Source of the DNA: Candidatus Tectomicrobia bacterium
Lineage (GTDB): Bacteria > UBA8248
Reading direction: 5' to 3'
Length of the DNA stretch: 64,000 bases
NCBI GenBank assembly: GCA_016192135.1
Contig: JACPUR010000004.1
Location: 1-64,000 of the forward strand
Both the position numbers and the translations under genes were made by a program. Below the pieces are notes generated by a model. It was given only the letters and a program-made list of their open reading frames with translations, had not been told where the DNA came from and made no database searches. Shown one piece after another: positions 1-64,000 of this stretch. Every line of letters begins with the position of its first letter. Within the stretch, counting starts at the first letter, position 1.

Positions 1-1106
1 ACGGCGCCGATGGTGGTGCCGTCGGTGAAGGCGATGGAGGCCGGGCCGTCCCAGGGCTCCATGATGCAGCCGTGGTACTCGTAGAAGGCCTTGCGCTCCT
101 CGTCCATGGACTCGTGGCCGCTCCACGGCTCGGGGATCATCATGAGCATGGCGTGGGGCAGCTCGTAGCCCGCCATGTAGAGGAACTCGAGCACGTTGTC
201 GAACATGGCCGAGTCGCTCCCGGTCTCGATGACGATGGGCAGGAGCTTCTCGAGCTCGGGCAGGTGCTCCGACTGGCAGAGCGCCTCGCGGGCGTGCATC
301 CAGTTGATGTTGCCGCGCAGGGTGTTGATCTCGCCGTTGTGGCAGAGGTAGCGGTAGGGATGCGCCCGCGGCCAGGACGGGAAGGTGTTGGTGGAGAAGC
401 GCGAGTGCACGAGGGCCAGCGCCGTCTCCATGTCGGGGTCCTTGAGGTCGCCGAAGATCTGGGCGAGCTGGTGACTGGTCAGCATGCCCTTGTAGACGAT
501 GGTCTGGGCCGAGAGGCTGGGGATGTGGAAGAAGAGCCGCTCGGTCAGGTCGCTCTTGGCGATGGCGTGCTCGATCTGCTTGCGGATGACGTAGAGCTTG
601 CGCTCGATGTCCATCCGCCCCGCCTTGGGATCGAAGCCGCCGATGAAGAGTTGCCGGAAGCGGGGCGCCCCGGCCTTGGCCGTCGGGCCGACGGGCGAAA
701 GATCGGAGGGCACCTCCCGCCAGCCCAGGGGATCGCAGCCCTCGGCCCGGACGATGGCCTCGAACCGCGTCTGGCAGTAGTTGGCCTGTATGGGGTCGGG
801 GGGCAGGAAGACGAGGCCCGCCCCGTAGCGCCCCGGATCGGGCAGCGCGATACCCTCGGCGTCGCACACCTTGCGGAGGAACTTGTCCGGCATCTGCATG
901 AGGATGCCGGCGCCGTCGCCGGTGTTCTCCTCGCAGCCGCAGGCACCTCGGTGGGAGAGGTTCTCCAGGCCGGTGATGGCCATGTCGATGATGCGCCTGG
1001 ACTTGCGGCCCTTGATGTCCACCACGAAGCAGACGCCGCAGGCGTCGTGCTCTTGGGCGGGGTCGTAGAGGCCCTGGGGCGGCGGGGGAATCAGCGGCTG
1101 GCTCAT
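1..1106 (-). CDS. gltB: glutamate synthase (GOGAT) large subunit, N-terminal part, runs off the window
   Basis: The first 368 codons are in the window; the 3' part lies beyond base 1. The product transfers the glutamine amide to 2-oxoglutarate in ammonia assimilation. Visible is the class II glutamine amidotransferase domain: the nucleophile Cys in EHDACGVCFVV, then NLSHRGACGCEENTGDGAG, HSRFSTNTFPSWPRAHP and LCHNGEINTLRGN, all hallmarks of GltB rather than of other Ntn amidotransferases. A second Cys sits three residues after the nucleophile (CGVC rather than the commoner CGVG). About 19 residues precede the nucleophile, fitting a short cleaved propeptide. I chose the ATG at 1106 because GGTGAG precedes it; an in-frame ATG at 1121 lacks a ribosome-binding site. 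The long plus-strand frame over the same bases is an antisense shadow. Confidence 0.93.
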   Translation of the reverse strand, partial: MSQPLIPPPPQGLYDPAQEHDACGVCFVVDIKGRKSRRIIDMAITGLENLSHRGACGCEENTGDGAGILMQMPDKFLRKVCDAEGIALPDPGRYGAGLVFLPPDPIQANYCQTRFEAIVRAEGCDPLGWREVPSDLSPVGPTAKAGAPRFRQLFIGGFDPKAGRMDIERKLYVIRKQIEHAIAKSDLTERLFFHIPSLSAQTIVYKGMLTSHQLAQIFGDLKDPDMETALALVHSRFSTNTFPSWPRAHPYRYLCHNGEINTLRGNINWMHAREALCQSEHLPELEKLLPIVIETGSDSAMFDNVLEFLYMAGYELPHAMLMMIPEPWSGHESMDEERKAFYEYHGCIMEPWDGPASIAFTDGTTIGA

Positions 1107-1269
1107 GTGGGGCTCACCCATGCGTGAAGAGGAAACGGCTCCGCCGCCCGCCCCGTGCGCCAATCACACTGTGGTGGAATTGACTATCAGGGAGACTACC
1201 CAGTCCAGCGGCGCAAGTTGATTTTATAGCAAACGGACAACCATAAGCCAAGCTAAATTTTCTTATACA

Positions 1270-1292
1270 TATAATTAGAAAAACTAATTATA
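1270..1292. promoter_or_regulatory. 9-bp perfect inverted repeat upstream of gltB
   Basis: TATAATTAG (1270-1278), five A, then CTAATTATA (1284-1292) form a perfect dyad about 165 bases upstream of the gltB start. No T-run follows on either strand, so an operator is more likely than a terminator. Which regulator would bind is not evident from the sequence. Confidence 0.4.
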
Positions 1293-1414
1293 CTTGGGGC
1301 CGGCACGGCCCCGATCGAATTTATATGACTTAAAATCAATGGGTTATGCGGATAGGTTCTGTGCATTTCGGAGGGATGGGTGGAACGTCGTCGCGGGTAA
1401 CTTCAAATTAAGGC

Positions 1415-1450
1415 AAAAAAAACGGGCCCGCTCCCGGTCGTCGGCCCCCG
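1415..1450 (-). terminator. probable Rho-independent terminator of the transglycosylase operon
   Basis: Read on the minus strand, a GC-rich imperfect stem (CGGG...CCCG arms with a bulge, 1423-1450) is followed by GTTTTTTTT (plus-strand A-run 1415-1422). It lies about 50 bases after the transglycosylase stop codon, the position expected for a terminator. Confidence 0.55.
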
Positions 1451-1499
1451 GAGCAAGGATTCTCGCGGATTGAAACAGGGAGTTTGCGCGGGCGGCCCC

Positions 1500-2399
1500 T
1501 CAGAAGCGCAGGCGGGCCTCCCGCATCAGGCGCCGGTACTCCGCCATCACCCGCTTCACGTACAGACGGGTCTCTGCGTAGGGAGGGATGCCGTTGTGCC
1601 GCTTCACGGCGTAGGGCCCGGCGTTGTAGGCGGCCAGGGCGAGCTCGGGCCTCTCCGGATACAGAGCGAGGAGCTCCTTCAGGTAGCGCATGCCGCCCTC
1701 GAGGTTCTCGCGGACGTCCCACGGATCCTCGATGCCCAGGTACTTGGCCGTCTGCTGGGTGAGCTGCATCAGCCCCATGGCGCCCCGGGGGGATTTGGCC
1801 TTGGGGTCGAACATGCTTTCCATCCGCACGACGGCTTCCACCAGGAATGGGTCGAGGCCGTGGGAGGAGGCGATGCGGTGGATCAGGATCTGTATCTCCA
1901 CCTCGCTCATGACCGCGCGCTTGAGGGAGGGGGGGGGTGCGGGCTTGGGGATTTCCGCCTTCACGGCCAGGAGCGTCTCCTCCGGCGACTCCACCGCCGG
2001 AGGGAGGCTGGCCAGCGCACTTTCCTCGCCGGAAGGGGCGCCTTCCGCCTCCGTCTTCCGCGCCACCTCGGCCGCCGATATTTCCAGCTCGGACTTGGCC
2101 GGGCTCTTTCTCTCTACCTTTTCCGCCGCGCCGCCCGCGGGCCGGGGGACGAACAGAAGCGCCGCGTCGACTGGCGCGGCCGCTGCCGGAGGGAACTCGA
2201 TCCCCCTGTGCATGGCGGGGTAGCGGATGGTCCTTCCTTCGGAGAGAGGCGGAGGCTTTTGGCCGGCCTCCGATTGCGCGGATGACGCCTCGCCCAGGTC
2301 GGCGGAGAGCTCCATATAGGCGGTCATGAGCGGCATGGAGGCGGCGGCGAAAATCCCGCAGACGCTACATATGCTTCTCCAGCACAGGAAGGTCCTCAT
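1500..2399 (-). CDS. lytic transglycosylase, SLT domain, exported
   Basis: A 299-residue protein that probably cleaves peptidoglycan glycan strands. An N-terminal hydrophobic segment (CGIFAAASMPLMTAYM) looks like a signal or anchor. A proline- and alanine-rich linker follows, and the C-terminal ~140 residues form an SLT domain: VVRMESMFDPKAKSPRGAMG with the catalytic Glu, then GLMQLT and LALAAYNAGP. It is the last gene behind the PA2779/PA2778-type pair; the longest frame (from 2417) overlaps the end of the preceding peptidase gene. The ATG at 2399 is chosen because GGGGGGA lies nine bases upstream; the ATG at 2417 is possible. What it contributes to the pair is unknown. Confidence 0.85.
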   Translation of the reverse strand: MRTFLCWRSICSVCGIFAAASMPLMTAYMELSADLGEASSAQSEAGQKPPPLSEGRTIRYPAMHRGIEFPPAAAAPVDAALLFVPRPAGGAAEKVERKSPAKSELEISAAEVARKTEAEGAPSGEESALASLPPAVESPEETLLAVKAEIPKPAPPPSLKRAVMSEVEIQILIHRIASSHGLDPFLVEAVVRMESMFDPKAKSPRGAMGLMQLTQQTAKYLGIEDPWDVRENLEGGMRYLKELLALYPERPELALAAYNAGPYAVKRHNGIPPYAETRLYVKRVMAEYRRLMREARLRF

Positions 2400-3369
2400 C
2401 TTGCCATGTCCCCCCATTCTCTTGAATCTTTTCCCGCGTCTTCAAGAAGAACGGCTTCATGGGCCCGCCAAGCATGATCGCCCGCTCGACGTGGAGGAGG
2501 GCTTCCCTTCTCCGTCCGGTGTCCGCGAGCACTTGGGCGAGGTTGTTGTACGCGGGGGCGGCGGTGGGATGGATATGAATGGCCTCGAGAAATGCCTTTT
2601 CGGCGCCGGCGAGATCCCTCATCTCATACCGGCTGTTCCCCAGCCCGATCAGCGCGGCCAGGCTGCTCGGCCATCGCTTGAGGGCCGCCTGGTACGCCGA
2701 CGCGGCCGCCTCCCACTGCCCGGCGCGCTCGAGGCCGACCACGGCGTTCAGGTAATTCCGCTCCACGGCGCTTTCCGGGAGGGTCCCCGGCAGGAGGACG
2801 ACCACGGCCCAATGATCCCCCCGCGCCCAGGTGAGCTCGAACAGGCGCAGGGGCATGGGCGTCTCCTTCTCGACGCCCGAGTGGAGAATGACGTTCTTCT
2901 CGGCGAGGTCGTACCCGACGACCACGGCGTAGTGCCACTTGGGATACCAGGAGAGCCCCAGGTTCTGAAGGACGATGACCGGATGGCCCGAGCTCACCTC
3001 CCGCAAGAGCTCCTTGAGGGTCGAGACGGGATAGGCGAGCCGGCCGCGGCGGCGGGCCGCGGTGATGATCTCCGATTGCAGCGTGCCCTTCCGCCCGGGC
3101 GTGTAGACCATCGGGACGAGAGCGTCCCGGCTCACCCGGTCGCCGGTCCAGTTCAGGACCATGGCGAGAGAAGCGGGACCGCAGTAGAACTTATCGTCCG
3201 GGAAGAAGGGCACGGTCGTGATTTCGGCCTTGGCTTTGGTCACAGAATTCCACTCCGTCAGCAAACGGTCCGTTTGGGGCGCGGTGAAGGCGCATCCGCC
3301 CAGGACCAAGGTCAGCACAAGTCCCAAAGCCGGGTTGCCGAGGCTCGGGCTCCTCTCCAAGTGGCTCAT
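2365..3369 (-). CDS. PA2778-type lipoprotein cysteine peptidase with TPR repeats
   Basis: A 334-residue predicted lipoprotein with lipobox LVLGGC (Cys at about residue 26). The first domain resembles C39/papain-like peptidases of the PA2778 family: KFYCGPASLAMVLNW holds the likely nucleophile (Cys63) and KWHYAVVVGYD the likely His. From about residue 195 to the end the sequence has TPR-like helical repeats (GQWEAAASAYQAALKRWP, RDLAGAEKAFLEAI, RREALLHVERAIML). It starts 10 bases after the PA2779-like gene and is probably co-transcribed with it. In this family the two genes are usually adjacent; the substrate is not established. Assignment rests on architecture and neighbour. Confidence 0.8.
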   Translation of the reverse strand: MSHLERSPSLGNPALGLVLTLVLGGCAFTAPQTDRLLTEWNSVTKAKAEITTVPFFPDDKFYCGPASLAMVLNWTGDRVSRDALVPMVYTPGRKGTLQSEIITAARRRGRLAYPVSTLKELLREVSSGHPVIVLQNLGLSWYPKWHYAVVVGYDLAEKNVILHSGVEKETPMPLRLFELTWARGDHWAVVVLLPGTLPESAVERNYLNAVVGLERAGQWEAAASAYQAALKRWPSSLAALIGLGNSRYEMRDLAGAEKAFLEAIHIHPTAAPAYNNLAQVLADTGRRREALLHVERAIMLGGPMKPFFLKTREKIQENGGTWQDEDLPVLEKHM

Positions 3370-3379
3370 GCGATGCGCG

Positions 3380-3805
3380 TTAGCGGACCGGCCGCGTCCA
3401 CGGGAAGACCCGGGTCGCGCCGACCAGATCGGTGATCAGCAGGACGATGAAGACGACCAGGGCGACGATCAGGATGGTTTCGCCCAGGCCCTGGCCGGCG
3501 GGAAGGGAGTCGATGCGGCCGGCGAGTTTCGCGGCTTCGGCGTCGGACAGGCTCGCCACGCGCATCTCGGCCTCGTCGGGATTCACGCCCATGGTCTTCA
3601 TCTGGGCGCGGACGTCCTCTCGCGCCATGAACTGGCGGATCTTCTCCCGGTCGCCGGGGCTGTCCTGGGTGGTGGCCTTGGCCAGCATCTGCTCCGTGCG
3701 GATCATCGAGGCTTCCGCCGAGTTCAGGGTGAACTGCGCCCCGATGAGCGCGACCGACAAAACGAGTGCGACGGCCTTCATCTTGCGTCCCAACTTCTTC
3801 ATCAT
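3380..3805 (-). CDS. PA2779-type small membrane protein
   Basis: A 141-residue protein with an N-terminal signal-like segment (KAVALVLSVALIGAQFTLNSAEA), a charged middle containing REKIRQFMAREDVRAQMKTM, and a C-terminal transmembrane helix (ILIVALVVFIVLLITDLVG). This layout matches the PA2779 family that accompanies the PA2778 cysteine peptidase encoded next. CAGGAG lies five bases before ATG 3805. Function is unknown; a peptide substrate or membrane partner of the neighbouring peptidase is an inference from the constant pairing. Confidence 0.78.
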   Translation of the reverse strand: MMKKLGRKMKAVALVLSVALIGAQFTLNSAEASMIRTEQMLAKATTQDSPGDREKIRQFMAREDVRAQMKTMGVNPDEAEMRVASLSDAEAAKLAGRIDSLPAGQGLGETILIVALVVFIVLLITDLVGATRVFPWTRPVR

Positions 3806-3910
3806 CGGTCTCCTGAATCAAAACGACGCCGACCGCAGGTTCCGGCTCTCCCGCCAGTCCGCATCCGCCCCGGAAGAGGCGAGGCGTGGTGAAGCGGCAG
3901 CGCGTTAACC

Positions 3911-4318
3911 TCACGCGCCTCTCTTGAAATTCGAATCCAGGAGCCATTCGGCGCGATCCACGATCCTCGCGGCCGCCTCCCGATCCATGAAGAAGTACCG
4001 GAAGACGGCGGCCCGGATGAGGGTCCTGCCTCCGGCGAGCCCTTCGAGCTGAATCTCGACCTCTCGGTCTTCGCCCTCGGCCCGGAGGACCCTGCCCTCT
4101 TCGTTCCCCTTGAGCTCCTTGAGCTGGAAACCCATCTGCCGGAGGCTGTGGATGACGGCCCATTCCGCCGGCTGGAGGGACGCCTCGACGATCTTGGCCG
4201 CCCCCTGGCGCAGCGGATCGGGCTCGGCCGCGCCGGAGATCGAGTGAACCAGAGCGGCGAGGGGGAACACCATCAGGAGAAATACCGCCATGCGCAGGTG
4301 TGATTGAATGGTTTTCAT
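3911..4318 (-). CDS. small exported protein of unknown function
   Basis: A 135-residue protein with an N-terminal hydrophobic segment (MAVFLLMVFPLAALVHSISG) and a mixed alpha/beta mature part (EWAVIHSLRQMGFQLKELKG, EVEIQLEGLAGGRTLIRAAVFR). The fold pattern recalls DUF3568-like small periplasmic proteins, but I do not recognise a family with certainty. The frame is open back to 4420; ATG 4318 is chosen because the signal segment follows directly, although no clear Shine-Dalgarno precedes it. It lies 105 bases upstream of the PA2779-like gene on the same strand and may be co-transcribed. Confidence 0.6.
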   Translation of the reverse strand: MKTIQSHLRMAVFLLMVFPLAALVHSISGAAEPDPLRQGAAKIVEASLQPAEWAVIHSLRQMGFQLKELKGNEEGRVLRAEGEDREVEIQLEGLAGGRTLIRAAVFRYFFMDREAAARIVDRAEWLLDSNFKRGA

Positions 4319-4746
4319 GTCAGGGAAAGAACGGCGGCGGGAGAGGAGCCGGCGGCGCGATGGATCAGGGACAGAGGTCCCGGCGGGGGAGAGTTTCGCC
4401 TCCAGGAGTCCGCTGGCCATTGCTATAGGCGAAACACGGTGCGCACTTCTAGTCCTTTTCCATCACTGCCGCATATGCTTCAGAGCAATATCCATTCCTG
4501 CGCGGAAGCGAAGCGGGACCGGGGCGGGAATTGAAATGCATTCGCGGGAATCGAAGGGGGAAAGACCTGATAAGCGCGGCCGCGCGGAAACGACAAAATG
4601 GCATCCATCCGCGGCGGCTTCATGCCATTCTGGCAAATCGGCGGACGGGCCGGCCGGCCCAGGCTCGGCGGATATTTCAGATCAGGCTGGGCGTTTTCGT
4701 CCCCCGCTCATCCGGCGGAGGCGCGGCCGGGCGAAAACCGCCCCAG
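4319..4746. other. intergenic region, nothing recognised
   Basis: This 428-base stretch separates two small exported-protein genes on the minus strand. Open frames crossing it have no domain character and are rich in Arg, Gly and Pro, as GC-rich antisense frames are. The less GC-rich part around 4440-4500 is the best place for a promoter of the downstream gene. Confidence 0.5.
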
Positions 4747-5223
4747 TTACTTTCCCTCAATGGCCGCCTTGAGGCCTGCCAGGATTTCCTGGATGCGGTG
4801 ATTCTCCGCGTTGATGAGCTCGCGCGCCTTTCCGTCCGGCGCGGAAGAGGCTTCTTCCGCCACCACCCTTGCCGAGATCCGAAGCCCCTCCCCCGACTCG
4901 CGCACCTCATACACGACCCCCAGGCGCGCGGCCGCGGGGGGCTCGAGCAGGCTGAGCATGAGCCCGCCGGCGGCGCCGGATTCATCCTTGACGAATTGAA
5001 TCCGGTACCCCTGATCCCGGAGGAAGGTATAGTGCTTCAGCTCGTAGCGGCGGCTCTGCATGGCGCTGATGAGCCGTTCGACCACCATCTGCCGGGGGGC
5101 ACCCGAAATGGTCGTATGCGGATGCCCCTGAAAGGCCTTGAGCGGCGGGGCTCCCGCGCAGCCGCCCGAAAGGGCCGGGAGTGCCAAGAAGAGAAGCGAA
5201 ACCAGGAAGGACCGCATGTTCAT
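4747..5223 (-). CDS. small lipoprotein of unknown function
   Basis: A 158-residue predicted lipoprotein: signal segment SFLVSLLFLALPALSGGC with lipobox LSGGC. The mature part looks like one compact alpha/beta domain (MVVERLISAMQSRRYELKHY, VVYEVRESGEGLRISARVV). No catalytic motif is visible. ATG 5223 has GGGGA about nine bases upstream; the longer frame to 5349 is Arg/Gly/Pro-rich and not credible as protein. The layout resembles the exported protein at 3911-4318 (short signal, small alpha/beta domain), but I cannot show homology. Confidence 0.65.
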   Translation of the reverse strand: MNMRSFLVSLLFLALPALSGGCAGAPPLKAFQGHPHTTISGAPRQMVVERLISAMQSRRYELKHYTFLRDQGYRIQFVKDESGAAGGLMLSLLEPPAAARLGVVYEVRESGEGLRISARVVAEEASSAPDGKARELINAENHRIQEILAGLKAAIEGK

Positions 5224-5515
5224 TGCCTGATCCCCGGGTGGTCGGATTCCCCGCCCCTCCTTGCGCCTCCCGGCTTCGCGAAGCCCGCTTCCACCTCCGC
5301 GGCGGCAGCACCGCCGCTGCGGAGGACGGGCCGGCGGCGGCCTCCCCAAAGGGGGCGGTTATTTTCCTTCCCCTCTCTTTCGCCGGGTCCCCAAACCGGC
5401 TGGCCGGTTTGAGAGGAGGGGGAGACAGTGGGGTGGTCTTGGAACATGATTGTAACATGAAAACCCCCGGTCCAGGGGGGCCGGGGGCCAGCAGGAAAAT
5501 CCGGAGGGATAAGCG

Positions 5516-5947
5516 TTATTTGCGCGCGAGGGCGCGGATATAGGCGATGACGTCCCGGATGTCCTGGTCGCTGAGCGCCTGCCCCCAGGCCGGCATCACG
5601 GGCGATTTGCCCACGGCCGCGCCGCCGCGCTTGATGACGTCGTGCATCGCCTGGTCCGACATGGAGAACTTCTTGTCCGTGTAGTCGCGCGGCTTCGGGT
5701 TGAGGGCCGCCGCCGCGGGCCCGTCGCCCTTGCCCGAGGGGCCGTGGCAGGCCGCGCAGAGCTGCTGGTACTTCTCCTTCCCCCGCGCCGGGTCCGGCCG
5801 GGCGGCGAAGGCCGCGCCAGGAACAAGGTGGGAGAGGAGCATCAGCATCAAGAGGATGGCGGCTCCGGCCGGAACGCCGCGGCGCCCGCGGGAGGAAGGC
5901 GCGATTGAGCCTCCTGCAGCGGGCGCCGGATGGGAAACCCTCTTCAT
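5516..5947 (-). CDS. monohaem class I c-type cytochrome
   Basis: A 143-residue exported cytochrome. A long N-terminal signal (GAAILLMLMLLSHLVPGAAFA) precedes one haem site, QLCAACHGPSGKGDG, and the axial Met is probably in SPVMPAWGQALSDQDIRDVI. It is probably a periplasmic electron carrier. It is the last gene of the Rieske/cytochrome b operon, which makes it a likely soluble shuttle for that complex. ATG 5947 has AGGA about ten bases upstream; a GTG at 5953 is too close to that site. Confidence 0.88.
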   Translation of the reverse strand: MKRVSHPAPAAGGSIAPSSRGRRGVPAGAAILLMLMLLSHLVPGAAFAARPDPARGKEKYQQLCAACHGPSGKGDGPAAAALNPKPRDYTDKKFSMSDQAMHDVIKRGGAAVGKSPVMPAWGQALSDQDIRDVIAYIRALARK

Positions 5948-5966
5948 CTTCACCGGTCCTGGACGC

Positions 5967-6311
5967 TCATTTCTTCGGCGGATGGCACTTCACGCAGTCT
6001 GTCATCAGGAACGCCTTCTGCCCGTTATGGCAGGTCCCGCAATATTTTCCCGCCATCATGTCCGCCAGGGGAATGGGCTTCCCCTCCAGCGTGCCCCCCG
6101 CCTTCATCGGAAAAATCTGGGGATGGCAGGCCGTGCAGTCGGGATTCTTGGCGGCGTGAATCTTATGGCTGAAGACGGTCGGCGTGAAATCCTTCGTCTG
6201 CTTGAAGGTGATATCCGGCGGCACCGGCATCTGGCCATAACCCGCGACAGTGCTGAAAAAGACGGCAAAGCCCGCGACAGCAGCCAAAGTCCAGAGCCTC
6301 CAACTGTGCAT
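5967..6311 (-). CDS. triheme cytochrome c (c7/c3-type)
   Basis: A 114-residue exported protein with three CxxCH haem sites (CTACH, CGTCH, CVKCH). Distal histidines are available in FSHKIHAAKNPDC. This is the small bis-His c7-type domain. The signal peptide is residues 1 to about 27 (LWTLAAVAGFAVFFSTVAGYG). GGGAGGGAAG sits directly before ATG 6311. It lies between the nine-haem and monohaem cytochrome genes of the same operon, so it probably relays electrons in the periplasm. Confidence 0.88.
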   Translation of the reverse strand: MHSWRLWTLAAVAGFAVFFSTVAGYGQMPVPPDITFKQTKDFTPTVFSHKIHAAKNPDCTACHPQIFPMKAGGTLEGKPIPLADMMAGKYCGTCHNGQKAFLMTDCVKCHPPKK

Positions 6312-6411
6312 GGCTTCCCTCCCTTTCCTAGATTGCCCTTTCTTCGGCTCGGCCGCCCGAAACTCACTTCAAGTTTATCCTACATCCCGAATCGAAAAAG
6401 AACAGCAGGCT

Positions 6412-7704
6412 TTACGTCCGTCCCCGGGGGCCCCCCTCCACTTCGCGGAGTTTCAGGAAGAGCAGGCCCGCCATGAGGACCGTCAGGATGATGGGCAGGA
6501 TGACCCAGCGCCGCCGGGCGTAGAACTCCTCGATGGCGGCGAGGGCCGTCGCCAGCGCTGACTTCGCGATTTTCGTGCCCCCTTCGGCCTCTTTCTCCAC
6601 TTCCTTCAGGGCCAGGGAGTGCACCTGGGTTCGCACCTTGATGAGGGTGGTCCGGGCCTCCTTCATGCTGAACTTGGCCTCGGAGACTTCCATGCCCCTG
6701 TGCTCGGCGGCGTCGAGCTCTGAGGTGGCGCGCTGGATCAGGCCCTTGAGATCCTCGATGCGCTTCCGCATGCCGGCGGCCACCTTCAGTGGCTGGGAGC
6801 CCGGCGGATGGCACATGACGCAGAGCGCGGGCCGGGTGTCCCCGATCATCTCCTCCGACACGCGCACCACCTTATGGTTCGAGTGGCAGACGACGCACTC
6901 GGGCACCTTCATTTTCTCGAAGGCCGCCTTGTGCGGGCTCTTGACGAACAGGTCGCGGTTGTTCACGTGACACTGGCCGCACATCCCGCTCACCGAGTCC
7001 ACGGCGGGCGGGAAGGCCCCGTGGTTCCCGTGGCAGTCATTGCAGCTCGGCGCCGACAGCTCCCGCTTGTTGATCAGGAGATCGGCGTGCACGCTCTGCA
7101 GGTAGTTCTCGAGCTGGTTCGTGGGAATCTTGTAGTCCTTCATGTACTCCTTGTCGGAGTGGCACCTGGCGCAGGTCTTGGCGACGCTCGGGGCGTAGAC
7201 GGACGAATTGGCGTGCGCGGCCGGCAGGATGCCGTGGGCCCCGTGGCAGCTCGCACACGTGGCCACCTTCACGTCCCCCTGGGCCAGCCGCTTGCCGTGG
7301 ACGCTCGTCTGGTAGGCCTTGAACTGATCCACGGCGATGGAGGGGTTGAAGCGGCGCATGAAGGCGAGGTCGCCGTGGCACTTGTCGCACAGGGCGGGTA
7401 TCTGAGCGGGCTTGGGCCGGCCGATGTAGCCCTTCTCCTTGGACTTGGCGATCTTTATGTCGAAGGAGGCAGGATCGCCGCCGTGGCAATTGACACAGGA
7501 GAGGCCCTTCTGCGCGTGGATGTCGTTCGCCATCGCCGCCGCCGGGGCGCCGAGCTTCGCGGGCAGCGCGCGGTGGCATTGGACGCAGGTATCGACCCTG
7601 GGGGCCGCGGGGGCCGCCGCGCCGGCGTCCGAGGAGGCGAGGAGAAGCACGGCCGAGGCCCCGGTGAGCCAGAGCGCCTGTTTCATCCAGGAGCGTGCGC
7701 GCAT
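6412..7704 (-). CDS. nine-haem c-type cytochrome with C-terminal membrane anchor
   Basis: A 430-residue exported multihaem cytochrome. I count nine CxxCH sites: CVQCH, CVNCH, CDKCH, CASCH, CARCH, CNDCH, CGQCH, CVVCH and CVMCH. A predicted signal peptide is followed by the haem region to about residue 310, a helical, charged stretch that could be a coiled coil (RKRIEDLKGLIQRATSELDA onwards), and one C-terminal transmembrane helix (WVILPIILTVLMAGLLFL). The gene starts eight bases after the cytochrome b stop. No cytochrome c1 or f gene is present, so this protein may take that role in the complex. The open frame extends to 8013 inside the cytochrome b gene, but that part is a shadow; ATG 7704 has GAGG upstream. 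Confidence 0.88.
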   Translation of the reverse strand: MRARSWMKQALWLTGASAVLLLASSDAGAAAPAAPRVDTCVQCHRALPAKLGAPAAAMANDIHAQKGLSCVNCHGGDPASFDIKIAKSKEKGYIGRPKPAQIPALCDKCHGDLAFMRRFNPSIAVDQFKAYQTSVHGKRLAQGDVKVATCASCHGAHGILPAAHANSSVYAPSVAKTCARCHSDKEYMKDYKIPTNQLENYLQSVHADLLINKRELSAPSCNDCHGNHGAFPPAVDSVSGMCGQCHVNNRDLFVKSPHKAAFEKMKVPECVVCHSNHKVVRVSEEMIGDTRPALCVMCHPPGSQPLKVAAGMRKRIEDLKGLIQRATSELDAAEHRGMEVSEAKFSMKEARTTLIKVRTQVHSLALKEVEKEAEGGTKIAKSALATALAAIEEFYARRRWVILPIILTVLMAGLLFLKLREVEGGPRGRT

Positions 7705-7712
7705 GAAAGGCC

Positions 7713-8822
7713 TCAATAGGGTTTGAGATAGGCCAGCAAGGTCATCGTGACCAGGAAGACGATCACGACGGCCCCGAACCCCGTCACGAGCCAGTGCCGT
7801 TTCCCCTGCCGCGCCCAGCCATCCCAGAAGGGCACCAGGAAGAAGATCAGCCCGCCGGCGCCGATGGCGTAGATGCCCAGCGCCTCCCCCTCCATTCCCA
7901 GGACCTTGGGGGGGATGTACTTGAGCGACTGGGACATGAACGTGAAGAACCACTCGGGCCGGATGCCCGCGGGAGCGGGGGCCAGGGGATCGGCCTTCTC
8001 TCCCACCTCCCACGGGAGGTACACGGAGAGGACGGCGAGAAGGCCCAGCACGATTACCCAGACGATGCTCTCGCGGAGGACGAAGTTGGGGACGAAGGGG
8101 ATGCCCTTCCCCTTGGCGCCTCCGATGGGCTGGCTCATGCCCAGGAGCTGGATCAGGAGAAGGTGCAGACCGAGCACGATCGTGAAAATCGGCGGCAGGA
8201 TCGCGACGTGGAGGGCGAAGAACCGCGTGAGGGTGGGCCCGCTGATCTCGTTCGCCCCCAGGAGGAAGTTGCGCATCCCCTCGCCCACGACCGGAATGAC
8301 CTTCGTCACATCCGTCCCGATCTTGGTGGCGAAGTAAGAGAGCTTCGTCCAGGGAAGCAGGTAGCCGGAGAAACCGAACGTCATGGACAGCACGAGGAGG
8401 ATGAAGCCCGACACCCAGATCAGCTCGCGCGGGGGCCGGTAGGCCCGCATGAAGTACACGCTGAACAGGTGGATGAACAGGGCCAGGATCATCAGGTTGG
8501 CCGACCAGCTATGGATGGAGCGGATGAGCCATCCGAAGGGGACCTGGGCCGAGATGAGGAGGATGCTCTCGTACGCCTGGTCCGCGGCCGGCACGTAATA
8601 GAACATCAGCAGGATGCCCGTGACCACCTGCACCCCGAACAGCAGCAGGGCGATGCCGCCGAACAGGTAGAGGAAGGTGCCCTTGTGCCAGGGAACCTCC
8701 TTGTGGCGGAGGAACTCGAGGACACCCGAGAGCGGCATGCGGCTCTCGAGCCAGGCGGCCAAGCCCGCGAACCTGCCCTCGGGAAACCCGCCCGCGCGCT
8801 TCGGTTCAGAGGTCGTGGCCAT
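7713..8822 (-). CDS. cytochrome b subunit of a Rieske/cytochrome b complex
   Basis: A 369-residue integral membrane protein that carries the quinol-oxidising and quinone-reducing sites. Haem b ligands are IHSWSANLMILALFIH (H-x13-H) and HVAILPPIFTIVLGLH (H-x14-H); the second spacing is the b6-type one. The quinol-site motif appears as PEWFF where PEWY is usual. N-terminal (b6-like) and C-terminal (subunit IV-like) parts are fused, ending with a hydrophobic tail. It begins six bases after the Rieske stop, suggesting translational coupling, and is followed by the nine-haem cytochrome. Confidence 0.93.
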   Translation of the reverse strand: MATTSEPKRAGGFPEGRFAGLAAWLESRMPLSGVLEFLRHKEVPWHKGTFLYLFGGIALLLFGVQVVTGILLMFYYVPAADQAYESILLISAQVPFGWLIRSIHSWSANLMILALFIHLFSVYFMRAYRPPRELIWVSGFILLVLSMTFGFSGYLLPWTKLSYFATKIGTDVTKVIPVVGEGMRNFLLGANEISGPTLTRFFALHVAILPPIFTIVLGLHLLLIQLLGMSQPIGGAKGKGIPFVPNFVLRESIVWVIVLGLLAVLSVYLPWEVGEKADPLAPAPAGIRPEWFFTFMSQSLKYIPPKVLGMEGEALGIYAIGAGGLIFFLVPFWDGWARQGKRHWLVTGFGAVVIVFLVTMTLLAYLKPY

Positions 8823-8828
8823 GGAGTC

Positions 8829-9281
8829 TCACGCCTTCCGCACAGAAACGAAGATGTCGTCGCCCCGGACGGCCACGTCGTAGGCCGTCAGCGGGGTAGG
8901 GGGCGGGCCCGCGATGTTGCGCCCGAACAGATCGAAGTGGCCGTTGTGGCAGGCGCACCACAGATGCTCCAAATCGCTCCGGTACTGGACTGTGCAGGAG
9001 AGGTGGGTGCACATGGCGTTGAAGGCCCGGTACTCGCCGGAGGGCATCATCACCAGGATCCCGACCGAGCCGCCAAAGCGGAACATCTTCGCCGTGTTGG
9101 GCTTGATCTCCGCTTTCGCGGCGACGCGGACGCTGTCGACGCTCGTGACGGCGAAACGCGAGGGGAGGATATAGCGGAAGACGGGATAGAACATGGTGCC
9201 GAGCAGGGCCAGGAAGCCGCCCCCGAGGAAATAGTCCAGGATGCTCCGTCGCGTCATCGTGAACCGGCTTTCCGCCGCCAT
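8829..9281 (-). CDS. Rieske iron-sulfur protein
   Basis: A 150-residue protein with one N-terminal membrane anchor (SILDYFLGGGFLALLGTMFYP) and a C-terminal Rieske [2Fe-2S] domain: MCTHLSCTV with the first Cys/His pair and WCACHNGHFDLFG with the second. It passes electrons from quinol to the c-type cytochrome partner. First gene of the minus-strand respiratory operon. ATG 9281 is preceded by GGGAGGG; the open frame to 9452 has no matching protein character. ATG 9257 is a possible shorter start. Confidence 0.93.
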   Translation of the reverse strand: MAAESRFTMTRRSILDYFLGGGFLALLGTMFYPVFRYILPSRFAVTSVDSVRVAAKAEIKPNTAKMFRFGGSVGILVMMPSGEYRAFNAMCTHLSCTVQYRSDLEHLWCACHNGHFDLFGRNIAGPPPTPLTAYDVAVRGDDIFVSVRKA

Positions 9282-9898
9282 CGAGAAATGCCCTCCCGAT
9301 CGGGGATAATCCGCTCTATATAGCCAATTCCACCATGCCGTGCCATCCGCAGGCCGCCGGACCCGCCGCGGGTTCGATTTCGGCCCGCAGGAGATTGCCC
9401 CAAAAAGCACCTGCCAATACGAAAACGCAACACCCCCACATGCACGAGGCACAGTGGAATGTAGGGGATATTAAATAGGAGGGCCGAGTCTGAACATATG
9501 AAACGCAAATTCAGATGTCAACAGAAAAACATTTCTCAAAGTCCTCATTTATATTTTTATAAGTTAACCATAACATAACATTCAATTTGAGCAAGGCTTT
9601 CTTTGTTGCAACATCGCCATTTTCAAAATGATGTCCCATTTGGCGGAACAAGTGAGGCGATTGCAGATAAACGAGTCAAAAAATCTTATTGCGTTGGGTG
9701 GCCAAATCCCTTAATTTTCTCCTGTCGCAATAAAGTAACGGCCCTCCTTATCGATCCGGCGGCTCACCCAGAGCAGCACCCGAGGATTGTGCCTGCGCGG
9801 CGCGCGGGAGCACAGGCGGAAAGCGTTCGGGGTTCCCCGCAAGGGGAGCCTTGCATCAGGCAGCAATCTTTCATTCGGGCAATTCGGCAATTCGGCAA
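9282..9898. other. divergent regulatory region between the two cytochrome operons
   Basis: About 600 bases, clearly AT-rich between 9480 and 9760, separate the Rieske operon (minus) from the decahaem/porin operon (plus). Both promoters should lie here. Notable are the perfect palindrome TGTTGCAACA (9604-9613) and the near-adjacent CATTTT-C-AAAATG (9618-9630). I find no TTGAT-N4-ATCAA FNR site. Open frames over this stretch have no family resemblance. Confidence 0.55.
9604..9630. promoter_or_regulatory. paired palindromes in the divergent cytochrome promoter region
   Basis: TGTTGCAACA at 9604-9613 is a perfect 10-base palindrome; CATTTTCAAAATG at 9618-9630 is a perfect 6-base inverted repeat around a central C. 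They lie within 27 bases, in the AT-rich divergent region, a reasonable place for transcription-factor binding. Confidence 0.35.
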
Positions 9899-10876
9899 AT
9901 GGGGGGCGCGCGTATGGCTTTACCGGTGTTGTTATTCGCTGTTTTGCTCGCCGTGGGAGGGTGCACGTCCAGCCCGGGCTCCTCCTCCCCGGCCTCCACC
10001 CCGCCCAAGGCGGCCGCCGTCACTCCCAAGCCTCAGATGACGGCCCAGGCGGCCGCGACGGCGCCGGCCCAGCTCGTGGGCGACAAGGTGTGCATCGCCT
10101 GCCACAAGAAACAGGTCGAGAGCTACTACAAGACGCTGATGGGCAAGACGATGACCTCGCCCGCCAATGTGCAGAAGGTGGATTGCGAGACCTGCCACGG
10201 GCCCGCCTCCGCCCACGTCGCGGCCGGCGGCGGGAAGGGGAAAGGAATCCAGGTCACCTTCCGAAACGGGGCGGAAACCGCCGAGACCCAGAACGCGCCC
10301 TGTCTCAAGTGCCACGAGAGCGGCGACCGCCGTTACTGGCGGGGAAGCCCTCATAACTCGCGGGACGTGAGCTGCGTCAGCTGCCACAGGATCATGGAGA
10401 AGGTTTCGGACCGTTTCGCCCTCGCGAGAAAGGACCAGAACGACACGTGCTCGCAATGCCACCTCGTCCGGAAGGCCCAGACCTTCCGCAACTCGCACAT
10501 GGCCACGCGGGACGGCGCGACCCAGTGCTCCAACTGCCACAACCCCCACGGGACGGTGACCGAGAAGCTCCTCAAGGGCAACTCCGTCAACGAGACCTGC
10601 TACAACTGCCACCCCGAGAAGCGGGGGCCCTTCCTCTGGGAGCACGACCCGGTTCGCGAGAGCTGCGTCAACTGCCACGAGCCCCACGGCACCCTCAACG
10701 ACAACCTCCTCAAAATCCGGCGGCCCAGGCTGTGCCAGTCGTGCCATGTGGAGGGGCGCCATCCATCCTCCGCGGGCTTGGCCAACACGATCTTCACATT
10801 TAACGCGGGTTGCGTGAATTGCCACAGACGGATCCACGGGTCGAACCATCCCTCGGGGAACTTCTTCCTCAGGTAA
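9899..10876 (+). CDS. decahaem c-type cytochrome, lipoprotein, MtrA/DmsE-like
   Basis: Ten CxxCH sites are present: CIACH, CETCH, CLKCH, CVSCH, CSQCH, CSNCH, CYNCH, CVNCH, CQSCH and CVNCH. The protein is about 325 residues, the size of MtrA/DmsE decahaem cytochromes, which insert into an MtrB-type barrel and carry electrons through the outer membrane. The signal ends in a lipobox (LLAVGGC), so lipid anchoring is predicted; canonical MtrA is not a lipoprotein. Start is uncertain: ATG 9899 (MGGARMALPVLL) supplies a positive n-region, ATG 9914 has GGGGGG upstream, and a TTG at 9851 is also open. The MtrB-type gene follows 53 bases later. Confidence 0.9.
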   Translation: MGGARMALPVLLFAVLLAVGGCTSSPGSSSPASTPPKAAAVTPKPQMTAQAAATAPAQLVGDKVCIACHKKQVESYYKTLMGKTMTSPANVQKVDCETCHGPASAHVAAGGGKGKGIQVTFRNGAETAETQNAPCLKCHESGDRRYWRGSPHNSRDVSCVSCHRIMEKVSDRFALARKDQNDTCSQCHLVRKAQTFRNSHMATRDGATQCSNCHNPHGTVTEKLLKGNSVNETCYNCHPEKRGPFLWEHDPVRESCVNCHEPHGTLNDNLLKIRRPRLCQSCHVEGRHPSSAGLANTIFTFNAGCVNCHRRIHGSNHPSGNFFLR

Positions 10877-10929
10877 GGGACTTCAACCGGGCCCATTTGG
10901 GGACGCCCCAGCCGTAAGGAGAGCTTGAG

Positions 10930-13167
10930 ATGATGCCGAGGGTGGCATGGAATACAAGGATAATCGGGCTGCTCGCGGCCGCAGCCCTGACGTTAGCCTC
11001 GCCGGCGGACGCCCAACCGGCCGACGCCCAAGCGTTCAAGATCGGCAATTACACCTTGTCGGGCGAAATCGAAGGCGGCGCGCGCCAAATCTACGGCGAG
11101 CGCCGGAGCGGCCGCTACAATGAGTTTCGGGACATCCCGCAGGGCTTGTTCCTGACGGACGTGAAGCTGGACATCGACCGGCCCGGCTTCTACTACGAAC
11201 TTCGGGCCCTGGATCTCCTGGAGAACGACCAGTCCCTTCGCTTCTCGCTTGGCTCCCCCGGCCTGTACCGGCTGGACCTGGAGTGGCATGAGCTCCAGCA
11301 CATATTCAAGAACCAGGCCATCACCCCCTACTCCGGCGTGGGGGGCAACGCCCTCACGATCGATCCCGCCACCCGGGCCTTGATCCAGGGAAGCGGCGCG
11401 GCCAACTGGGTCGCCAACGTCAACAGCCTCTTCCGTGGAGGACACAGGGAGGTCGTCGGCTTCGACCGCGACTGGGGCGAGGTGAAGTTCAAGCACCAGC
11501 TGGGGCCGGACTGGAACGTGCGGGCCAACTACAAGAACGAGCGCTGGGACGGCACCAAGCCCGAAAGCTTCTTGTTCGGGAGCAGCCCCGGCGGTAGGCC
11601 GGTCATCGAAATCCCGGTGCCCATCGACTGGCGCCACGACCAGGTCCGGCTCGCCCTCGAGTGGGCCCGGGCGGGCAACTCCCTCGAGCTGGCCTACGAG
11701 GCATCCCTTTTCGAGAACCGCCACAGCAGCCTGGTATTCGACAACCCCTTCCGCTCGACGGACGCGGCCGGCACCGTGGGCGCGGGGGCCAACGCCGTCA
11801 GCGGATCGACCCGGGCGCGGGTCGCGCTGGAGCCGGACAACCAAGCCCACTACATCTCCATCTCGGGCGCGGTGAACCTGCCGGCCCAGACACGGCTCAT
11901 GGGAACCGCCTCCTATGGCTGGTTCCTCCAGGACGATGACTTCGTCCCTCACACCATCAACACCGCCCTCACCAGCCCGACCCTCGCCCTGCCCCGCCGG
12001 AGCCTGGACGGCGAGATCAATCCGACCCTCATCAACCTTGTCCTCACGAACCGGGCCATTCACAACCTCACCCTCACGGGCCGCTACCGCTACTACGACC
12101 TGGAGAACAACTCCAAGCGCATCACATTCCCGGGCCATACCGTCGGCGACACGTCCCAGGTGACCAATGAGGCGGAGGAAACCCGACTTCTCGGATACAC
12201 CCGCCAGAATGCGGGCCTCAGCGCGAGCTACCGCCTAAGCAGGGATCTCAAGCTCCACGGCGGCTATGAATGGAGGAAAACGGACTACAACGAGTTCCAC
12301 GCCGAGGAGAACCAGGAAGACCGGGTCAAGGTCGCCCTCGACTGGAAGGCCAACAACTGGCTCATGATCCGGCCCAGCTACATCTACTCCGACCGGAGCG
12401 TCTCGGGCTACATCGCCCAGAACATTCCCCAGCAAGCGGAGAGGCGGCTGTTCAACCTCGCCGAGCGCGAGCGCCACGAAGGCAAGTTGATGGCGCGCAT
12501 CACCCCCAGCGAGAAGATTTCCATCACCATCGAGGGCGGCGTCGGGACCGAGGACTACGGCGCCAAGTACGGCGTGGACGAAGGCCACTTCTGGAATGCC
12601 GCCGTCGAACTGGTGGTGACCCCGGTCAATTGGGTCAATTTCTTCGCCGCCTACACGCACGAGCAGGTCTACGGCAAGATTCGTTCGGTGCAGAACTCAG
12701 GCTCGGGCACCCCCTTCGTGGACCGGTTCCTCGACATCGACGCCTGGACGATGAAGTTCACCGACGACTACGACGTCGTCCGCGTAGGGGTCGAGTTCCT
12801 CCTCTGGGAGGACAAGACGAAGGAGAGGAAGCTCACCTCCCGCACCGAGCTGACCTACGCCTATAGTGTGGGCGAAACCCGGAACTCCAAGGACGACCCG
12901 GCCTCGACCGTCGTCGTCACCGAGAACTGGCCCGACATCAAGAGCCGGCTGTGGATGATCTCCACCCGGCTGGACTACCACCTGACCAAGAATTTCTCGG
13001 TCGGGGCGGGTTACGCCTACGAGCGCTTCGAGATGGTGGACTTCACCCAGCGCTGGGTGGACGTGGTGGTCGATCCGGGCATCAGCACGCGCCTCTACAC
13101 CCTCGGCGATCGGTTCGACAACTACGAGGCCCACACCGTGGCGGCCTTCGTCCGCTGGAGATTCTAG
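10930..13167 (+). CDS. MtrB/PioB-family decahaem-associated outer-membrane beta-barrel
   Basis: A 745-residue protein with a signal peptide (IIGLLAAAALTLASPADAQ), alternating amphipathic strands throughout, and a terminal aromatic residue (AAFVRWRF), as expected of an outer-membrane barrel. The length fits MtrB/PioB. Such barrels sheathe a decahaem cytochrome so electrons can cross the outer membrane. AAGGAGAG precedes ATG 10930. I see no cysteine in the protein, so the N-terminal CxxC of Shewanella MtrB is absent. No outer-surface cytochrome (MtrC/OmcA) follows, so the pair resembles a two-gene MtrAB/PioAB conduit. Direction of electron flow cannot be told from sequence. Confidence 0.88.
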   Translation: MMPRVAWNTRIIGLLAAAALTLASPADAQPADAQAFKIGNYTLSGEIEGGARQIYGERRSGRYNEFRDIPQGLFLTDVKLDIDRPGFYYELRALDLLENDQSLRFSLGSPGLYRLDLEWHELQHIFKNQAITPYSGVGGNALTIDPATRALIQGSGAANWVANVNSLFRGGHREVVGFDRDWGEVKFKHQLGPDWNVRANYKNERWDGTKPESFLFGSSPGGRPVIEIPVPIDWRHDQVRLALEWARAGNSLELAYEASLFENRHSSLVFDNPFRSTDAAGTVGAGANAVSGSTRARVALEPDNQAHYISISGAVNLPAQTRLMGTASYGWFLQDDDFVPHTINTALTSPTLALPRRSLDGEINPTLINLVLTNRAIHNLTLTGRYRYYDLENNSKRITFPGHTVGDTSQVTNEAEETRLLGYTRQNAGLSASYRLSRDLKLHGGYEWRKTDYNEFHAEENQEDRVKVALDWKANNWLMIRPSYIYSDRSVSGYIAQNIPQQAERRLFNLAERERHEGKLMARITPSEKISITIEGGVGTEDYGAKYGVDEGHFWNAAVELVVTPVNWVNFFAAYTHEQVYGKIRSVQNSGSGTPFVDRFLDIDAWTMKFTDDYDVVRVGVEFLLWEDKTKERKLTSRTELTYAYSVGETRNSKDDPASTVVVTENWPDIKSRLWMISTRLDYHLTKNFSVGAGYAYERFEMVDFTQRWVDVVVDPGISTRLYTLGDRFDNYEAHTVAAFVRWRF

Positions 13168-13200
13168 GGGGTTTCGTCCCAACGCAGCGCAAAGAACCAA

Positions 13201-13230
13201 AGAGGGGGCCGTCGGAAGACGGCCCCCTCT
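13201..13230 (+). terminator. hairpin terminator after the porin-cytochrome operon
   Basis: AGAGGGGGCCGTC (13201-13213), loop GGAA, then GACGGCCCCCTCT (13218-13230) form a perfect 13-bp stem. It lies between convergent genes. The following CTCATTT is only weakly T-rich, so it may serve both directions. Confidence 0.75.
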
Positions 13231-13272
13231 CTCATTTACATTGAAGCGGCCTGCCCCGTATGCGAAGGCCGT

Positions 13273-14349
13273 CTAGTCCCCGAGCCTCACCGCCTCGCCC
13301 GTCCGGGCCGCTTCCTCGATGGCGAGCGTGACCGCGAGCGTCCGCCGGCCCTCCCGGGCCGTGGTGTGGGAGCAAGGCCGCCCGGTCGCGAGATGGTCCA
13401 GCCAGGAGCGCGTCTCGCTGGCGATGGGGCCCCAGAAGTCGCCCTGCGCCCAGTCGCCCGAGGAGTTGGTCTGCATGAACACCATGCTGGCCGTGTGCCC
13501 GGGAACGTAGGCGTGGGGCACCCCCACGTCGGTGAAGAGAAGGTTGTCCTTGTTGTCCTGGTCGAGCAGGATGACGCCCTCCGTCCCCAGCACCTCGAAG
13601 CGGGCGCTCTGGCCGTGGGAGGGGTACTGCGCGGGGAGCGCATAGCAGACCCCCAGGTTCACCACCGCGCCGTCCTCGAAGGTGACGATGGCCCAGGTGA
13701 CGTCCTGGGCGGAGTAGCCCATCCCCTTGAACAGGTGTGAATTGCCACGCGCCACCACCTCGGCCGGCCGGTTGCCTTCGAGAAACCAGCAGGCCATGTC
13801 CACGTAGTAGGTCAGCACGTCCAGCACGGGCGTCGCGCCGGGCGAGCGCTCGAGGATCTGCATCATCTGGGCGCGCGTGTTGTAGACCCGCGCGGTCGCC
13901 CCCAGGATGCGCCCCAGCCGCCCGCGGGCGATCTGCTCCTTGGCCACCATCCAGCGGCGGTCGTGGCGGCGGGAGTAGCCGACACGGAGATCGACACCCG
14001 CCGCCTCCGCCGCCGCCACTATCTCGTCCGCGTCCTCCAGGGTGAGGGCGAGGGGCTTCTCGACGAAGACGGGCTTGCCCAGCTTCAAGGCCTGGAGGAT
14101 AGGCTCGACGTGGCCGTGCTCGGGGGTGGAGACGATGACCGCGTCCACCTCGGGCCGGGAGATGGCTTCAAGATTGTCCCCGGTGGAGAAGTTCGCGGCG
14201 ACGCTCTCGGCGAGGCTCGAGGCCCGGGCTGGGTCCTTGTCCGAAACGGCCAGGTAGCGCACCGAGGGGTGACGCGCCGCCATGTGCGCCCGCAGGGTGC
14301 CGATGCGGCCCGAGCCGATGACGGCGACGCCGATGGGCTTGCCCTGCAC
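13273..14349 (-). CDS. Gfo/Idh/MocA-family NAD(P)-dependent oxidoreductase (copy 1)
   Basis: A 358-residue oxidoreductase. The N-terminal Rossmann fold has GVAVIGSGRIGTLRAHM; the EKP motif (KPVFVEKPLALTLEDADEI) carries the conserved Lys; the C-terminal alpha/beta domain is typical of the family, which acts on sugars, inositols or other polyols. It is closely similar along its length to the next gene, sharing features such as AVSDKDPxRAS, SRPEV and WLDHLATG, so the pair is a tandem duplication. Substrate is not predictable; MmgE/PrpD and MDR genes nearby suggest catabolism. Confidence 0.88.
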   Translation of the reverse strand: MQGKPIGVAVIGSGRIGTLRAHMAARHPSVRYLAVSDKDPARASSLAESVAANFSTGDNLEAISRPEVDAVIVSTPEHGHVEPILQALKLGKPVFVEKPLALTLEDADEIVAAAEAAGVDLRVGYSRRHDRRWMVAKEQIARGRLGRILGATARVYNTRAQMMQILERSPGATPVLDVLTYYVDMACWFLEGNRPAEVVARGNSHLFKGMGYSAQDVTWAIVTFEDGAVVNLGVCYALPAQYPSHGQSARFEVLGTEGVILLDQDNKDNLLFTDVGVPHAYVPGHTASMVFMQTNSSGDWAQGDFWGPIASETRSWLDHLATGRPCSHTTAREGRRTLAVTLAIEEAARTGEAVRLGD

Positions 14350-14411
14350 GGTCCGTCCTCCGCTGCCGGTTCTGAGTACCGCTCTAGGCGCTTACCTGGA
14401 GAAGACCCTAT

Positions 14412-14497
14412 CGGATTGTCATTCTAAGCGACCAAAGGGAGCGAAGGATATCGGTTCTTAAAACCGATATCCTTCGCTTCGCTCAGGATGACAACCT
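14412..14497. repeat. long imperfect palindrome, REP-like dispersed repeat
   Basis: The core is GCGAAGGATATCGGTT (14441-14456), a 5-base loop, and AACCGATATCCTTCGC (14462-14477): a perfect 16-bp stem. Outer arms continue with TTGTCATTCTAAGCG on the left and CGCTCAGGATGACAA on the right. The TGTCATyCTGAGCGAAG-type sequence is a common intergenic palindrome in many bacterial genomes. It sits between the two Gfo/Idh/MocA genes. Confidence 0.7.
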
Positions 14498-14570
14498 TGC
14501 GGACCTGCCCTGTAAGGGCGGCCTTGTGGCGCCCTCATCAGGGCAGCCGCAAGGGCCGCCCCTGCGCCTT

Positions 14571-15659
14571 CTAATCCTCATCCTCCAGCGGCAGCATCAC
14601 CGCCTTCCCCTCGCGGGCGGAGCGCTCGATGGCGAGGGTGATCTCCAGCGTCTGCCGGGCCTGCTCGGCGGTGGTGTGGGGGGCGGGCTTGCCTGTGGCC
14701 AGGTGGTCGAGCCAAGCGCGCGTCTCGTCCCCCAGAGGGCCCCAATAGCCTCCCAGGGCGGCGTTGCCCGAGGCGTTGCTGGTCAGGAAGACCATCTCCA
14801 GGCCGATGCCCGGCACGTAGGCATGGGGGAAACCCTCTTCCGTGTAGAGGATGTTCTCCTTGTGGTCCTCGTCGAGGAGCACCACCCCCTTCTCCCCCAG
14901 TACCTCCAGGCGGATGGCCCGGCCGTGAATGGGGTACTTGGGTGGGAGCGCGTAGCCCACCCCGATGCTCACCGAGGCCCCGTCGGCGAAGGTCACGACG
15001 GCCCAGGTCACCTCGTCCGCCTCGTAGCCCAGGTCGCGGTACACCACGCCGTGGCTCTTGGCGTACACCTCGACGGGGCGGTTCCCCTCCAGGTACCAGC
15101 CGAAGAGGTCCACGAGGTAGGTGAGCGCGTCCTGCACGAAGGTGGCGTCGAGGGAGCGCTTGAGGATCTGCACGCCGTGGGCGCGGGTATTGTAGAGCCG
15201 CCCCGTGCCGCCCACGATGCGCCCGAGCTTCCCCCGGGCGATCTGGTCCTTCGTCATGATGTAGCGGCGCTGGAAGCGGATGCTGTAGCCCACGTGGAGA
15301 GGCGTGCCGGTGCGCTTCGAGGCGGCGACCATCGCGTCCGCGTCCTTCAGGCGCAGGGCGATGGGCTTCTCCACCAGCACCGGCTTGCCCGCCTCCAGGG
15401 CCTGGATCACGGGAAGGGCGTGCTCGGGCTCGCTGCTCGATACGATGACGGCGTTCACCTCGGGGCGGGAGATGACCTCCAGATTGTCGCCCGAGCTGAA
15501 CTGGGCCGCCACGCTCTCGGCCAGCACCGAGGCCCGGAGAGGGTCCTTGTCGGAGACGGCGAGGAAGTCCACCGAGGGATGGGCGGAGGCCATGCCCGCC
15601 CGCAATGTGCCGATGCGGCCCGAGCCGATGATCCCCACCCCCAGCCGCTTCCCGGCCAT
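14571..15659 (-). CDS. Gfo/Idh/MocA-family NAD(P)-dependent oxidoreductase (copy 2)
   Basis: A 362-residue paralogue of the preceding gene: GVGIIGSGRIGTLRAGM in the Rossmann fold, KPVLVEKPIALRLKDADAM as the EKP motif, and the family C-terminal domain. Residues differ at several probable substrate-pocket positions (RVGYSRRHDRR in copy 1, HVGYSIRFQRR here), so the two copies may act on different compounds. The gene is divergent from the MmgE/PrpD gene across a GC-rich 285-base gap in which I find no clear promoter element. Confidence 0.88.
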   Translation of the reverse strand: MAGKRLGVGIIGSGRIGTLRAGMASAHPSVDFLAVSDKDPLRASVLAESVAAQFSSGDNLEVISRPEVNAVIVSSSEPEHALPVIQALEAGKPVLVEKPIALRLKDADAMVAASKRTGTPLHVGYSIRFQRRYIMTKDQIARGKLGRIVGGTGRLYNTRAHGVQILKRSLDATFVQDALTYLVDLFGWYLEGNRPVEVYAKSHGVVYRDLGYEADEVTWAVVTFADGASVSIGVGYALPPKYPIHGRAIRLEVLGEKGVVLLDEDHKENILYTEEGFPHAYVPGIGLEMVFLTSNASGNAALGGYWGPLGDETRAWLDHLATGKPAPHTTAEQARQTLEITLAIERSAREGKAVMLPLEDED

Positions 15660-15944
15660 TTGGCTCTCCCCCGCGCCTGTGCGCGCATCCGGCGGAACGT
15701 TGGGCTTTTGTATGCCGCGCGGGGGCGGGTGTCAACGGAAGCCCTACCCGCGCGCGGGGCGTTCCATCCGCCCGGGCCGGGACAGCACCTCGCCCGCGTT
15801 GACGCCCCCGGCGAACCGGGGCATCCTCGCCCCCAGCCGACGAATCCATGCGCGGACGGGACGAGGGCCGGTGCGGCCGTCCGCTTCATCCGTGCCCGTC
15901 TTTTTCTCCGGCCGCGTCCAGGATTTCATCCAGGGGGGAGGCAG

Positions 15945-17300
15945 ATGAGCGCGACCGAGCGGATGGCGGAGTTCATCGTCCACACGCGCCTAGAGGATAT
16001 CCCCGACCCGGTGGTGGCCTCGGCGAAGCGCGCGATCCTCGACACCGTCGGGGTGGCCGTGGCGGGGGCCTCGGAGCCGGTGGGCCGGAAGATCACCCAG
16101 TACGTGCAGGAGATGGGGGCCGCCCCCGAGGCCACTGTGCTGGGAACGGGAGTGAGGACGTCCGCCCCCTGGGCCGCCCTGGCCAACGGCACGCTGGGCC
16201 ACGCCCTCGACTTCGACGATTCGAACTGGCTCCTCAACGGCCACGCCAGCGTGGGGGTCCTGCCCGCCGTCCTGGCCCAGGCGGAGGCGCGGGGCGCGTC
16301 CGGGCGGGAGGCGCTCGAGGCCTACATCATCGGCTTCGAGGTTTCCGCCAAGCTCGGGGCCGCCATGAACATGGCCCTCTACGACAACGGCTGGCATCCG
16401 ACCGCCACCATCGGCCCCATGGGGGCCGCGGCCGCCGCCTCCCGCCTGCGCGGGCTGGGGGTGGAAGGCACGCGCGCCGCCCTGGGCTGCGCCGCCTCCC
16501 ATGCCTCGGGCATCCGGACCAACTTCGGGACCATGATGAAGCCCATCCACGCCGGGCTCGCGGCCGAGGCCGGCGTCCGCTCGGCGGCCTTCGCGGCGGC
16601 GGGGATCACCGCGAACCTCAACGTGCTCGAAGCCAAGAGAGGCTTCGGCGACACCTTCAGCGGCCAGGGCAAGCACCGCATCCCCGAGATCGTGGAGACG
16701 CTGGGGCGCCCCTTCGCCCTGGAGAAGCCCGGGAACAACATCAAGCCCTACCCCTGCTGCATGTCCTCCCACGCCGCCGTGGACGCCCTGCGCGATCTGC
16801 TGAACGGCGCCAATCTCACCGCCTCCGACATCGAGCGGATCGAGCTGGAGCTCACCGAGCCCAACTACCTGAACCTCAGCTACCACCAGCCCAGGACCGG
16901 CCTCGAGGGAAAGTTCTCGGGGGAGTACATCCTCTCCCGGCTGGTGGCGGACAGAGAGCTCCGGCTCAGCACCTTCACCGACGCCGCCGTGAACGACCCC
17001 GGCATCCAGGCCCTGATGAAGAAGGTGCAGGTGCGCCTCTCCGACCTCCCGTGGACTCCCGGCTCGGGCCGCCCGGCCGTGGTGACCGTCCGCACCCGGG
17101 ACGGCCGCACCCTGCAGAACCGCCGGCAGGGCTCGCGCGGGAACGCGGGCTCGCCGCTGACGAACGAGGAGCTCCAGGACAAGTTCCGCGACTGCGCCGG
17201 CGGGCATCTCGGGCCGGAGAAGACGGCCGAGGCCATCCGGAAGCTGACCGGGCTGGAGCGCCTTCCGGACATCCGGGCCTTGATCTCCCTGCTGCATTGA
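15945..17300 (+). CDS. MmgE/PrpD-family protein
   Basis: A 451-residue protein of the 2-methylcitrate dehydratase/cis-aconitate decarboxylase-like fold. Recognisable are the N-terminal helical domain (AKRAILDTVGVAVAGASEPV), LGHALDFDDSNW, MKPIHAGLAAEAGVRSA, and KPYPCCMSSHAAVDA. Such proteins isomerise or dehydrate carboxylic acids, but many homologues are of unknown substrate; a 2-methylcitrate role is not supported because no prpB/prpC lies nearby. GGGGGGAGG precedes ATG 15945. The quinone-oxidoreductase-like gene follows 46 bases later. Confidence 0.88.
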   Translation: MSATERMAEFIVHTRLEDIPDPVVASAKRAILDTVGVAVAGASEPVGRKITQYVQEMGAAPEATVLGTGVRTSAPWAALANGTLGHALDFDDSNWLLNGHASVGVLPAVLAQAEARGASGREALEAYIIGFEVSAKLGAAMNMALYDNGWHPTATIGPMGAAAAASRLRGLGVEGTRAALGCAASHASGIRTNFGTMMKPIHAGLAAEAGVRSAAFAAAGITANLNVLEAKRGFGDTFSGQGKHRIPEIVETLGRPFALEKPGNNIKPYPCCMSSHAAVDALRDLLNGANLTASDIERIELELTEPNYLNLSYHQPRTGLEGKFSGEYILSRLVADRELRLSTFTDAAVNDPGIQALMKKVQVRLSDLPWTPGSGRPAVVTVRTRDGRTLQNRRQGSRGNAGSPLTNEELQDKFRDCAGGHLGPEKTAEAIRKLTGLERLPDIRALISLLH

Positions 17301-17346
17301 AGACCGGCCGCGGCTCTCCCGCCGCGCCGAAAGGAGGATCCGCCTG

Positions 17347-18315
17347 ATGCGAGCGGTGCGCGTGCACAAGCTGGGCCTGGACCACCCGATGCGCCTGGAG
17401 GAAGTCGAGGACGCGCGGCCCGCGCCCGGCGAGCTGCTGGTGAGGCTCGGCGCGGCCGGAGTGAACCCCTCCGATGTCGCCACCCGGGCGGGGTCCCACG
17501 TCCATGCGGGCGGGGGGCTGCCCTACGTCCCGGGGCTCGAGGCGGCGGGCGAGGTCGTGGGCCTGGGCGAGGGGGCGAGGGGTTTCAGCGCCGGGCAGCG
17601 CGTCTTCGGCCGCTGCGCGGGCGGGGCCTACGCGGAGCTGGTGCGGATGGACGCGGCGACGGCCGCCCTGCTGCCGGACGGCTGGAGCTACGAGGAGGGC
17701 GCGGGCATCACCCTCCCCTTCCGGACGGCATGGAACGCGCTCTTCTTCAAGGCGAACGCCGGGCCGGGCGAAACCGTACTCGTCCAGGGCGGAGCCGGGG
17801 GAGTGGGGATGGCGGCGATCCAGCTCGCCAAGGTCGCCGGCTGCCGAGTGCTCGCCACCGTCAGCAGCGACGAGAAGGCGGCCTTCTGCCGGGGCCTCGG
17901 CGCGGACGAGACCATCAACTACCGCAAGGAGAACGTGGCCGCCCGCTGCAAGGAACTGACGGGGGGCCGGGGGGTGGAAGTCATCGTCGAGCTTTCCGGG
18001 CGGGAAAACCTGGCCCAGGATCTCGAATCCGTCTGCGTCGGAGGCCGCATCATCCTCATGGCCGCGGGCCGGGGCGAGGGCCCCGCCCCCCTGAGCGTCC
18101 CCGCCCTGATGACCAAGGACGCGCACATCATCGGGATTACTGGGGTGAATCTCATTCCGAGAATGCCCGAGTACGTCCGGCGCCTCGCACCGCTCCTGCG
18201 CGAGGGCCGGGTGAAGGTCCACGTGGCCCGGGCCTTCCCCTTCTCCGAGGCGGAGGCCGCCCACGTCCTCCTGCGCAGCGGAGATTTCCTGGGAAAGATT
18301 GTCCTGGTCCCGTAG
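17347..18315 (+). CDS. quinone oxidoreductase-like MDR enzyme (zinc-independent)
   Basis: A 322-residue medium-chain dehydrogenase/reductase. The catalytic-domain start (VRLGAAGVNPSDVATRAG) and nucleotide-binding VQGGAGGVGMAAIQLAK match NADPH:quinone oxidoreductases; the structural-zinc cysteine cluster is absent. It could reduce quinones or act as an enoyl reductase. AAGGAGGATC lies upstream of ATG 17347. Probably co-transcribed with MmgE/PrpD, and possibly with the ABC operon starting 221 bases later. Confidence 0.85.
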   Translation: MRAVRVHKLGLDHPMRLEEVEDARPAPGELLVRLGAAGVNPSDVATRAGSHVHAGGGLPYVPGLEAAGEVVGLGEGARGFSAGQRVFGRCAGGAYAELVRMDAATAALLPDGWSYEEGAGITLPFRTAWNALFFKANAGPGETVLVQGGAGGVGMAAIQLAKVAGCRVLATVSSDEKAAFCRGLGADETINYRKENVAARCKELTGGRGVEVIVELSGRENLAQDLESVCVGGRIILMAAGRGEGPAPLSVPALMTKDAHIIGITGVNLIPRMPEYVRRLAPLLREGRVKVHVARAFPFSEAEAAHVLLRSGDFLGKIVLVP

Positions 18316-18428
18316 GCTCTTCCCGCCTTCGGGGGGTACGGTCCTGTAAGGACGCCCACTTCGAAATACCCGCAAAATCTCGCCTCGCCCGCTTCCGGGC
18401 GCACCCATTCGAGCACTCCAAGAACTTC

Positions 18429-18449
18429 CCGATTTTCATCTGAAATCGG
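18429..18449. promoter_or_regulatory. inverted repeat upstream of the ABC operon
   Basis: CCGATTT (18429-18435) and AAATCGG (18443-18449) flank a 7-base centre, about 90 bases before the substrate-binding protein gene. No T-run follows. It could be an operator or mark the end of the MDR transcript. Confidence 0.35.
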
Positions 18450-18536
18450 TTGTGGTAATATGCTCTTTCAATCTCCAAATCAGCAGCGCGTCGCCAAAAC
18501 GGGCCGCAGTTCCCTTCTCTGGGAGGAGAAAGACCC

Positions 18537-19598
18537 ATGAAAGTACGGTCCACTTGCTGCCGTAGACTGGGCATCTCGGTCCTGGCTCTCCTGTTCCTGG
18601 CGGCCTTTGCGCTTCCAGCCTCCGCCGCCGCTCCCAAATACAAACTGCTGTGGCTCTTCCCCATCAGCCCTCCGGGCGGGACGTTCTACGCCTTCTCCGT
18701 GGCGAAGGAGCTGGGCTTCTGGGAGCAGGAAGGACTTGAAGTGAGCTGGAAGGGCACCGGTGGCAGCGGCGCCGCCGTCCAGCTCCTGATCGCAGGGCAC
18801 GCCGACGCGGGCATCCCCTCGATGCCTGCCACCCTGAACGCGGTAGGCCGGGGGCAAAAGCTGCACGGCTTCTACCAGTACAGCACGGGCTCCCTCTTCT
18901 TCCTCAAGGTCCCGGCGAACAGCCCGGTGAAGTCCGTGAAGGACCTCAAGGGCAAGAACATCGGCATCTCCGAGCCGGGCGGGGGTGAGGTGCCGATGGT
19001 CAAGGCGGCGCTCCAGGGCGCTGGCCTCAACCCCGACAAGGACGTGCGCCTGATCCCCATCGGCGAGGGCTCGCCCGCCACCTTCGAGGCCATCAAGTCG
19101 GGCCGGGTGGCCGCATACGCCTCCAACTTCCAGGACAACCTCGCCGTCGAGCTCGCCGGCATCCCGCTGCGCGACATCACCCCGGCCGAATTCCACGCCT
19201 TCCCGGCCCAGATGATGATCGCCTCTCCGGACGCCCTCAAGAAGCACCGGCAGGCGCTGATCATCCTCGCCCGCGGCGTGGCCAAGGCGAGCCTGTGGTG
19301 CCAGTCCAAGCCGGACCAGTGCGAGAAGCTACAGAGCAACGTCTCCAAGGAAGAATGGGCGACGCCCAAGGTCGCCAAGCCCTTGCTGACGCGCGCCATG
19401 CAGATCACGAAGCTGCAGCCGGGCAAGCGCATCGGCGAGCCCGTCCGCGCCAATCTGGAGAACTACCTGGCCTTCCTGACGAAATCCAATCCCAAGTTCA
19501 AGGCGCCGAAGGCGGATGAATTCCTGAAGACCGACATGCTGGACGAGATCAACAAGTTCGACCGGGACGCCGTCCTGAAGATCAACTACAACAAGTAA
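18537..19598 (+). CDS. ABC transporter substrate-binding protein, NitT/TauT (SsuA/THI5-like)
   Basis: A 353-residue periplasmic binding protein with signal peptide ISVLALLFLAAFALPASAAA. The mature part has the NitT/TauT pattern: ELGFWEQEGLEVSWKGTGG, VKSVKDLKGKNIGISEPGGG, SGRVAAYASNFQDNLAVEL. GGGAGGAGAAAG is upstream of ATG 18537. It starts a four-gene importer (binding protein, ATPase, two permeases). The ligand is probably a small organic or sulfonated molecule but cannot be told from sequence. Confidence 0.9.
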   Translation: MKVRSTCCRRLGISVLALLFLAAFALPASAAAPKYKLLWLFPISPPGGTFYAFSVAKELGFWEQEGLEVSWKGTGGSGAAVQLLIAGHADAGIPSMPATLNAVGRGQKLHGFYQYSTGSLFFLKVPANSPVKSVKDLKGKNIGISEPGGGEVPMVKAALQGAGLNPDKDVRLIPIGEGSPATFEAIKSGRVAAYASNFQDNLAVELAGIPLRDITPAEFHAFPAQMMIASPDALKKHRQALIILARGVAKASLWCQSKPDQCEKLQSNVSKEEWATPKVAKPLLTRAMQITKLQPGKRIGEPVRANLENYLAFLTKSNPKFKAPKADEFLKTDMLDEINKFDRDAVLKINYNK

Positions 19599-19668
19599 CG
19601 CATCACCGCGGAAAGACGTGCTTGCCGCCCCCACCCCGGGCGCGGGGTGGGGGCGCGGGAGAAAGAGC

Positions 19669-20442
19669 TTGACCTCATACAACGGCCGCATCATCTCGAT
19701 GCGGAACCTCAGCAAGGTGTACGAGACGCAGGAGCAGCCCTTGCTCGCGCTCCGGGACATCACACTGGACATCCATTCCGGGGAGTTCGTCTCCTTCGTG
19801 GGCCCGAGCGGCTGCGGAAAATCCACCCTCCTCAACATCGTCGGGGGGCTCCTGGACCGCACCTCGGGCGACCTCTGGTTCAAGGGAGAGGAGCAGCGCG
19901 AGCCGCGCCGGGAGATCGGAATGATGTTCCAGACCCCGGTGCTCTTCGACTGGCGCACCGTGGTGGAGAACGTCCTGCTGCCCATCGAGATCCTGGGGCA
20001 GGACAAGGGGGCGTTCCGCGCGCGGGCCATCGAGCTCCTGGACCTGACCGGGCTCAAGGGCTTCGAGGAGGCCTATCCGCGCCAGCTCTCGGGAGGCATG
20101 CAGCAGCGCGTCGCCCTGAGCCGGGTGCTGGTGCACGACCCCGAGGTGCTGCTCCTTGACGAGCCCTTCGGCGCGCTGGATGAGTTCACCCGCGAGGCGA
20201 TGAACCTGGAGCTGCTGCGCATCTGGGACGCCACCCGGAAGACGATCATCTTCGTCACGCACAACATCAACGAAGCGGTTTTCCTCTCGGACCGGGTGGT
20301 GGTGATGACGCCCCGGCCCGGCCAGATCGCCAAGGTGCTGGACGTCGGCCTGCCGCGGCCCCGCACGCGCGAGGCCATGAAGCTCCCTGCATACGCCGAG
20401 AAGGTTTTCGAGGTGCGGGAGCTGCTGGGCGTCGCCCACTAG
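19669..20442 (+). CDS. ABC transporter ATPase (TauB/SsuB type)
   Basis: A 257-residue nucleotide-binding subunit: Walker A GPSGCGKST, signature LSGGMQQRVALSR, Walker B VLLLDEPFGALD, and switch His in FVTHNINEAVFLSD. I chose the TTG at 19669 because GGGAGAAAGAG precedes it; an ATG at 19699 is the alternative, while the longer GTG frame adds a Gly/Pro tail without family support. It drives the permease pair encoded just downstream. Confidence 0.92.
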   Translation: MTSYNGRIISMRNLSKVYETQEQPLLALRDITLDIHSGEFVSFVGPSGCGKSTLLNIVGGLLDRTSGDLWFKGEEQREPRREIGMMFQTPVLFDWRTVVENVLLPIEILGQDKGAFRARAIELLDLTGLKGFEEAYPRQLSGGMQQRVALSRVLVHDPEVLLLDEPFGALDEFTREAMNLELLRIWDATRKTIIFVTHNINEAVFLSDRVVVMTPRPGQIAKVLDVGLPRPRTREAMKLPAYAEKVFEVRELLGVAH

Positions 20443-20452
20443 GAGAGCGCGC

Positions 20453-21292
20453 ATGGCCCATCCCGTCTCCCACGCCGGCCGCCGCGAGGCGGGCCCTGCT
20501 CCCCTGGCGGCGGGCGCCAAGCCCGCCGGCGGACGGGCGCGGCACACGCACGTCTATCTGGCCATCGGCCTGGGGGTGGGCTTCCTCCTGCTGTGGGAGT
20601 TCCTCTCCCAGCGGGCCATCATCGAGCCCGTCCTCTTCCCGCCGCCCACGAAGATCGCCGCGGGCTGGTGGATGCTGGTGACGTCGGATTTCTTCGCCAA
20701 GCACTTCTGGATCACGATGATGGAGATCGCGCTCGGCTTCCTGCTCGGGGCGGGGATCGGCCTCCTGCTGGGAATCCTGCTGGCGACCGTCCCGGCCGTC
20801 CGCCTGACGCTCTACCCCTACATCATCGCGTTCCAGGCGCTGCCCAAGGTGGTGCTGGCGCCGCTCTTCATCATCTGGTTCGGCTTCGGGCCGGCATCCA
20901 AGATCGCCACCGCCCTGGCCATCTGCTTCTTCCCGGTCATGATCAACACGGTGGTGGGGCTCCAGCTCGTGGAGGAGAACGCCCTCAAGCTCATGCGCTC
21001 GCTGCGGGCCTCGCGCTGGCAGGTGTTCGCCAAGCTTCGCTTCCCGAACGCCCTACCCCACATCTTCGCCGGCCTCAAGACCTCGCTCACCTTCGCCATG
21101 ATCGGGGCCATCGTGGCCGAGTTCCTCATCGCGGCGGACAACGGCCTGGGGCGGCTCGTGCAGATATACCAGCTCCAGATCCAAGTGCATCTGATGATCG
21201 CGGTGGTGGTCATCGTCTCGGTGCTGGGGATACTGGGAGTGACGCTCATGGACATGCTGGATCGGCGGATCGTCTTCTGGCGGGAGCGGTGA
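20453..21292 (+). CDS. ABC transporter permease (first of a tandem pair)
   Basis: A 279-residue permease with about six transmembrane helices (LAIGLGVGFLLLWEFLSQ near the start) and the EAA-type coupling segment LRASRWQVFAKLRFPNALP. It begins 10 bases after the ATPase stop. The next gene is a paralogue with a near-identical coupling segment, so the complex is probably a heterodimer of permeases, unlike the single-permease TauC/SsuC arrangement. Confidence 0.9.
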   Translation: MAHPVSHAGRREAGPAPLAAGAKPAGGRARHTHVYLAIGLGVGFLLLWEFLSQRAIIEPVLFPPPTKIAAGWWMLVTSDFFAKHFWITMMEIALGFLLGAGIGLLLGILLATVPAVRLTLYPYIIAFQALPKVVLAPLFIIWFGFGPASKIATALAICFFPVMINTVVGLQLVEENALKLMRSLRASRWQVFAKLRFPNALPHIFAGLKTSLTFAMIGAIVAEFLIAADNGLGRLVQIYQLQIQVHLMIAVVVIVSVLGILGVTLMDMLDRRIVFWRER

Positions 21293-21293
21293 C

Positions 21294-22178
21294 ATGGCGG
21301 GAGGGGCGGGGGACGGCATGGCGCACATCCAAGGCGACGCGCAGCGGCTGGACCGGCCGGGCCCCCGGCCGGAGAAGGCCTCGTCCCTCCGGGCGCATCT
21401 TGCGGCCCGGCGCTACCTCTTTCTGTCGGCGCTCCTGTTCGTGGCCATCATCGCCCTCTGGCATCTGCTCCCCACGTCGGGGCTCATCCACCAGATCATC
21501 CTCCCGACGCCGGGGGCCATCGCGGCGGTCTTCCCCGAGGTGGTGGGGCATGCCCTCTTTCTCTCTCACTTCTCCTTCACCTTGTTCAGCATCCTGGTGG
21601 GCTTCATCCTGGGGAGCGGCATCGGCTTCGCCATGGGGGTGCTGTTCGCCTTCTCGGAGTTGTGGCGAAAGACGCTTTATCCCTACGTGATGGGCTTCCA
21701 GTCCACGCCCCGGGTCATCCTCGCCCCCCTGATGATCGCCTGGTTCGGCTTCGGGCCCGAATCCAAGATCGCCCAGGCGGTCGTCGGCTGCTTCTTCCCC
21801 GTCTTCCTCAATACGCTGGTGGGCCTCTCCCTGGTCGAGGAGAACGCCCTCAAGCTCATGCGCTCGCTGCGGGCGACGCCCTGGCAGACCTTCCGGATGC
21901 TCCGCTTCCCGTACGCCATGCCCACCATCTTCGCGGGCCTCAAGGTGAGCCTGACGTTCGCCACCATCGGGGTGATCGTGGCCGAGTTCGTCGCCACCGA
22001 GTACGGCCTGGGCTACGAGCTGACGCGCTACCACGTGGAGCTGGCCATCCCCCAGATGTACGCCATCATCATCATCATCGGCCTACTGGGGCTGGCGCTC
22101 TACCTGGCCATCGAGTGGCTCGACCGCAAGATCGTCTTCTGGCGCGCCGAGGACGCCGAGATGAGCAAGCTCCGGTAG
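21294..22178 (+). CDS. ABC transporter permease (second of a tandem pair)
   Basis: A 294-residue permease, paralogous to its neighbour: coupling segment LRATPWQTFRMLRFPYAMP, the preceding EENALKLMRS shared with it, and a similar helix pattern. ATG 21294 lies one base after the preceding stop (TGACATGG), so translation is probably coupled. It ends the operon. Confidence 0.9.
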   Translation: MAGGAGDGMAHIQGDAQRLDRPGPRPEKASSLRAHLAARRYLFLSALLFVAIIALWHLLPTSGLIHQIILPTPGAIAAVFPEVVGHALFLSHFSFTLFSILVGFILGSGIGFAMGVLFAFSELWRKTLYPYVMGFQSTPRVILAPLMIAWFGFGPESKIAQAVVGCFFPVFLNTLVGLSLVEENALKLMRSLRATPWQTFRMLRFPYAMPTIFAGLKVSLTFATIGVIVAEFVATEYGLGYELTRYHVELAIPQMYAIIIIIGLLGLALYLAIEWLDRKIVFWRAEDAEMSKLR

Positions 22179-22571
22179 CGGCATCCTCGCTGGCTCAAAT
22201 CAGCCCTCTCAGCCTGTGCGCAAAAACACCCCATCTCCCGCACAACTTTGGCATTCCGCCCCGGCTGATTTTCCTTACAGCCCAAACGATGGAAGGAACG
22301 TCTTGTTTTTGCTTGTCTTGCAATCACGCTCGACAGCGCGGGCGGGCATGGAACTTGCGTACGTCCTAGTCGTTATGGGCGGGGTTCTCCACCTCGCGCT
22401 TTTGTGATCCGGCCCTCCCGGAGACGATTGGCCCTCCCGAAAAAGACTCGGCCCAGTGGGGAAGACGATTTGGCGCTTGTTTGTTTGATGCATTTTGCAT
22501 CAAGGGATAAGCGCCCGGGTCATGTGGCCGTGAATCCAAGCTAGGATTCATCGGGCGGGAGGTGACAGGCG
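22179..22571. other. intergenic region before the split-Soret cytochrome
   Basis: About 390 bases, less GC-rich than the genes around it. No coding frame has family character. It contains the 19-base palindrome at 22485-22503 close to the downstream gene. I see no terminator hairpin directly after the permease stop. Confidence 0.5.
22485..22503. promoter_or_regulatory. 19-base perfect palindromic operator candidate
   Basis: TTGATGCA-TTT-TGCATCAA is a perfect 8-bp inverted repeat, ending 68 bases before the split-Soret cytochrome start. Half-sites begin TTGAT, but the spacing (ATCAA nine bases away) is not that of FNR (four). It could be a LacI-, GntR- or AraC-class site. Confidence 0.5.
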
Positions 22572-23390
22572 ATGCGAAAGAAAGGGATGAGCAGGCGTGA
22601 CCTGCTTGGCATGGTCGGCCTAAGTGCGGTCAGCGCTGCGGCCGGGGCCGCGTCCCCGGCTTTCGCGCCGGGGACGCGGGCAGCCGCCGCCGAGGCGCCC
22701 AAAGTGCCCTGGCCCTATCAGCCGCTGGATCCAGAGGACGTGAGAAAGAGGGGGCACCAAGCCTTTTACGAGGGGGATTGCATGTATGGGGCTTTCGGCG
22801 CGGTGATCACCGCGCTCCGGGACAAGGTGGGGACCCCCTACGATGGTTTCCCTCTGGACATGATGAGGTACGGAAAAGGCGGGCTCAGCGGCTGGGGGAG
22901 CCTCTGCGGCGCCCTAAACGGAGCCAGCGCCGCCATCTGCTTGGTGGCGGGAGAGGATTTCACGAAGCTAGTGCCCGAGCTGGCGGGCTGGTACACGCAG
23001 GCGTCCCTCCCGAGCGAAGCGAGCAACAACTACGCGAATAACCATCAGTTCCGCGTGAAGAAATACAAGTCCGACAAGGTGCTGTCGGGCAGCGTCTCCG
23101 GCTCGACGCTCTGCCATGCTTCGGTCACCAACTGGTGCAAGGCCTCGGGCTATGCATCTGGATCCCCCGAGCGGGCCGAGCGCTGCGCCAGGCTCGCCGG
23201 AGACGTGGCGGCGCGGGCGGTCGAGCTCCTGAACGCGCACCACGCCCAACAATTCAAGGCCGCCTTCGTGACGCCCGCCGCGGTTCAGGTCTGCCAAGCC
23301 TGCCATTCCATGGGAACTGATTTCAAGAAAGGGCAATTCACGCAAGGAAGAGAAAACTGCATGCTGTGCCATAAGCCGCACAAGATCTAG
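22572..23390 (+). CDS. split-Soret-type dihaem cytochrome c, Tat-exported
   Basis: A 272-residue protein with a Tat signal (MSRRDLLGMVGLSAVSAA). The body has the cysteine pattern of the C_GCAxxG_C_C family (GDCMYGAFGA, LCGALNGASAAIC, LCHASVTNWC, ERCARLAG), and two C-terminal haem sites (CQACH, CMLCH). This matches split-Soret cytochrome c of sulfate reducers in architecture and size. Tat export suggests the protein folds, or acquires another cofactor, before secretion. GGGAGGTGA is upstream of ATG 22572. Its partner is unknown; no redox operon adjoins it directly. Confidence 0.8.
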   Translation: MRKKGMSRRDLLGMVGLSAVSAAAGAASPAFAPGTRAAAAEAPKVPWPYQPLDPEDVRKRGHQAFYEGDCMYGAFGAVITALRDKVGTPYDGFPLDMMRYGKGGLSGWGSLCGALNGASAAICLVAGEDFTKLVPELAGWYTQASLPSEASNNYANNHQFRVKKYKSDKVLSGSVSGSTLCHASVTNWCKASGYASGSPERAERCARLAGDVAARAVELLNAHHAQQFKAAFVTPAAVQVCQACHSMGTDFKKGQFTQGRENCMLCHKPHKI

Positions 23391-23406
23391 GGGGAGAGCA
23401 CGCAAA

Positions 23407-23440
23407 GTCCCCCGCCGCCGGGAGGCCTGCGGCGGGGGAC
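23407..23440. terminator. bidirectional hairpin between convergent genes
   Basis: GTCCCCCGCCGC (23407-23418) and GCGGCGGGGGAC (23429-23440) form a perfect 12-bp stem around a 10-base loop, exactly between the split-Soret gene (plus) and the PPC gene (minus). TTTGCG follows on the minus strand and CCGCTTCT on the plus. Confidence 0.7.
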
Positions 23441-23446
23441 CCGCTT

Positions 23447-23869
23447 CTAGATCAGCTCGTACACGTCGACGAACATCCCCTTCACCAGCCCCCCGCTCAG
23501 GTGGCCGGTGAGAACCTCCTCGGTCTTCCCCGGGGCGCCGCTCACGGCCATGTGGATGTGGACGTAGGGCTGGGGCCCGGTCCAGCTGACCCCTTCCCCC
23601 AGGGCCGCGGGCGGCTTGTCGGGCCAGGAGATGTTCCCAAGGCCGACCAGCTCGCGCCAGTCGTCGAAGTGGCGGCGGTCCACGTCGTAGCCCTTCATGC
23701 TCCTGAAGCCGGTGATCATGTCCATCGTGTTCATGGCGCCGAAGACGAACACCGACGCCACGCGGATGTTCTTCTCCTTCACGAAGCGGTTGAACTCCCC
23801 GTAGAAGTCGTCGCCGGGCTCGAACCTCAGGTGAAAGACGCGGCCCATCTTGCGCTCCGTCGCCTGCAT
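23447..23869 (-). CDS. PPC (DUF296) domain protein
   Basis: A 140-residue single-domain protein matching the plant-and-prokaryote conserved domain: an alpha/beta fold with RVFHLRFEPGDDFYGEFNRF, RVASVFVFGAMN, PYVHIHMAVSGAPGK and a C-terminal hydrophobic strand. PYVHIHM supplies the conserved metal-binding His residues of the family. Prokaryotic members are trimeric, of uncertain role. GAGGGGACGAG precedes ATG 23869. First identified gene after the hairpin; it is downstream of the MBL and amidohydrolase genes on the same strand. Confidence 0.82.
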   Translation of the reverse strand: MQATERKMGRVFHLRFEPGDDFYGEFNRFVKEKNIRVASVFVFGAMNTMDMITGFRSMKGYDVDRRHFDDWRELVGLGNISWPDKPPAALGEGVSWTGPQPYVHIHMAVSGAPGKTEEVLTGHLSGGLVKGMFVDVYELI

Positions 23870-23918
23870 CTCGTCCCCTCCAATCGGAATGATGTCTGGA
23901 AATAAGCCGGCATTCCCC

Positions 23919-24788
23919 TTACACCGCCAGCGCGGCCCTGGCCTCCTTGTAGACGGTTTCCAGCCCCTTCTGGAACGTCTCCCTGCGCTCCTGGGCCCAG
24001 AAGGCGCCCTTGCTGGCGTCCGCCCAGAAGAACCGGTCGAAGGAGGGATCCCGGACCGCCTCCTCCATGGAGCGGCCCGCGCGCACGACCTTCTCCATGA
24101 CCCCGCTCAGCTCCTGCAGGTAGCTCCGCAGCTTGCGGACGATCTCCAGCCCGCCTATCTCGCCGTGGCCGGGAACGATGCGCCCGGGGTTCAGCTTTTC
24201 AATCCAGTCCAGGGCGGCGATCCACTGCTTCACATTGGCGTCGCGCATCCCCGGGGTGGGACTGTCCATCGCCACGTCGCTCGAGAAGAGGACACCCTCC
24301 TCCGGCACGTACACCACGCTGCAGGCGGGCGAGTGCCCCCCCAGCCGCCGGATCTCGAAAGTGAGGGGCGGCAGGTGGAGGATCATGCTCTCCTCGAAGC
24401 AGATCTGGGGCGCCGGGACCACCGCCGCCTCGATTTCGTCCGCCTCCCGCGTGTGCCCCTGGTCGCGCAGCGTGTTCACGAAGAGCGCCTTCGCGAAGGG
24501 ATGCTTGCCCGCCGTGCGGGAGATCTCGTCGAACACCCGCTGGGGGGCGATGAAGGTCGGGCCCTCGACGAAGGCCGAACCGGTGGTGTGATCCCCGTGG
24601 TAGTCCGTGCCGATGATGTATTTGATCCCTTTGGCGCTCAGGGGGCGGATCTCGTTCTGCCAGTGCTGGGAGTTCGAGGGCCGCACGGGGCAGTCGATGA
24701 GCACGAGCCCCTCGTCGGTGACGACCGCCCCCACGTTCGCCCAGTCGTATCCCGTCTCCGCGTACACATGCTTGCTGAGTTGACGCAC
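23919..24788 (-). CDS. metallo-beta-lactamase fold hydrolase
   Basis: A 289-residue MBL-fold enzyme. TDYHGDHTTGSA is the metal-binding HxxxDH-like segment (the first His of the usual HxHxDH is replaced by Asp or Tyr), followed by RLGGHSPACSVVYVPEEGVL, FSSDVAMD and VPGHGEIG as further metal ligands. The reaction is unknown; such proteins include quinoprotein relay and arylsulfatase-like hydrolases. GTG 24788 has AGGAGACG upstream. It follows the amidohydrolase gene by 36 bases, probably in one operon. Confidence 0.82.
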   Translation of the reverse strand: MRQLSKHVYAETGYDWANVGAVVTDEGLVLIDCPVRPSNSQHWQNEIRPLSAKGIKYIIGTDYHGDHTTGSAFVEGPTFIAPQRVFDEISRTAGKHPFAKALFVNTLRDQGHTREADEIEAAVVPAPQICFEESMILHLPPLTFEIRRLGGHSPACSVVYVPEEGVLFSSDVAMDSPTPGMRDANVKQWIAALDWIEKLNPGRIVPGHGEIGGLEIVRKLRSYLQELSGVMEKVVRAGRSMEEAVRDPSFDRFFWADASKGAFWAQERRETFQKGLETVYKEARAALAV

Positions 24789-24824
24789 GGCACGTCTCCT
24801 GTCCGCTCTGGCCGCTGGCCGGGG

Positions 24825-25835
24825 CTAGATCCTGTAAACCCGCCGGGTATTCCTCGCGAGTATCTTCTCCTGGTCCGCCCGGGACAAGCGCGAAAGGCCC
24901 TGGACCTCGGCCGCCGGGCCCAGCAGGCCCACGTCCCAGGGATAATCCGTCCCATAGAGGATGGCCTCCGCCCCAAGGGTCTTTACTGCGAACTCCAGGC
25001 AGTCCGCGTTGTGGATGACGGTGTCATAGTACAGCTTGCCGAGATACGCGTCCGGCGCCTGGGCGCCGCGAACCCGGGTTTCCTCGCGAACCATGTAGCC
25101 GTGCTGCCAGCGCCCCCGGATCCAGGGTGCGAAGCCGCCCAGATGGGCCAGGACGACCTTGAGCCGGGGGAAGCGGTCGAGCACCCCGCCGAAGATGAGG
25201 CAGGCCGCGGCGATGGTGGTGTCAAGGGGGTTGGCGATGAGGTTGTGCATGTAGAATTCCTTCATCCGGTCCTCGGCCCCGATGATGTCCCCCGGATGGA
25301 TGAACACGGGGACGTCCAGGGACTCCGCCTTGGCCCAGAAGAGGTCCAGCCCGGGATCGCTCAGGTTCGCGCCCGCCACGTTGGTGCCGATCTTCACCCC
25401 GACGTGCCCCCGCTTCACGGAGCGCTCCAGCTCGGCCGCCGCCGCCTCGGGGTCCTGCAGGGGCACGTTGCACATGCAGTGGAACTTCTCCGGCATCTTC
25501 TCCGCCACGGCCGCGATCTCGTCGTTGTAGAACGCCGAGATCTCCCGGTTGAGTCCGGCGTCGAGGCCGTAGAAGGTCATGTTGGTGATGGCGGAGAGGA
25601 TCTGCTTGTCCACCCTCATGCTCTTCATGTGGGCCAGCCGGAGATCGAGGTCGAGGAGCTCCCGGGGCAGCCGGTTCCGCATGACCCTCTTCTGGCCGAG
25701 GACGGTGATGTCCGCGACGATCGCCTCCTCGCCCCGGCGGCCGGTCTCGACCCGCACCTGGGGGGCGAATTTCCCTGCGCGAATGGCGTCCAGCACCTTC
25801 TCCGGCAGGATGTGCGCGTGGAAGTCGATGATCAT
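24825..25835 (-). CDS. amidohydrolase family 2 metal-dependent hydrolase/decarboxylase
   Basis: A 336-residue TIM-barrel enzyme: MIIDFHAHILPEKV holds the first metal-binding HxH; FIHPGD, LAHLGG and YGTDYPWDVG supply the later His and Asp ligands. The pattern matches the ACMSD-like subgroup, whose members decarboxylate or hydrolyse aromatic-derived compounds. ATG 25835 has GGAGGG upstream; the open frame to 25970 is not conserved in character. Divergent from the OsmC-family gene; probably co-transcribed with MBL and PPC genes. Confidence 0.86.
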   Translation of the reverse strand: MIIDFHAHILPEKVLDAIRAGKFAPQVRVETGRRGEEAIVADITVLGQKRVMRNRLPRELLDLDLRLAHMKSMRVDKQILSAITNMTFYGLDAGLNREISAFYNDEIAAVAEKMPEKFHCMCNVPLQDPEAAAAELERSVKRGHVGVKIGTNVAGANLSDPGLDLFWAKAESLDVPVFIHPGDIIGAEDRMKEFYMHNLIANPLDTTIAAACLIFGGVLDRFPRLKVVLAHLGGFAPWIRGRWQHGYMVREETRVRGAQAPDAYLGKLYYDTVIHNADCLEFAVKTLGAEAILYGTDYPWDVGLLGPAAEVQGLSRLSRADQEKILARNTRRVYRI

Positions 25836-25990
25836 GGTTTCCCTCCGGCGACAGGATGGCTCGCCTGTCGGCCATTTTCCATGCGGCCGCTTGTCCTTCG
25901 CCTCCGCCTTTCGCCCGCGCGTTGCCGGATTCTCCGCGGGGTCATACCATCCGGACTGTCCGCCCGACATCCCGCTGCCCCGGAGGCCCC

Positions 25991-26548
25991 ATGACGGATA
26001 AGCCCTTGAATCCCTTCGAACAGAGCACCGCGCCCGGCGAGCGCATCACCGACAAGCCGGAGCTGCCGCGCCAGGGGTTCGCCATGCACCTCGAGGCCGA
26101 CACCGAAACCATCGAGGGGGAAACCCACCTCAAGCTTGGGAGATCCCGCGGCTTCGAGGTCTACTCCGACGAGCCGCCCCACATCGGCGGCACCAACAGG
26201 TTCGCCCCGCCGATGAGCTACCTCGCCATGGGCATCGGCTTCTGACTCCTCACCCAGGTGGCGCGGTACGCGTCCATGATGAAGCTCAAGGTCAGGAAGG
26301 CGAGCTGCCACGTCGAGTTCGACTACCTGCTCGCCGGCTCGGTGCTGAAGGGCACCGTGAAGACCACGTGGAAGGGGGTGACCACCCGGCTCGACATCGA
26401 CTCCGAGGAGCCCCCGGAGAAGATCGCCGCCCTGGTGCGGAACGCCAAGGGCGGCTGCTTCGCCGAGAACCTGGTGACGCAGCAGGTTTCGCTCCACGGC
26501 GCGGTCTTCCTGAACGGCCGGCCGGTGGAGATGGGCGAAGCACACTAA
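25991..26548 (+). CDS. OsmC-family protein with in-frame TGA at the conserved Cys, candidate selenoprotein
   Basis: A continuous frame of 185 codons interrupted only by TGA at 26243-26245. Before it: PPHIGGTNRFAPPMSYLAMG, ending GIGF; after it, in the same frame: LLTQVARYASMMKLKVRKA, then a second Cys in AKGGCFAENLV. OsmC relatives have GxxFC at this point, so TGA replaces the peroxidatic cysteine exactly, and both halves are conserved. A hairpin follows at a SECIS-like distance (26260-26274). OsmC proteins reduce organic hydroperoxides or act on other thiol-reactive substrates. GGAGG lies five bases before ATG 25991. I read the TGA as selenocysteine; a sequencing error (TGC/TGT) or pseudogene is possible but fits less well, since no other disruption is seen. 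Confidence 0.78.
26260..26274 (+). promoter_or_regulatory. candidate bacterial SECIS hairpin
   Basis: GGCGC (26260-26264), loop GGTAC, GCGTC (26270-26274) form a stem (one G-U pair) 14 bases after the TGA; the first loop base is 19 bases after it and is part of a GG. Bacterial SECIS elements lie directly downstream of UGA and have a G in the first loop positions. The hairpin is short, so this is supportive, not proof. Confidence 0.55.
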
Positions 26549-26578
26549 GTATCCATCCGCCAGGGATTCGCGCTCCCC

Positions 26579-28255
26579 CTACTCGGCGTAGGCTCCCGGC
26601 GCCAGGGCCTCGATGTCCGACACCACCTCCACCACCACGGGCACGTTCTTGATGGTGAGCGCCTTCTCGAGCGCGCCGCGCAGGTCGCCCGGCCTCTCAA
26701 CCCGGATGGCCGCCGCCCCCATGGACTCGGCCACCGTGGAGAGGTTCGTCTGCTTGAACGTCCAGAGCTGGCGGGAGTTCGCCTGCTGCTTTCCGCCGTA
26801 GGCGCGGGAGTAGATGCCGGTTTCCTGGTTCTGGGCGCAGTTGTTGTTCACCACGAGGATGGCGTTGATGTTCCAGCGGACGGCCGTCTCGAGCTCCCCG
26901 ATGTGGTACCAGAAGCCCGCGTCCCCGCAGAAGAGGAACACCGGCCGGTCGGGGAGGGCGCACTTGGCGCCCAGCGCGGCCGGGAAGCCCCACCCCAGGT
27001 GCCCCGCGCACCGTGTGTAGCCCTGCCCCGGGTGGTTCAGGTCGAGGTAGCCGCCCGTCCACATGCCGGAGTGCCCGGTGTCCGAGAGGACAAAGGCGTT
27101 CGGCGGCAGGAAGGACGTGAGCTCCTTGATGATCCGCAGGGGATGGACGGGGGACTTGTCCGAGTTCAGCAGGGGGGCGAACTCCGCCCGCCAGTCGGCC
27201 ACGGTCTTCTGGCAGTGCGCCACCCAGTCCTTGCGGGAGGCCGCCGAGGAGGCGTCCGCCGCCTCGATGAGCCTGCGGAGGGAAACCTTGGCGTCCCCGA
27301 GGATGCTCCCCTGCAGGGGGTAGTTCCGCCCCAGTTCCTCCGGGTCGATGTCGAGCTGCACGGCCGGCGTCCCGATCTTGGGCACGCGCCACGTGTTCGT
27401 CGTCATGCCCCCCGCCCGGGTGCCGGCGAAGAAGACGAGGTCCGCCTGCCCCACCAGCACGTTGGCGCTCCGGCGGGAGTAAGAGCCGACCACGCCGATC
27501 GACAGGGGATGGTTGCCGGGGATGATCTCCTTCCCGGTCAGGGAGGTGGCCACCGGGATATGGAGCTTCTCGGCCAGCTCCACCAGCTCGCGCTTGGCGC
27601 CCGAGTTCCGCACGCCCCCGCCCGCCACGATGACGGGCTTCCTGGCCGAGGCCAGGACCCGGGCCACCTGGCGCACGTGTTCCACCTCCGGCTCGGGCCG
27701 GAACGGGGGATAGCGATTGAACCGCGGCTCGGCCAGCACCTCGAGGTCGGCCGTGTCCTCCTCGATCTGGCCCAGCTTCCCGCGCACCCGCAGGTGGACC
27801 GGCCCGGGGTTTCCGGTCGTCGCGGCCCGGAAGGCCTGCCGGATGAGGTCCGGGAAGCGCCGCACGTCGTCCACGTAGGCGTTGAACTTGGTCACGGTCT
27901 CGAAGGCGTCGAAGTCCTCCGCCTCCTGATAGTCGTGCCGGTAGCGGTACATCGGGTCGTAGCCGCCCGTGAAGGCGATGACCGGCGATCCCGCCAGGTA
28001 GGCGTCCCTGAGGCCGGCGGCCAGGTTCAGCCCGCCCACGATCTGGGCCATGGTGATGCCGGGACGGCCGGAGGCGCGGGCGAAGCCGTCGGCCATGTAG
28101 ACGGCCGCCTTCTCCCCGTGCGTGATGATGCGCGAGATGCCCGTCCCCTCGAGGTCCATCACCGCCAGCGCCCGGCTGAGCACCGTCGGGACGAAGAAGA
28201 TGTGGGTCACGCCGTAGGCCTTCAGGGCGCGCGATACGTATTCCGCTCCGCTCAT
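26579..28255 (-). CDS. thiamine-diphosphate-dependent enzyme, acetolactate-synthase-like
   Basis: A 558-residue ThDP enzyme with N-terminal PYR domain (THGEKAAVYMADGFARASG with the catalytic Glu), central domain, and C-terminal ThDP-binding domain (CGDAGFWYHIGELETAVRWN ... NNN). Related to IlvB and other 2-oxoacid decarboxylases or lyases, but no small subunit or other valine-pathway gene is nearby, so a catabolic role is more likely. Last gene of the GntR-headed operon, 45 bases after the BKACE gene. ATG 28255 is used; a TTG at 28270 directly abuts GGAGGG and is the alternative. Confidence 0.85.
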   Translation of the reverse strand: MSGAEYVSRALKAYGVTHIFFVPTVLSRALAVMDLEGTGISRIITHGEKAAVYMADGFARASGRPGITMAQIVGGLNLAAGLRDAYLAGSPVIAFTGGYDPMYRYRHDYQEAEDFDAFETVTKFNAYVDDVRRFPDLIRQAFRAATTGNPGPVHLRVRGKLGQIEEDTADLEVLAEPRFNRYPPFRPEPEVEHVRQVARVLASARKPVIVAGGGVRNSGAKRELVELAEKLHIPVATSLTGKEIIPGNHPLSIGVVGSYSRRSANVLVGQADLVFFAGTRAGGMTTNTWRVPKIGTPAVQLDIDPEELGRNYPLQGSILGDAKVSLRRLIEAADASSAASRKDWVAHCQKTVADWRAEFAPLLNSDKSPVHPLRIIKELTSFLPPNAFVLSDTGHSGMWTGGYLDLNHPGQGYTRCAGHLGWGFPAALGAKCALPDRPVFLFCGDAGFWYHIGELETAVRWNINAILVVNNNCAQNQETGIYSRAYGGKQQANSRQLWTFKQTNLSTVAESMGAAAIRVERPGDLRGALEKALTIKNVPVVVEVVSDIEALAPGAYAE

Positions 28256-28300
28256 CTTTGCCACTTCCAACCCTCCTGGAATCTCGTCCGCCCCGAGCGG

Positions 28301-29104
28301 CTACCGGGACGGGATATGGAGCTTGGCCCGCGCTTCGTCCACGCCCGCGACCTCGCGCCCCAGCTCCTTCGCGATGCGGGCGATCCGCGAGACGTGGTCC
28401 ACGTTGTCCCCGAGCACCCCGGGGTAGAGGCAGGGTTCGTCCTCCGTCCCCACGCGCACATGCCCGCCCTGCGCGACGGCCATGGTCTGGAGGACGATGT
28501 GGGTGGGACCGGTGCAGCTCGTGACGTAGATCGCGTGGGGCGGGAGGTGCTCCACCCGGTGCAGGAACTCCTTCATGGTCGGGGGCGACCAGGCCCCGCC
28601 GGGCCGGCCGAAGAAGCACGTCATGAGAACGGGGGGCTTCAAGAGGCCCTTCTGCAGGATGTCATCGATGAGCCAGAGCTCGCCCAGCGAGAAGACCTCG
28701 AATTCGGGCTTCACGCCATAGTCCGCGCACAGGCGCATCATGTCGGCGATCTCCTGGCGGGGGTGGAGCATCATCATGTCCCGGTCCAGGAAGGCCATGT
28801 TGTGGGCGCCGACCGCCACCGACATCATCTCGGGTCGGTTCTTCACCACCTCGCGGCGCTGGTCCAGGGTCTGGGTCGAGATGCCGTACTGGAGCATGAC
28901 GCCGCACCGGCCCCGGATGGCCTTGGTGTGGCTCTCCCAGGCCTTGAAGTCCGCCGGAGGCGCGTGGATGTGCGCGATGGCGGCGCCCGCCTTCGACGCC
29001 TTCTCGACGGAGATGGCCAGGGGCTCCGACTCCTTGAAGCGGTGCGGAACGCCGGCGTGCATGGATGTATCCGCTGCGCATGTCGTGATGATGAGCTTGT
29101 CCAT
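28301..29104 (-). CDS. BKACE-family beta-keto acid cleavage enzyme
   Basis: A 267-residue TIM-barrel zinc enzyme of the 3-keto-5-aminohexanoate cleavage family (DUF849). AAIAHIHAPPADF gives the His-x-His zinc ligands, and GGHVRVGTEDEPCL holds the characteristic H-x-R-x-G-x-E-D segment. BKACEs condense a beta-keto acid with acetyl-CoA to give acetoacetate and a CoA ester. The substrate varies across the family; the ABC/TRAP uptake genes next to it suggest an imported organic acid. Confident at family level only. Confidence 0.85.
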   Translation of the reverse strand: MDKLIITTCAADTSMHAGVPHRFKESEPLAISVEKASKAGAAIAHIHAPPADFKAWESHTKAIRGRCGVMLQYGISTQTLDQRREVVKNRPEMMSVAVGAHNMAFLDRDMMMLHPRQEIADMMRLCADYGVKPEFEVFSLGELWLIDDILQKGLLKPPVLMTCFFGRPGGAWSPPTMKEFLHRVEHLPPHAIYVTSCTGPTHIVLQTMAVAQGGHVRVGTEDEPCLYPGVLGDNVDHVSRIARIAKELGREVAGVDEARAKLHIPSR

Positions 29105-29147
29105 CGTCCTCCCCGATTCTCCCGTGAGGGCGCGGGGCGCCCCCTCC

Positions 29148-29921
29148 TCAATCCAGGCTTCCCTCCGAGAAGAGCAGGCGCCTGATGTGCTGGTTGTGCT
29201 CCACGAACCTCGAGTCGCCCATGGTCGACATCGAGCGGGGCCGCGGGAGATCGACGGCGATGATCTCCCGGATCCGCCCGGGGCGCGCCGACATCACCAC
29301 CACGCGGTCGGCCAGGAAGACGGCCTCCGGGATGCTGTGCGTGATGAAGAAGACCGTCTTCCGGCTCTCCAGCCAGATGCGCTGGAGCTCGAGGTTCATC
29401 TGCTCGCGGGTCATGGCGTCGAGGGCGCCGAAGGGCTCGTCCATGAGGAGGACGGCGGGGTCGTGGATGAGCGCCCGGATGATGGAGTTCCGCTGGCGCA
29501 TCCCTCCGGAGAGTTCCATCGGGTACTTGTCCTCAAAGCCCTCGAGCCCAACCAGCTTGATGAGCCCCCGGGCCCGCTCCAGAGCGGCCCGCCGGTCGAG
29601 GCGCAGGATCTCGGCGGGGAGCAGGGTGTTCTGGAGCACCGTCCGCCACCCGAGCAGCACGGGGTCCTGGAAGACGATGCCCACGTCCCCCCGGGGGCCC
29701 TCGATGGGCGTGCCCATGATCTCGGCCCGGCCCGAGGAGCGGGACAGGAGCCCGCCCAGGATCTTCAGGAGGGTGCTCTTCCCGCAGCCGCTCGGCCCCA
29801 CCACGCTCACGAACTCGCCCGCCGCGACCTCGAGGCTCACCGGGGCCAGGGCGTAGACCTTCTCGCGCCGCGCGGTGACGTAGGTCTTCTCGACGGCTTG
29901 AATGGATATGCAGACGCTCAC
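29148..29921 (-). CDS. ABC transporter ATPase (TauB/SsuB type) placed after the TRAP permease
   Basis: A 257-residue nucleotide-binding subunit: Walker A GPSGCGKST, signature LSGGMRQRNSIIR, Walker B VLLMDEPFGALD, switch His in FITHSIPEAVFLAD. GTG 29921 overlaps the TRAP permease stop in GTGA, with GGGAG upstream, so translation is coupled to the wrong transporter type: its own permease and binding protein lie upstream, beyond two TRAP genes. TRAP transporters do not use ATPases, so this subunit presumably serves the ABC permease at 32949-33860. Confidence 0.9.
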   Translation of the reverse strand: MSVCISIQAVEKTYVTARREKVYALAPVSLEVAAGEFVSVVGPSGCGKSTLLKILGGLLSRSSGRAEIMGTPIEGPRGDVGIVFQDPVLLGWRTVLQNTLLPAEILRLDRRAALERARGLIKLVGLEGFEDKYPMELSGGMRQRNSIIRALIHDPAVLLMDEPFGALDAMTREQMNLELQRIWLESRKTVFFITHSIPEAVFLADRVVVMSARPGRIREIIAVDLPRPRSMSTMGDSRFVEHNQHIRRLLFSEGSLD

Positions 29922-31828
29922 CGGCTCCCGCCGATCTGCCCGGAGTCCTCCCGGGCGCTCAAGGGGCTCGCCGGAACCCGTCTCTTCTTGAATCTCGCCC
30001 ACTGCAGGACGAGGATCAGCGCGAATCCCCCCAGGCCGATACCATCGGTGACGACGCCGGGCTTGATGAGGGCCACGGCCGAGACGATGAGGATCGGCCG
30101 CTCCAGCCAGCTCACCGGCCCCAGCATCCACCCCTGCAGCCCCGAGGCCAGGCAGACAACCCCCAGGATCGCCGTGAGGGAGGCCCACAGGATCTCGGGC
30201 ACGCTCCCCTTGAGGAGCAGCGGAGGGCCGTACACGAACAGGAAGGGGATGAGGAAACCCGTGAAGGCCAGTTTGGAGGCGATCACGCCGGTGCGGAGCA
30301 TGGGGCTCCCCGCGATGCTCGCGCCGGCGTAGGCGGCCATCGCGACCGGAGGCGTCACGTTCGACAGGACGGCGAAGTAGAAGGCGAACATGTGCGCCGC
30401 CAGCGTGGAGACGCCCAGTTGAATCAGGGACGGAATGGCCAGGGCCGCCACGATGATGTAAGCCGGGGCCGCCGGCATGCCCATCCCCAGGATCAGGCAG
30501 GCCACCATGGTCAGCACCAGAGGGAAGATGAGGCCCGCGTCCGAGAACGAGAGGACGAGCGAAGTGAAGCGCAGGGCGAGGCCGGTCAGGCCGACCGTGC
30601 CAATGATGATGCCCGAGGCCGCGGTCGTGAGGGCGATGAGGATCATGTCCCTCCCCCCCTTGTCGAGCGCCTCGATGGCCTTCGCCGGCGTCAGGCGGGT
30701 CTCCTTGCGCAGGAAGCTCACGGCGACCGAGAGCACCACCGCGATGAACGCGGCGCGGAATGCCGTGTACCCGGCGGAGAGGGTGTAGACGAGCCCCACC
30801 AGGGGGATGGCCAGGTAGAGGTTGGCCAGGACCTTCCGGCCACTGGGGATGTCCTCCGGGGGGAGACCCTTCAGGTCCGCCCGGATGGCCTCGTAATGGA
30901 CCATGAGGCCCACGGCGAAGTAATAGAGGATCGCCGGCAGGGCCGCCGAGAGGGCGATCGAGGCGTAGGGGATGCCCGTGATGTCCGCCATGAGGAAGGC
31001 CACCGCGCCCATGACGGGGGGCATGATGGCTCCCCCGGTGGAGGCGGCCGCCTCCACCGCTGCGGCGAAGGCCGGCCGGTACCCCAGGCGCATCATCATG
31101 GGGATGGTAAAGCTCCCCGTCCCGTACACGTTGGCGACGGGCGAGCCCGAGACCGAGCCGAAGAGCGCGCTCGACAGGACGGCGATTTTGGCCGGCCCCC
31201 CGCGGGACCCGCCCGCGACGGAGCACGCCAAGTCGATGAAGAACCTCCCGGCGCCGGTGATGTTCAGGAACGAGCCGAAGAGGATGAACAGCGCCGCGTA
31301 GGTGGCGGAGACTCCGAGGGGCACCCCGAAGATGGCCTCTTGGTCCAGGTACATCGCGGCCACGATGAGGTTCCAGCTCCACCCCCGGTGCGCGAGAAGG
31401 CCGGGCAGGTAGGGTCCTCCCCAGGTATAGAGCAGCGCGCCCAGCGTCACCAGCACGAGGGGCCAGCCCGCCACCCGGCGGAGCCCTTCTAGGATCAGCG
31501 CGAACGTCGCGAGCCCCAGGGCGAGTTCGCCCCCGGACACGGCGCTCGCCAGCCCCTCCCGGTTCACCACGTAGTCGTAGTTGCCGGCCACGTAGCCGAT
31601 GCAGACGACCGACCCCAGCGCCAGCAGGACGTCCAGCGCCACCACCGCCGGGTGGTTCTCGTGCCGCTTGGACGCCGGGTAGAGCAGGAACACCAGCACC
31701 ATCGTGAGGAGGAGATGGACCGAGCGCTGCAGCAGCGCCACGAGCACCCCGAAATAGCCGGTATAGAGGTGGAACAGCGAGAGCGAGACCGATACGACGA
31801 CGCAAAACCGCGCCAGGTGCTTCCGCAT
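29918..31828 (-). CDS. TAXI-type TRAP transporter fused permease (DctQ-DctM fusion)
   Basis: A 636-residue membrane protein with many transmembrane helices; the N-terminal part contributes the small DctQ-like subunit, the rest the large DctM-like subunit. Segments such as GSVSGSPVANVYGTGSFTIP and GMGMPAAPAYIIVAALAIPS are typical of TRAP large permeases. TRAP systems import organic acids using an ion gradient. The binding protein is encoded 60 bases upstream. GAGGAGGAGG precedes ATG 31828. The stop overlaps the ABC ATPase start. Confidence 0.9.
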   Translation of the reverse strand: MRKHLARFCVVVSVSLSLFHLYTGYFGVLVALLQRSVHLLLTMVLVFLLYPASKRHENHPAVVALDVLLALGSVVCIGYVAGNYDYVVNREGLASAVSGGELALGLATFALILEGLRRVAGWPLVLVTLGALLYTWGGPYLPGLLAHRGWSWNLIVAAMYLDQEAIFGVPLGVSATYAALFILFGSFLNITGAGRFFIDLACSVAGGSRGGPAKIAVLSSALFGSVSGSPVANVYGTGSFTIPMMMRLGYRPAFAAAVEAAASTGGAIMPPVMGAVAFLMADITGIPYASIALSAALPAILYYFAVGLMVHYEAIRADLKGLPPEDIPSGRKVLANLYLAIPLVGLVYTLSAGYTAFRAAFIAVVLSVAVSFLRKETRLTPAKAIEALDKGGRDMILIALTTAASGIIIGTVGLTGLALRFTSLVLSFSDAGLIFPLVLTMVACLILGMGMPAAPAYIIVAALAIPSLIQLGVSTLAAHMFAFYFAVLSNVTPPVAMAAYAGASIAGSPMLRTGVIASKLAFTGFLIPFLFVYGPPLLLKGSVPEILWASLTAILGVVCLASGLQGWMLGPVSWLERPILIVSAVALIKPGVVTDGIGLGGFALILVLQWARFKKRRVPASPLSAREDSGQIGGSR

Positions 31829-31888
31829 CCCCTCCTCCTCGATGACTCCCCTCCCGTGCGCGGCGGGCGCGCGCGGGAGGGACGGTCG

Positions 31889-32878
31889 CTACTTCAGAAT
31901 GCCCTTTTCCTTGTAGAACCGCTCGGCGCCGGGATGGAACGGGCCCGGCACGTCGGCAACCAGCTTCTTCACGTCATAGCTGGCCAGCGACGAATGCAGC
32001 TTCCGGATACGGTCGGCGCTCTCGTAGAGGCTCTTGGTCATGTCGTACACGGTCTGGGGGGGAGTCTGCCTGCGGGTGAGGATGTAACCCGACCACCCGA
32101 ACGAGGGGGTGTCCTTTTTCACGATGTTGTACAGCCCCTTTGGAATCGTCACGGGGATGTAGCCGTACTTGTCCACCATCGTCTTGATCATAGGCTCGGG
32201 AACAGGAAGTATCTCGACATCGCGGGCACTCGCCACTTCGGCGTGGAAGGGCGAGGGCATCCCCGTGCCGCCGATCAGGGCGTCCACATGTCCATCGCGC
32301 GCGAGGGAGACGCAGTTCGGCCAGTCCATGAAGTTGATCTTCCCCCCCCATTTGGAGATGTCCTGTTCCTTGACGCCCATCTCCTGGAAGAGGCGCAGCG
32401 CGGAGACGGCCGGGGGTCCGGCCTTCCGGAAGGTGCAGAACCGGAGCGGCATCTTCTTCTGCGCGTATTCTTGGATGGACTTCAGGCCCTTCGACTTGTC
32501 GACCATGAAGTAGTAGACGCTCACGGCCTGGATGTTGCCCACCGCCAGGACGTCCTTGTGGGGCTTCTTATAGGGGGCGATGCCCTTCATGGCGGCCACG
32601 TAGAGGTCGGTCGAGGTGAGGCCGAAGTCGATCGTCCCCTGGTCCAGCAGGTTGACGTTGGCGACTCCGCCGCCGGCCATTACCGTGATCTGGGTCGTGC
32701 CGTACATCTTCTTGAGGTTCTCCCCCAGGAGAGCGGCCAGCATGTACCAGTTCTGGCCGATGGCCCCGGCGCTCAGCGTGAGCGACTTGGGCGCCTCCTG
32801 CGCGGCGGAGGCGGAGGCCGCCGGCACGGCCAGGCAGGCGGCCAGCAGCGCGGCGGCGATGCTTCGGGTGATCTTCAT
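31889..32878 (-). CDS. TAXI-family TRAP transporter solute-binding protein
   Basis: A 329-residue exported binding protein; signal SIAAALLAACLAVPAASASA. Mature segments LTLSAGAIGQNWYMLAALLG, GGGVANVNLLDQGTIDFGLT and GYIPVTIPKGLYNIVKKDTP fit the TAXI (TRAP-associated extracytoplasmic immunogenic) family. It pairs with the fused permease downstream. AAGGAGGGCAAC precedes ATG 32878. Ligands of this family are known in few cases, mainly dicarboxylates or amino acids; not predictable here. Confidence 0.9.
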   Translation of the reverse strand: MKITRSIAAALLAACLAVPAASASAAQEAPKSLTLSAGAIGQNWYMLAALLGENLKKMYGTTQITVMAGGGVANVNLLDQGTIDFGLTSTDLYVAAMKGIAPYKKPHKDVLAVGNIQAVSVYYFMVDKSKGLKSIQEYAQKKMPLRFCTFRKAGPPAVSALRLFQEMGVKEQDISKWGGKINFMDWPNCVSLARDGHVDALIGGTGMPSPFHAEVASARDVEILPVPEPMIKTMVDKYGYIPVTIPKGLYNIVKKDTPSFGWSGYILTRRQTPPQTVYDMTKSLYESADRIRKLHSSLASYDVKKLVADVPGPFHPGAERFYKEKGILK

Positions 32879-32948
32879 GTTGCCCTCCTTTCATGGCCCC
32901 GGGCGTCCCCGGCCCTTCCCGGCCGGGGAGGGCGGGTGCCGGTTCGCC

Positions 32949-33860
32949 TCAGGTGTTCATGGCCCTTCCGGTCTCGGGCGACCAGAACAGGACTTTCCGT
33001 CTCAGCACCTTGATCGCCTTGTGCATCGCCACGCCCATCATCGCCAGGATGATCAAGACGGCGAAGGTCCCCGTCGTGTCGCTGCTGAAGCTCATCTGCA
33101 TGAGCAGCACGCCGAGGCCGCACTGCCCCCTCCCCCCCCACATGCACTGCCCCGCCCCCACGAACTCGCCGAGGAGCGCTCCCAGCAGGCTGAACACGAC
33201 GGCCAACTCCAGCCCAGCGAAGATGAAGGGCATCGCGTTCGGGAACTGGAGCTTCCAGAACGTCTGCCATCGCGAGGCGGAGAGGGAGCGGAGCAAATCG
33301 AGCTGATCGCTCTGGGCCGACTTCAGCCCCACCATGGTGTTCACGAGCAGGGGGAAGAAGGCCACCAGCCCCGCCAGCAGCACCTTCGACTCGATCTCGT
33401 AGCCGAACCAGATCACGAACAGGGGCGCGATGGCCAGCTTGGGCAGGGTCTGGAACGCCACGATGTAGGGCAGGACGATGTCCTCGATGACCTCCGACTG
33501 CATGAACAGGGGCCCCAGGCCGAAGCCGATGAAGCCCCCGATCAGGAACCCCGAGAGCGCCTCGACGAAGGTGTGGGCGATGTGCAGGTAATAGCTGTTC
33601 TGCATGGCCCCGAAGAAGTCGGCCGAGCCCACCCCGCCCGTGCCGAGGAAGAAGAGCCCCTGGAGCAGCGCGGCGGCCACCGCCGAGGGGGGCGGCAGGA
33701 TGAACGAGGGAATCTCCAAGGCGCGGACGAGCCACTCCCACGCACCCACGAAAACCACCAGTGAGATCGGAAAGATCACGAGCTTTCGGCGAGCGCGGAA
33801 GAAGCCCGCCGGATCCTCCCGCGCCTCCTGGAGCGCCCCCAGGATTCCCTCACCCTTCAT
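32949..33860 (-). CDS. ABC transporter permease (NitT/TauT type)
   Basis: A 303-residue permease with about six helices and coupling segment LSASRWQTFWKLQFPNAMP. The periplasmic loop (GAGQCMWGGRGQCGLG) is unusually rich in Cys and Gly. ATG 33860 has GGGAGGA eight bases upstream; a longer start at 33911 would add a charged extension. Its binding protein is the gene upstream (33919-35055), its ATPase the distant gene at 29148-29921. Confidence 0.87.
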   Translation of the reverse strand: MKGEGILGALQEAREDPAGFFRARRKLVIFPISLVVFVGAWEWLVRALEIPSFILPPPSAVAAALLQGLFFLGTGGVGSADFFGAMQNSYYLHIAHTFVEALSGFLIGGFIGFGLGPLFMQSEVIEDIVLPYIVAFQTLPKLAIAPLFVIWFGYEIESKVLLAGLVAFFPLLVNTMVGLKSAQSDQLDLLRSLSASRWQTFWKLQFPNAMPFIFAGLELAVVFSLLGALLGEFVGAGQCMWGGRGQCGLGVLLMQMSFSSDTTGTFAVLIILAMMGVAMHKAIKVLRRKVLFWSPETGRAMNT

Positions 33861-33918
33861 GCCGGCGTCCTCCCGGCCCGCGGCGAGGCGTGCGCGCCGC
33901 CGGGCCTCCATCCCCGCG

Positions 33919-35055
33919 CTACCTGCCCCGCGCGGCCATCCGCGCCTGGTACTTCTTGAGCGTCTCCTGGAAATTGAAATTCCGGGCCTGGTTCTCGATC
34001 TCCTTGGGGTCGAAGTTGTTCACCTCGGCGATGAGATCGTTGGTCCAGATGGCCTTCACCTTCTCGGGGGGAAGCTCCTTCTGGAGGCCGAGGAATTGAA
34101 TATAGGCGGCCCACTTCTTCTCGGAGAACTCGCCGAAATGCTTCGCGTTCTTGTCCTTCCGCAGCTTCGGCGCGCGCGACTCGAGGACCTGCCGGAAGAG
34201 CTTGTTCGCCTGCTCCTTCGTCATCCCCTTGGGCATGGACTCGGGGTAGAGCACCCAGTGCATGTCGAGCGCCGCGTCGAGGTTCGTGTAGAAGAAGATG
34301 CTCCCCTTCGCCATCCCCCGCAGGTAGCCGATCACCGCCTGCCGGTTCTCCTTCAGGAACTTCTGGTTGACCCAGATGGTGTTCCCAAACAGATCGTCGA
34401 GGAACTTCCCGTAGGGGATGATGCGGAACTCGAAGCCCCGGGCCTTGGCCAGGGAGTACTGCACGTCCACCGAGGCCCAGGCGTCCACCCGGCCCAGCCT
34501 CATGGCCGCGGCGGACTTGTCCGCCACCCCCGTGGGCAGGAAGGTCACGTCCGAGGCCTTCAGGCCGCAGTCCTTGAGGGCGCGGGCGAGGAAGGCGATG
34601 CCTGCGTCGTTGGGGGCCAGGATGCCCACCTTCTTCCCTTTGAGGTCGCAGACGGATTTGATGGGGCTGTTCGGCGGGACGGCGACCCCTTCATAGATCG
34701 GCTGGTTATTGAGCACATACACCCCGGTGACCCCCACGTCCTCGCCCCGGGCGGCCCGGAACAGGATGGGGAAGGGCCGGGGCACGGCGATGTCCGTCCG
34801 TCCGGCTACCGCCCAGCCGAGCGACTGGCCCTCGCCCTGCGCCGCGACGAACTGGGCGTCCACCCCTTCCTCCTCGTACCAGCCCATGAACGAGCCTATC
34901 CAGAGGAAGGCCAAGCCGGGATTGAAGATGGGGTTCGCCAGGGTCACCTTGACCGTCGTCAGCTTCTTGGCCGCCATGGCGGGCGGCGCCCCCGCCCCCG
35001 CCCCCGCCAGCAACAGGCACAGCAGCGCTCCCAGCCAAACCCTCGCGGACTTCAT
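33919..35055 (-). CDS. ABC transporter substrate-binding protein (NitT/TauT type)
   Basis: A 378-residue exported protein; signal LGALLCLLLAGAGAGAPPAM. Mature segments WIGSFMGWYEEEGVDAQFVA, IKSVCDLKGKKVGILAPNDA and MRLGRVDAWASVDVQYSLAK match NitT/TauT binding proteins. AAGGAGGG lies just before ATG 35055; the longer frame to 35631 overlaps the cyclase gene and is a shadow. First transporter gene of the operon. Confidence 0.9.
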   Translation of the reverse strand: MKSARVWLGALLCLLLAGAGAGAPPAMAAKKLTTVKVTLANPIFNPGLAFLWIGSFMGWYEEEGVDAQFVAAQGEGQSLGWAVAGRTDIAVPRPFPILFRAARGEDVGVTGVYVLNNQPIYEGVAVPPNSPIKSVCDLKGKKVGILAPNDAGIAFLARALKDCGLKASDVTFLPTGVADKSAAAMRLGRVDAWASVDVQYSLAKARGFEFRIIPYGKFLDDLFGNTIWVNQKFLKENRQAVIGYLRGMAKGSIFFYTNLDAALDMHWVLYPESMPKGMTKEQANKLFRQVLESRAPKLRKDKNAKHFGEFSEKKWAAYIQFLGLQKELPPEKVKAIWTNDLIAEVNNFDPKEIENQARNFNFQETLKKYQARMAARGR

Positions 35056-35135
35056 GGCCGACCCTCCTTGTTGCGCCTCCAGGCGCGTAACCGCTCCAAA
35101 TCCGCGTCCGTCCCAATCCGCCCGGGACGGAAAAC

Positions 35136-35909
35136 TCATTTCCTGTCCTCCACGATGGCGACCGGCCGCACCCAGGCGCCCGAGGCCCGCTCGACGTTGA
35201 TCGGGAAGCAGGCGACCTTGAAGCCGTGCGGCCTGGGGATCATCCCGAGGTTGGACATCTGCTCGATCTGCAGGTACTCGCGCTGGCGCCCCAGGATGTG
35301 GTGGCAGGGCATGAGGGCCCGGCGGTTCCCCGCCTTGAACTCCGGTATCTGGAAGCTGAACGGCCGGTCGTAGCCGAAGGCGTCGATGCCGATGATCCTC
35401 ACCCCTCGGTCGAGCAGGTACTCCGTCGCCTCGATGCTCATGCCCGGGTGCAGCTCGGGGTAGTTGGGGTCCGAGCGCTTCTCGTCGGTCCCCGTCCAGA
35501 GGAGGACGATGTCCCCCGCCTTGATCTTGTAGCCGATTTTCTTGAGGCAGGCCTCGATGTCCTGGACGGTGATGTAGTCGCCCGTCTTCTTGTGGCGCAG
35601 GTCGAGCACCACCCCGTCGGCGAAGCACCATTCGAGCGGCACCTGGTCGATGGCCCGGGCGGGCTTCCCCGCCACGGTGGGGCCGTAGTGCAGGGGAGCG
35701 TCCATATGGGTGGCGGAGTGGGTCGAGACCTTGATGAATTCGGCCTGGCTGCCCACCCCGTCGTGCAGCTCCTCGGGCTTGATGCCCCAGCCGGCCGCCG
35801 TCTTGGCGCCGAACTCCTTATGATCCATGTAGTAGATGTCCGGGGGCCTGGGCTCGTTCGCGCCGTTGGCCATCGGGGTGCTCAGGTCGATGAATCGCGT
35901 CGCGCACAT
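35136..35909 (-). CDS. cyclase-family metal-dependent hydrolase (kynurenine-formamidase-like fold)
   Basis: A 257-residue protein with the metal-binding HxxTHxDxPxH pattern as THSATHMDAPLHY; family members hydrolyse amides or formamides, or open lactone-like rings. Further segments DIVLLWTGTDEKRSDPNYPE and LMPCHHILG fit the family. It lies between the M24 peptidase-like gene and the binding protein. With these neighbours it is probably part of catabolism of an imported amide or ring compound; an exact substrate cannot be given. Confidence 0.84.
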   Translation of the reverse strand: MCATRFIDLSTPMANGANEPRPPDIYYMDHKEFGAKTAAGWGIKPEELHDGVGSQAEFIKVSTHSATHMDAPLHYGPTVAGKPARAIDQVPLEWCFADGVVLDLRHKKTGDYITVQDIEACLKKIGYKIKAGDIVLLWTGTDEKRSDPNYPELHPGMSIEATEYLLDRGVRIIGIDAFGYDRPFSFQIPEFKAGNRRALMPCHHILGRQREYLQIEQMSNLGMIPRPHGFKVACFPINVERASGAWVRPVAIVEDRK

Positions 35910-35957
35910 GGGATTGCCGTCCTCTTCCGATGAATTCCGGAAATCAGCCCTCCGGAG

Positions 35958-37196
35958 CTACGCCGGCGATACCCAGAGCTTCCGCTCCTGGGGATAGATG
36001 GGCTCCCAGCCGTTGCGGGTGACCACCACCGTCTTCTCGATCTGGGTGCCCCCGAAACCGAATACCTGGGTCGGGTTCTCGAGGCAGAGCGTCGTCCCCT
36101 CCTCGAGCGGGAAGTCGCTCGAAGTCGGGAGGAACTTGCTATTGATCGGCGTCGGGTCGGCCAGGATGTAGGGTACCTCTCGCTGCTCCAAGCCGATGGC
36201 GTGGCCCGCGAAGTTGCCGTTGTGGCCGGGGAGCGCCGCGCGGGTGGCCTCCAGCATGGTGCGGTAGATCCTGGAGCCCAGCACGCCCGCCTTCACCTCG
36301 GCCATCGCCGCGTCGAAGCCCTGGACGGTGGCTTTCCACAGGCTGGCCTGTTCCTTCGTGGGCTCGCCCACCACCCCGCCCCAGCCCGTGTCGCCCTGGT
36401 AGTTCCCCTTCACGACGCCCGCGTCGAACTTCCACATCTCGCCCTTGGCGAGCTTCTTGTCCGTGGGGGGAAAGATGCCCGTCGCGCGCCGCCCCGAGCA
36501 GAAGTGGAACCACTGCCACATCCCGCCCAGCCGGCCCACCTCGGCGCGGAACACCGAGGCCACCTCGTTCTCGGTCATCCCGGGCACGACCGCCTTCGAG
36601 GCGGCGATGCAGGCGAGCTCGTTCACCTCGGCCGCCGCCCGCATGGCCTTGAGCTCGTCCGGCGTCTTCACCATGCGGATGAGCCGGAAGAGGTCCGCGC
36701 CGTTGACGATGGTCGCGTTGGGCAGGGCGTCCTGGATCTGCTTGCGGACGCCCGGCATCACGCGCTCCTCGTCCAGGGCGATGGTGCCCTTGTCCAGCCC
36801 CCGCTCGCGCAGGGCCAGCCCCAGCGCGGCGCCCGCGTTCTTCGAGCGGCGCGCGTCGTTGTTGTACATCCCGAGGTAGGTCTCCTCCTCGGGGGTCTGG
36901 GGCTTCGAGCCCGGCGGCTGGATGAGCGCGCTCCGGTCGCCGAAGGTATAGAGGTCCTTGATCCAGGATTGCTGCATCGAGACGTAGGTGACCTCCTGCC
37001 CGGGGACGACCAGGGACGGCGGCCGGTTCGGGTCCTGCGGGAAGACGGCGAACATGTGCACCGAGTAGGCGTACACCTTGAGCGACCAGCTCACCGTGCC
37101 GGCCACGTAAGTGACGTTCTCGGGCGTGCTCGCCACGATGGCGTCGATCCCGAAGTCCTTCATCAGGCCCCGCGCGCGATCCACGTTCAGGTACAT
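35958..37196 (-). CDS. M24-family metallopeptidase/creatinase-like hydrolase
   Basis: A 412-residue protein: N-terminal creatinase-type domain (to about residue 180) and C-terminal pita-bread domain. All five metal ligands appear in place: FDAGVVKGNYQGDTG (two Asp), GHAIGLEQREVP (His), LENPTQVFGFGGTQIEKTVV (two Glu). It is therefore probably an active dimetal enzyme such as an Xaa-Pro aminopeptidase or dimethylglycine- or creatine-type hydrolase. Nine bases separate it from the GntR gene. Confidence 0.87.
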   Translation of the reverse strand: MYLNVDRARGLMKDFGIDAIVASTPENVTYVAGTVSWSLKVYAYSVHMFAVFPQDPNRPPSLVVPGQEVTYVSMQQSWIKDLYTFGDRSALIQPPGSKPQTPEEETYLGMYNNDARRSKNAGAALGLALRERGLDKGTIALDEERVMPGVRKQIQDALPNATIVNGADLFRLIRMVKTPDELKAMRAAAEVNELACIAASKAVVPGMTENEVASVFRAEVGRLGGMWQWFHFCSGRRATGIFPPTDKKLAKGEMWKFDAGVVKGNYQGDTGWGGVVGEPTKEQASLWKATVQGFDAAMAEVKAGVLGSRIYRTMLEATRAALPGHNGNFAGHAIGLEQREVPYILADPTPINSKFLPTSSDFPLEEGTTLCLENPTQVFGFGGTQIEKTVVVTRNGWEPIYPQERKLWVSPA

Positions 37197-37205
37197 GGGA
37201 ACCCC

Positions 37206-37985
37206 CTATTGAAGTCCTGGCGCCGCCTCCCGCCGCATGCCCGCGGCATCCGGCTCGGCCGCCGCTTCGTCCTCGTTGACGGGGAAAAGCCTGGCCCAAT
37301 CCTGGCCGCTCCACGTCTCGGGCTTGAACTGCCCCCGGAGCGAGCGCTCCGCGTTCTCCCGCTGGATGACGAGTATCCGCTCCGCCCGGTCGATTTCGCC
37401 CGCCCGCAGGCGCTCCACGAGCTGGCGGTGCTCCATGAGGTTCTGCCCGGCCCGCGCGGGATCGAAGAAGTAGAGCAGGTTGCTGCTCATCGAGGACTCG
37501 TCCCAGAGGTCGAGGATCATCTTCTTCAGGCGGGGCAGGGGGCAGGGATCGAAGAGGCGGAGGTGGAACATCCGGTTCAGGCGGTTGATCTCCGCCGTCT
37601 CGCCGCGCGCGCAGGCCGATTCCGTGTCCCGGAGGATGCGATCGAGCGCCGCGAAGTCCGGCTCCGTCGTCAGGGGAGCCGAGAGGCGCAGGGCCAGCGA
37701 TTCGAGGCAGGCCCGGATGGTGAGGGTTTCGGTGATCCGGTCGAGGTCCGGGAACACGATGCGCGCCCCCACGTGCGGGGACGAGATGACGAACCCCTCC
37801 CCCTCCAGGCGCTGGATGGCCTCCCGCACCGGAAGGAGGCTCGTCCCCAGCCGGGCGGCCACCTCGCGCAGGATCAGGCGCTCGCCGGGATGGAGGGCGC
37901 CGGTGACGATCTCCGCGCGCAGCCGCTCATAGGCCATGTCCTTCTTCGTCTTGTAGACAGGCACCTCGCCCAGCGCTCGTTCCAT
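37206..37985 (-). CDS. GntR-family regulator, FCD (FadR-like) subfamily
   Basis: A 259-residue regulator. An N-terminal winged helix-turn-helix (AYERLRAEIVTGALHPGERL, then REVAARLGTSLLPVREAIQRL) precedes a helical FCD domain with possible metal ligands (RLNRMFHLRLFDPC, and MEHRQLVERLRAGEIDRAER). It heads the long operon to 26.6 kb and is probably its ligand-responsive repressor. Its promoter region contains direct repeats (38027-38046). A C-terminal extension rich in Glu and Ala follows the domain. Confidence 0.88.
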   Translation of the reverse strand: MERALGEVPVYKTKKDMAYERLRAEIVTGALHPGERLILREVAARLGTSLLPVREAIQRLEGEGFVISSPHVGARIVFPDLDRITETLTIRACLESLALRLSAPLTTEPDFAALDRILRDTESACARGETAEINRLNRMFHLRLFDPCPLPRLKKMILDLWDESSMSSNLLYFFDPARAGQNLMEHRQLVERLRAGEIDRAERILVIQRENAERSLRGQFKPETWSGQDWARLFPVNEDEAAAEPDAAGMRREAAPGLQ

Positions 37986-38026
37986 GGCGGCTTCCGCTCC
38001 CCGGGCAGACGAAGGCGGGCGGCTTC

Positions 38027-38046
38027 TTGTGACCGATTGTGACCGA
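38027..38046 (-). promoter_or_regulatory. tandem 10-base direct repeat in the gntR promoter
   Basis: TTGTGACCGA occurs twice end to end (38027-38036 and 38037-38046), 42-61 bases upstream of the gntR start. Further upstream, on the minus strand, TGTGATATGTGATT gives another short repeat. Autoregulation by the FCD regulator is an inference. Confidence 0.4.
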
Positions 38047-38118
38047 TGCTCGATATTTAATCACATATCACATTTATGGCAACCCCAAACCTGAGTGCCG
38101 GATCGCCTTGTCGGCGAA

Positions 38119-38198
38119 CTTTTTGGACAGGACTCTCCCTCCCGTCTCCCAGGAGAGACGGGTGAGGGCTCCCGGCGGCCTTTCTCCAGTCCAAAAAG
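38119..38198. repeat. nested inverted repeat, REP/MITE-like
   Basis: Outer arms CTTTTTGGAC (38119-38128) and GTCCAAAAAG (38189-38198) are perfect. An inner stem CCCGTCTC (38141-38148)/GAGACGGG (38155-38162) has CTCCCT-like and TGAGGG flanks typical of dispersed intergenic palindromes. It lies between the 3' end of the ThDP gene and the gntR promoter; no coding frame is credible here. Confidence 0.6.
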
Positions 38199-38256
38199 GG
38201 GGTCCGCGGCCGCGCGGGGGGCCTTCTTTTTCTCAAATCCCGGGGCCGCCCCCGTC

Positions 38257-39978
38257 TCAGGGCTTCTCGCAGATCACGTTCAGGAGGGCCTGGCGGCCCT
38301 CCTCCCGCACGGCCTTGAGGGCCCGCTGGAGGGCGGAGGGGATATGGCCCGGGTCCTCGACCTTCTCGCCGTAGCCCCCGTTCGCCTGGCAGATCTTCTC
38401 GAAGTCCGGCGAGGGCTCGAGCGAGGTGAACGCGAAATCGTTCTGCCCCGCGGCCCAGCCGTCCGGGTGCAGGGCGCGGGCGTTGCGCTTCACCGAGCCC
38501 CAGGTGCGGTTGTTGAACACGACGGCCAGGAAGGGGAGCTTGTGGGCGTTCGCGGCCCAGTGGCAGGCGGCCGGGTTGCTGAAGATGTAGGAGCCGTCGC
38601 CCACGGTCGCGATGACCGTGCGGTCCTTGGCCGCGAGCTTGGCGCCGAGCGCCGCCCCCATCCCCCAGCCCAGCCCGGCCGCGGGCGGGTGATCGAAGTA
38701 GGTGCCGGGCTTGGTGCGGGTGAGCTGGGTGCCGACCATGTCGTACTCGTTCACCAGGATGTCGTCCTCGCCCAGCACGTCCGCGATGCACCGGGAGAGC
38801 CACGTGTAGTCGATGGGCTTCTTGCCCGAGGCCTTTTCGGCCTCCTCCTTCCACCCCGCGCGCATCGCCTTGTGGGACTTCTCGAGGGCCTCGCGCCGCT
38901 GGGCAAGGGCCTTCTCCCGGCCCGCCAGCTTGGGCCTCAGGGCCTCGCGCAGGGCGGCCAGGGCCGCGGCCGGCTCGGACTGGATGGAGAGGTCGGCCGG
39001 GAAGCCCCGGATGGGATAGCCGGAGAAGTTGGGGTCCACGCCGAGCTGGATGAACCTCGTCTCGGGCCGGGGCTGCACCTGGGAGGGAATCCAGGGGACG
39101 CTCGACTCGATGGTGAGGATGACGTCCGCCTCCTTGAAATGCTCCCACAGCGAATAGCCCTGGTGGAGGGGATGGTTCGAGGGGAAGTTCACGAACTCGC
39201 GGAAGCGATCCTCGACCACCGGGAAGGCGCCCAGCTCGGCCAGCGCCACGAGCTCCTTGACCGAACAGGGGTCGTGGCCCATGGCCCCCACGTGGAGGAT
39301 GGGATGGCGCGCCCCCGCGATCATCTCCGCCGCCTGGGCGATGGCCTCGGGCTCGGGGCCGAGGCGGGGCGGCCGCGTGGTTCGCGGCTTGGCCCAGAAG
39401 GAGAACTCCTTCTGCGGCTGGGCGAGCACCTCGCGCGGGAGAGTCAGGTACACCGGCCCCTGGGGATGGGAGGAGGCGATGCCCAGGGCGCGGTCCACCA
39501 CCGTCTCGAGCTGCTCGAAGTTGCGCAGCTCGTAGTCCCACTTCACGAATTCCCGCACCATGGCCGCCTGGTCGTAGGCCTCCTGCGCCCAATGAATGTA
39601 GACGTTGCGGCTCCCGCGCAGGCCGCTCTCGGTGATCGGGGTGCGGCCCGCCGTGAACAGCATGGGGACGTGGAGCCGGTTGGCGTTGATGATGCCCAGG
39701 ACGGAGTTCGCCGTGCCGACCGAGACGTGGACCATCACGAGCTGGGGCCGGCCCGTCACCATGGCGTAGCCGTGCGCCATGCTGACCGCCGTCATCTCGT
39801 GCGGGGCCAGGATGGGAATCGGCGAGGGGCGCTTCTCGGCCCGCAGCTTGGCCAGCGCCTCGATGATGGAGGGGAAGTCCGTCCCGCCGTTGCCGAAGAA
39901 GTAGTCCACGCCGCGCTCGGCCAGAAGGGTCAGATAGGCTTCGGCCGTGGTCTCCACGGCGACTTTCTTCTTTTCCAC
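38257..39978 (-). CDS. thiamine-diphosphate-dependent enzyme (second copy type)
   Basis: A 573-residue ThDP enzyme: LAPHEMTAVSMAHGYAMVTG carries the catalytic Glu, and VGDGSYIFSNPAACHWAANA followed later by VFNNRTWG is the ThDP/Mg site. Only distantly similar to the ThDP enzyme at 26579-28255. Related to acetolactate synthases and benzoylformate-decarboxylase-like enzymes. GTG 39978 has GGGAGGAA upstream; the frame to 40038 is not supported. Divergent from a binding-protein gene; reaction unknown. Confidence 0.85.
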   Translation of the reverse strand: MEKKKVAVETTAEAYLTLLAERGVDYFFGNGGTDFPSIIEALAKLRAEKRPSPIPILAPHEMTAVSMAHGYAMVTGRPQLVMVHVSVGTANSVLGIINANRLHVPMLFTAGRTPITESGLRGSRNVYIHWAQEAYDQAAMVREFVKWDYELRNFEQLETVVDRALGIASSHPQGPVYLTLPREVLAQPQKEFSFWAKPRTTRPPRLGPEPEAIAQAAEMIAGARHPILHVGAMGHDPCSVKELVALAELGAFPVVEDRFREFVNFPSNHPLHQGYSLWEHFKEADVILTIESSVPWIPSQVQPRPETRFIQLGVDPNFSGYPIRGFPADLSIQSEPAAALAALREALRPKLAGREKALAQRREALEKSHKAMRAGWKEEAEKASGKKPIDYTWLSRCIADVLGEDDILVNEYDMVGTQLTRTKPGTYFDHPPAAGLGWGMGAALGAKLAAKDRTVIATVGDGSYIFSNPAACHWAANAHKLPFLAVVFNNRTWGSVKRNARALHPDGWAAGQNDFAFTSLEPSPDFEKICQANGGYGEKVEDPGHIPSALQRALKAVREEGRQALLNVICEKP

Positions 39979-40161
39979 AGAGCTTCCTCCCAGGGGATAA
40001 AGCCGCGAAACGAAACCGGGGCCCGGAAACTTGAGCATGAGAATTGCGGGATGCTAAGATGCTTTTGTCTCATTCTCCACTGAAAGGCAAGCGGCGGCGG
40101 CTTCGGATGGAGCGCTCCATCGGGTCATCGCCAAGTCCTTCTTCCGGCTGGAGGAAACCTC

Positions 40162-41196
40162 ATGAAAGGCCGCGCCGTAGCGAGCCTCATCATCCTCGGC
40201 TTCATCCTCGCCGTCCTGTCCCCGGCGGCCCCGCTTCGGGAGGCTCAGGCCGCGCCGGTCAAGATCCGGATGGCCCACGGCATCCCGCCCGCCCACCTGA
40301 CCCCGCTCCTCTTCCAGAAGAAGGAGATCCTGAGGAACTACGGGAAGACCTACGAGGTGCAGCTCATCTACGTGGCCAACACCTCGGCGCAGATCCCGAT
40401 GCTGGCCGCGAAGGAGCTCGACATCGCCTGGACCGCCTACTCCAGCTTCGCGGCCGCCGTCGCGAACGCCAAGCTCGACCTCAAGCTCATCCTGGACATC
40501 CTCTCCTACGGCGAGCCTGGGCACTTCACTTCCTACTGGTCCGTGATGAAGGATTCCCCCATCAAGACCATCAAGGACGTCAAGGGGAAACGGATCGCCG
40601 TCCCCGCCTTCGGCACGGCGCTTGACGTCGCGGCCCGGATCGCGCTCAAGAAGGCCGGCCTGGAGGCGAACAAGGACTACACCCCCGTCGAGGTCAACTT
40701 CCCCAACATGTTCGCCATGCTGAGCCAGGGGAAGGTGGACATCGCGGCCATCACCACTCCCTTCATCTACGACCCCAAGATCTCCTCCAAGGTCCGGAAG
40801 GTCTTCGGCGCCGATGAGGCCATGGGGAAGATCCAGGCCCTGATGCACGCCGTCCGCGGCGACTTCCTGGCGAAGAACCGGGCCGCCGTCCAGGACATGG
40901 CCGAAGACTACGTCCGCGCTTGGCGCTGGTTCCTGGATCCGGCGAACCGCGACGAGGCGCTGAACATCGCCTCCAAGTTCACCAAGCGCCCCCCCGCGGC
41001 CTATCATTGGGCGCTGACGAAGGACAAGGACTCCTACCGCGACCCCTACGCCCAGGTCGACATCAAGGTCCTCCAGGGCAACCTCGACGTGATGCACCAG
41101 ATGGGCTACCTCAAGGAGCGGCTCGACATCTCCAAGTTCGCCGACCCGTCCATCGCCGCGGAAGCCCGCCGGCGCGTCATGGCCGGCAAGAACTGA
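40162..41196 (+). CDS. ABC transporter substrate-binding protein (NitT/TauT type)
   Basis: A 344-residue exported protein; signal SLIILGFILAVLSPAAPLRE. Mature segments IRMAHGIPPAHLTPLLFQKK, IKTIKDVKGKRIAVPAFGTA and SQGKVDIAAITTPFIYDPKI fit NitT/TauT proteins. GGAGGAAACC precedes ATG 40162. It faces the permease/ATPase genes on the opposite strand, 28 bases away, and probably belongs with them despite separate transcription. Confidence 0.88.
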   Translation: MKGRAVASLIILGFILAVLSPAAPLREAQAAPVKIRMAHGIPPAHLTPLLFQKKEILRNYGKTYEVQLIYVANTSAQIPMLAAKELDIAWTAYSSFAAAVANAKLDLKLILDILSYGEPGHFTSYWSVMKDSPIKTIKDVKGKRIAVPAFGTALDVAARIALKKAGLEANKDYTPVEVNFPNMFAMLSQGKVDIAAITTPFIYDPKISSKVRKVFGADEAMGKIQALMHAVRGDFLAKNRAAVQDMAEDYVRAWRWFLDPANRDEALNIASKFTKRPPAAYHWALTKDKDSYRDPYAQVDIKVLQGNLDVMHQMGYLKERLDISKFADPSIAAEARRRVMAGKN

Positions 41197-41211
41197 TCCG
41201 GGCGGGGGAAG

Positions 41212-41242
41212 GCGCGGGCGGGCCCTAGCGGCCCGCCTGCGC
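41212..41242. terminator. GC-rich hairpin between convergent transporter genes
   Basis: GCGCGGGCGGGCC (41212-41224), loop CTAGC, GGCCCGCCTGCGC (41230-41242) form a 13-bp stem with one G-U pair. It covers the permease stop codon. No T-run follows, so terminator function in either direction is likely but not certain. Confidence 0.5.
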
Positions 41243-41983
41243 CTCCTCGTGCCACTGCAGGAGCGCCCGCCTCAGCCGGGCCATGAGGCTCATCGAGAGG
41301 GCCCCGACGACGGCCAGCACGATCAGGTAGACGAAGACGCGGGGCATCAGCGCGAAGCGCGCGCTCTCCATCATCGAAGCCCCGACGCCCCCTCCCCCGC
41401 CCAGCATCTCCGTCACCGACGTCACGATGAGCGAGACGGGAAACGCGATCTGAAGGCCGTTGAAGACCTGGGGCAGCGCCGCCGGGAGCACGACCTTCCA
41501 GAGAATCTTCCGCTCCCCCGTGCCCATGTTCCGCGCCGACCAGACGAGGTAGCGGTCGATGTTGACTGTCCCGAGATACGTCATGTTGATGAGCGGGAAC
41601 ATGCAGGCCACGAAGATGAGGGCGATCTTCGACGCGCTGCCGAAGCCGAACCAGATGACGAACAGGGGGAAGAAGGTGACCTTGGGCGCCGGCAGCCAGA
41701 TCGAGACGAGGGGGTCGAGGAACCAGCGCACCGCCCTCACCCTCCCCATCGCCGCGCCCAGGGGCACCCCCACCAGCACGGCCATCGAAAGGCCCGCCAG
41801 GGCGCGGAACATGGAGAGCGCGATGTCCATGGGGAGCTGGCCCGAGGCGGTGTCCACCCACGCCTGCCGGGCAATGGCGCTCCAGGAGGGAAGGAAGAAT
41901 TCGGGCACCAGCCCCGACTGGCTGGCCGCTTCCCACACCAGGAGAAAAAATAGCACCGAGCCGAACCGCCGCGCGCGGACCAT
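41225..41983 (-). CDS. ABC transporter permease
   Basis: A 252-residue permease with about six helices (FGSVLFFLLVWEAASQSGLV; FPLFVIWFGFGSASKIALIF) and coupling segment GTGERKILWKVVLPAALPQV. ATG 41983 has GGAGGGAG upstream; the open frame to 42427 is a shadow inside the neighbouring permease gene. It ends the minus-strand transporter operon. Confidence 0.88.
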   Translation of the reverse strand: MVRARRFGSVLFFLLVWEAASQSGLVPEFFLPSWSAIARQAWVDTASGQLPMDIALSMFRALAGLSMAVLVGVPLGAAMGRVRAVRWFLDPLVSIWLPAPKVTFFPLFVIWFGFGSASKIALIFVACMFPLINMTYLGTVNIDRYLVWSARNMGTGERKILWKVVLPAALPQVFNGLQIAFPVSLIVTSVTEMLGGGGGVGASMMESARFALMPRVFVYLIVLAVVGALSMSLMARLRRALLQWHEEAQAGR

Positions 41984-42003
41984 CGCGCTCCCTCCGGGGG
42001 CCG

Positions 42004-42816
42004 CTACCCTTGGCCCTCCTGCTGCCAAATGAGGATCCGCCGCATGACGCGGAGGTAGAGCCGGTCGGCCAGGAAGCCGAGCAGCGTCAGCGTGAAGATG
42101 GCGGCGAACATGCCCGCCAGATCCCCCGCCTCGCTCAGGAAATACGTGAGGAACCCCAGGCCGGTGTTCCCCGCCAGCATCTCCGAGCCCACCAGGAGGA
42201 CGAAGGAGACCGCCAAGGCCAGCCTCGTTCCGCTCAGGATGTCCGGCAGGGCGCCCGGGATGATCACCCGCCACAGGAGCTTCCGCCTCCCCGTCCCCAT
42301 GATGAGGGCCGACCAGATGAGGTGGCGGTCCACCCCCCGTGCCCCGTTGAACGAGCTGACGATCACGGGGAGGATGCAGCCGAGGAAGATCACGGCGATC
42401 TTCGAGAGGTGGCCGATTCCCAGCCACACGATGAGGATGGGGATCAGGGCGGACTTGGGCAGGGGGAACAGCAGCCGCAGGAGCGGCTCGAAGAGGTCGC
42501 GCAGCACCCGGAAGCGCGCCATCGCGATGCCCGTCGTGATCCCGAACGCCACGCTCGAGGAGAAGCCCGCCGCCTCCCGCCAGAGGGACGAGAGCGCGTG
42601 CTCGAGCAGCTCGCCCGAGATCATCATCCGCACCCAGGCCACGATCACATCGGAGAAGCGCGGGAGCAGCATCTCCGGGATGAAACCCGTCGCGGTGGCC
42701 AGCTCCCAGGCCGCGACCATGTAGATGAGGGGCGAATACTTCCCCAGGAAGAGCGCCCGGGCCGGGCTGCGCCGCTCGCCTAGGAGATGACCACTTCGTC
42801 CCGCACCAGCGACCAT
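42004..42816 (-). CDS. ABC transporter permease
   Basis: A 270-residue permease: helices such as YSPLIYMVAAWELATATGFI, coupling segment GTGRRKLLWRVIIPGALPDI. Its start (ATG 42816) lies 37 bases inside the end of the ATPase gene, indicating translational coupling. It is a paralogue of the next permease, so the complex probably uses a permease heterodimer. Confidence 0.87.
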   Translation of the reverse strand: MVAGAGRSGHLLGERRSPARALFLGKYSPLIYMVAAWELATATGFIPEMLLPRFSDVIVAWVRMMISGELLEHALSSLWREAAGFSSSVAFGITTGIAMARFRVLRDLFEPLLRLLFPLPKSALIPILIVWLGIGHLSKIAVIFLGCILPVIVSSFNGARGVDRHLIWSALIMGTGRRKLLWRVIIPGALPDILSGTRLALAVSFVLLVGSEMLAGNTGLGFLTYFLSEAGDLAGMFAAIFTLTLLGFLADRLYLRVMRRILIWQQEGQG

Positions 42817-43565
42817 ATCTCGTTCACCTTCTCGACGAACTCCTGGGTCTCGACGTGGTCGCGGCCCGCCGCGGAGCCGGGCGGCCGCGTTTGCACGATC
42901 TTCTTGATGCGGCCCGGCCGAGCCGTCATCACCGCCACGCGGTCGGAGAGATAGACAGCCTCGCGCACATCGTGGGTGATGAAGATGACCGTCTTCTTCT
43001 TCTCGCTCCAGAGGTCAAGCAGCTCCTCCTGCATCAGCAGCCGCGTTTGGGCGTCGAGGGCGCCAAAGGGCTCGTCCATCAGCAGGACCTCCGGGTCGTA
43101 GGCCAGGGTCCGGGCGAGGGCCACCCGCTGCTTCATCCCGCCCGAGAGCTGGTTGGGATAGACGTTCTCGAAGCCCTTGAGGCCCACCCGGCCGATGAGC
43201 TCGCGCGCCCGCTCGGCCCGCTCCGGCCGGGAGACCCCCTGCTCCTCCAGCCCGTAGCAGATATTCCCTATCACGGTGCGCCAGGGAAAGAGGGCGAAGT
43301 GCTGGAACACCAGGCCCCGGTCGGGCCCGGGCCCCCGGATGGGCGTCTCGTCCTTATGAATCCCGCCGCCGGAGATATCGAGCACCCCGGCCACGAGGTA
43401 GAGGAAGGTGCTCTTGCCGCAGCCGCTGGGACCGACGATGGAGAGGAACTCGTTCTCCCGCACCTCGAGGTCCACCCCGTCGAGCGCCAGGACGGACTCC
43501 CCGCTCGGGGAAATATAGGTCTTTGAGACGCCCGTGGCCCGGATCTTGACCCGAGGCTCGCTCAT
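42780..43565 (-). CDS. ABC transporter ATPase (TauB/SsuB type)
   Basis: A 261-residue nucleotide-binding subunit: GPSGCGKST, LSGGMKQRVALAR, VLLMDEPFGALD, FITHDVREAVYLSD. First gene of the minus-strand transporter operon. GGAGGTG lies about nine bases before ATG 43565. Three 20-base tandem repeats lie just upstream of that ribosome-binding site. Confidence 0.92.
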   Translation of the reverse strand: MSEPRVKIRATGVSKTYISPSGESVLALDGVDLEVRENEFLSIVGPSGCGKSTFLYLVAGVLDISGGGIHKDETPIRGPGPDRGLVFQHFALFPWRTVIGNICYGLEEQGVSRPERAERARELIGRVGLKGFENVYPNQLSGGMKQRVALARTLAYDPEVLLMDEPFGALDAQTRLLMQEELLDLWSEKKKTVIFITHDVREAVYLSDRVAVMTARPGRIKKIVQTRPPGSAAGRDHVETQEFVEKVNEIWSLVRDEVVIS

Positions 43566-43903
43566 CCGGATGACACCTCCAGGGCCGCTCCGCGGCGGGC
43601 AGGGCCGCTCCGCGGCGGGCAGGGCCGCTCGGCGGCGGGCGCTCACCCGCGGGCGAAGGGCCGCCCGGGACGCAGGAAACCTGAATTGGGCCGAATGCGC
43701 CCCCACCCATAGCACGAGACGGTTGGCCCGTAAACGGCGCAGGGGACTTAACGATGCGCATTTCCTGAACCGCCCGCGCGCCTTTACGGAAGGGCCGGCT
43801 TCCTCTACAAGTCATCTGCAAGGGCCGGCAAGCGTCTCGCTATCTGGAACTGCTCCATCCCGTATTTCGGCCCGGATCGCACATCCCGGAGGAAGATCCG
43901 CCC
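43566..43903. other. divergent intergenic region with tandem repeats
   Basis: About 340 bases separate the ABC operon (minus) from the acyl-CoA dehydrogenase gene (plus). It holds the three-copy 20-base repeat at 43581-43640. Promoter elements for both directions should lie between about 43660 and 43880; I cannot assign -35 and -10 boxes. Confidence 0.5.
43581..43640. repeat. three tandem copies of a 20-base unit
   Basis: AGGGCCGCTCCGCGGCGGGC occurs at 43581-43600 and 43601-43620 exactly, and at 43621-43640 with one C-to-G change. The array sits in the 5' leader of the ABC ATPase gene. Such arrays often vary in copy number between strains. Confidence 0.9.
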
Positions 43904-45100
43904 ATGGAATTCGTCCTGACCGAAGCACAGAAGGCTGTCCAGGCGCTGGCGCGGGATTTCGCCAAGCGCGAGATCGAGCCCGTCGCCGCCGAGCTGGACC
44001 GCGAGACCAATTGGGAGAAGCGGATGCCCTGGGCCCTCGTGGAAAAGGCCAGCGCCGTGGGCCTCCGCCAGCTCCCCTACCCCGAGGAGTACGGCGGGGG
44101 AGGCGCCGACGTCCTCACCTGCTGCCTGGCCGGGGAGGAGCTGGCCGTCGGCGACCTGGGGATGGCGGTCAACCTGGATCAGACCTGGAAGCTCGCCCAC
44201 ATCCTCGACCACATGGCCCCCCGGCTCAAGGACACCTGGCTGCGCCGGCTGTGCGCGGAGCCCCGCTTCCTGACCGCCATCTCCATCACCGAGCCCGGGG
44301 TCGGGAGCGACCACCAGGGCTACTACGACGACCCCTCCATCGCCCTCTACACCCGCGCCGAGCGCCGGAACGGCAGATGGGCCATCAACGGGATGAAGCA
44401 CTACATCAGCAACGGGCCCGTCGCCTCCCTCTACGTGGTCGGCGCCCGGACGGACATGTCGAAGAAGCTGCGCGACGGCCTCACGGGCTTCCTCGTGCCG
44501 CGCGAGACGCCCGGCTTCGGCATCGGCAAGGTCCACGAAAAAATCGGCCAGCGGCTCTCGATGAACTCCGAACTTCTCTTCAACGGCGTCGAGGTGGACG
44601 ACGAGAACGTCATCCTCGGCGTGGGGAAGTTCTGGGAAATCCGGGGGCGGCTCCTCGCCTGCGGCAAGCCCGAGGCGGCGGCCAACTGCGTCGGCGTGGG
44701 GCGGGCCGCCTTCGAGAAGGCCCTCGCCCACGCCCGGGAGCGCGTCCAGGGGGGCAAGCCCATCGTGGAGCACCAGGCCGTGGCCACCATGCTGGCGGAC
44801 ATGGCCATCAGCCTCGACATGGCCCGCACCTTCGTCTGGCGGTGCGCCTGGGCGGTGAACCACCAGAAGCCCTACGACTTCACCCTGGGCTGGAAGGCCA
44901 AGATCTACGCCTCCGAAGCCGCCTTCAACTGCGCCCGCTGGGGCATGGAGATCTTCGGCGGGGCGGGCATCATGCAGGAGGCCCCCATGGAGAAGCTGCT
45001 GCGCGACGCGAGCACCTTCCTGCACTCCGACGGGACCAACCAGGTGCTGCGCCTGCGCACGGCGAGCGCCTACGCCCAGGGCTCCATCTCCACGTTCTAG
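43904..45100 (+). CDS. acyl-CoA dehydrogenase family flavoprotein
   Basis: A 398-residue enzyme with the full three-domain layout: N-terminal helices (LTEAQKAVQALARDFAKREI), the FAD-contacting ITEPGVGSDHQGYY segment, and C-terminal four-helix bundle (WGMEIFGGAGIMQEAPMEKL). It probably introduces a double bond in an acyl-CoA, or acts on a related thioester. A strong hairpin follows its stop and overlaps the next ribosome-binding site. Confidence 0.9.
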   Translation: MEFVLTEAQKAVQALARDFAKREIEPVAAELDRETNWEKRMPWALVEKASAVGLRQLPYPEEYGGGGADVLTCCLAGEELAVGDLGMAVNLDQTWKLAHILDHMAPRLKDTWLRRLCAEPRFLTAISITEPGVGSDHQGYYDDPSIALYTRAERRNGRWAINGMKHYISNGPVASLYVVGARTDMSKKLRDGLTGFLVPRETPGFGIGKVHEKIGQRLSMNSELLFNGVEVDDENVILGVGKFWEIRGRLLACGKPEAAANCVGVGRAAFEKALAHARERVQGGKPIVEHQAVATMLADMAISLDMARTFVWRCAWAVNHQKPYDFTLGWKAKIYASEAAFNCARWGMEIFGGAGIMQEAPMEKLLRDASTFLHSDGTNQVLRLRTASAYAQGSISTF

Positions 45101-45120
45101 TCCCGCCGCCGGGCTCCACC

Positions 45121-45161
45121 CTCCATCCCGGTCGGGCCTCCCCGGCCCGGCCGGGATGGAG
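45121..45161 (+). promoter_or_regulatory. 18-bp hairpin sequestering the next Shine-Dalgarno
   Basis: CTCCATCCCGG (45121-45131), U-G wobble, CGGGCC (45133-45138), loop TCCCC, GGCCCG (45144-45149), CCGGGATGGAG (45151-45161). The 3' arm contains GGATGGAG, the ribosome-binding site of the ATPase gene starting at 45166. It may be an intercistronic terminator (no T-run follows) or a translational control element. Confidence 0.6.
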
Positions 45162-45165
45162 TAGA

Positions 45166-45963
45166 ATGCGCGCGTCCCCGCCCTCCCGCCCGGAGGCCGC
45201 CCCTTTGCTGGAGCTTCGCAGCGTCTCCAAGCGCTTCGGCGGCCTCGCGGCGCTCCAGCCGGCCACCTTCGAGATCCCCGCCGGCCGGACCACCGCCCTC
45301 ATCGGCCCAAGCGGCTGCGGCAAGAGCACCCTGCTCCGCCTGATGATCGGCCTCGTCCGGCCGGACGGGGGCGAGATCCGCTTCGAGGGGGTCCCCGTCC
45401 ACCCCGGGAACGTCCTCGAAGCGCGCCGCAAGATGGGCTACGTCATCCAGAGCGGCGGCCTGTTCCCGCACCTGACCGTCCGCGAGAACATCGTCTTCAT
45501 GGCCAAGTACCTCGGCTGGCCCAAGGAGCGGACGGCGGGGCGCCTGGAGGAGCTGGTCGGGCTCACCAAGTTCCCCCCCGCCGGGCTGGACCGCTACCCC
45601 GCCCAGGTCTCGGGGGGACAGCGCCAGCGCGTGAGCCTGATGCGGGCCCTCATGCTCGACCCGCGCATCCTCCTCCTCGACGAGCCCTTCGGGGCGCTCG
45701 ACCCCCTCATCCGCTCCGACCTGCAGAATGACCTGAAGGAAATCTTCGCGGAGCTGGGGAAGACGGTGGTCATCGTGACCCACGACATCGGGGAGGCGGG
45801 CTTCCTCGCCGACCTCATCTTCCTGATGCGGGAGGGCGCCATCGTCCAGGCCGGGACGCTGGAGGACCTGGTGCTGCGCCCGGCCGATCCCTTCGTCACG
45901 CAGTTCATCAACGCCCAGCGGAGCCCGCTCGAGAGCCTGCGCCCGGCCGGGGGCGCCGCGTGA
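45166..45963 (+). CDS. OpuCA/EgtV-type ABC transporter ATPase
   Basis: A 265-residue nucleotide-binding subunit: GPSGCGKST, VSGGQRQRVSLMR, ILLLDEPFGALD, VTHDIGEAGFLAD. The type is that of quaternary-amine importers (OpuC/OsmV-like). Its C-terminal tail is too short for CBS domains. It overlaps the fused permease/binding-protein gene by GTGA. Followed closely by egtD, senA-like and senB-like genes, which points to import of ergothioneine-, hercynine- or betaine-like compounds. Confidence 0.9.
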   Translation: MRASPPSRPEAAPLLELRSVSKRFGGLAALQPATFEIPAGRTTALIGPSGCGKSTLLRLMIGLVRPDGGEIRFEGVPVHPGNVLEARRKMGYVIQSGGLFPHLTVRENIVFMAKYLGWPKERTAGRLEELVGLTKFPPAGLDRYPAQVSGGQRQRVSLMRALMLDPRILLLDEPFGALDPLIRSDLQNDLKEIFAELGKTVVIVTHDIGEAGFLADLIFLMREGAIVQAGTLEDLVLRPADPFVTQFINAQRSPLESLRPAGGAA

Positions 45964-47462
45964 AGGCCCGTCTCCCCGCGGTGGGCCTCCTCGCCGCGTG
46001 GCTGCTCGCCTGCGCGGCCCCGGCGGGAGGGGCCGCCGTCCGCGTCGGCTCCAAGAAGTTCACCGAATCGGTCATCCTGGGCGAGATCGCCGCCCAGCTC
46101 GTCCGCCACGCCGGGGACTCGCCCACGCACCGCAAGGAGCTGGGCGGCACGCGCGTGCTCTGGAACGCGCTCCTCTCCGGGGAGATCGACGCCTACCCCG
46201 AGTACACGGGGACGATCGCCTACGAGCTCCTCGCGGGCCGGGGCCTGGAGGCCGAGGACCGAATGCGCGCCGCCCTGGAGGGAATGGGCATCCGCATGAG
46301 CCGCTCCCTCGGCTTCAACAACACCTACGCCATCGGCATGAAGGAGGAGGCGGCGGCGCGCCTGGGCATCCGGGCCATCTCCGACCTGCGGGCGCACCCC
46401 GGGCTGCGGCTCTTCCTCACCAACGAGTTCATGGACCGCAAGGACGGCTGGCCCAGCCTGCGCGAGCGCTACCGGCTGCCCCACGCGGCGGTGCGGGGGC
46501 TGGACCACGACCTGGCCTACCGGGCCCTCGAGGCGGGCCAGATCGAGGCGACCGATCTCTACTCGACCGACGCCGAGATCCTCCAGCACAACCTGCGGGT
46601 GCTCGAGGACGACCTGGAGCACTTCCCGGCCTACCGGGCCGTGCTGCTCTACCGCGCCGATCTGGAGAGGCGCGCCCCGGCCGCGGCGCGCGCCCTGCTC
46701 TCCGTCGAGGGCAGGATCGCCACGGAGGACATGATCCGCATGAACGCCCTCGCCAAGGTCGACCGCGTCCCGGAGGAGATCGTGGCCAGCCGGTTCCTGG
46801 CGGAGAAGCTGGGCGTCCGAAGCCGGGTCGAGGCCGAGACGGCGTGGCGCCGCTTCCTGCGCCACACCGAGGAGCACCTTGCCCTCGTGGGCCTCTCCCT
46901 CGGAGCCGCCATCGCGGCGGCGCTGCCTCTGGGCATCCTCGCCGCCAAGAACGCCGCCGCCGGCCAGGTGATCCTGGCCGTGGTGGGCATCATCCAGACC
47001 ATCCCGTCCCTCGCCCTGCTGGTCTTCATGATCCCGCTCCTGGGCATCGGGGGCCCTCCGGCGGTGGTGGCGCTTTTCCTGTACAGCCTGCTCCCCATCG
47101 TGCGGAACACCAGCGCCGGCCTGAACGGCATCCCGGTCGAGGTGCGGGAGTCGTCCGAGGCCCTGGGCCTGCCGCCGGGGGCGAGGCTCCGGCTCGTCGA
47201 GCTGCCGCTCGCGTCGAGCGCCATCCTCGCGGGGATCAAGACGTCGGCCGTGATCAACGTCGGCACGGCCACCCTGGGCGCCCTCATCGGGGCGGGAGGC
47301 TACGGCCAGCCCATCCTGACCGGCATCCGCCTGGCCGACACGCGGCTCATCCTGGAGGGCGCGGTCCCGGCCGCCCTGCTGGCCCTGCTCGTCCAGGGGC
47401 TCTTCGAAATCGCCGAGCGGGCCCTGGTTTCTCCCGGGCTCCGTCTCAAGGTACAATCTTGA
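45960..47462 (+). CDS. OpuC/EgtU-type fused substrate-binding protein and permease
   Basis: A 500-residue fusion. After a signal peptide (LLAAWLLACAAPAGGAA), residues ~27-290 are a quaternary-ammonium-type binding domain (VRVGSKKFTESVILGEIAAQ; NALLSGEIDAYPEYTGTIAY; IEATDLYSTDAEILQHNLRV), and residues ~300-500 a permease domain (coupling segment SSEALGLPPGARLRLVELPL). In known EgtU the permease part precedes the binding domain; here the order is reversed, as in some OsmF/OpuC fusions. GTG 45960 overlaps the ATPase stop (GTGA). egtD follows 66 bases later. Confidence 0.88.
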   Translation: MKARLPAVGLLAAWLLACAAPAGGAAVRVGSKKFTESVILGEIAAQLVRHAGDSPTHRKELGGTRVLWNALLSGEIDAYPEYTGTIAYELLAGRGLEAEDRMRAALEGMGIRMSRSLGFNNTYAIGMKEEAAARLGIRAISDLRAHPGLRLFLTNEFMDRKDGWPSLRERYRLPHAAVRGLDHDLAYRALEAGQIEATDLYSTDAEILQHNLRVLEDDLEHFPAYRAVLLYRADLERRAPAAARALLSVEGRIATEDMIRMNALAKVDRVPEEIVASRFLAEKLGVRSRVEAETAWRRFLRHTEEHLALVGLSLGAAIAAALPLGILAAKNAAAGQVILAVVGIIQTIPSLALLVFMIPLLGIGGPPAVVALFLYSLLPIVRNTSAGLNGIPVEVRESSEALGLPPGARLRLVELPLASSAILAGIKTSAVINVGTATLGALIGAGGYGQPILTGIRLADTRLILEGAVPAALLALLVQGLFEIAERALVSPGLRLKVQS

Positions 47463-47528
47463 CTCGCCCGCCGGGCGAGGCGGCGGGATCGTCGAGGGAG
47501 CCTGTTTTCTGCAAGGACATTCGATGAC

Positions 47529-48506
47529 ATGAACCATCAAATGGACGAGCCTACCCGCGCGGCGGTGGGCTCCGGGAGCGGAGTCGTGCTTCAGGAGGCC
47601 CTCGCCGGCCTGCGGAAACCGCAGAAGACGCTGCCCTGCAAGTATTTCTACGACGAGCGCGGCTCCCGGCTCTTCGAGGAGATCTGCGGGCTCGAGGAGT
47701 ACTACCTCACCCGCACCGAGATGGCGATCCTCGAGCGGAGCGCGGAGGAGATGGCCCGGGCGCTGGGGCCCGGCTGCGCCCTCATCGAGTACGGCAGCTC
47801 GAGCGCCCGCAAGGCCCTGCTCCTGCTCGATCGGATGGAACGCCCGGCGGCCTACCTGCCGGTGGACATCTCCCTCCACCACCTGGATCGGGCCGTCCGC
47901 GAGGTGGAGGAGCGCCTCCCGGGCCTGCCCGTCCACCCGATCTGCGCGGATTTCACCCTCCCGTTCGGGCTGCCGGCGCTGAACGGCCGGCCCGTGCGCC
48001 GCGCGGGCTTCTTCCCCGGCTCCACCATCGGGAATTTTTCCCGAAAGGAGGCTGTTCAGTTCTTCCGCAGGGTGGCCCACACCTGCGGGGCGGGAGGCGG
48101 CCTCCTCATCGGGGTGGACCTCTTGAAGGACGCGCGCGCACTGGAAGCCGCCTACAACGACCGCAAGGGCGTGACCGCCGCCTTCAACCTGAACATCCTC
48201 TCGGTCCTCAACCGGGAGCTGGGGGCGGACTTCCGGCCCGCGCTCTTCCGGCACGAGGCGCGCTTCAACCCAGCGGAGAGCCGCATCGAGATGCACCTGG
48301 TCGCCTTGGCCTCCCACGAGGTGCGCGTCGGCGGGGCGGCGATCCGGCTCGCGGAAGGCGAGAGCATCCACACCGAGAACTGCCACAAGTACACCCGGGA
48401 GGACTTCGCCGCGCTCGCCGCCCAGGGCGGGATGGCCGTGCGCAAGGTGTGGACCGATTCCCGCCGCCTGTTCAGCCTTCAATACCTGGAAGCCGCAGAG
48501 GCTTGA
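47529..48506 (+). CDS. egtD: L-histidine N-alpha-methyltransferase, hercynine synthase
   Basis: A 325-residue SAM-dependent enzyme that trimethylates histidine to hercynine, precursor of ergothioneine and of selenoneine. Diagnostic segments: KYFYDERGSRLFEEICGLEE, YYLTRTE, YGSSSARKALLLLD (SAM loop), and FFPGSTIGNFSRKEAVQFF. It lies between the betaine-type transporter and the SenA-like gene, all on the plus strand with short gaps, and is probably co-transcribed with both. Confidence 0.93.
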   Translation: MNHQMDEPTRAAVGSGSGVVLQEALAGLRKPQKTLPCKYFYDERGSRLFEEICGLEEYYLTRTEMAILERSAEEMARALGPGCALIEYGSSSARKALLLLDRMERPAAYLPVDISLHHLDRAVREVEERLPGLPVHPICADFTLPFGLPALNGRPVRRAGFFPGSTIGNFSRKEAVQFFRRVAHTCGAGGGLLIGVDLLKDARALEAAYNDRKGVTAAFNLNILSVLNRELGADFRPALFRHEARFNPAESRIEMHLVALASHEVRVGGAAIRLAEGESIHTENCHKYTREDFAALAAQGGMAVRKVWTDSRRLFSLQYLEAAEA

Positions 48507-48528
48507 CGCCAGCCGCGGGGGCCTGAAC

Positions 48529-49821
48529 ATGATGCCGCTCCAAACCCTAGCCGAATGGACGCGGGACGCCCGCGAGCGGACCGTCGCCCTGGTCTCCGAC
48601 CTGGGCGACGGGGAGATGCTGGGGCCGCATCTTCCCATCACCAACCCGCTCCTGTGGGAAATCGGGCACATGGCCTGGTTCCAGGAGAAGTGGGTGCTCC
48701 GCCACGCGGGCGGGCGCCCTTCCCTGCGCGCAGACGCCGACTCCCTCTATGACTCCATGGCCATCCCCCACGATGTGCGGTGGGACCTCCCCCTTCCCAC
48801 GCGGGAGGAGACCTACGCCTACATGCGGGACGTGCGGGACCGCGTGATCCGCCGCATCGAGGAGGGAGACGCCTCGCCGGCGGAGCTCTACCACGTCCTA
48901 TACTCCCTCCATCACGAGGACATGCACGCCGAGGCCTTCACCTACATGCGCCAGACATTGGGCTATCCCGCCCCCCCGGTGCCCGCCGCGGGAGAGGACG
49001 GCGCGGGCGGCGGCCCTCACCCGGGCGACGCTCGCGTCCCCGGCGGGACGTATCTCCTGGGCTCCCCGCCGGACGAGCCCTTCGTCTTCGACAACGAGAA
49101 GTGGGCCCATCCCGTCGTCGTGGCCCCCTTCGCGATCGCCAAGGCGCCCGTCACCCAGGCGGAGTTCGCCCGGTTCGCGGAAGACGGCGGCTACCGGCGG
49201 CGGGAGCTCTGGAGCGAGGCCGGGTGGGACTGGCGGGGGAGGCAGGGGGCCTTCCATCCCGTCTACTGGCGGCGGGCCGCCGGGGGCGGCTGGCAGCGGC
49301 GGGACTTCGACCGGTGGGTGCCCCTCGAGCCCCACCGCCCCGTGATCCACGTCTGCTGGCACGAGGCGGAGGCCTACTGCCGCTGGGCCGGGCGGAGGCT
49401 TCCGACCGAGGCGGAGTGGGAGCTCGCGGCCACGGGGGAGCCGGCCCCCGGCGGGGGCTTCTCCGCGCGCAAGCGCCGCTATCCCTGGGGGGACGAACCC
49501 CCCGCGCCGGAGCGGGCCCGGCTCGACTGGCGGGGGATGGGCTGCGCCGAGGTGGGCGCCCATCCCGCCGGGGACAGCGCCTTCGGCTGCCGCCAGATGC
49601 TCGGCAACGCCTGGGAATGGACGAGCAGCGATTTTCTCCCCTTCCCGGGCTTCACGCCCGACCCCTACAAGGAGTACTCCGAGCCCTGGTTCCGCACCCG
49701 GAAGGTCCTGCGGGGGGGCTGCTGGGCCACGCGCTCGCGGCTCATCCGCGCCAACTACCGCAACTACTTCACCCCCGACCGGCGCGACGTCTTCGCCGGC
49801 TTCCGCACCTGCGCCCCCTGA
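48529..49821 (+). CDS. senA: EgtB-like iron enzyme, best fit selenoneine synthase SenA
   Basis: A 430-residue protein: N-terminal DinB_2 domain with iron ligands in WEIGHMAWFQEKW and LHHEDMHAEAF (HxxxHxE), then a formylglycine-generating-enzyme-like domain (FVFDNEKWAHPVVVAPFAIA, RRLPTEAEWELAA, GNAWEWTSSDF). These domains join a thiol or selenol sugar or amino acid to hercynine. DSMAIPHDVRWDLPLPTREE resembles, to my recollection, the SenA subfamily rather than ergothioneine EgtB. A SenB-type gene follows and egtD precedes. An ergothioneine or ovothiol role is the alternative. Confidence 0.8.
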   Translation: MMPLQTLAEWTRDARERTVALVSDLGDGEMLGPHLPITNPLLWEIGHMAWFQEKWVLRHAGGRPSLRADADSLYDSMAIPHDVRWDLPLPTREETYAYMRDVRDRVIRRIEEGDASPAELYHVLYSLHHEDMHAEAFTYMRQTLGYPAPPVPAAGEDGAGGGPHPGDARVPGGTYLLGSPPDEPFVFDNEKWAHPVVVAPFAIAKAPVTQAEFARFAEDGGYRRRELWSEAGWDWRGRQGAFHPVYWRRAAGGGWQRRDFDRWVPLEPHRPVIHVCWHEAEAYCRWAGRRLPTEAEWELAATGEPAPGGGFSARKRRYPWGDEPPAPERARLDWRGMGCAEVGAHPAGDSAFGCRQMLGNAWEWTSSDFLPFPGFTPDPYKEYSEPWFRTRKVLRGGCWATRSRLIRANYRNYFTPDRRDVFAGFRTCAP

Positions 49822-49914
49822 TAGGGGGAGGAGGCGGGCGAAGCGCCGGGTGCATGTTGCCTCTCAGAAGCCGCCTCCGCCGAATCTCTTGCCCGCATGG
49901 GGACAGCGTTCATC

Positions 49915-50937
49915 ATGGACATCGCCCTCATCACACCCGCTCCCCGCTTCTCGCGCCGGGGGAACCGCGTCACGGCGGCGCGCTGGGCGCACATCCTGCG
50001 GGAGCTGGGCCACCGGGTCTCGATCCAGGAGGAGTACACGGGGGGCCACTGCGACCTCATGGTGGCCCTCCACGCCCAGCGGAGCCATCCATCCATGCGC
50101 CGCTACCGGGAATCCCGCCCGGATGCGCCGCTCGTCCTCACCCTGACCGGGACCGATTTGCACGGGGACATCCACGTTCACCGCGAGGCCCAGGAGTCCC
50201 TGGAGATGGCGGACTGGATCATCGTCCTGCACGGCCTGGGCGCCGAGGAGCTTCCCGGGCGCCTGCGCCCAAAGGTCCGCGTGATCGTCCAGTCCGTGAG
50301 CCTCCCTCCCCGCCTCCCCCGGCCTTCCCCGGACGGCTTCAGGGTCTGCGTGCTCGGCCATCTGCGCCCGGTGAAGGATCCCTTCCGCGCCGCGCGGGCG
50401 GCCCGGCTGCTCGGGCCGGGCTCCCGGATCCGCATCCTGCACCTGGGCGCCGCCCTCACCCCGGAGATGGAGGCCGAGGCGCGCGAGGAGGCCGCCTCCA
50501 ACCCCCGCTACAAGTGGATGGGGGACTTGCCCCACTGGAAGGTTCTCCAAATCCTGGCCGGCTCGCGGCTCCACGTGCTCAGCTCGAAGATGGAAGGCGG
50601 GGCCAACGCCCTCTGCGAGGCGATCGCCTGCTCGGTGCCCACCCTCGCCTCCCGCATCCCGGGCTCGGTCGGCATCCTGGGAAGGGACTACCCCGGGTAT
50701 TTCCCCCTGGAAGACACCGGGGCCCTCGCCTCGATGCTGGAGCGCGCGGAAACCGACGCCCCCTTTTACCGGGACCTGCGCGAGCGGTGCATCCGGCTCA
50801 AGCCGCTCGTGGAACCGGCCAGGGAGCGGCGGTGCTGGGAGGAGCTTCTCGGGGAGGTTTTCCCGGACCGGGCCAAAGCGGCCCGAGGGGGCACCTCGTC
50901 CCCGAAGGTACTTGCGCTGGAGAAGCCCCGCCCATAA
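49915..50937 (+). CDS. senB: SenB-type glycosyltransferase (selenosugar synthase)
   Basis: A 340-residue GT-B-like protein of the TIGR04348 family. The N-terminal signature MDIALITPAPRFSRRGNRVT, and LTLTGTDLHGDIHVH, are characteristic; C-terminal half has MEGGANALCEAIACSVPTLA. SenB joins selenophosphate to a UDP-sugar to form a selenosugar used by SenA. ATG 49915 is chosen because GGGGACAG precedes it; ATG 49897 is the alternative. The selD-like senC is not in this window, so selenophosphate would come from elsewhere. Confidence 0.82.
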   Translation: MDIALITPAPRFSRRGNRVTAARWAHILRELGHRVSIQEEYTGGHCDLMVALHAQRSHPSMRRYRESRPDAPLVLTLTGTDLHGDIHVHREAQESLEMADWIIVLHGLGAEELPGRLRPKVRVIVQSVSLPPRLPRPSPDGFRVCVLGHLRPVKDPFRAARAARLLGPGSRIRILHLGAALTPEMEAEAREEAASNPRYKWMGDLPHWKVLQILAGSRLHVLSSKMEGGANALCEAIACSVPTLASRIPGSVGILGRDYPGYFPLEDTGALASMLERAETDAPFYRDLRERCIRLKPLVEPARERRCWEELLGEVFPDRAKAARGGTSSPKVLALEKPRP

Positions 50938-50998
50938 TCTAAATGGCTGAACCGACAACGCCATGCGCCTCGGCGTCAAGGGTGCGGGAGATATCCGA

Positions 50999-52135
50999 AT
51001 GCCCACCGAGTACGCCTGGTTCCTCCCCTCGGCCAAGAACGGCGACGGCCGGAAGATCAACACCAAAGAACCCGAGCGCCCGCCCACCGTCGCCTATCTC
51101 TCCGAGGTGGCCCGGGCGGCCGAGCGCGCGGGGTTCGTGAACCTCCTCGTCCCGACCGGCACCCACTGCCTGGACGCCTGGCTCGTGGCCGCGGCCGTGG
51201 CGGAGCACACCGAGTGCATCAAGTTCTGCGTGGCCTTCCGGCCCGGGCTGACGAGCCCGGTCTTCGCCGCCCAGACCGCCAACAGCTTGGACGCCATGAC
51301 GGGCGGCCGCGTGACGGTGAACGTGGTCACCGGCTCCACGCCGCTCGACCAGATGCGCTACGGCGACCACCTCCGCCACGACGAGCGCTACGAGCGCACG
51401 GACGAGTTCCTGCAGATCGTGAAGGCCCTGTGGCGCAACGAGGGCCCCGTCACCTTCCAGGGCATCCACTACGACATCCGGGACGCCTCCTTTTTCCCTC
51501 CGCAGGTCTCCCGCCCCCACCCGGCCATCTACCTGGGCGGGAGCTCCGAGGCCGGCCGCCGCGTCGGGGCCCGGCACGCCGACGTCCACATGATGTACGC
51601 GGTGGACCTGGAGACCATCGCCCAGGACGCCGCCGACATGAAGCGGCGGGCGGCCGAGTTCGGGCGGGAGAAGGACATCCGCTTCGGCATCCGCATCCAC
51701 ACCGTCTGCCGGGAGACGCGCGAGGAGGCCCGCCGGGCGGCCGAGGCCATGATCGAGGGGAGCGACATCTCCAACACGGGCGTCTGGGCCGACATGCGGA
51801 ACCGCACCGAGAGCACGGGGCAGAAGCGGGTGAATGACCTGGCCCAGCGCGGCGGCTCGCTCTGGGTGACCGACACCCTCTGGATGGGGGTGAACACCGT
51901 CCGAGCCGGGGCGGGCGCCTCCTTGGTAGGCACGCCGGACATGATCGCCAAGGCGCTGAAGGAGTACGTCCGGGCGGGGGTCGAAACCTTCATCCTCTCG
52001 GGCTGGCCCCACATCGAGGAGGCCGAGATCTTTGGGCGCGAGGTCATGCCTCTCCTGAAGGACACCGACCCTGTCGTGCTGGAGAAACCGGCCGGGGCGG
52101 CGCCCGGGCGCCCCAGACAAAAACTCTTAATCTAA
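50999..52135 (+). CDS. LLM-class flavin-dependent monooxygenase (SsuD-like, copy 1)
   Basis: A 378-residue TIM-barrel protein of the bacterial luciferase-like superfamily, closest in pattern to alkanesulfonate monooxygenase: WFLPSAKNGDG, NLLVPTGTHCLDAWLVAAAV, GGRVTVNVVTGSTPLDQMRY, and YLGGSSEAGRRVGARHADVH. It needs reduced flavin from a reductase, none visible here. ATG 50999 has GGGAGA upstream; ATG 50963 does not. A paralogue lies at 59411-60553. Substrate is unproven, sulfonate or other small organic. Confidence 0.88.
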   Translation: MPTEYAWFLPSAKNGDGRKINTKEPERPPTVAYLSEVARAAERAGFVNLLVPTGTHCLDAWLVAAAVAEHTECIKFCVAFRPGLTSPVFAAQTANSLDAMTGGRVTVNVVTGSTPLDQMRYGDHLRHDERYERTDEFLQIVKALWRNEGPVTFQGIHYDIRDASFFPPQVSRPHPAIYLGGSSEAGRRVGARHADVHMMYAVDLETIAQDAADMKRRAAEFGREKDIRFGIRIHTVCRETREEARRAAEAMIEGSDISNTGVWADMRNRTESTGQKRVNDLAQRGGSLWVTDTLWMGVNTVRAGAGASLVGTPDMIAKALKEYVRAGVETFILSGWPHIEEAEIFGREVMPLLKDTDPVVLEKPAGAAPGRPRQKLLI

Positions 52136-52178
52136 TTTCGCCCGCCGTATCATTCAGAGACAAAATATTTATTTTGGT

Positions 52179-52196
52179 TTGTGATTCAGATCACAA
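52179..52196. promoter_or_regulatory. CRP/FNR-superfamily binding palindrome
   Basis: TTGTGAT-TCAG-ATCACAA is a perfect 7-bp inverted repeat and contains TGTGA-N6-TCACA, the CRP consensus. It lies about 135 bases upstream of the histidine kinase start, in an AT-rich stretch. It predicts control by a CRP-like regulator; the regulator is not encoded here. Confidence 0.7.
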
Positions 52197-52330
52197 TTTT
52201 GCCGCCCGGCTCCGTAATTCCCGATTGTACTTTCCCTCTCGAAGTTCCATATTTTGAATTAGAGTCTCATTCCCATTTTGTTTCCCTGGAGAATGGCCGG
52301 ACTCGCCATCGAGGCGTTCCGGGGATTGCC

Positions 52331-54508
52331 ATGCGCATGACCGATCTGGACAAAATCCCCTCCGGTTTGTTGAAGAGCATTTTCATGGAGTGCGCCGACC
52401 CCCTGGGCGTCCTGGACGCCGAGGGCAAATTCATCCTGTGGAATCCCGCCGCCGAACGGCTGTTCGGCTATTCGGCCGAGGAAGTGATGGGGACCGCCCC
52501 GAGCCAGCTTTTCGTCCCCGAGGAACAGGAGAACCAATCACGGCGAGAAAGGATCGCGCGGGTGCTCGCGGGGCAGCCCGCCCGCTTCGAGGCCTTGAGG
52601 CGGCGGAAGGACGGCACCCTGATTCCCCTCGAAATCAGCCTCACCCCGATCAAGGACGAGGCCGGCAACGTCATCGCCCGCTTCTCCATCTATTGGGACA
52701 TCCGGGAGCGGAAGCACGCCGAAGAGAGGCTGCAGCGCACCGCCCGGTCGCTCCGGATGCTCTCGGACTGCAACCAGGCCCTCCTGCGCGCCCGGGCCGA
52801 AGCCGAGCTGCTGGACGAGATCTGCCGGATCATCGTCGAGAAAGGGGAATATCCCCTGGCGTGGGTGGGCTACGCCGAGGACGACCCGCAGAAGACCATC
52901 CGCCCGATGGCCAGCCACGGCAAGGGCGCGGATTACCTCAAGTCGGCGCGGTTCTCCTGGGCGGATACGCTTTGGGGCCAGGGGCCGGCGGGCATCGCGA
53001 TACGGACCGGACAGCCGGCGAACTTCGAGAACATCATGCGGGATTCCCGCTTCCTCCCCTGGCAGGCATTGGCCCGGGAGCGCGGCTTCCAATCCTGCAT
53101 CGCATTCCCGCTGCACGCCAGCCAAGGCGTCCTGGGGGCCCTGGCGGTCTACTCCGGCAAGGCCGGAGCGTTCGACCAAAAGGAAATCGACATCCTCAAC
53201 GAGAACGCGAAGGACCTGGCCTACGGAATCAACGCGCTCCGGAAGGACCGGGAGCGCGAGGACTTCCTGAAGCAGCTCACCACCTTCCACGCCATCGCCG
53301 GAAAGCTCAACGAGAGCCTGGCGCTCGACGCGGTGCTGGGGCACATCGTGCAAGCCGCCAAGGAGATACTCCAGGTCGCCCTCGCCGCCATCTTCATGGT
53401 GCAGGACGGCAAGGTGCACCTGAAGGCGGAGACGCCCGGGCAGCCGGACGAAGGCTTCCGGCCTCTGCCCATCGGCGAAGGCTTGATCGGCCGGATCGTC
53501 GGCAGGGGGGAGATGGTCCACTGCCCCCGGCTGGACGAGGACGGCCACTGGCTGAACGGCGCCTGGTCGGGGAAACGCGGGGTGAACGCCATGCTCGCCC
53601 TTCCCCTCCACGACGGGGAGCGCACGGTGGGCGTGCTCGGCCTCTTCACCCCGGAGGAGCGGAGGTACACGGGGAACGAGCTCCGGCTCATCTTCTCCTT
53701 CGTCCAGTACGCCTCCATCGCCATCCGGAACGCCGAGAGCCACTCCCGGCTCGAAAGCACCTACCGGGAGCTGGAGCGGAGCCAGAAGCTGCTCATCCGG
53801 AGCGAGAAGCTCTCCTCCATCGGCACCCTGGCGGCCGGCGCGGCCCACGAGATACTCAACCCGACGAACGTCATCAGCCTCTACGCCCAGCGGCTGCGGG
53901 AGGAGAGCGAGAAGGGCTCGCCGCTCGGCCAGGCGGCGGAGGTCATCTGCCGCAACGTGAGCCGGATCGTGAAGATCTGCGACGACCTGCGCCGCTTCTC
54001 CCGCGACGAGAAGCCGCAGTTCCATCCGTTCGATCCCGACGAAACCCTCCGCACGAGCCACCGGCTCCTCGAGCGCCAGATCGCGCTCGCCAGCATCTCC
54101 CTCGATGAAAGGATGTCCGGGACGCCCGCGTGCGTGATGGGCGACAAGCACCAGATGGAGCAGGTCTTCTTCAATCTGATCAAGAATGCCATCGAGGCCA
54201 TGCCCGAGGGCGGGAGGCTCACCGTCGCTTCCCGAAAGCTGGACGAAGGAGAAGGCGGGTGGGAATGCCGGATCGCGGACACCGGCGTCGGAATTCCCCG
54301 GGAAGCGATGGACAAGATATTCGACCCCTTCTTCACGACGAAGCCCGAGGACAAGGGGACCGGCCTCGGCCTGGCCGTCTCCCACGGCATCGTCGAGGGC
54401 CACGGCGGGCAGCTCTGGGCCGAGAGCGCCCCCGGCCGGGGCACCACCTTCTTCGTCCTCCTGCCCCTGGCGGAGAAGGCTCCCCTCCCCTCGAACGGGA
54501 AGGCCTGA
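52331..54508 (+). CDS. hybrid-free sensor histidine kinase, PAS-GAF-GAF-HisKA-HATPase
   Basis: A 725-residue soluble-looking kinase: PAS (residues ~15-130; GVLDAEGKFILWNPAAERLF), two GAF domains (~145-300 and ~315-455), HisKA with phosphorylatable His506 in GAAHEILNPTN, and HATPase with ADTGVGIPREAMDKIFDPFF and GTGLGLAVSHGIVEGHGG. GAF domains suggest detection of a small ligand or redox signal. No receiver domain or response regulator is adjacent, so its partner is elsewhere. ATG 52331 has GGGGATT upstream; an open GTG at 52181 overlaps the CRP-type palindrome and is unlikely. Confidence 0.9.
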   Translation: MRMTDLDKIPSGLLKSIFMECADPLGVLDAEGKFILWNPAAERLFGYSAEEVMGTAPSQLFVPEEQENQSRRERIARVLAGQPARFEALRRRKDGTLIPLEISLTPIKDEAGNVIARFSIYWDIRERKHAEERLQRTARSLRMLSDCNQALLRARAEAELLDEICRIIVEKGEYPLAWVGYAEDDPQKTIRPMASHGKGADYLKSARFSWADTLWGQGPAGIAIRTGQPANFENIMRDSRFLPWQALARERGFQSCIAFPLHASQGVLGALAVYSGKAGAFDQKEIDILNENAKDLAYGINALRKDREREDFLKQLTTFHAIAGKLNESLALDAVLGHIVQAAKEILQVALAAIFMVQDGKVHLKAETPGQPDEGFRPLPIGEGLIGRIVGRGEMVHCPRLDEDGHWLNGAWSGKRGVNAMLALPLHDGERTVGVLGLFTPEERRYTGNELRLIFSFVQYASIAIRNAESHSRLESTYRELERSQKLLIRSEKLSSIGTLAAGAAHEILNPTNVISLYAQRLREESEKGSPLGQAAEVICRNVSRIVKICDDLRRFSRDEKPQFHPFDPDETLRTSHRLLERQIALASISLDERMSGTPACVMGDKHQMEQVFFNLIKNAIEAMPEGGRLTVASRKLDEGEGGWECRIADTGVGIPREAMDKIFDPFFTTKPEDKGTGLGLAVSHGIVEGHGGQLWAESAPGRGTTFFVLLPLAEKAPLPSNGKA

Positions 54509-54616
54509 ACCCCCGCTCCCATCCGCGCACCTCCCCCGCGTTTACGGGCGCCCTCCGTTCCCGCCATAATGGCGATCCGGGCAAGGCCTTCGTGCGCCCG
54601 TCCAGGAGATTTCCCC

Positions 54617-55795
54617 ATGCCCATCGCGTCGGTCCTGCCCCCCGGGTCCCAGAAGTGGGTGGACCTGGCCGACCGCGTGAGCCGCGAGAAGATCGCCCCG
54701 CGGGCCGAGGCCGTGGACCGGGAGGGCCGCTTCCCCTTCGAGAACTACCGCGACCTGGCCGAGGCGGGCCTCCTCGCCCTCATGGTGCCCCGGGAGCACG
54801 GGGGCATCGGGGCGGACTCGCTGACCTACGTCACCGTCCTCTCCCGGATCGCCCGGGGCTGCGCCTCGACCGGGCTCACCTTCAACATGCACAGCGCCAT
54901 CGTGGACTTCATGAAGCAGCTCGCCTCCCCCGAGCAGCAGGCGCGCTACTTCGGCGAGGTACGGGAGAAGGGGGCCATCTTCTCCTCCATCACGAGCGAG
55001 CCGGGCTCCTCCTTCCGGGACAAGTTCGCCGTGCGCACCTCCATCCGCCGGGACGGCGCGGGCTACCGCCTCGCCGGCAAGAAGCACTTCTGCTCCCTCT
55101 CGACGGGCGCCGCCTACTACTTCACCTGGAGCCTGCTGGACGGGGCCCGCGGCCTCCCGGACGGCCTGCTGAACGTGATGGTGCCCTCGGACCGCGAGGG
55201 CATCGAGATCCTCGACGACTGGGACACCATCGGCATGCGGGGGACGGCCTCGAACTCCATCCACTTCCACGACGTGCGGGTGGAGCCCGAGGAGGTGATC
55301 GGGGCGCCCGGCAGCATCCTGGGCAAGGACATGAGCATCTGGTCGCTCGGCTACACCGCGGTCTACATCGGCATCGCCGAGGCGGCCTACGAGTTCTGCG
55401 TGGACTACGCGAAGAAGACCAGGTTCCAGGGCATGGACAAGACCCTCGCCCACGTGGAGCGCGTCCAGCGCCAGATCGGGGAGATGTCCATGCTCCTGGA
55501 GAACGCCCGCCGCGCGGCCGAGAAGCTCGGCGCCCTCCGGGGCAACCTGGGGAAGCAGGAACTCACCTTCATCCTGAACCAGGCCAAGTACCTGGCCACC
55601 GAGGCCGCCAAGGAGCTGGCCGAGCAGGGCATCCGCCTCTGCGGGGGGCGCGGGCTTTCGCGCTCTCTCCCCATCGAGCGCCACCTGCGGGACGCCCTGG
55701 CGGGCGTCGTCATGCCCCCCGCCAACGACCGGTGCCTGGAGACGGTGGGCAAGATCGCGCTGGGATTGGAAGCCAAGACGCTGGAGTTTCAGTAG
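54617..55795 (+). CDS. acyl-CoA dehydrogenase family flavoprotein (second)
   Basis: A 392-residue enzyme: LADRVSREKIAPRAEAVDRE, FSSITSEPGSSFRDKFAVRT (FAD/substrate loop), and ELAEQGIRLCGGRGLSRSLP. It lacks the closest match to short-chain types; the substrate may be any acyl-CoA. ATG 54617 has AGGAGA seven bases upstream; longer starts are not supported. The attC-like site of the integron cassette begins about 27 bases after its stop. Confidence 0.87.
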   Translation: MPIASVLPPGSQKWVDLADRVSREKIAPRAEAVDREGRFPFENYRDLAEAGLLALMVPREHGGIGADSLTYVTVLSRIARGCASTGLTFNMHSAIVDFMKQLASPEQQARYFGEVREKGAIFSSITSEPGSSFRDKFAVRTSIRRDGAGYRLAGKKHFCSLSTGAAYYFTWSLLDGARGLPDGLLNVMVPSDREGIEILDDWDTIGMRGTASNSIHFHDVRVEPEEVIGAPGSILGKDMSIWSLGYTAVYIGIAEAAYEFCVDYAKKTRFQGMDKTLAHVERVQRQIGEMSMLLENARRAAEKLGALRGNLGKQELTFILNQAKYLATEAAKELAEQGIRLCGGRGLSRSLPIERHLRDALAGVVMPPANDRCLETVGKIALGLEAKTLEFQ

Positions 55796-55822
55796 GCCCT
55801 ATCCCTCCACCCCGCCCGCGCC

Positions 55823-55894
55823 CTTCAAGAGATCGCTGCACCGGACGGCAATTTCGCTGCGCTCCATTGCCGCCGGTGAGCTTTGCCGTTAGGC
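55823..55894 (+). repeat. attC-like recombination site (degenerate R'' box), cassette left end
   Basis: CACCGG-A-CGGCAAT (55839-55852) pairs with ATTGCCGCCGGTG (55866-55878), leaving one extrahelical A in the left arm as in attC sites. The R' core is GTTAGGC (55888-55894). The outer left R'' box has decayed to CTTCAAG (55823-55829) or is missing. Confidence 0.75.
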
Positions 55895-56782
55895 AGTGAC
55901 CGAATCTATTCACACCCGTAAGGAGATTTTCTGCATTGGATATTCCACGGATCTTCAACATCACCGAAAGTGCTCACCGCATCCATAACCCGTTCACACC
56001 CGAAAAGCTCGCCACTCTCGGCGCGGCGCTGCGTCTGGAAACGGGGACCCGAGTGCTCGACCTCGGCAGCGGTTCGGGGGAGATGCTGTGCACTTGGGCA
56101 CGCGATTACGGAGTCATCGGCACCGGCATCGACATGAGCCAGTTGTTCACCGAGCAAGCGAAACTCCGCGCTGAAAAACTCGGTGTCGCCGATCAAGTCA
56201 AGTTCATCCATGGCGATGCTGCCGGCTTCGTCTCTGACGAGAAGGCCGGTGTGGCAGCCTGTCTCGGTGCCACGTGGATCGCTGGGGGAGTCGTCGGCAC
56301 CATCGAGCTTTTGGCGCAGAGCCTCCGCCCCGGAGGGATCATCCTCATCGGCGAGCCCTACTGGCGGCAGTTACCGCCGACGGAAGATGTTGCCAGGGGG
56401 TGTCTTGCCGGCTCAATCTCCGACTTTCTCCTGCTTCCAGAACTTCTCGCGTCTTTCGGCCACCTCGGCTACGACGTCGTGGAAATGGTTTTGGCAGACC
56501 AAGACAGCTGGGACAGATACGAGGCGGCCAAGTGGCTCACCATGCGCCGATGGCTTGAAGCCAATCCCGACGACGAGTTCGCGAAAGATGTTCGAGCCAA
56601 ACTAACCTCGGAACCCGAGCGCTACGCCGCTTACACGCGTGAATACCTGGGCTGGGGCGTGTTCGCGCTGATGACGCGGTGATGAGGGGATTACCGGGCG
56701 ACTCAGAAAGTGGGGAAAATCCAATCATGCCTAACAACTCATTCAAGCCGACGCCGCTTCGCGGCGCGGCTTAATTCAGGCG
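55889..56782 (+). mobile_element. integron gene cassette with one methyltransferase gene
   Basis: The unit runs from the TTAGGC after the left core to the G of the right core (G^TTAGGC), 894 bases, containing one gene and its attC, the classical layout. Its codon use and base composition are clearly less GC-rich than the flanks. No intI integrase or attI is present in the window, so it is an integrase-free cassette insertion (CALIN-like). Confidence 0.8.
55936..56682 (+). CDS. cassette-borne SAM-dependent methyltransferase
   Basis: A 248-residue class I methyltransferase: GTRVLDLGSGSGEMLCTW is the SAM-binding motif I, DQVKFIHGDAAGFV and PGGIILIGEPYW follow as motifs II/III. The substrate is unknown; cassette genes often encode stress or resistance traits. 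TTG 55936 has AAGGAG nine bases upstream, a common cassette start arrangement with short 5' leader. Composition differs from neighbouring genes, consistent with transfer. Confidence 0.85.
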   Translation: MDIPRIFNITESAHRIHNPFTPEKLATLGAALRLETGTRVLDLGSGSGEMLCTWARDYGVIGTGIDMSQLFTEQAKLRAEKLGVADQVKFIHGDAAGFVSDEKAGVAACLGATWIAGGVVGTIELLAQSLRPGGIILIGEPYWRQLPPTEDVARGCLAGSISDFLLLPELLASFGHLGYDVVEMVLADQDSWDRYEAAKWLTMRRWLEANPDDEFAKDVRAKLTSEPERYAAYTREYLGWGVFALMTR

Positions 56783-56788
56783 TTAGGC
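56729..56788 (+). repeat. complete attC site (59-base element)
   Basis: R'' GCCTAAC (56729-56735) and R' GTTAGGC (56782-56788) enclose a near-palindrome: TCAAGCCG-A-CGCCGC and GCGGCGCGGCTTAA with one extrahelical A in the left arm and loop TTC. Size 60 bases. This is nearly identical in pattern to canonical clinical-type attC sites, so the direction (gene before attC) is clear. Confidence 0.92.
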
Positions 56789-56803
56789 TGATTTATTTAC
56801 TCT

Positions 56804-56985
56804 ATGGACGTTTTCAGCTTTTTGAAATTGCGCCTGGATTTTACAAAGCAACTTCACGAACGATCGTGCGCTCCGTTCCCCAAGCCCTCCCCGCCAGCTT
56901 ACTGGCTGTATGAGAGGAAGGCTAGTTGTTCATATAGCTCTTTCCTGATCCCGCTGCCTGAAATCAACCGGAGCTGCCCGCCCCC
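56804..56985 (+). pseudogene. truncated second integron cassette
   Basis: Directly after the core TTAGGC of the attC, a short frame begins with MDVFSFLKLRLDFTKQLHER at 56804 and then degenerates to a low-complexity tail at the WbqC gene end. The start is AT-rich, typical of cassette leaders. Because the frame has no right attC, I read it as a remnant. No family assigned. Confidence 0.45.
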
Positions 56986-57690
56986 CTAACCCTCCACCCC
57001 GCCCGCCCCTTTCAGCAGCTCCAGCACCGCCTCCCCGCCGATGTTGAACAGCGCGTCCACGAGGGCGAGGTTGGGCTCGAAGCCGGGGCGGCCCTGGTCG
57101 TAGCGCGGGTGGCGGAAGTCCTGGAAGACCACCTCGATCCCGGCCTCCTCGAAGGGCTTGCGCTCCAGGTAGTCCCTTCCGGCCACGCCGGAGAGGTAGG
57201 AGGTGGCGCCCGCCTTCTTGCAGATGTCGAGGAGGAGGGTAGTGGCCTTGCCCTCGGGGGCGAGGGTGGAGGCCAGGACCACGCGCTTCTCCTTCAGGCC
57301 GAGGGCTTCGAGGAAGTAGGCGAGCATCCGGGCGAGGAAGGGGGTCAAGTCCTCGCCGGAGGCGACGAGGAGGCGCTCGATGTCCCCGGCGTAGCGGGGG
57401 TAGTGGGGGCGCTTCACGTAGGAGAGGGCGAGGGTGCGCAGGTGCTTGGACTTCCAGGAGGCGGCCGGGTTGATGCGCATCTCCTGGAGGCTGCTGTGGG
57501 TGTGGCCCTTCATCAGGACGGGCACGGTGAGCCACTGGACGCCCTGGGGGGTCCAGACGCGGTTGCGGTTCACGAAGCCGTTCTTCTCCATCTGGACCGT
57601 GTCCAGGAGGACGAAGAGGTCGGCCTGGAGGATCTTGTGGAAGTAGCCCAGCCAGGGCAGGTAGGCCGGCTGGTGGATGGCGACCATCAT
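56986..57690 (-). CDS. WbqC-family protein
   Basis: A 234-residue protein beginning MVAIHQPAYLPWLGYFHKIL, the diagnostic start of WbqC proteins, with LLDTVQMEKNGFVNRNR following. Some members occur in O-antigen or surface sugar clusters; a biochemical role is uncertain. It faces the integron cassette tail by only a few bases, so its 3' end marks one boundary of the inserted DNA. Adjacent ATGs at 57690 and 57687 are both possible starts. Confidence 0.88.
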   Translation of the reverse strand: MMVAIHQPAYLPWLGYFHKILQADLFVLLDTVQMEKNGFVNRNRVWTPQGVQWLTVPVLMKGHTHSSLQEMRINPAASWKSKHLRTLALSYVKRPHYPRYAGDIERLLVASGEDLTPFLARMLAYFLEALGLKEKRVVLASTLAPEGKATTLLLDICKKAGATSYLSGVAGRDYLERKPFEEAGIEVVFQDFRHPRYDQGRPGFEPNLALVDALFNIGGEAVLELLKGAGGVEG

Positions 57691-57874
57691 GGGCGGCGCT
57701 CTCCCTCGCGCGAAAGTGGGCCCGAATCCCCCCCGCTTCCCGGGAGTTTAGCGCGATTTTCGCCCCGGATCGGGGGAAAAACCAGCCGAAATCGAGGGCA
57801 AAATCCCTGCTTTTTCGCCCGGCGCCCCGGGAAGGGGGAAAGGGCGTCCCCCGGGAGGGGGCATTTGGGGTAAA

Positions 57875-58477
57875 ATGGCCCCCGCCGCTTTCGTTAAATT
57901 GCCCTTTTCCCCGATGGATTGGGACGGACACGAGGGAGGCATCCGATTTTCCGTGGACCGAGAAGCCTTTCTCCGGGCCCTATTGCCCCAGCTGAATTCC
58001 CTCTACAGCTTCTCCCGTTGGCTCACCCATGACGGCGATGAGGCCGAGGATATCGTTCACGACGCACTTTCCCGCGTATTTTTGAACGGAAACTGCAATT
58101 TAGAGGGAGGAGAAATCCGAACTTATTTGTTTACAATCATTAGGAGGACCTACATCAACCGGCTGAGGCGGGGCCGGTACGAGGCGACTTCCGCCGGCTA
58201 CCCCGAGGACGAATCCACACTCTCCGCCCCGTCGGAGAAGGGCGGGTTCTCGGAGCTGCCGCCCGAGCTTCTCCGGCAGGACCTGAACGAGGCGCTCGCG
58301 GGCCTCCATCCGGACAGCCGGAGCGTCGTGATCCTGGCGGACGTGGAAGGGTTTTCGGTCGACGAGATCGCCCAGGTGATGAACATTCCGGCCGGGACGG
58401 TGAAAAGCAAGCTGTGGCGGGCGCACCAGGCGCTCCGCAAGAAACTGAAGGTTTACCAGGAGCCGAAGGGAAAATGA
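57875..58477 (+). CDS. ECF-type RNA polymerase sigma factor
   Basis: A 200-residue sigma factor with region 2 (THDGDEAEDIVHDALSRVFL; RTYLFTIIRRTYINRLRRGR) and region 4 (LHPDSRSVVILADVEGFSVD; MNIPAGTVKSKLWRAHQALR). The ATG at 57875 has GGGGT upstream; ATG 57914 is possible. The next gene overlaps in ATGA and encodes a membrane protein, most likely its anti-sigma factor. The promoter may be autoregulated. Confidence 0.9.
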   Translation: MAPAAFVKLPFSPMDWDGHEGGIRFSVDREAFLRALLPQLNSLYSFSRWLTHDGDEAEDIVHDALSRVFLNGNCNLEGGEIRTYLFTIIRRTYINRLRRGRYEATSAGYPEDESTLSAPSEKGGFSELPPELLRQDLNEALAGLHPDSRSVVILADVEGFSVDEIAQVMNIPAGTVKSKLWRAHQALRKKLKVYQEPKGK

Positions 58478-59205
58478 GACCGCAGGGACCGGGCGAAGGG
58501 CAGGCGGAGGGCATTTCCCGCGACGTGGAAATGAGCGGGCTTGTCCAGAAGTACGCCGAGCGCCACCGTGCTCCGGAGCGGCTGGTGGAGCATTTCTACC
58601 GGCTCGCCGAGGTGGAGCGGCGGGAGAACCGCTGGCTCACCCGGCGCTTCTGGCAGGCCAGCCTGGGGGGCGCTCTGGCCGCCTCGCTGACGCTCGCGGC
58701 CGGCCTCGGCGGCTACGCCTGGCTCTCCGACCGGGACTCCCCGGACCCCTACGACATCGTCGCCCAGGAGGCGAGGAATCTCTCCCGCCTGGGTGACGCC
58801 CTTCCGGCGGCCATCCGGGAGCGCCAGAAGGGCCGGCTGGACAAGCTCTTCTTCTCCTTCAACAAGGACTTCCGTTACCAGCAGAAAGTGGCCGTGACCG
58901 GGGAGAGCGAATTCGTCCTCGAGGGCGCCACGCTGCGCGAGGTGGACGGCAAGAAGATCGCCCGCTTGGCCTACCGGACGGGGGACGTCCGCCTCTTCCT
59001 CACCGTGGTCCCCATGGAGCAGAACGCGGAGTGGCCCCACGTCCTGCGCAAGGAGGGCTGGGTGCTGCTGAACGAGGAGTCCCCGCGGACCTTCGTGTGG
59101 CGCCACGGGCCGTTCATCTACGCCCTCGTGGGGGATCTGACCCTCGAGCGGTTCAAGGAGTTTTCCGCGGCCGTGGTGCAGAGGGCCGGCGTGGAGGGAA
59201 GGTGA
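58474..59205 (+). CDS. membrane protein, probable anti-sigma factor
   Basis: A 243-residue protein overlapping the sigma gene by ATGA. A cytoplasmic N-terminal part of about 60 residues lacks the usual HxxxCxxC zinc-binding motif; one transmembrane helix (ASLGGALAASLTLAAGLGGY) is followed by a periplasmic domain of ~160 residues (FNKDFRYQQKVAVTGESEFV; FVWRHGPFIYALVGDLTLER). Location and topology suggest anti-sigma function. It may respond to envelope state. No signal protease is visible. Confidence 0.7.
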   Translation: MRPQGPGEGQAEGISRDVEMSGLVQKYAERHRAPERLVEHFYRLAEVERRENRWLTRRFWQASLGGALAASLTLAAGLGGYAWLSDRDSPDPYDIVAQEARNLSRLGDALPAAIRERQKGRLDKLFFSFNKDFRYQQKVAVTGESEFVLEGATLREVDGKKIARLAYRTGDVRLFLTVVPMEQNAEWPHVLRKEGWVLLNEESPRTFVWRHGPFIYALVGDLTLERFKEFSAAVVQRAGVEGR

Positions 59206-59229
59206 CATAAGGCGCTGCGAAGGCCATCG

Positions 59230-59263
59230 GCCCGGCGGACCCTATCCGCCGGGCTTTTTTTTT
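59230..59263 (+). terminator. Rho-independent terminator of the sigma/anti-sigma operon
   Basis: GCCCGGCGGA (59230-59239), loop CCCTA, TCCGCCGGGC (59245-59254) and nine T (59255-59263): a perfect 10-bp stem with U-tract, 25 bases after the operon stop. Confidence 0.93.
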
Positions 59264-59410
59264 GCCCGCCCGTCCTGCCTTGACAGGCTCCCTCCGGCGG
59301 CTTACAGGATCGGCCAGGCCGCTATTCGGAATCACGTTTCACTTTCTAGAATATAAGCCGCCGGCGCTGGCGGGTGCCTGCGCTTGCGTGAGGGAGCCGG
59401 GGGGTCCGAT

Positions 59411-60553
59411 ATGCCGGTCCAGTTCCATTGGGCGCTGTGCTCCTTCAACGCCGGCGACGGCCATCACGCCAACCCGAAGGTCCCCGAGCGCCCCGCCACC
59501 CTGGACTATCTGACGCGCGTCGCCCGGGCCGCGGAGGACGCCGGCTGCGTCAACATCCTCGTCCCCACGGGCACCCACTGCGTGGACGCTTGGCAGACGG
59601 CCGCCGCCCTCGCCACCCGCACCCGCAAGATCAAGTTCCTCGTCGCCTTCCGCCCCGGCCTGGTGGGGCCGGTCCTGGCCGCCCAGCAGGCGAACACGCT
59701 GGACTACCTCACCGGCGGCCGCCTCTCCCTCAACGTCGTCTCGGGCGCCAACTCGGCCGACCTCCGGCGCTACGGCTACCACGCCGCCCACGACGAGCGC
59801 TACGACTGCACGGAGGAGTTCCTCGAGGTGGTCATGCGCATCTGGGAGGAGAAGGGCCCCGTCACCCACGAGGGGAGGTTCTTCAAGATCGAGGGCGCCC
59901 ACGTCTGGCCGCCCCGCCACACGAAGCCGCACCCGGACATCTTCCTGGCCGGGAGCTCCGAGAGCGCCAAGCGGGTGGCCGCCCGCTTCGGGGACGTGCA
60001 CGTCTTCTTCGCCTACGAGCCCGAGACCGTGGCCAAGGACGTCGAGGAGGTCTCCCGGCTCGCGGCGGAGCAGCCCCGCGCCCGGCCCCTGGAGTTCGGG
60101 GTGCGGCACTGCATCTGCGTGCGCGAGACGAAGGAGGAGGCCCGCCGGGCCGCCGAGCGCATGATCGAGGGCAGCGACCTGGGCAACACCGCCACCTGGG
60201 CCGATTCCGTCCGCATGACCGAGTCCACCAGCCAGCGGCGCATCAACGAGATGGCGTCGCGGAACCCCTCCTACTGGCTCACCGAGACCATCTGGATGGG
60301 CATCAACAAGGTGCGCGGCGGAGGCGCCACGATGTTCGTCGGCACGCCGGACATGGTGGCCGGCCAGATCCGCGCCTACGTGCACGCCGGGGTCGCCCAC
60401 TTCATCATGCACGGCTACCCCTACCTGGAGGAGGCCGGGATATTCGGCCGGGAGGTCCTCCCGCTGCTGCGGGACCTCGATCCGGTCATCCTGCCGGAGC
60501 CCCCCGCCCCGGCGGAGCCGGGGGCGGCCGGGGCCGCGGCCCGCCAGGCCTGA
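59411..60553 (+). CDS. LLM-class flavin-dependent monooxygenase (SsuD-like, copy 2)
   Basis: A 380-residue paralogue of the protein at 50999-52135, with NILVPTGTHCVDAWQTAAAL, GGRLSLNVVSGANSADLRRY, and FLAGSSESAKRVAARFGDVH. It probably attacks sulfonates or similar substrates with reduced flavin. ATG 59411 has GGGGGGTCC upstream; ATG/GTG starts further up lack support. No flavin reductase nearby. Confidence 0.88.
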   Translation: MPVQFHWALCSFNAGDGHHANPKVPERPATLDYLTRVARAAEDAGCVNILVPTGTHCVDAWQTAAALATRTRKIKFLVAFRPGLVGPVLAAQQANTLDYLTGGRLSLNVVSGANSADLRRYGYHAAHDERYDCTEEFLEVVMRIWEEKGPVTHEGRFFKIEGAHVWPPRHTKPHPDIFLAGSSESAKRVAARFGDVHVFFAYEPETVAKDVEEVSRLAAEQPRARPLEFGVRHCICVRETKEEARRAAERMIEGSDLGNTATWADSVRMTESTSQRRINEMASRNPSYWLTETIWMGINKVRGGGATMFVGTPDMVAGQIRAYVHAGVAHFIMHGYPYLEEAGIFGREVLPLLRDLDPVILPEPPAPAEPGAAGAAARQA

Positions 60554-60644
60554 CGCCCGGCGGCCGTTCTTGCCGGGCCCGTCTTAAGGCCCGCCTCGCG
60601 GCGGGCGCGCTCATTCGTCTTTTTTCAACCGGGAGAAGGTCCGA

Positions 60645-61850
60645 ATGTCCAGGAAGCTGACCCGCCGCCGCGACAGCCAGCAGTGGATCCTCGACTACGT
60701 CGCCAAGAGCTCGGGCATGGTCCAGAACTTCGAGGACGAGAAGTTCGAGCTGCCGCGCGGCGTCAAGAACTACAAGATGATCGGCAAGTTCCAGGGCGCG
60801 GACGCCGCCCACAAGGAGGCCGTGGCCCGGGCCGCCGAGGAGGCGGGGCACAAGGAGACGGCGCTCGAGGCCTACGTCCAGGCGGCCGAGTCCTACCGCA
60901 AGGGCCAGCACGTCATCTACGAGGACGACCACCCGCAGAAGCTCAAGCTCCACGCGGGCCTCATCCGCTGCTACGACAAGGCCGCCTCACTCGCCCCCTA
61001 CCCCATCGAGCGGATCGAGGTGCCCTTCGAGGGCAAGCAGATCCAGATCCTGCTCCACCTGCTGCCGGACCGGCGCAAGGCCCCCTGCGTGCTCTACATC
61101 CCGGGGATGGACCAGACCAAGGAGTTCTACCCCTACATCCTCCAGAACGATTTCCATCGCCGGGGGATGCACGCCTGCGCCATGGACGGCCCCGGCCAGG
61201 GAATGTCGAACATCCGCAAGATCCGCGTGACGGACGACAACTACGAGCGCGCGGCCCAGGCCGTGGTCAACTACCTGGCCTCGCGCCCCGAGATCGATGG
61301 GGACAGGATCGGGGCCTTCGGCATCAGCTTCGGCTCCTTCTGGGCGCCCCGCCTCGCCGCCCTGGAGCCCAGGCTCAAGGCCTGCGCCGCGGCCAGCGCG
61401 ATGCTCTCCGGGACCCGGCACATCTTCGAGGAGACCTCCCCCCGCTTCAAGCAGATATTCATGTACATGGCGGGCGTCTCGGACGAGGAAGCCTTCGACC
61501 GGATGGTCGAGAAGATGACCCTCGACGGACACGCGGAGCGAATCCGCTGCCCGGTCCTGCTCGGGACGGGGGAGTTCGATCCGCTCAGCCCGGTGGAGGG
61601 GGCGCTCGCCCTCTTCGGGAGGCTGAACTGCCCGAAGGAGCTGTGGATCCTCGAGAACGAGTTCCACCGGGTCTGGGGCATGAAGGGCCTGGGCGGCCTG
61701 GACCTCAATCCCTTCGCGGCGGACTGGCTCCGGGAGGCGCTAAACGGGAACATCCGCCCCGGGCACAAGGAGATCGTGTACGTCCGTCAGGGCTCGGGCG
61801 CGGGGCCCTACAAGGGCGACCTTCCGGAGGACTACCCGGGCAGGTGGTGA
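60645..61850 (+). CDS. alpha/beta hydrolase (FrsA/DUF1100-like)
   Basis: A 401-residue protein: helical N-terminal half (~1-130) and alpha/beta hydrolase domain with nucleophile in FGISFGSFW, acid in LGTGEFDPLSPVE and His in ENEFHRVWGM. VLYIPGMDQTKEFYPYIL is the oxyanion region. Similar to 2,6-dihydroxypseudooxynicotine hydrolase-type C-C hydrolases, substrate unproven. Its 3' end overlaps the IclR gene on the other strand by 19 bases. Confidence 0.83.
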   Translation: MSRKLTRRRDSQQWILDYVAKSSGMVQNFEDEKFELPRGVKNYKMIGKFQGADAAHKEAVARAAEEAGHKETALEAYVQAAESYRKGQHVIYEDDHPQKLKLHAGLIRCYDKAASLAPYPIERIEVPFEGKQIQILLHLLPDRRKAPCVLYIPGMDQTKEFYPYILQNDFHRRGMHACAMDGPGQGMSNIRKIRVTDDNYERAAQAVVNYLASRPEIDGDRIGAFGISFGSFWAPRLAALEPRLKACAAASAMLSGTRHIFEETSPRFKQIFMYMAGVSDEEAFDRMVEKMTLDGHAERIRCPVLLGTGEFDPLSPVEGALALFGRLNCPKELWILENEFHRVWGMKGLGGLDLNPFAADWLREALNGNIRPGHKEIVYVRQGSGAGPYKGDLPEDYPGRW

Positions 61851-62611
61851 GCCGCCGCCCCTTCGTGCACCGTGGCGCCGAGGCGCCGGGAGATGGCGCG
61901 GGCGGTTTCGGTGACGGCCTTCGCGTGCTCCTGCCAGGCCTGCTTGTGCATCCGCGCCGCGGGGGTGGAGGTGCTGACCGCGCCGACCACGGCGCCCGCC
62001 GCGTTGAAGATGGGAGCCCCCACGCCGTTGACCCCCTCGCGGAACTCCCCCCGGTTCAGCGCGTAGCCCTGCTCCCGGGCCTTCTCGCACTCGCGCCGCA
62101 AGCGGTCCGGGTCGGTGACGGTCTGGGAGGTGTAGGGGCGCAGGCCCTGGGCAATCACTTTTTCGATGCGCTCCGGATGGTGGGCGAGCATCACCTTCCC
62201 GCTGGAGACGCAGTAGGCGGGGGCCGTCCCGCCCACGTGGGTGCGGGCGACGATGGCGTGATGGCTCTCGATTATGTCCAGGTAGGTGATGTGGGTGTCC
62301 TCCAGGACGGTCAGGACGACGCTCTCGTTGATGCGGTCGCGCAGGGATTCCATCAAGGGGAGGGCGGCCTTGCGCAGGCCCAGGTCCTCGACGGCCTTGC
62401 AACCCAGCTCGAAGAGCCGGAAGCCCAGGAAGAACCGGCCGTTCTCGGGGTCCCGGCGCACCATGCCGAGCGACTCCATCGTGGACATGAAGCGCGAGAC
62501 CGTGCTCTTGGGCATCCTCAGGAGGCGGGCGAATTCGTTCACCCCGATCGGAGCCTTCGACTCCATGAGGATGTCGAGGATACGGGCCGTCTTCTGCAGC
62601 GATTGATTCAT
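61832..62611 (-). CDS. IclR-family transcriptional regulator
   Basis: A 259-residue regulator: winged helix (TARILDILMESKAPIGVNEF; MPKSTVSRFMSTMESLGMVR) and effector domain (VVLTVLEDTHITYLDIIESH; APIFNAAGAVVGAVSTSTPA). Divergent from the SDR gene and convergent with the hydrolase gene; it probably controls the SDR/DRE-TIM operon through the AT-rich gap. Confidence 0.9.
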   Translation of the reverse strand: MNQSLQKTARILDILMESKAPIGVNEFARLLRMPKSTVSRFMSTMESLGMVRRDPENGRFFLGFRLFELGCKAVEDLGLRKAALPLMESLRDRINESVVLTVLEDTHITYLDIIESHHAIVARTHVGGTAPAYCVSSGKVMLAHHPERIEKVIAQGLRPYTSQTVTDPDRLRRECEKAREQGYALNRGEFREGVNGVGAPIFNAAGAVVGAVSTSTPAARMHKQAWQEHAKAVTETARAISRRLGATVHEGAAAHHLPG

Positions 62612-62867
62612 CCCGCGCTCCGGCGGAATCCCGTCCTGCTATCCAAATGATCCGGCGGGTTCCGCTCCGACAGGTTCCCAGGGGTTTTTGACTTGACAGG
62701 CTTCCAGCCCGAGCCCATAAATTATCTATACCACATTTCAAAACATAGTTTCAATATATAGAACGAAGTAGATTTGGGAGTGGCAAATCATACAGGTGCA
62801 TCCTAAATTTTGTATGCACCTCATGAAACCTAGTTCCAAATAATGAAACCAAGGGGGACCACCGCTT
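62612..62867. promoter_or_regulatory. AT-rich divergent promoter region of IclR and SDR operon
   Basis: AT-rich from about 62700 to 62850, unlike its flanks. It contains the 8-bp inverted repeat AGGTGCAT/ATGCACCT (62794-62801 and 62814-62821) with 12-base spacer, and the direct repeat ATGAAACC (62823-62830, 62843-62850). IclR proteins bind palindromic sites in such intervals. Confidence 0.55.
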
Positions 62868-63644
62868 ATGAGACTCCTCAACAAGATTGCGTTCATCACC
62901 GGCGGGGGCCGTGGAATCGGGCGCGAGATCGCCCTGGCGTTCGCCCGGGAGGGGGCCGACGTCGCCGTGGCGGCCCGCACGGCCTCCGAGGTTGAGAGCG
63001 TGGCGAAGGAAGTTCAGGGGCTGGGCCGCCGGAGCCTGGCCGTGCGGCTCGACCTGACGAACCGGGCCAACATCCGCCAAGCGGCGAAGACCGTTCTGGA
63101 GCACTTCGGCCGGGTGGACATCCTGGTCAACAACGCCGGGGTGCTGAGCAAGGGGCCGGCCGCCACGCTCGACGAGAAGACGTGGGACACCACGCTGGCG
63201 ATCAACCTGACGGGCATATTCCTCGTCACCCAGGCGTTCCTGGGCCAGATGCTGGAGAGGGGGAAGGGCCGCATCATCAACATCAACTCGAGCTCGGGGA
63301 AGATCGGCCTCCCCTACCGCAGCGCATACGCCGCCTCCAAGCACGGGGCCCTCGGCTTCATGCGGTCGCTCGCCAGCGAGGTGGCCGACAAGGGCATCAC
63401 CGTGAACGCCATCTGCCCGGGCCTGGTGGACACCCAGATGTGGGACACGAGCGTCGAGAACTTCGCCGCCGAGATGGGGAAGACGCCCGAGGAGGCGAGG
63501 GAGATGTTCCGCCAGCGCATCCCCGTCAAGCGCTTCACCGAGGCCTGGGAGCTCGCGCCATTGGCCGTGTATCTGGCGTCCGACGACTCCATCTCCCTGA
63601 CGGGCCAGGCCATCCAGCTGGACGGCGGGTTCCTGCAATCCTGA
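62868..63644 (+). CDS. SDR-family NAD(P)-dependent oxidoreductase
   Basis: A 258-residue short-chain dehydrogenase: FITGGGRGIGREIALAF (cofactor loop), VDILVNNAGV, and catalytic Ser/Tyr/Lys in NSSSGKIGLPYRSAYAASK. Probably a 3-oxoacyl or hydroxy-acid dehydrogenase. It precedes the DRE-TIM gene by 78 bases; the operon is probably IclR-regulated. Confidence 0.9.
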   Translation: MRLLNKIAFITGGGRGIGREIALAFAREGADVAVAARTASEVESVAKEVQGLGRRSLAVRLDLTNRANIRQAAKTVLEHFGRVDILVNNAGVLSKGPAATLDEKTWDTTLAINLTGIFLVTQAFLGQMLERGKGRIININSSSGKIGLPYRSAYAASKHGALGFMRSLASEVADKGITVNAICPGLVDTQMWDTSVENFAAEMGKTPEEAREMFRQRIPVKRFTEAWELAPLAVYLASDDSISLTGQAIQLDGGFLQS

Positions 63645-63722
63645 GCGCGCCGCGGGAGCATTGAGAGGCCATTCCTTCCCCCCCCGGGGCTCTTTCATCC
63701 GTTCTTGATCTGGAGGTCACAC

Positions 63723-64000
63723 ATGGCGCCAAAGCATGAGTCCGATCGGTGGGCGGTCAGCCCATACAACTTCGCCGACTCCATCCGCGCGGACATGAAC
63801 CTTCCCAAGAAGGTCACGATCTGCGACCTCACCCTGCGGGAGGGGAGGCAGTACGAGGGGGTCAACCTGCGCAAGGAGGAGGTCATCCTCGTCGCGCAGA
63901 AGCTGGCCGAGGCGGGGGTCCCGATGGTGCAGATGCACCACGACGACCCCGAGGAGGTGAAGGAGGTCAAGGCGCTGAAGGCGCCGTTCAAGGTCGAGGT
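63723..64000 (+). CDS. DRE-TIM metallolyase/synthase (HMG-CoA-lyase/isopropylmalate-synthase-like), N-terminal part
   Basis: The first 92 codons are in the window. KKVTICDLTLREGRQYEGVN resembles the DTTLRDGxQ signature of 2-isopropylmalate synthase, homocitrate synthase and HMG-CoA lyase; the first position is DLTLREG, an unusual variant. GGAGGT lies just upstream of ATG 63723. The reaction cannot be named without the C-terminal part. Directly after the SDR gene, it may act on the same substrate. Confidence 0.78.
   Translation, partial: MAPKHESDRWAVSPYNFADSIRADMNLPKKVTICDLTLREGRQYEGVNLRKEEVILVAQKLAEAGVPMVQMHHDDPEEVKEVKALKAPFKVE

Follow-up and report, generated by a model that had tools for sequence, protein, structure and literature searches.

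Known OsmC-like selenoproteins and the gene under study

OsmC-like selenoproteins were first reported, as predictions, from the Sargasso Sea data: three sequences with a UxxT motif (PMC1088965). They were met again in the GOS survey (PMC2398784) and are included in a 2026 review (PMC13188914). The gene described here is located within a 64-kb stretch of 'Ca. Tectomicrobia' DNA, which was analysed as a whole and is referred to below as the window. Because of these earlier predictions it belongs to an already known kind, and the statement in the initial annotation that OsmC-like proteins had been listed among predicted bacterial selenoproteins is borne out by the three papers and by the NCBIfam entry NF041052. 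A literature search combining Tectomicrobia or Nitrospinota with selenoprotein or selenocysteine found no paper joining them in the collection searched.

The window gene shares with the Sargasso Sea and GOS proteins the OsmC superfamily (COG1765/PF02566), the UxxT motif and selenocysteine (Sec) with Cys homologues; it is by motif and family name that they are placed in one subfamily. NF041052, 'OsmC-related (seleno)protein' (OsmC_like_Se), reaches 162 bits on residues 34-176, its curated cut-off being 95, and has Sec at the same redox position. Nothing essential separates the window gene from this family, some Pseudomonadota members of which are Cys forms, although its phylum has several paralogues per genome. 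With the Cys-type OsmC/Ohr peroxidases (E. coli OsmC 1nye, Ohr 1n2f and OsmC-like 3cje) it has in common the fold, the first redox position and the second Cys, but it carries Sec85 in place of Cys, has no Glu about ten residues upstream and is only roughly 7-20% identical to them.

An in-frame TGA at the OsmC redox position

The gene is a single frame of 185 codons whose sole internal stop is the TGA at codon 85, with GIGF before it and LLTQ after it in the translation (Table 1). Close relatives start at the same position. The Pfam OsmC domain (PF02566) spans the TGA, covering residues 69-167 (E 1e-11, 45.6 bits with a gathering score of 27.5), in agreement with the initial annotation, which had seen both halves of a full-length OsmC protein in one frame with this TGA as the only interruption. 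The AlphaFold model has a pLDDT of 87, and its top PDB matches are OsmC/Ohr structures (E 1e-8). Searches of the window against Rfam gave no matches, and no tRNA was found in it. As a whole, the sequence data are best explained by the gene encoding a full-length OsmC-fold selenoprotein, which we consider very probable. As a selenoprotein call it is clean and can be checked; routine annotation may split or truncate genes of this sort.

Table 1. Positions of the Sec-OsmC gene and its elements in the window
Feature	Position	Strand	Description and basis
Putative Sec-OsmC coding sequence	25991..26548	+	UGA decoded as Sec (residue 85), terminated by TAA at 26546-26548; reading frame, PF02566, NF041052
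Shine-Dalgarno-like GGAGG	25982..25986	+	5' of ATG 25991; direct sequence reading
In-frame TGA, predicted Sec85	26243..26245	+	First redox Cys position of OsmC proteins, UxxT motif; TGA in homologues, Cys in non-Sec relatives
Codon of Cys156	26456..26458	+	Probable second (resolving) redox Cys, motif AKxGC[FY]AE; invariant in alignment, aligns with second Cys of Cys-type OsmC
Putative bSECIS hairpin inside coding region	26258..26277	+	Fold, synonymous freeze, covariation, published bSECIS model

In an alignment of non-Sec relatives to a profile built from the Sec genes, almost all have Cys in the TGA column; only where a two-domain protein is aligned by its N-terminal domain is the residue Asp. 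The closest Cys forms are the C-terminal domains of two-domain OsmC proteins, which read F[C]YMTQLSRY there, and four proteins from Pseudomonadota that exceed the NF041052 cut-off. Three of these four read GIGF[C]LMTH where the window gene has GIGF[U]LLTQ. The initial annotation had placed the TGA at the redox Cys that follows GIGF in relatives, which is exactly where these Cys homologues align. In PDB 3cje a Cys is also aligned at the TGA position, and its KGCF matches the AKxGC[FY]AE motif. Both U85 and C156 are invariant in the alignment and align with the Cys pairs of Cys-type OsmC. It follows from the Cys alignments (non-Sec relatives and 3cje) that the OsmC redox pair is complete here, as Sec85 and Cys156.

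Among 300 sampled genomes from the order of the betaproteobacterial carriers, 14 NF041052 matches above the cut-off (149 bits or more) all have the TGA, whereas the weaker matches listed (94.7 bits or less) all do without it. These all-TGA Burkholderiales matches suggested a Sec-only family, an idea dropped once the four Cys forms above the cut-off had been seen in other Pseudomonadota. What an OsmC enzyme gains from Sec could be tested with the natural GIGFU/GIGFC pair.

When species genomes were scanned, the TGA stood at codon 85 in 80 out of 80 best loci. It is also present in 96 of 96 distinct homologous genes pooled from all loci, but this set was gathered by a motif needing a stop codon before LLTQ, so that 80/80 is the unbiased count. 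The 96 genes come from 'Ca. Tectomicrobia'/Nitrospinota-type and betaproteobacterial MAGs. One in-frame TGA is seen in all genus copies and in all near-full-length family copies; one copy at a contig edge has an extra TAG, and a few fragments stop short of the TGA site. Comparison with the congeners gave dN of 0.05-0.06 and dS of 0.32-0.33 upstream of the TGA and dN of 0.05-0.07 and dS of 0.45-0.49 downstream, values which indicate that selection is purifying on both sides.

A hairpin downstream of the UGA and the selenocysteine machinery

The initial annotation noticed a hairpin at 26260-26274. A hairpin is indeed present there, with a somewhat larger best extent (Table 1). It consists of an 8-bp stem with a bulged U26273 and a GUA loop, the apical residues being G265-G266-U267, and its loop lies 20 nt from the UGA. 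The published constraints on a bSECIS are a loop of 3-9 nt, a G among the first two loop nucleotides, a spacing of 16-37 nt and an energy at or below -7.5 kcal/mol (PMC13188914). With a 3-nt loop, G first in the loop, 20-nt spacing and an energy of -9.5 to -10.2 kcal/mol, the window hairpin agrees with all four. The bulged U on the 3' side of the stem sets it apart from the model; many relatives' stems are unbulged. Its folding energy is not above chance when compared with shuffles of this GC-rich sequence (z = 0.10), and the case for the hairpin therefore rests on covariation and synonymous constraint.

The Arg codon at +7 is CGG in 96/96 genes, compared to 24% elsewhere in those genes, the third base of codon +6 is G in 96/96, and Tyr +8 is TAC in 95/96. 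Synonymous-codon bias has its maximum at codons +5 to +9 (0.8-2.05 bits) and is mostly near 0.2 bits outside them, with scattered values up to 0.85. The stem pair formed by base 2 of codon +6 and base 3 of codon +9 is C-G in 85 genes, G-C in eight, A-U in two and G-U in one, and is never broken. Over 30 distinct sequences, pairing in the helix is at 96% and the covariation score at 0.346, while shuffles gave 0.095 (none of 500 reached the observed score) and slid helices at most 0.096. The synonymous freeze and the stem covariation show, as far as comparative sequence data go, that the hairpin is under selection; such covariation constitutes unusually direct evidence for a bSECIS.

The initial annotation called for a search for selA, selB, tRNA-Sec and selD, and all of these except selD were located in the window's genome. 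tRNA-Sec scores 74.8 bits and has the anticodon UCA; SelA (540 bits) and SelB (389 bits) are encoded side by side, selA just upstream of selB. No selD was found in the window's assembly (3.9 Mb, 96.8% complete), the only substantial match being ThiL beside ThiE. The Sec-OsmC reading stands up to every computational test except the search for selD. Both congeners and 14 out of 18 family genomes have selD. In the congeners it is carried by a 4.2-kb stretch, 93% identical between them, whose counterpart in the window's assembly is limited to repeats. Since the whole stretch is absent, a missing or unbinned contig is likely and appears to be the simplest reading of the gap. tRNA-Sec is also present in 14/14 sampled genomes of other Sec-OsmC carriers.

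Two observations concern SelD itself. SelD of the family is read through a TGA (e.g., in the congener locus G001:C62:962-1924). In several genomes of genus g2 (G003:C24, G006:C23, G007:C5, G008:C4 and others) an AIRS/SelD-like protein is encoded no more than about 350 bases from one Sec-OsmC paralogue; it scores about 90-95 bits to TIGR00476, below the cut-off.

An OsmC pseudogene with a nonsense mutation, or a sequencing error, would be compatible with the lack of selD in the assembly and with the fact that the frame stops at 26245 unless Sec is decoded. This explanation was rejected and is given a negligible probability, because orthologues in independent assemblies keep the TGA (all 96 distinct homologues have it) and dN/dS is low downstream of it, as expected under purifying selection; the covariation of the hairpin also speaks against it. 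The retention of the TGA in independently assembled orthologues excludes, in effect, the read error for which the initial annotation had proposed a read-level check. It is also very improbable that UGA is decoded otherwise, by near-cognate readthrough or in a reassigned code (e.g., as Trp or Gly). Nothing speaks directly for such decoding, though DNA by itself leaves some room for readthrough. tRNA-Sec, SelA and SelB are present, and relatives have Cys at the site, not Trp or Gly. When the window was scanned for long, GC3-rich frames continuing through TGA, a single convincing case emerged, in which the presence of one protein on both sides is the analyst's judgement; with only one such TGA in 64 kb, a reassigned code was rejected. 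Selenocysteine therefore remains the preferred reading, and the candidate selenoprotein proposed initially gains support from the Cys homologues, which have Cys at the TGA, and from SelB and tRNA-Sec of the genome. Judged by its relatives, UGA for Sec at the OsmC active site is a real, well supported case in a family that is already catalogued.

Possible function, paralogues and distribution

Presumably, SelB with Sec-tRNA(UCA) binds the hairpin that closely follows the UGA, so that Sec is inserted at residue 85 instead of a stop; the conserved machinery, the hairpin and its covariation point to this mechanism. Sec85, in the central helix, would stand in for the attacking (peroxidatic) Cys of OsmC proteins, with Cys156 as the probable resolving residue. 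The cycle would most likely pass from a selenenic acid to a Sec-Cys selenylsulfide, to be re-reduced by a thiol reductant. By analogy with OsmC/Ohr, an organic (lipid-type) hydroperoxide may be taken as the default substrate.

In Ohr the active-site Glu sits about ten residues before the peroxidatic Cys. This residue is Glu51 in the X. fastidiosa protein (PMC5962072). A check of the corresponding positions found no Ohr-type Glu about ten residues before Sec85, M75 being at -10 and S76 at -9, and the substrate may for this reason be a different electrophile or a disulfide. The protein could then be a real selenoprotein with a role other than hydroperoxide reduction, i.e., a Sec-based reductase, isomerase or binder of another electrophile, with several specialised paralogues. 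This alternative bears solely on function and leaves Sec decoding untouched; we regard it as possible, though less likely than not. Besides the absent Glu, it is favoured by the occurrence of up to 11 paralogues per genome, which suggests diversified substrates, and by the catabolic look of the neighbouring genes. On the other hand, the fold and both redox residues match those of OsmC/Ohr peroxidases, and the gene context is kept within the genus only and therefore says little on function. Reduction of an organic hydroperoxide stays the default assumption.

The flanking genes code for a metallo-beta-lactamase fold protein, an amidohydrolase, a TPP enzyme, BKACE and TRAP/TAXI transport. They are kept on both sides in both congeners as far as the contigs reach, and are not kept in betaproteobacterial carriers. 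The genetic context, considered unusual in the initial annotation, is thus ordinary for the genus. Elsewhere in the window, 22572-23390 (+) codes for a TAT-type protein resembling split-Soret cytochrome c; it scores 183.8 bits to NF047622, below the cut-off of 400, and has a weak match to C-GCAxxG-C-C.

Sec-OsmC was found in 18 out of 18 species genomes of the phylum, a sample representing one family and six genera, with 1 to 11 copies per genome. This phylum-wide presence and multi-copy expansion is the less expected part of the results: every sampled species of an uncultured phylum has OsmC-like selenoproteins, as a multi-copy family, and many betaproteobacterial MAGs share them. In the tree, three members of the genus and ten copies from betaproteobacterial MAGs form one clade (support 0.987), and such a mixed clade suggests horizontal transfer. 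We tentatively speculate, at somewhat less than even chances, that Sec-OsmC has been amplified into a phylum-wide set (1 to 11 copies, always with Sec and in one case as a two-domain, two-Sec fusion frame), perhaps acts on a substrate other than organic hydroperoxides, and has been exchanged with Betaproteobacteria.

Several further arrangements were observed. Some betaproteobacterial MAGs have two Sec-OsmC genes on one short contig (e.g., L098, L101 and L104). At G015:C120:2968-4071 (minus strand) two Sec-OsmC domains share one frame with no stop between them, possibly forming a two-domain, two-Sec protein. The window's genome also contains a second kind of OsmC gene (contig C14:10521-10991) with an in-frame TGA at residue 67, in the context AVAG-U-LTGNMG. 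It is distant from the window gene, scores below every NCBIfam cut-off and may represent an uncatalogued Sec-OsmC subfamily.
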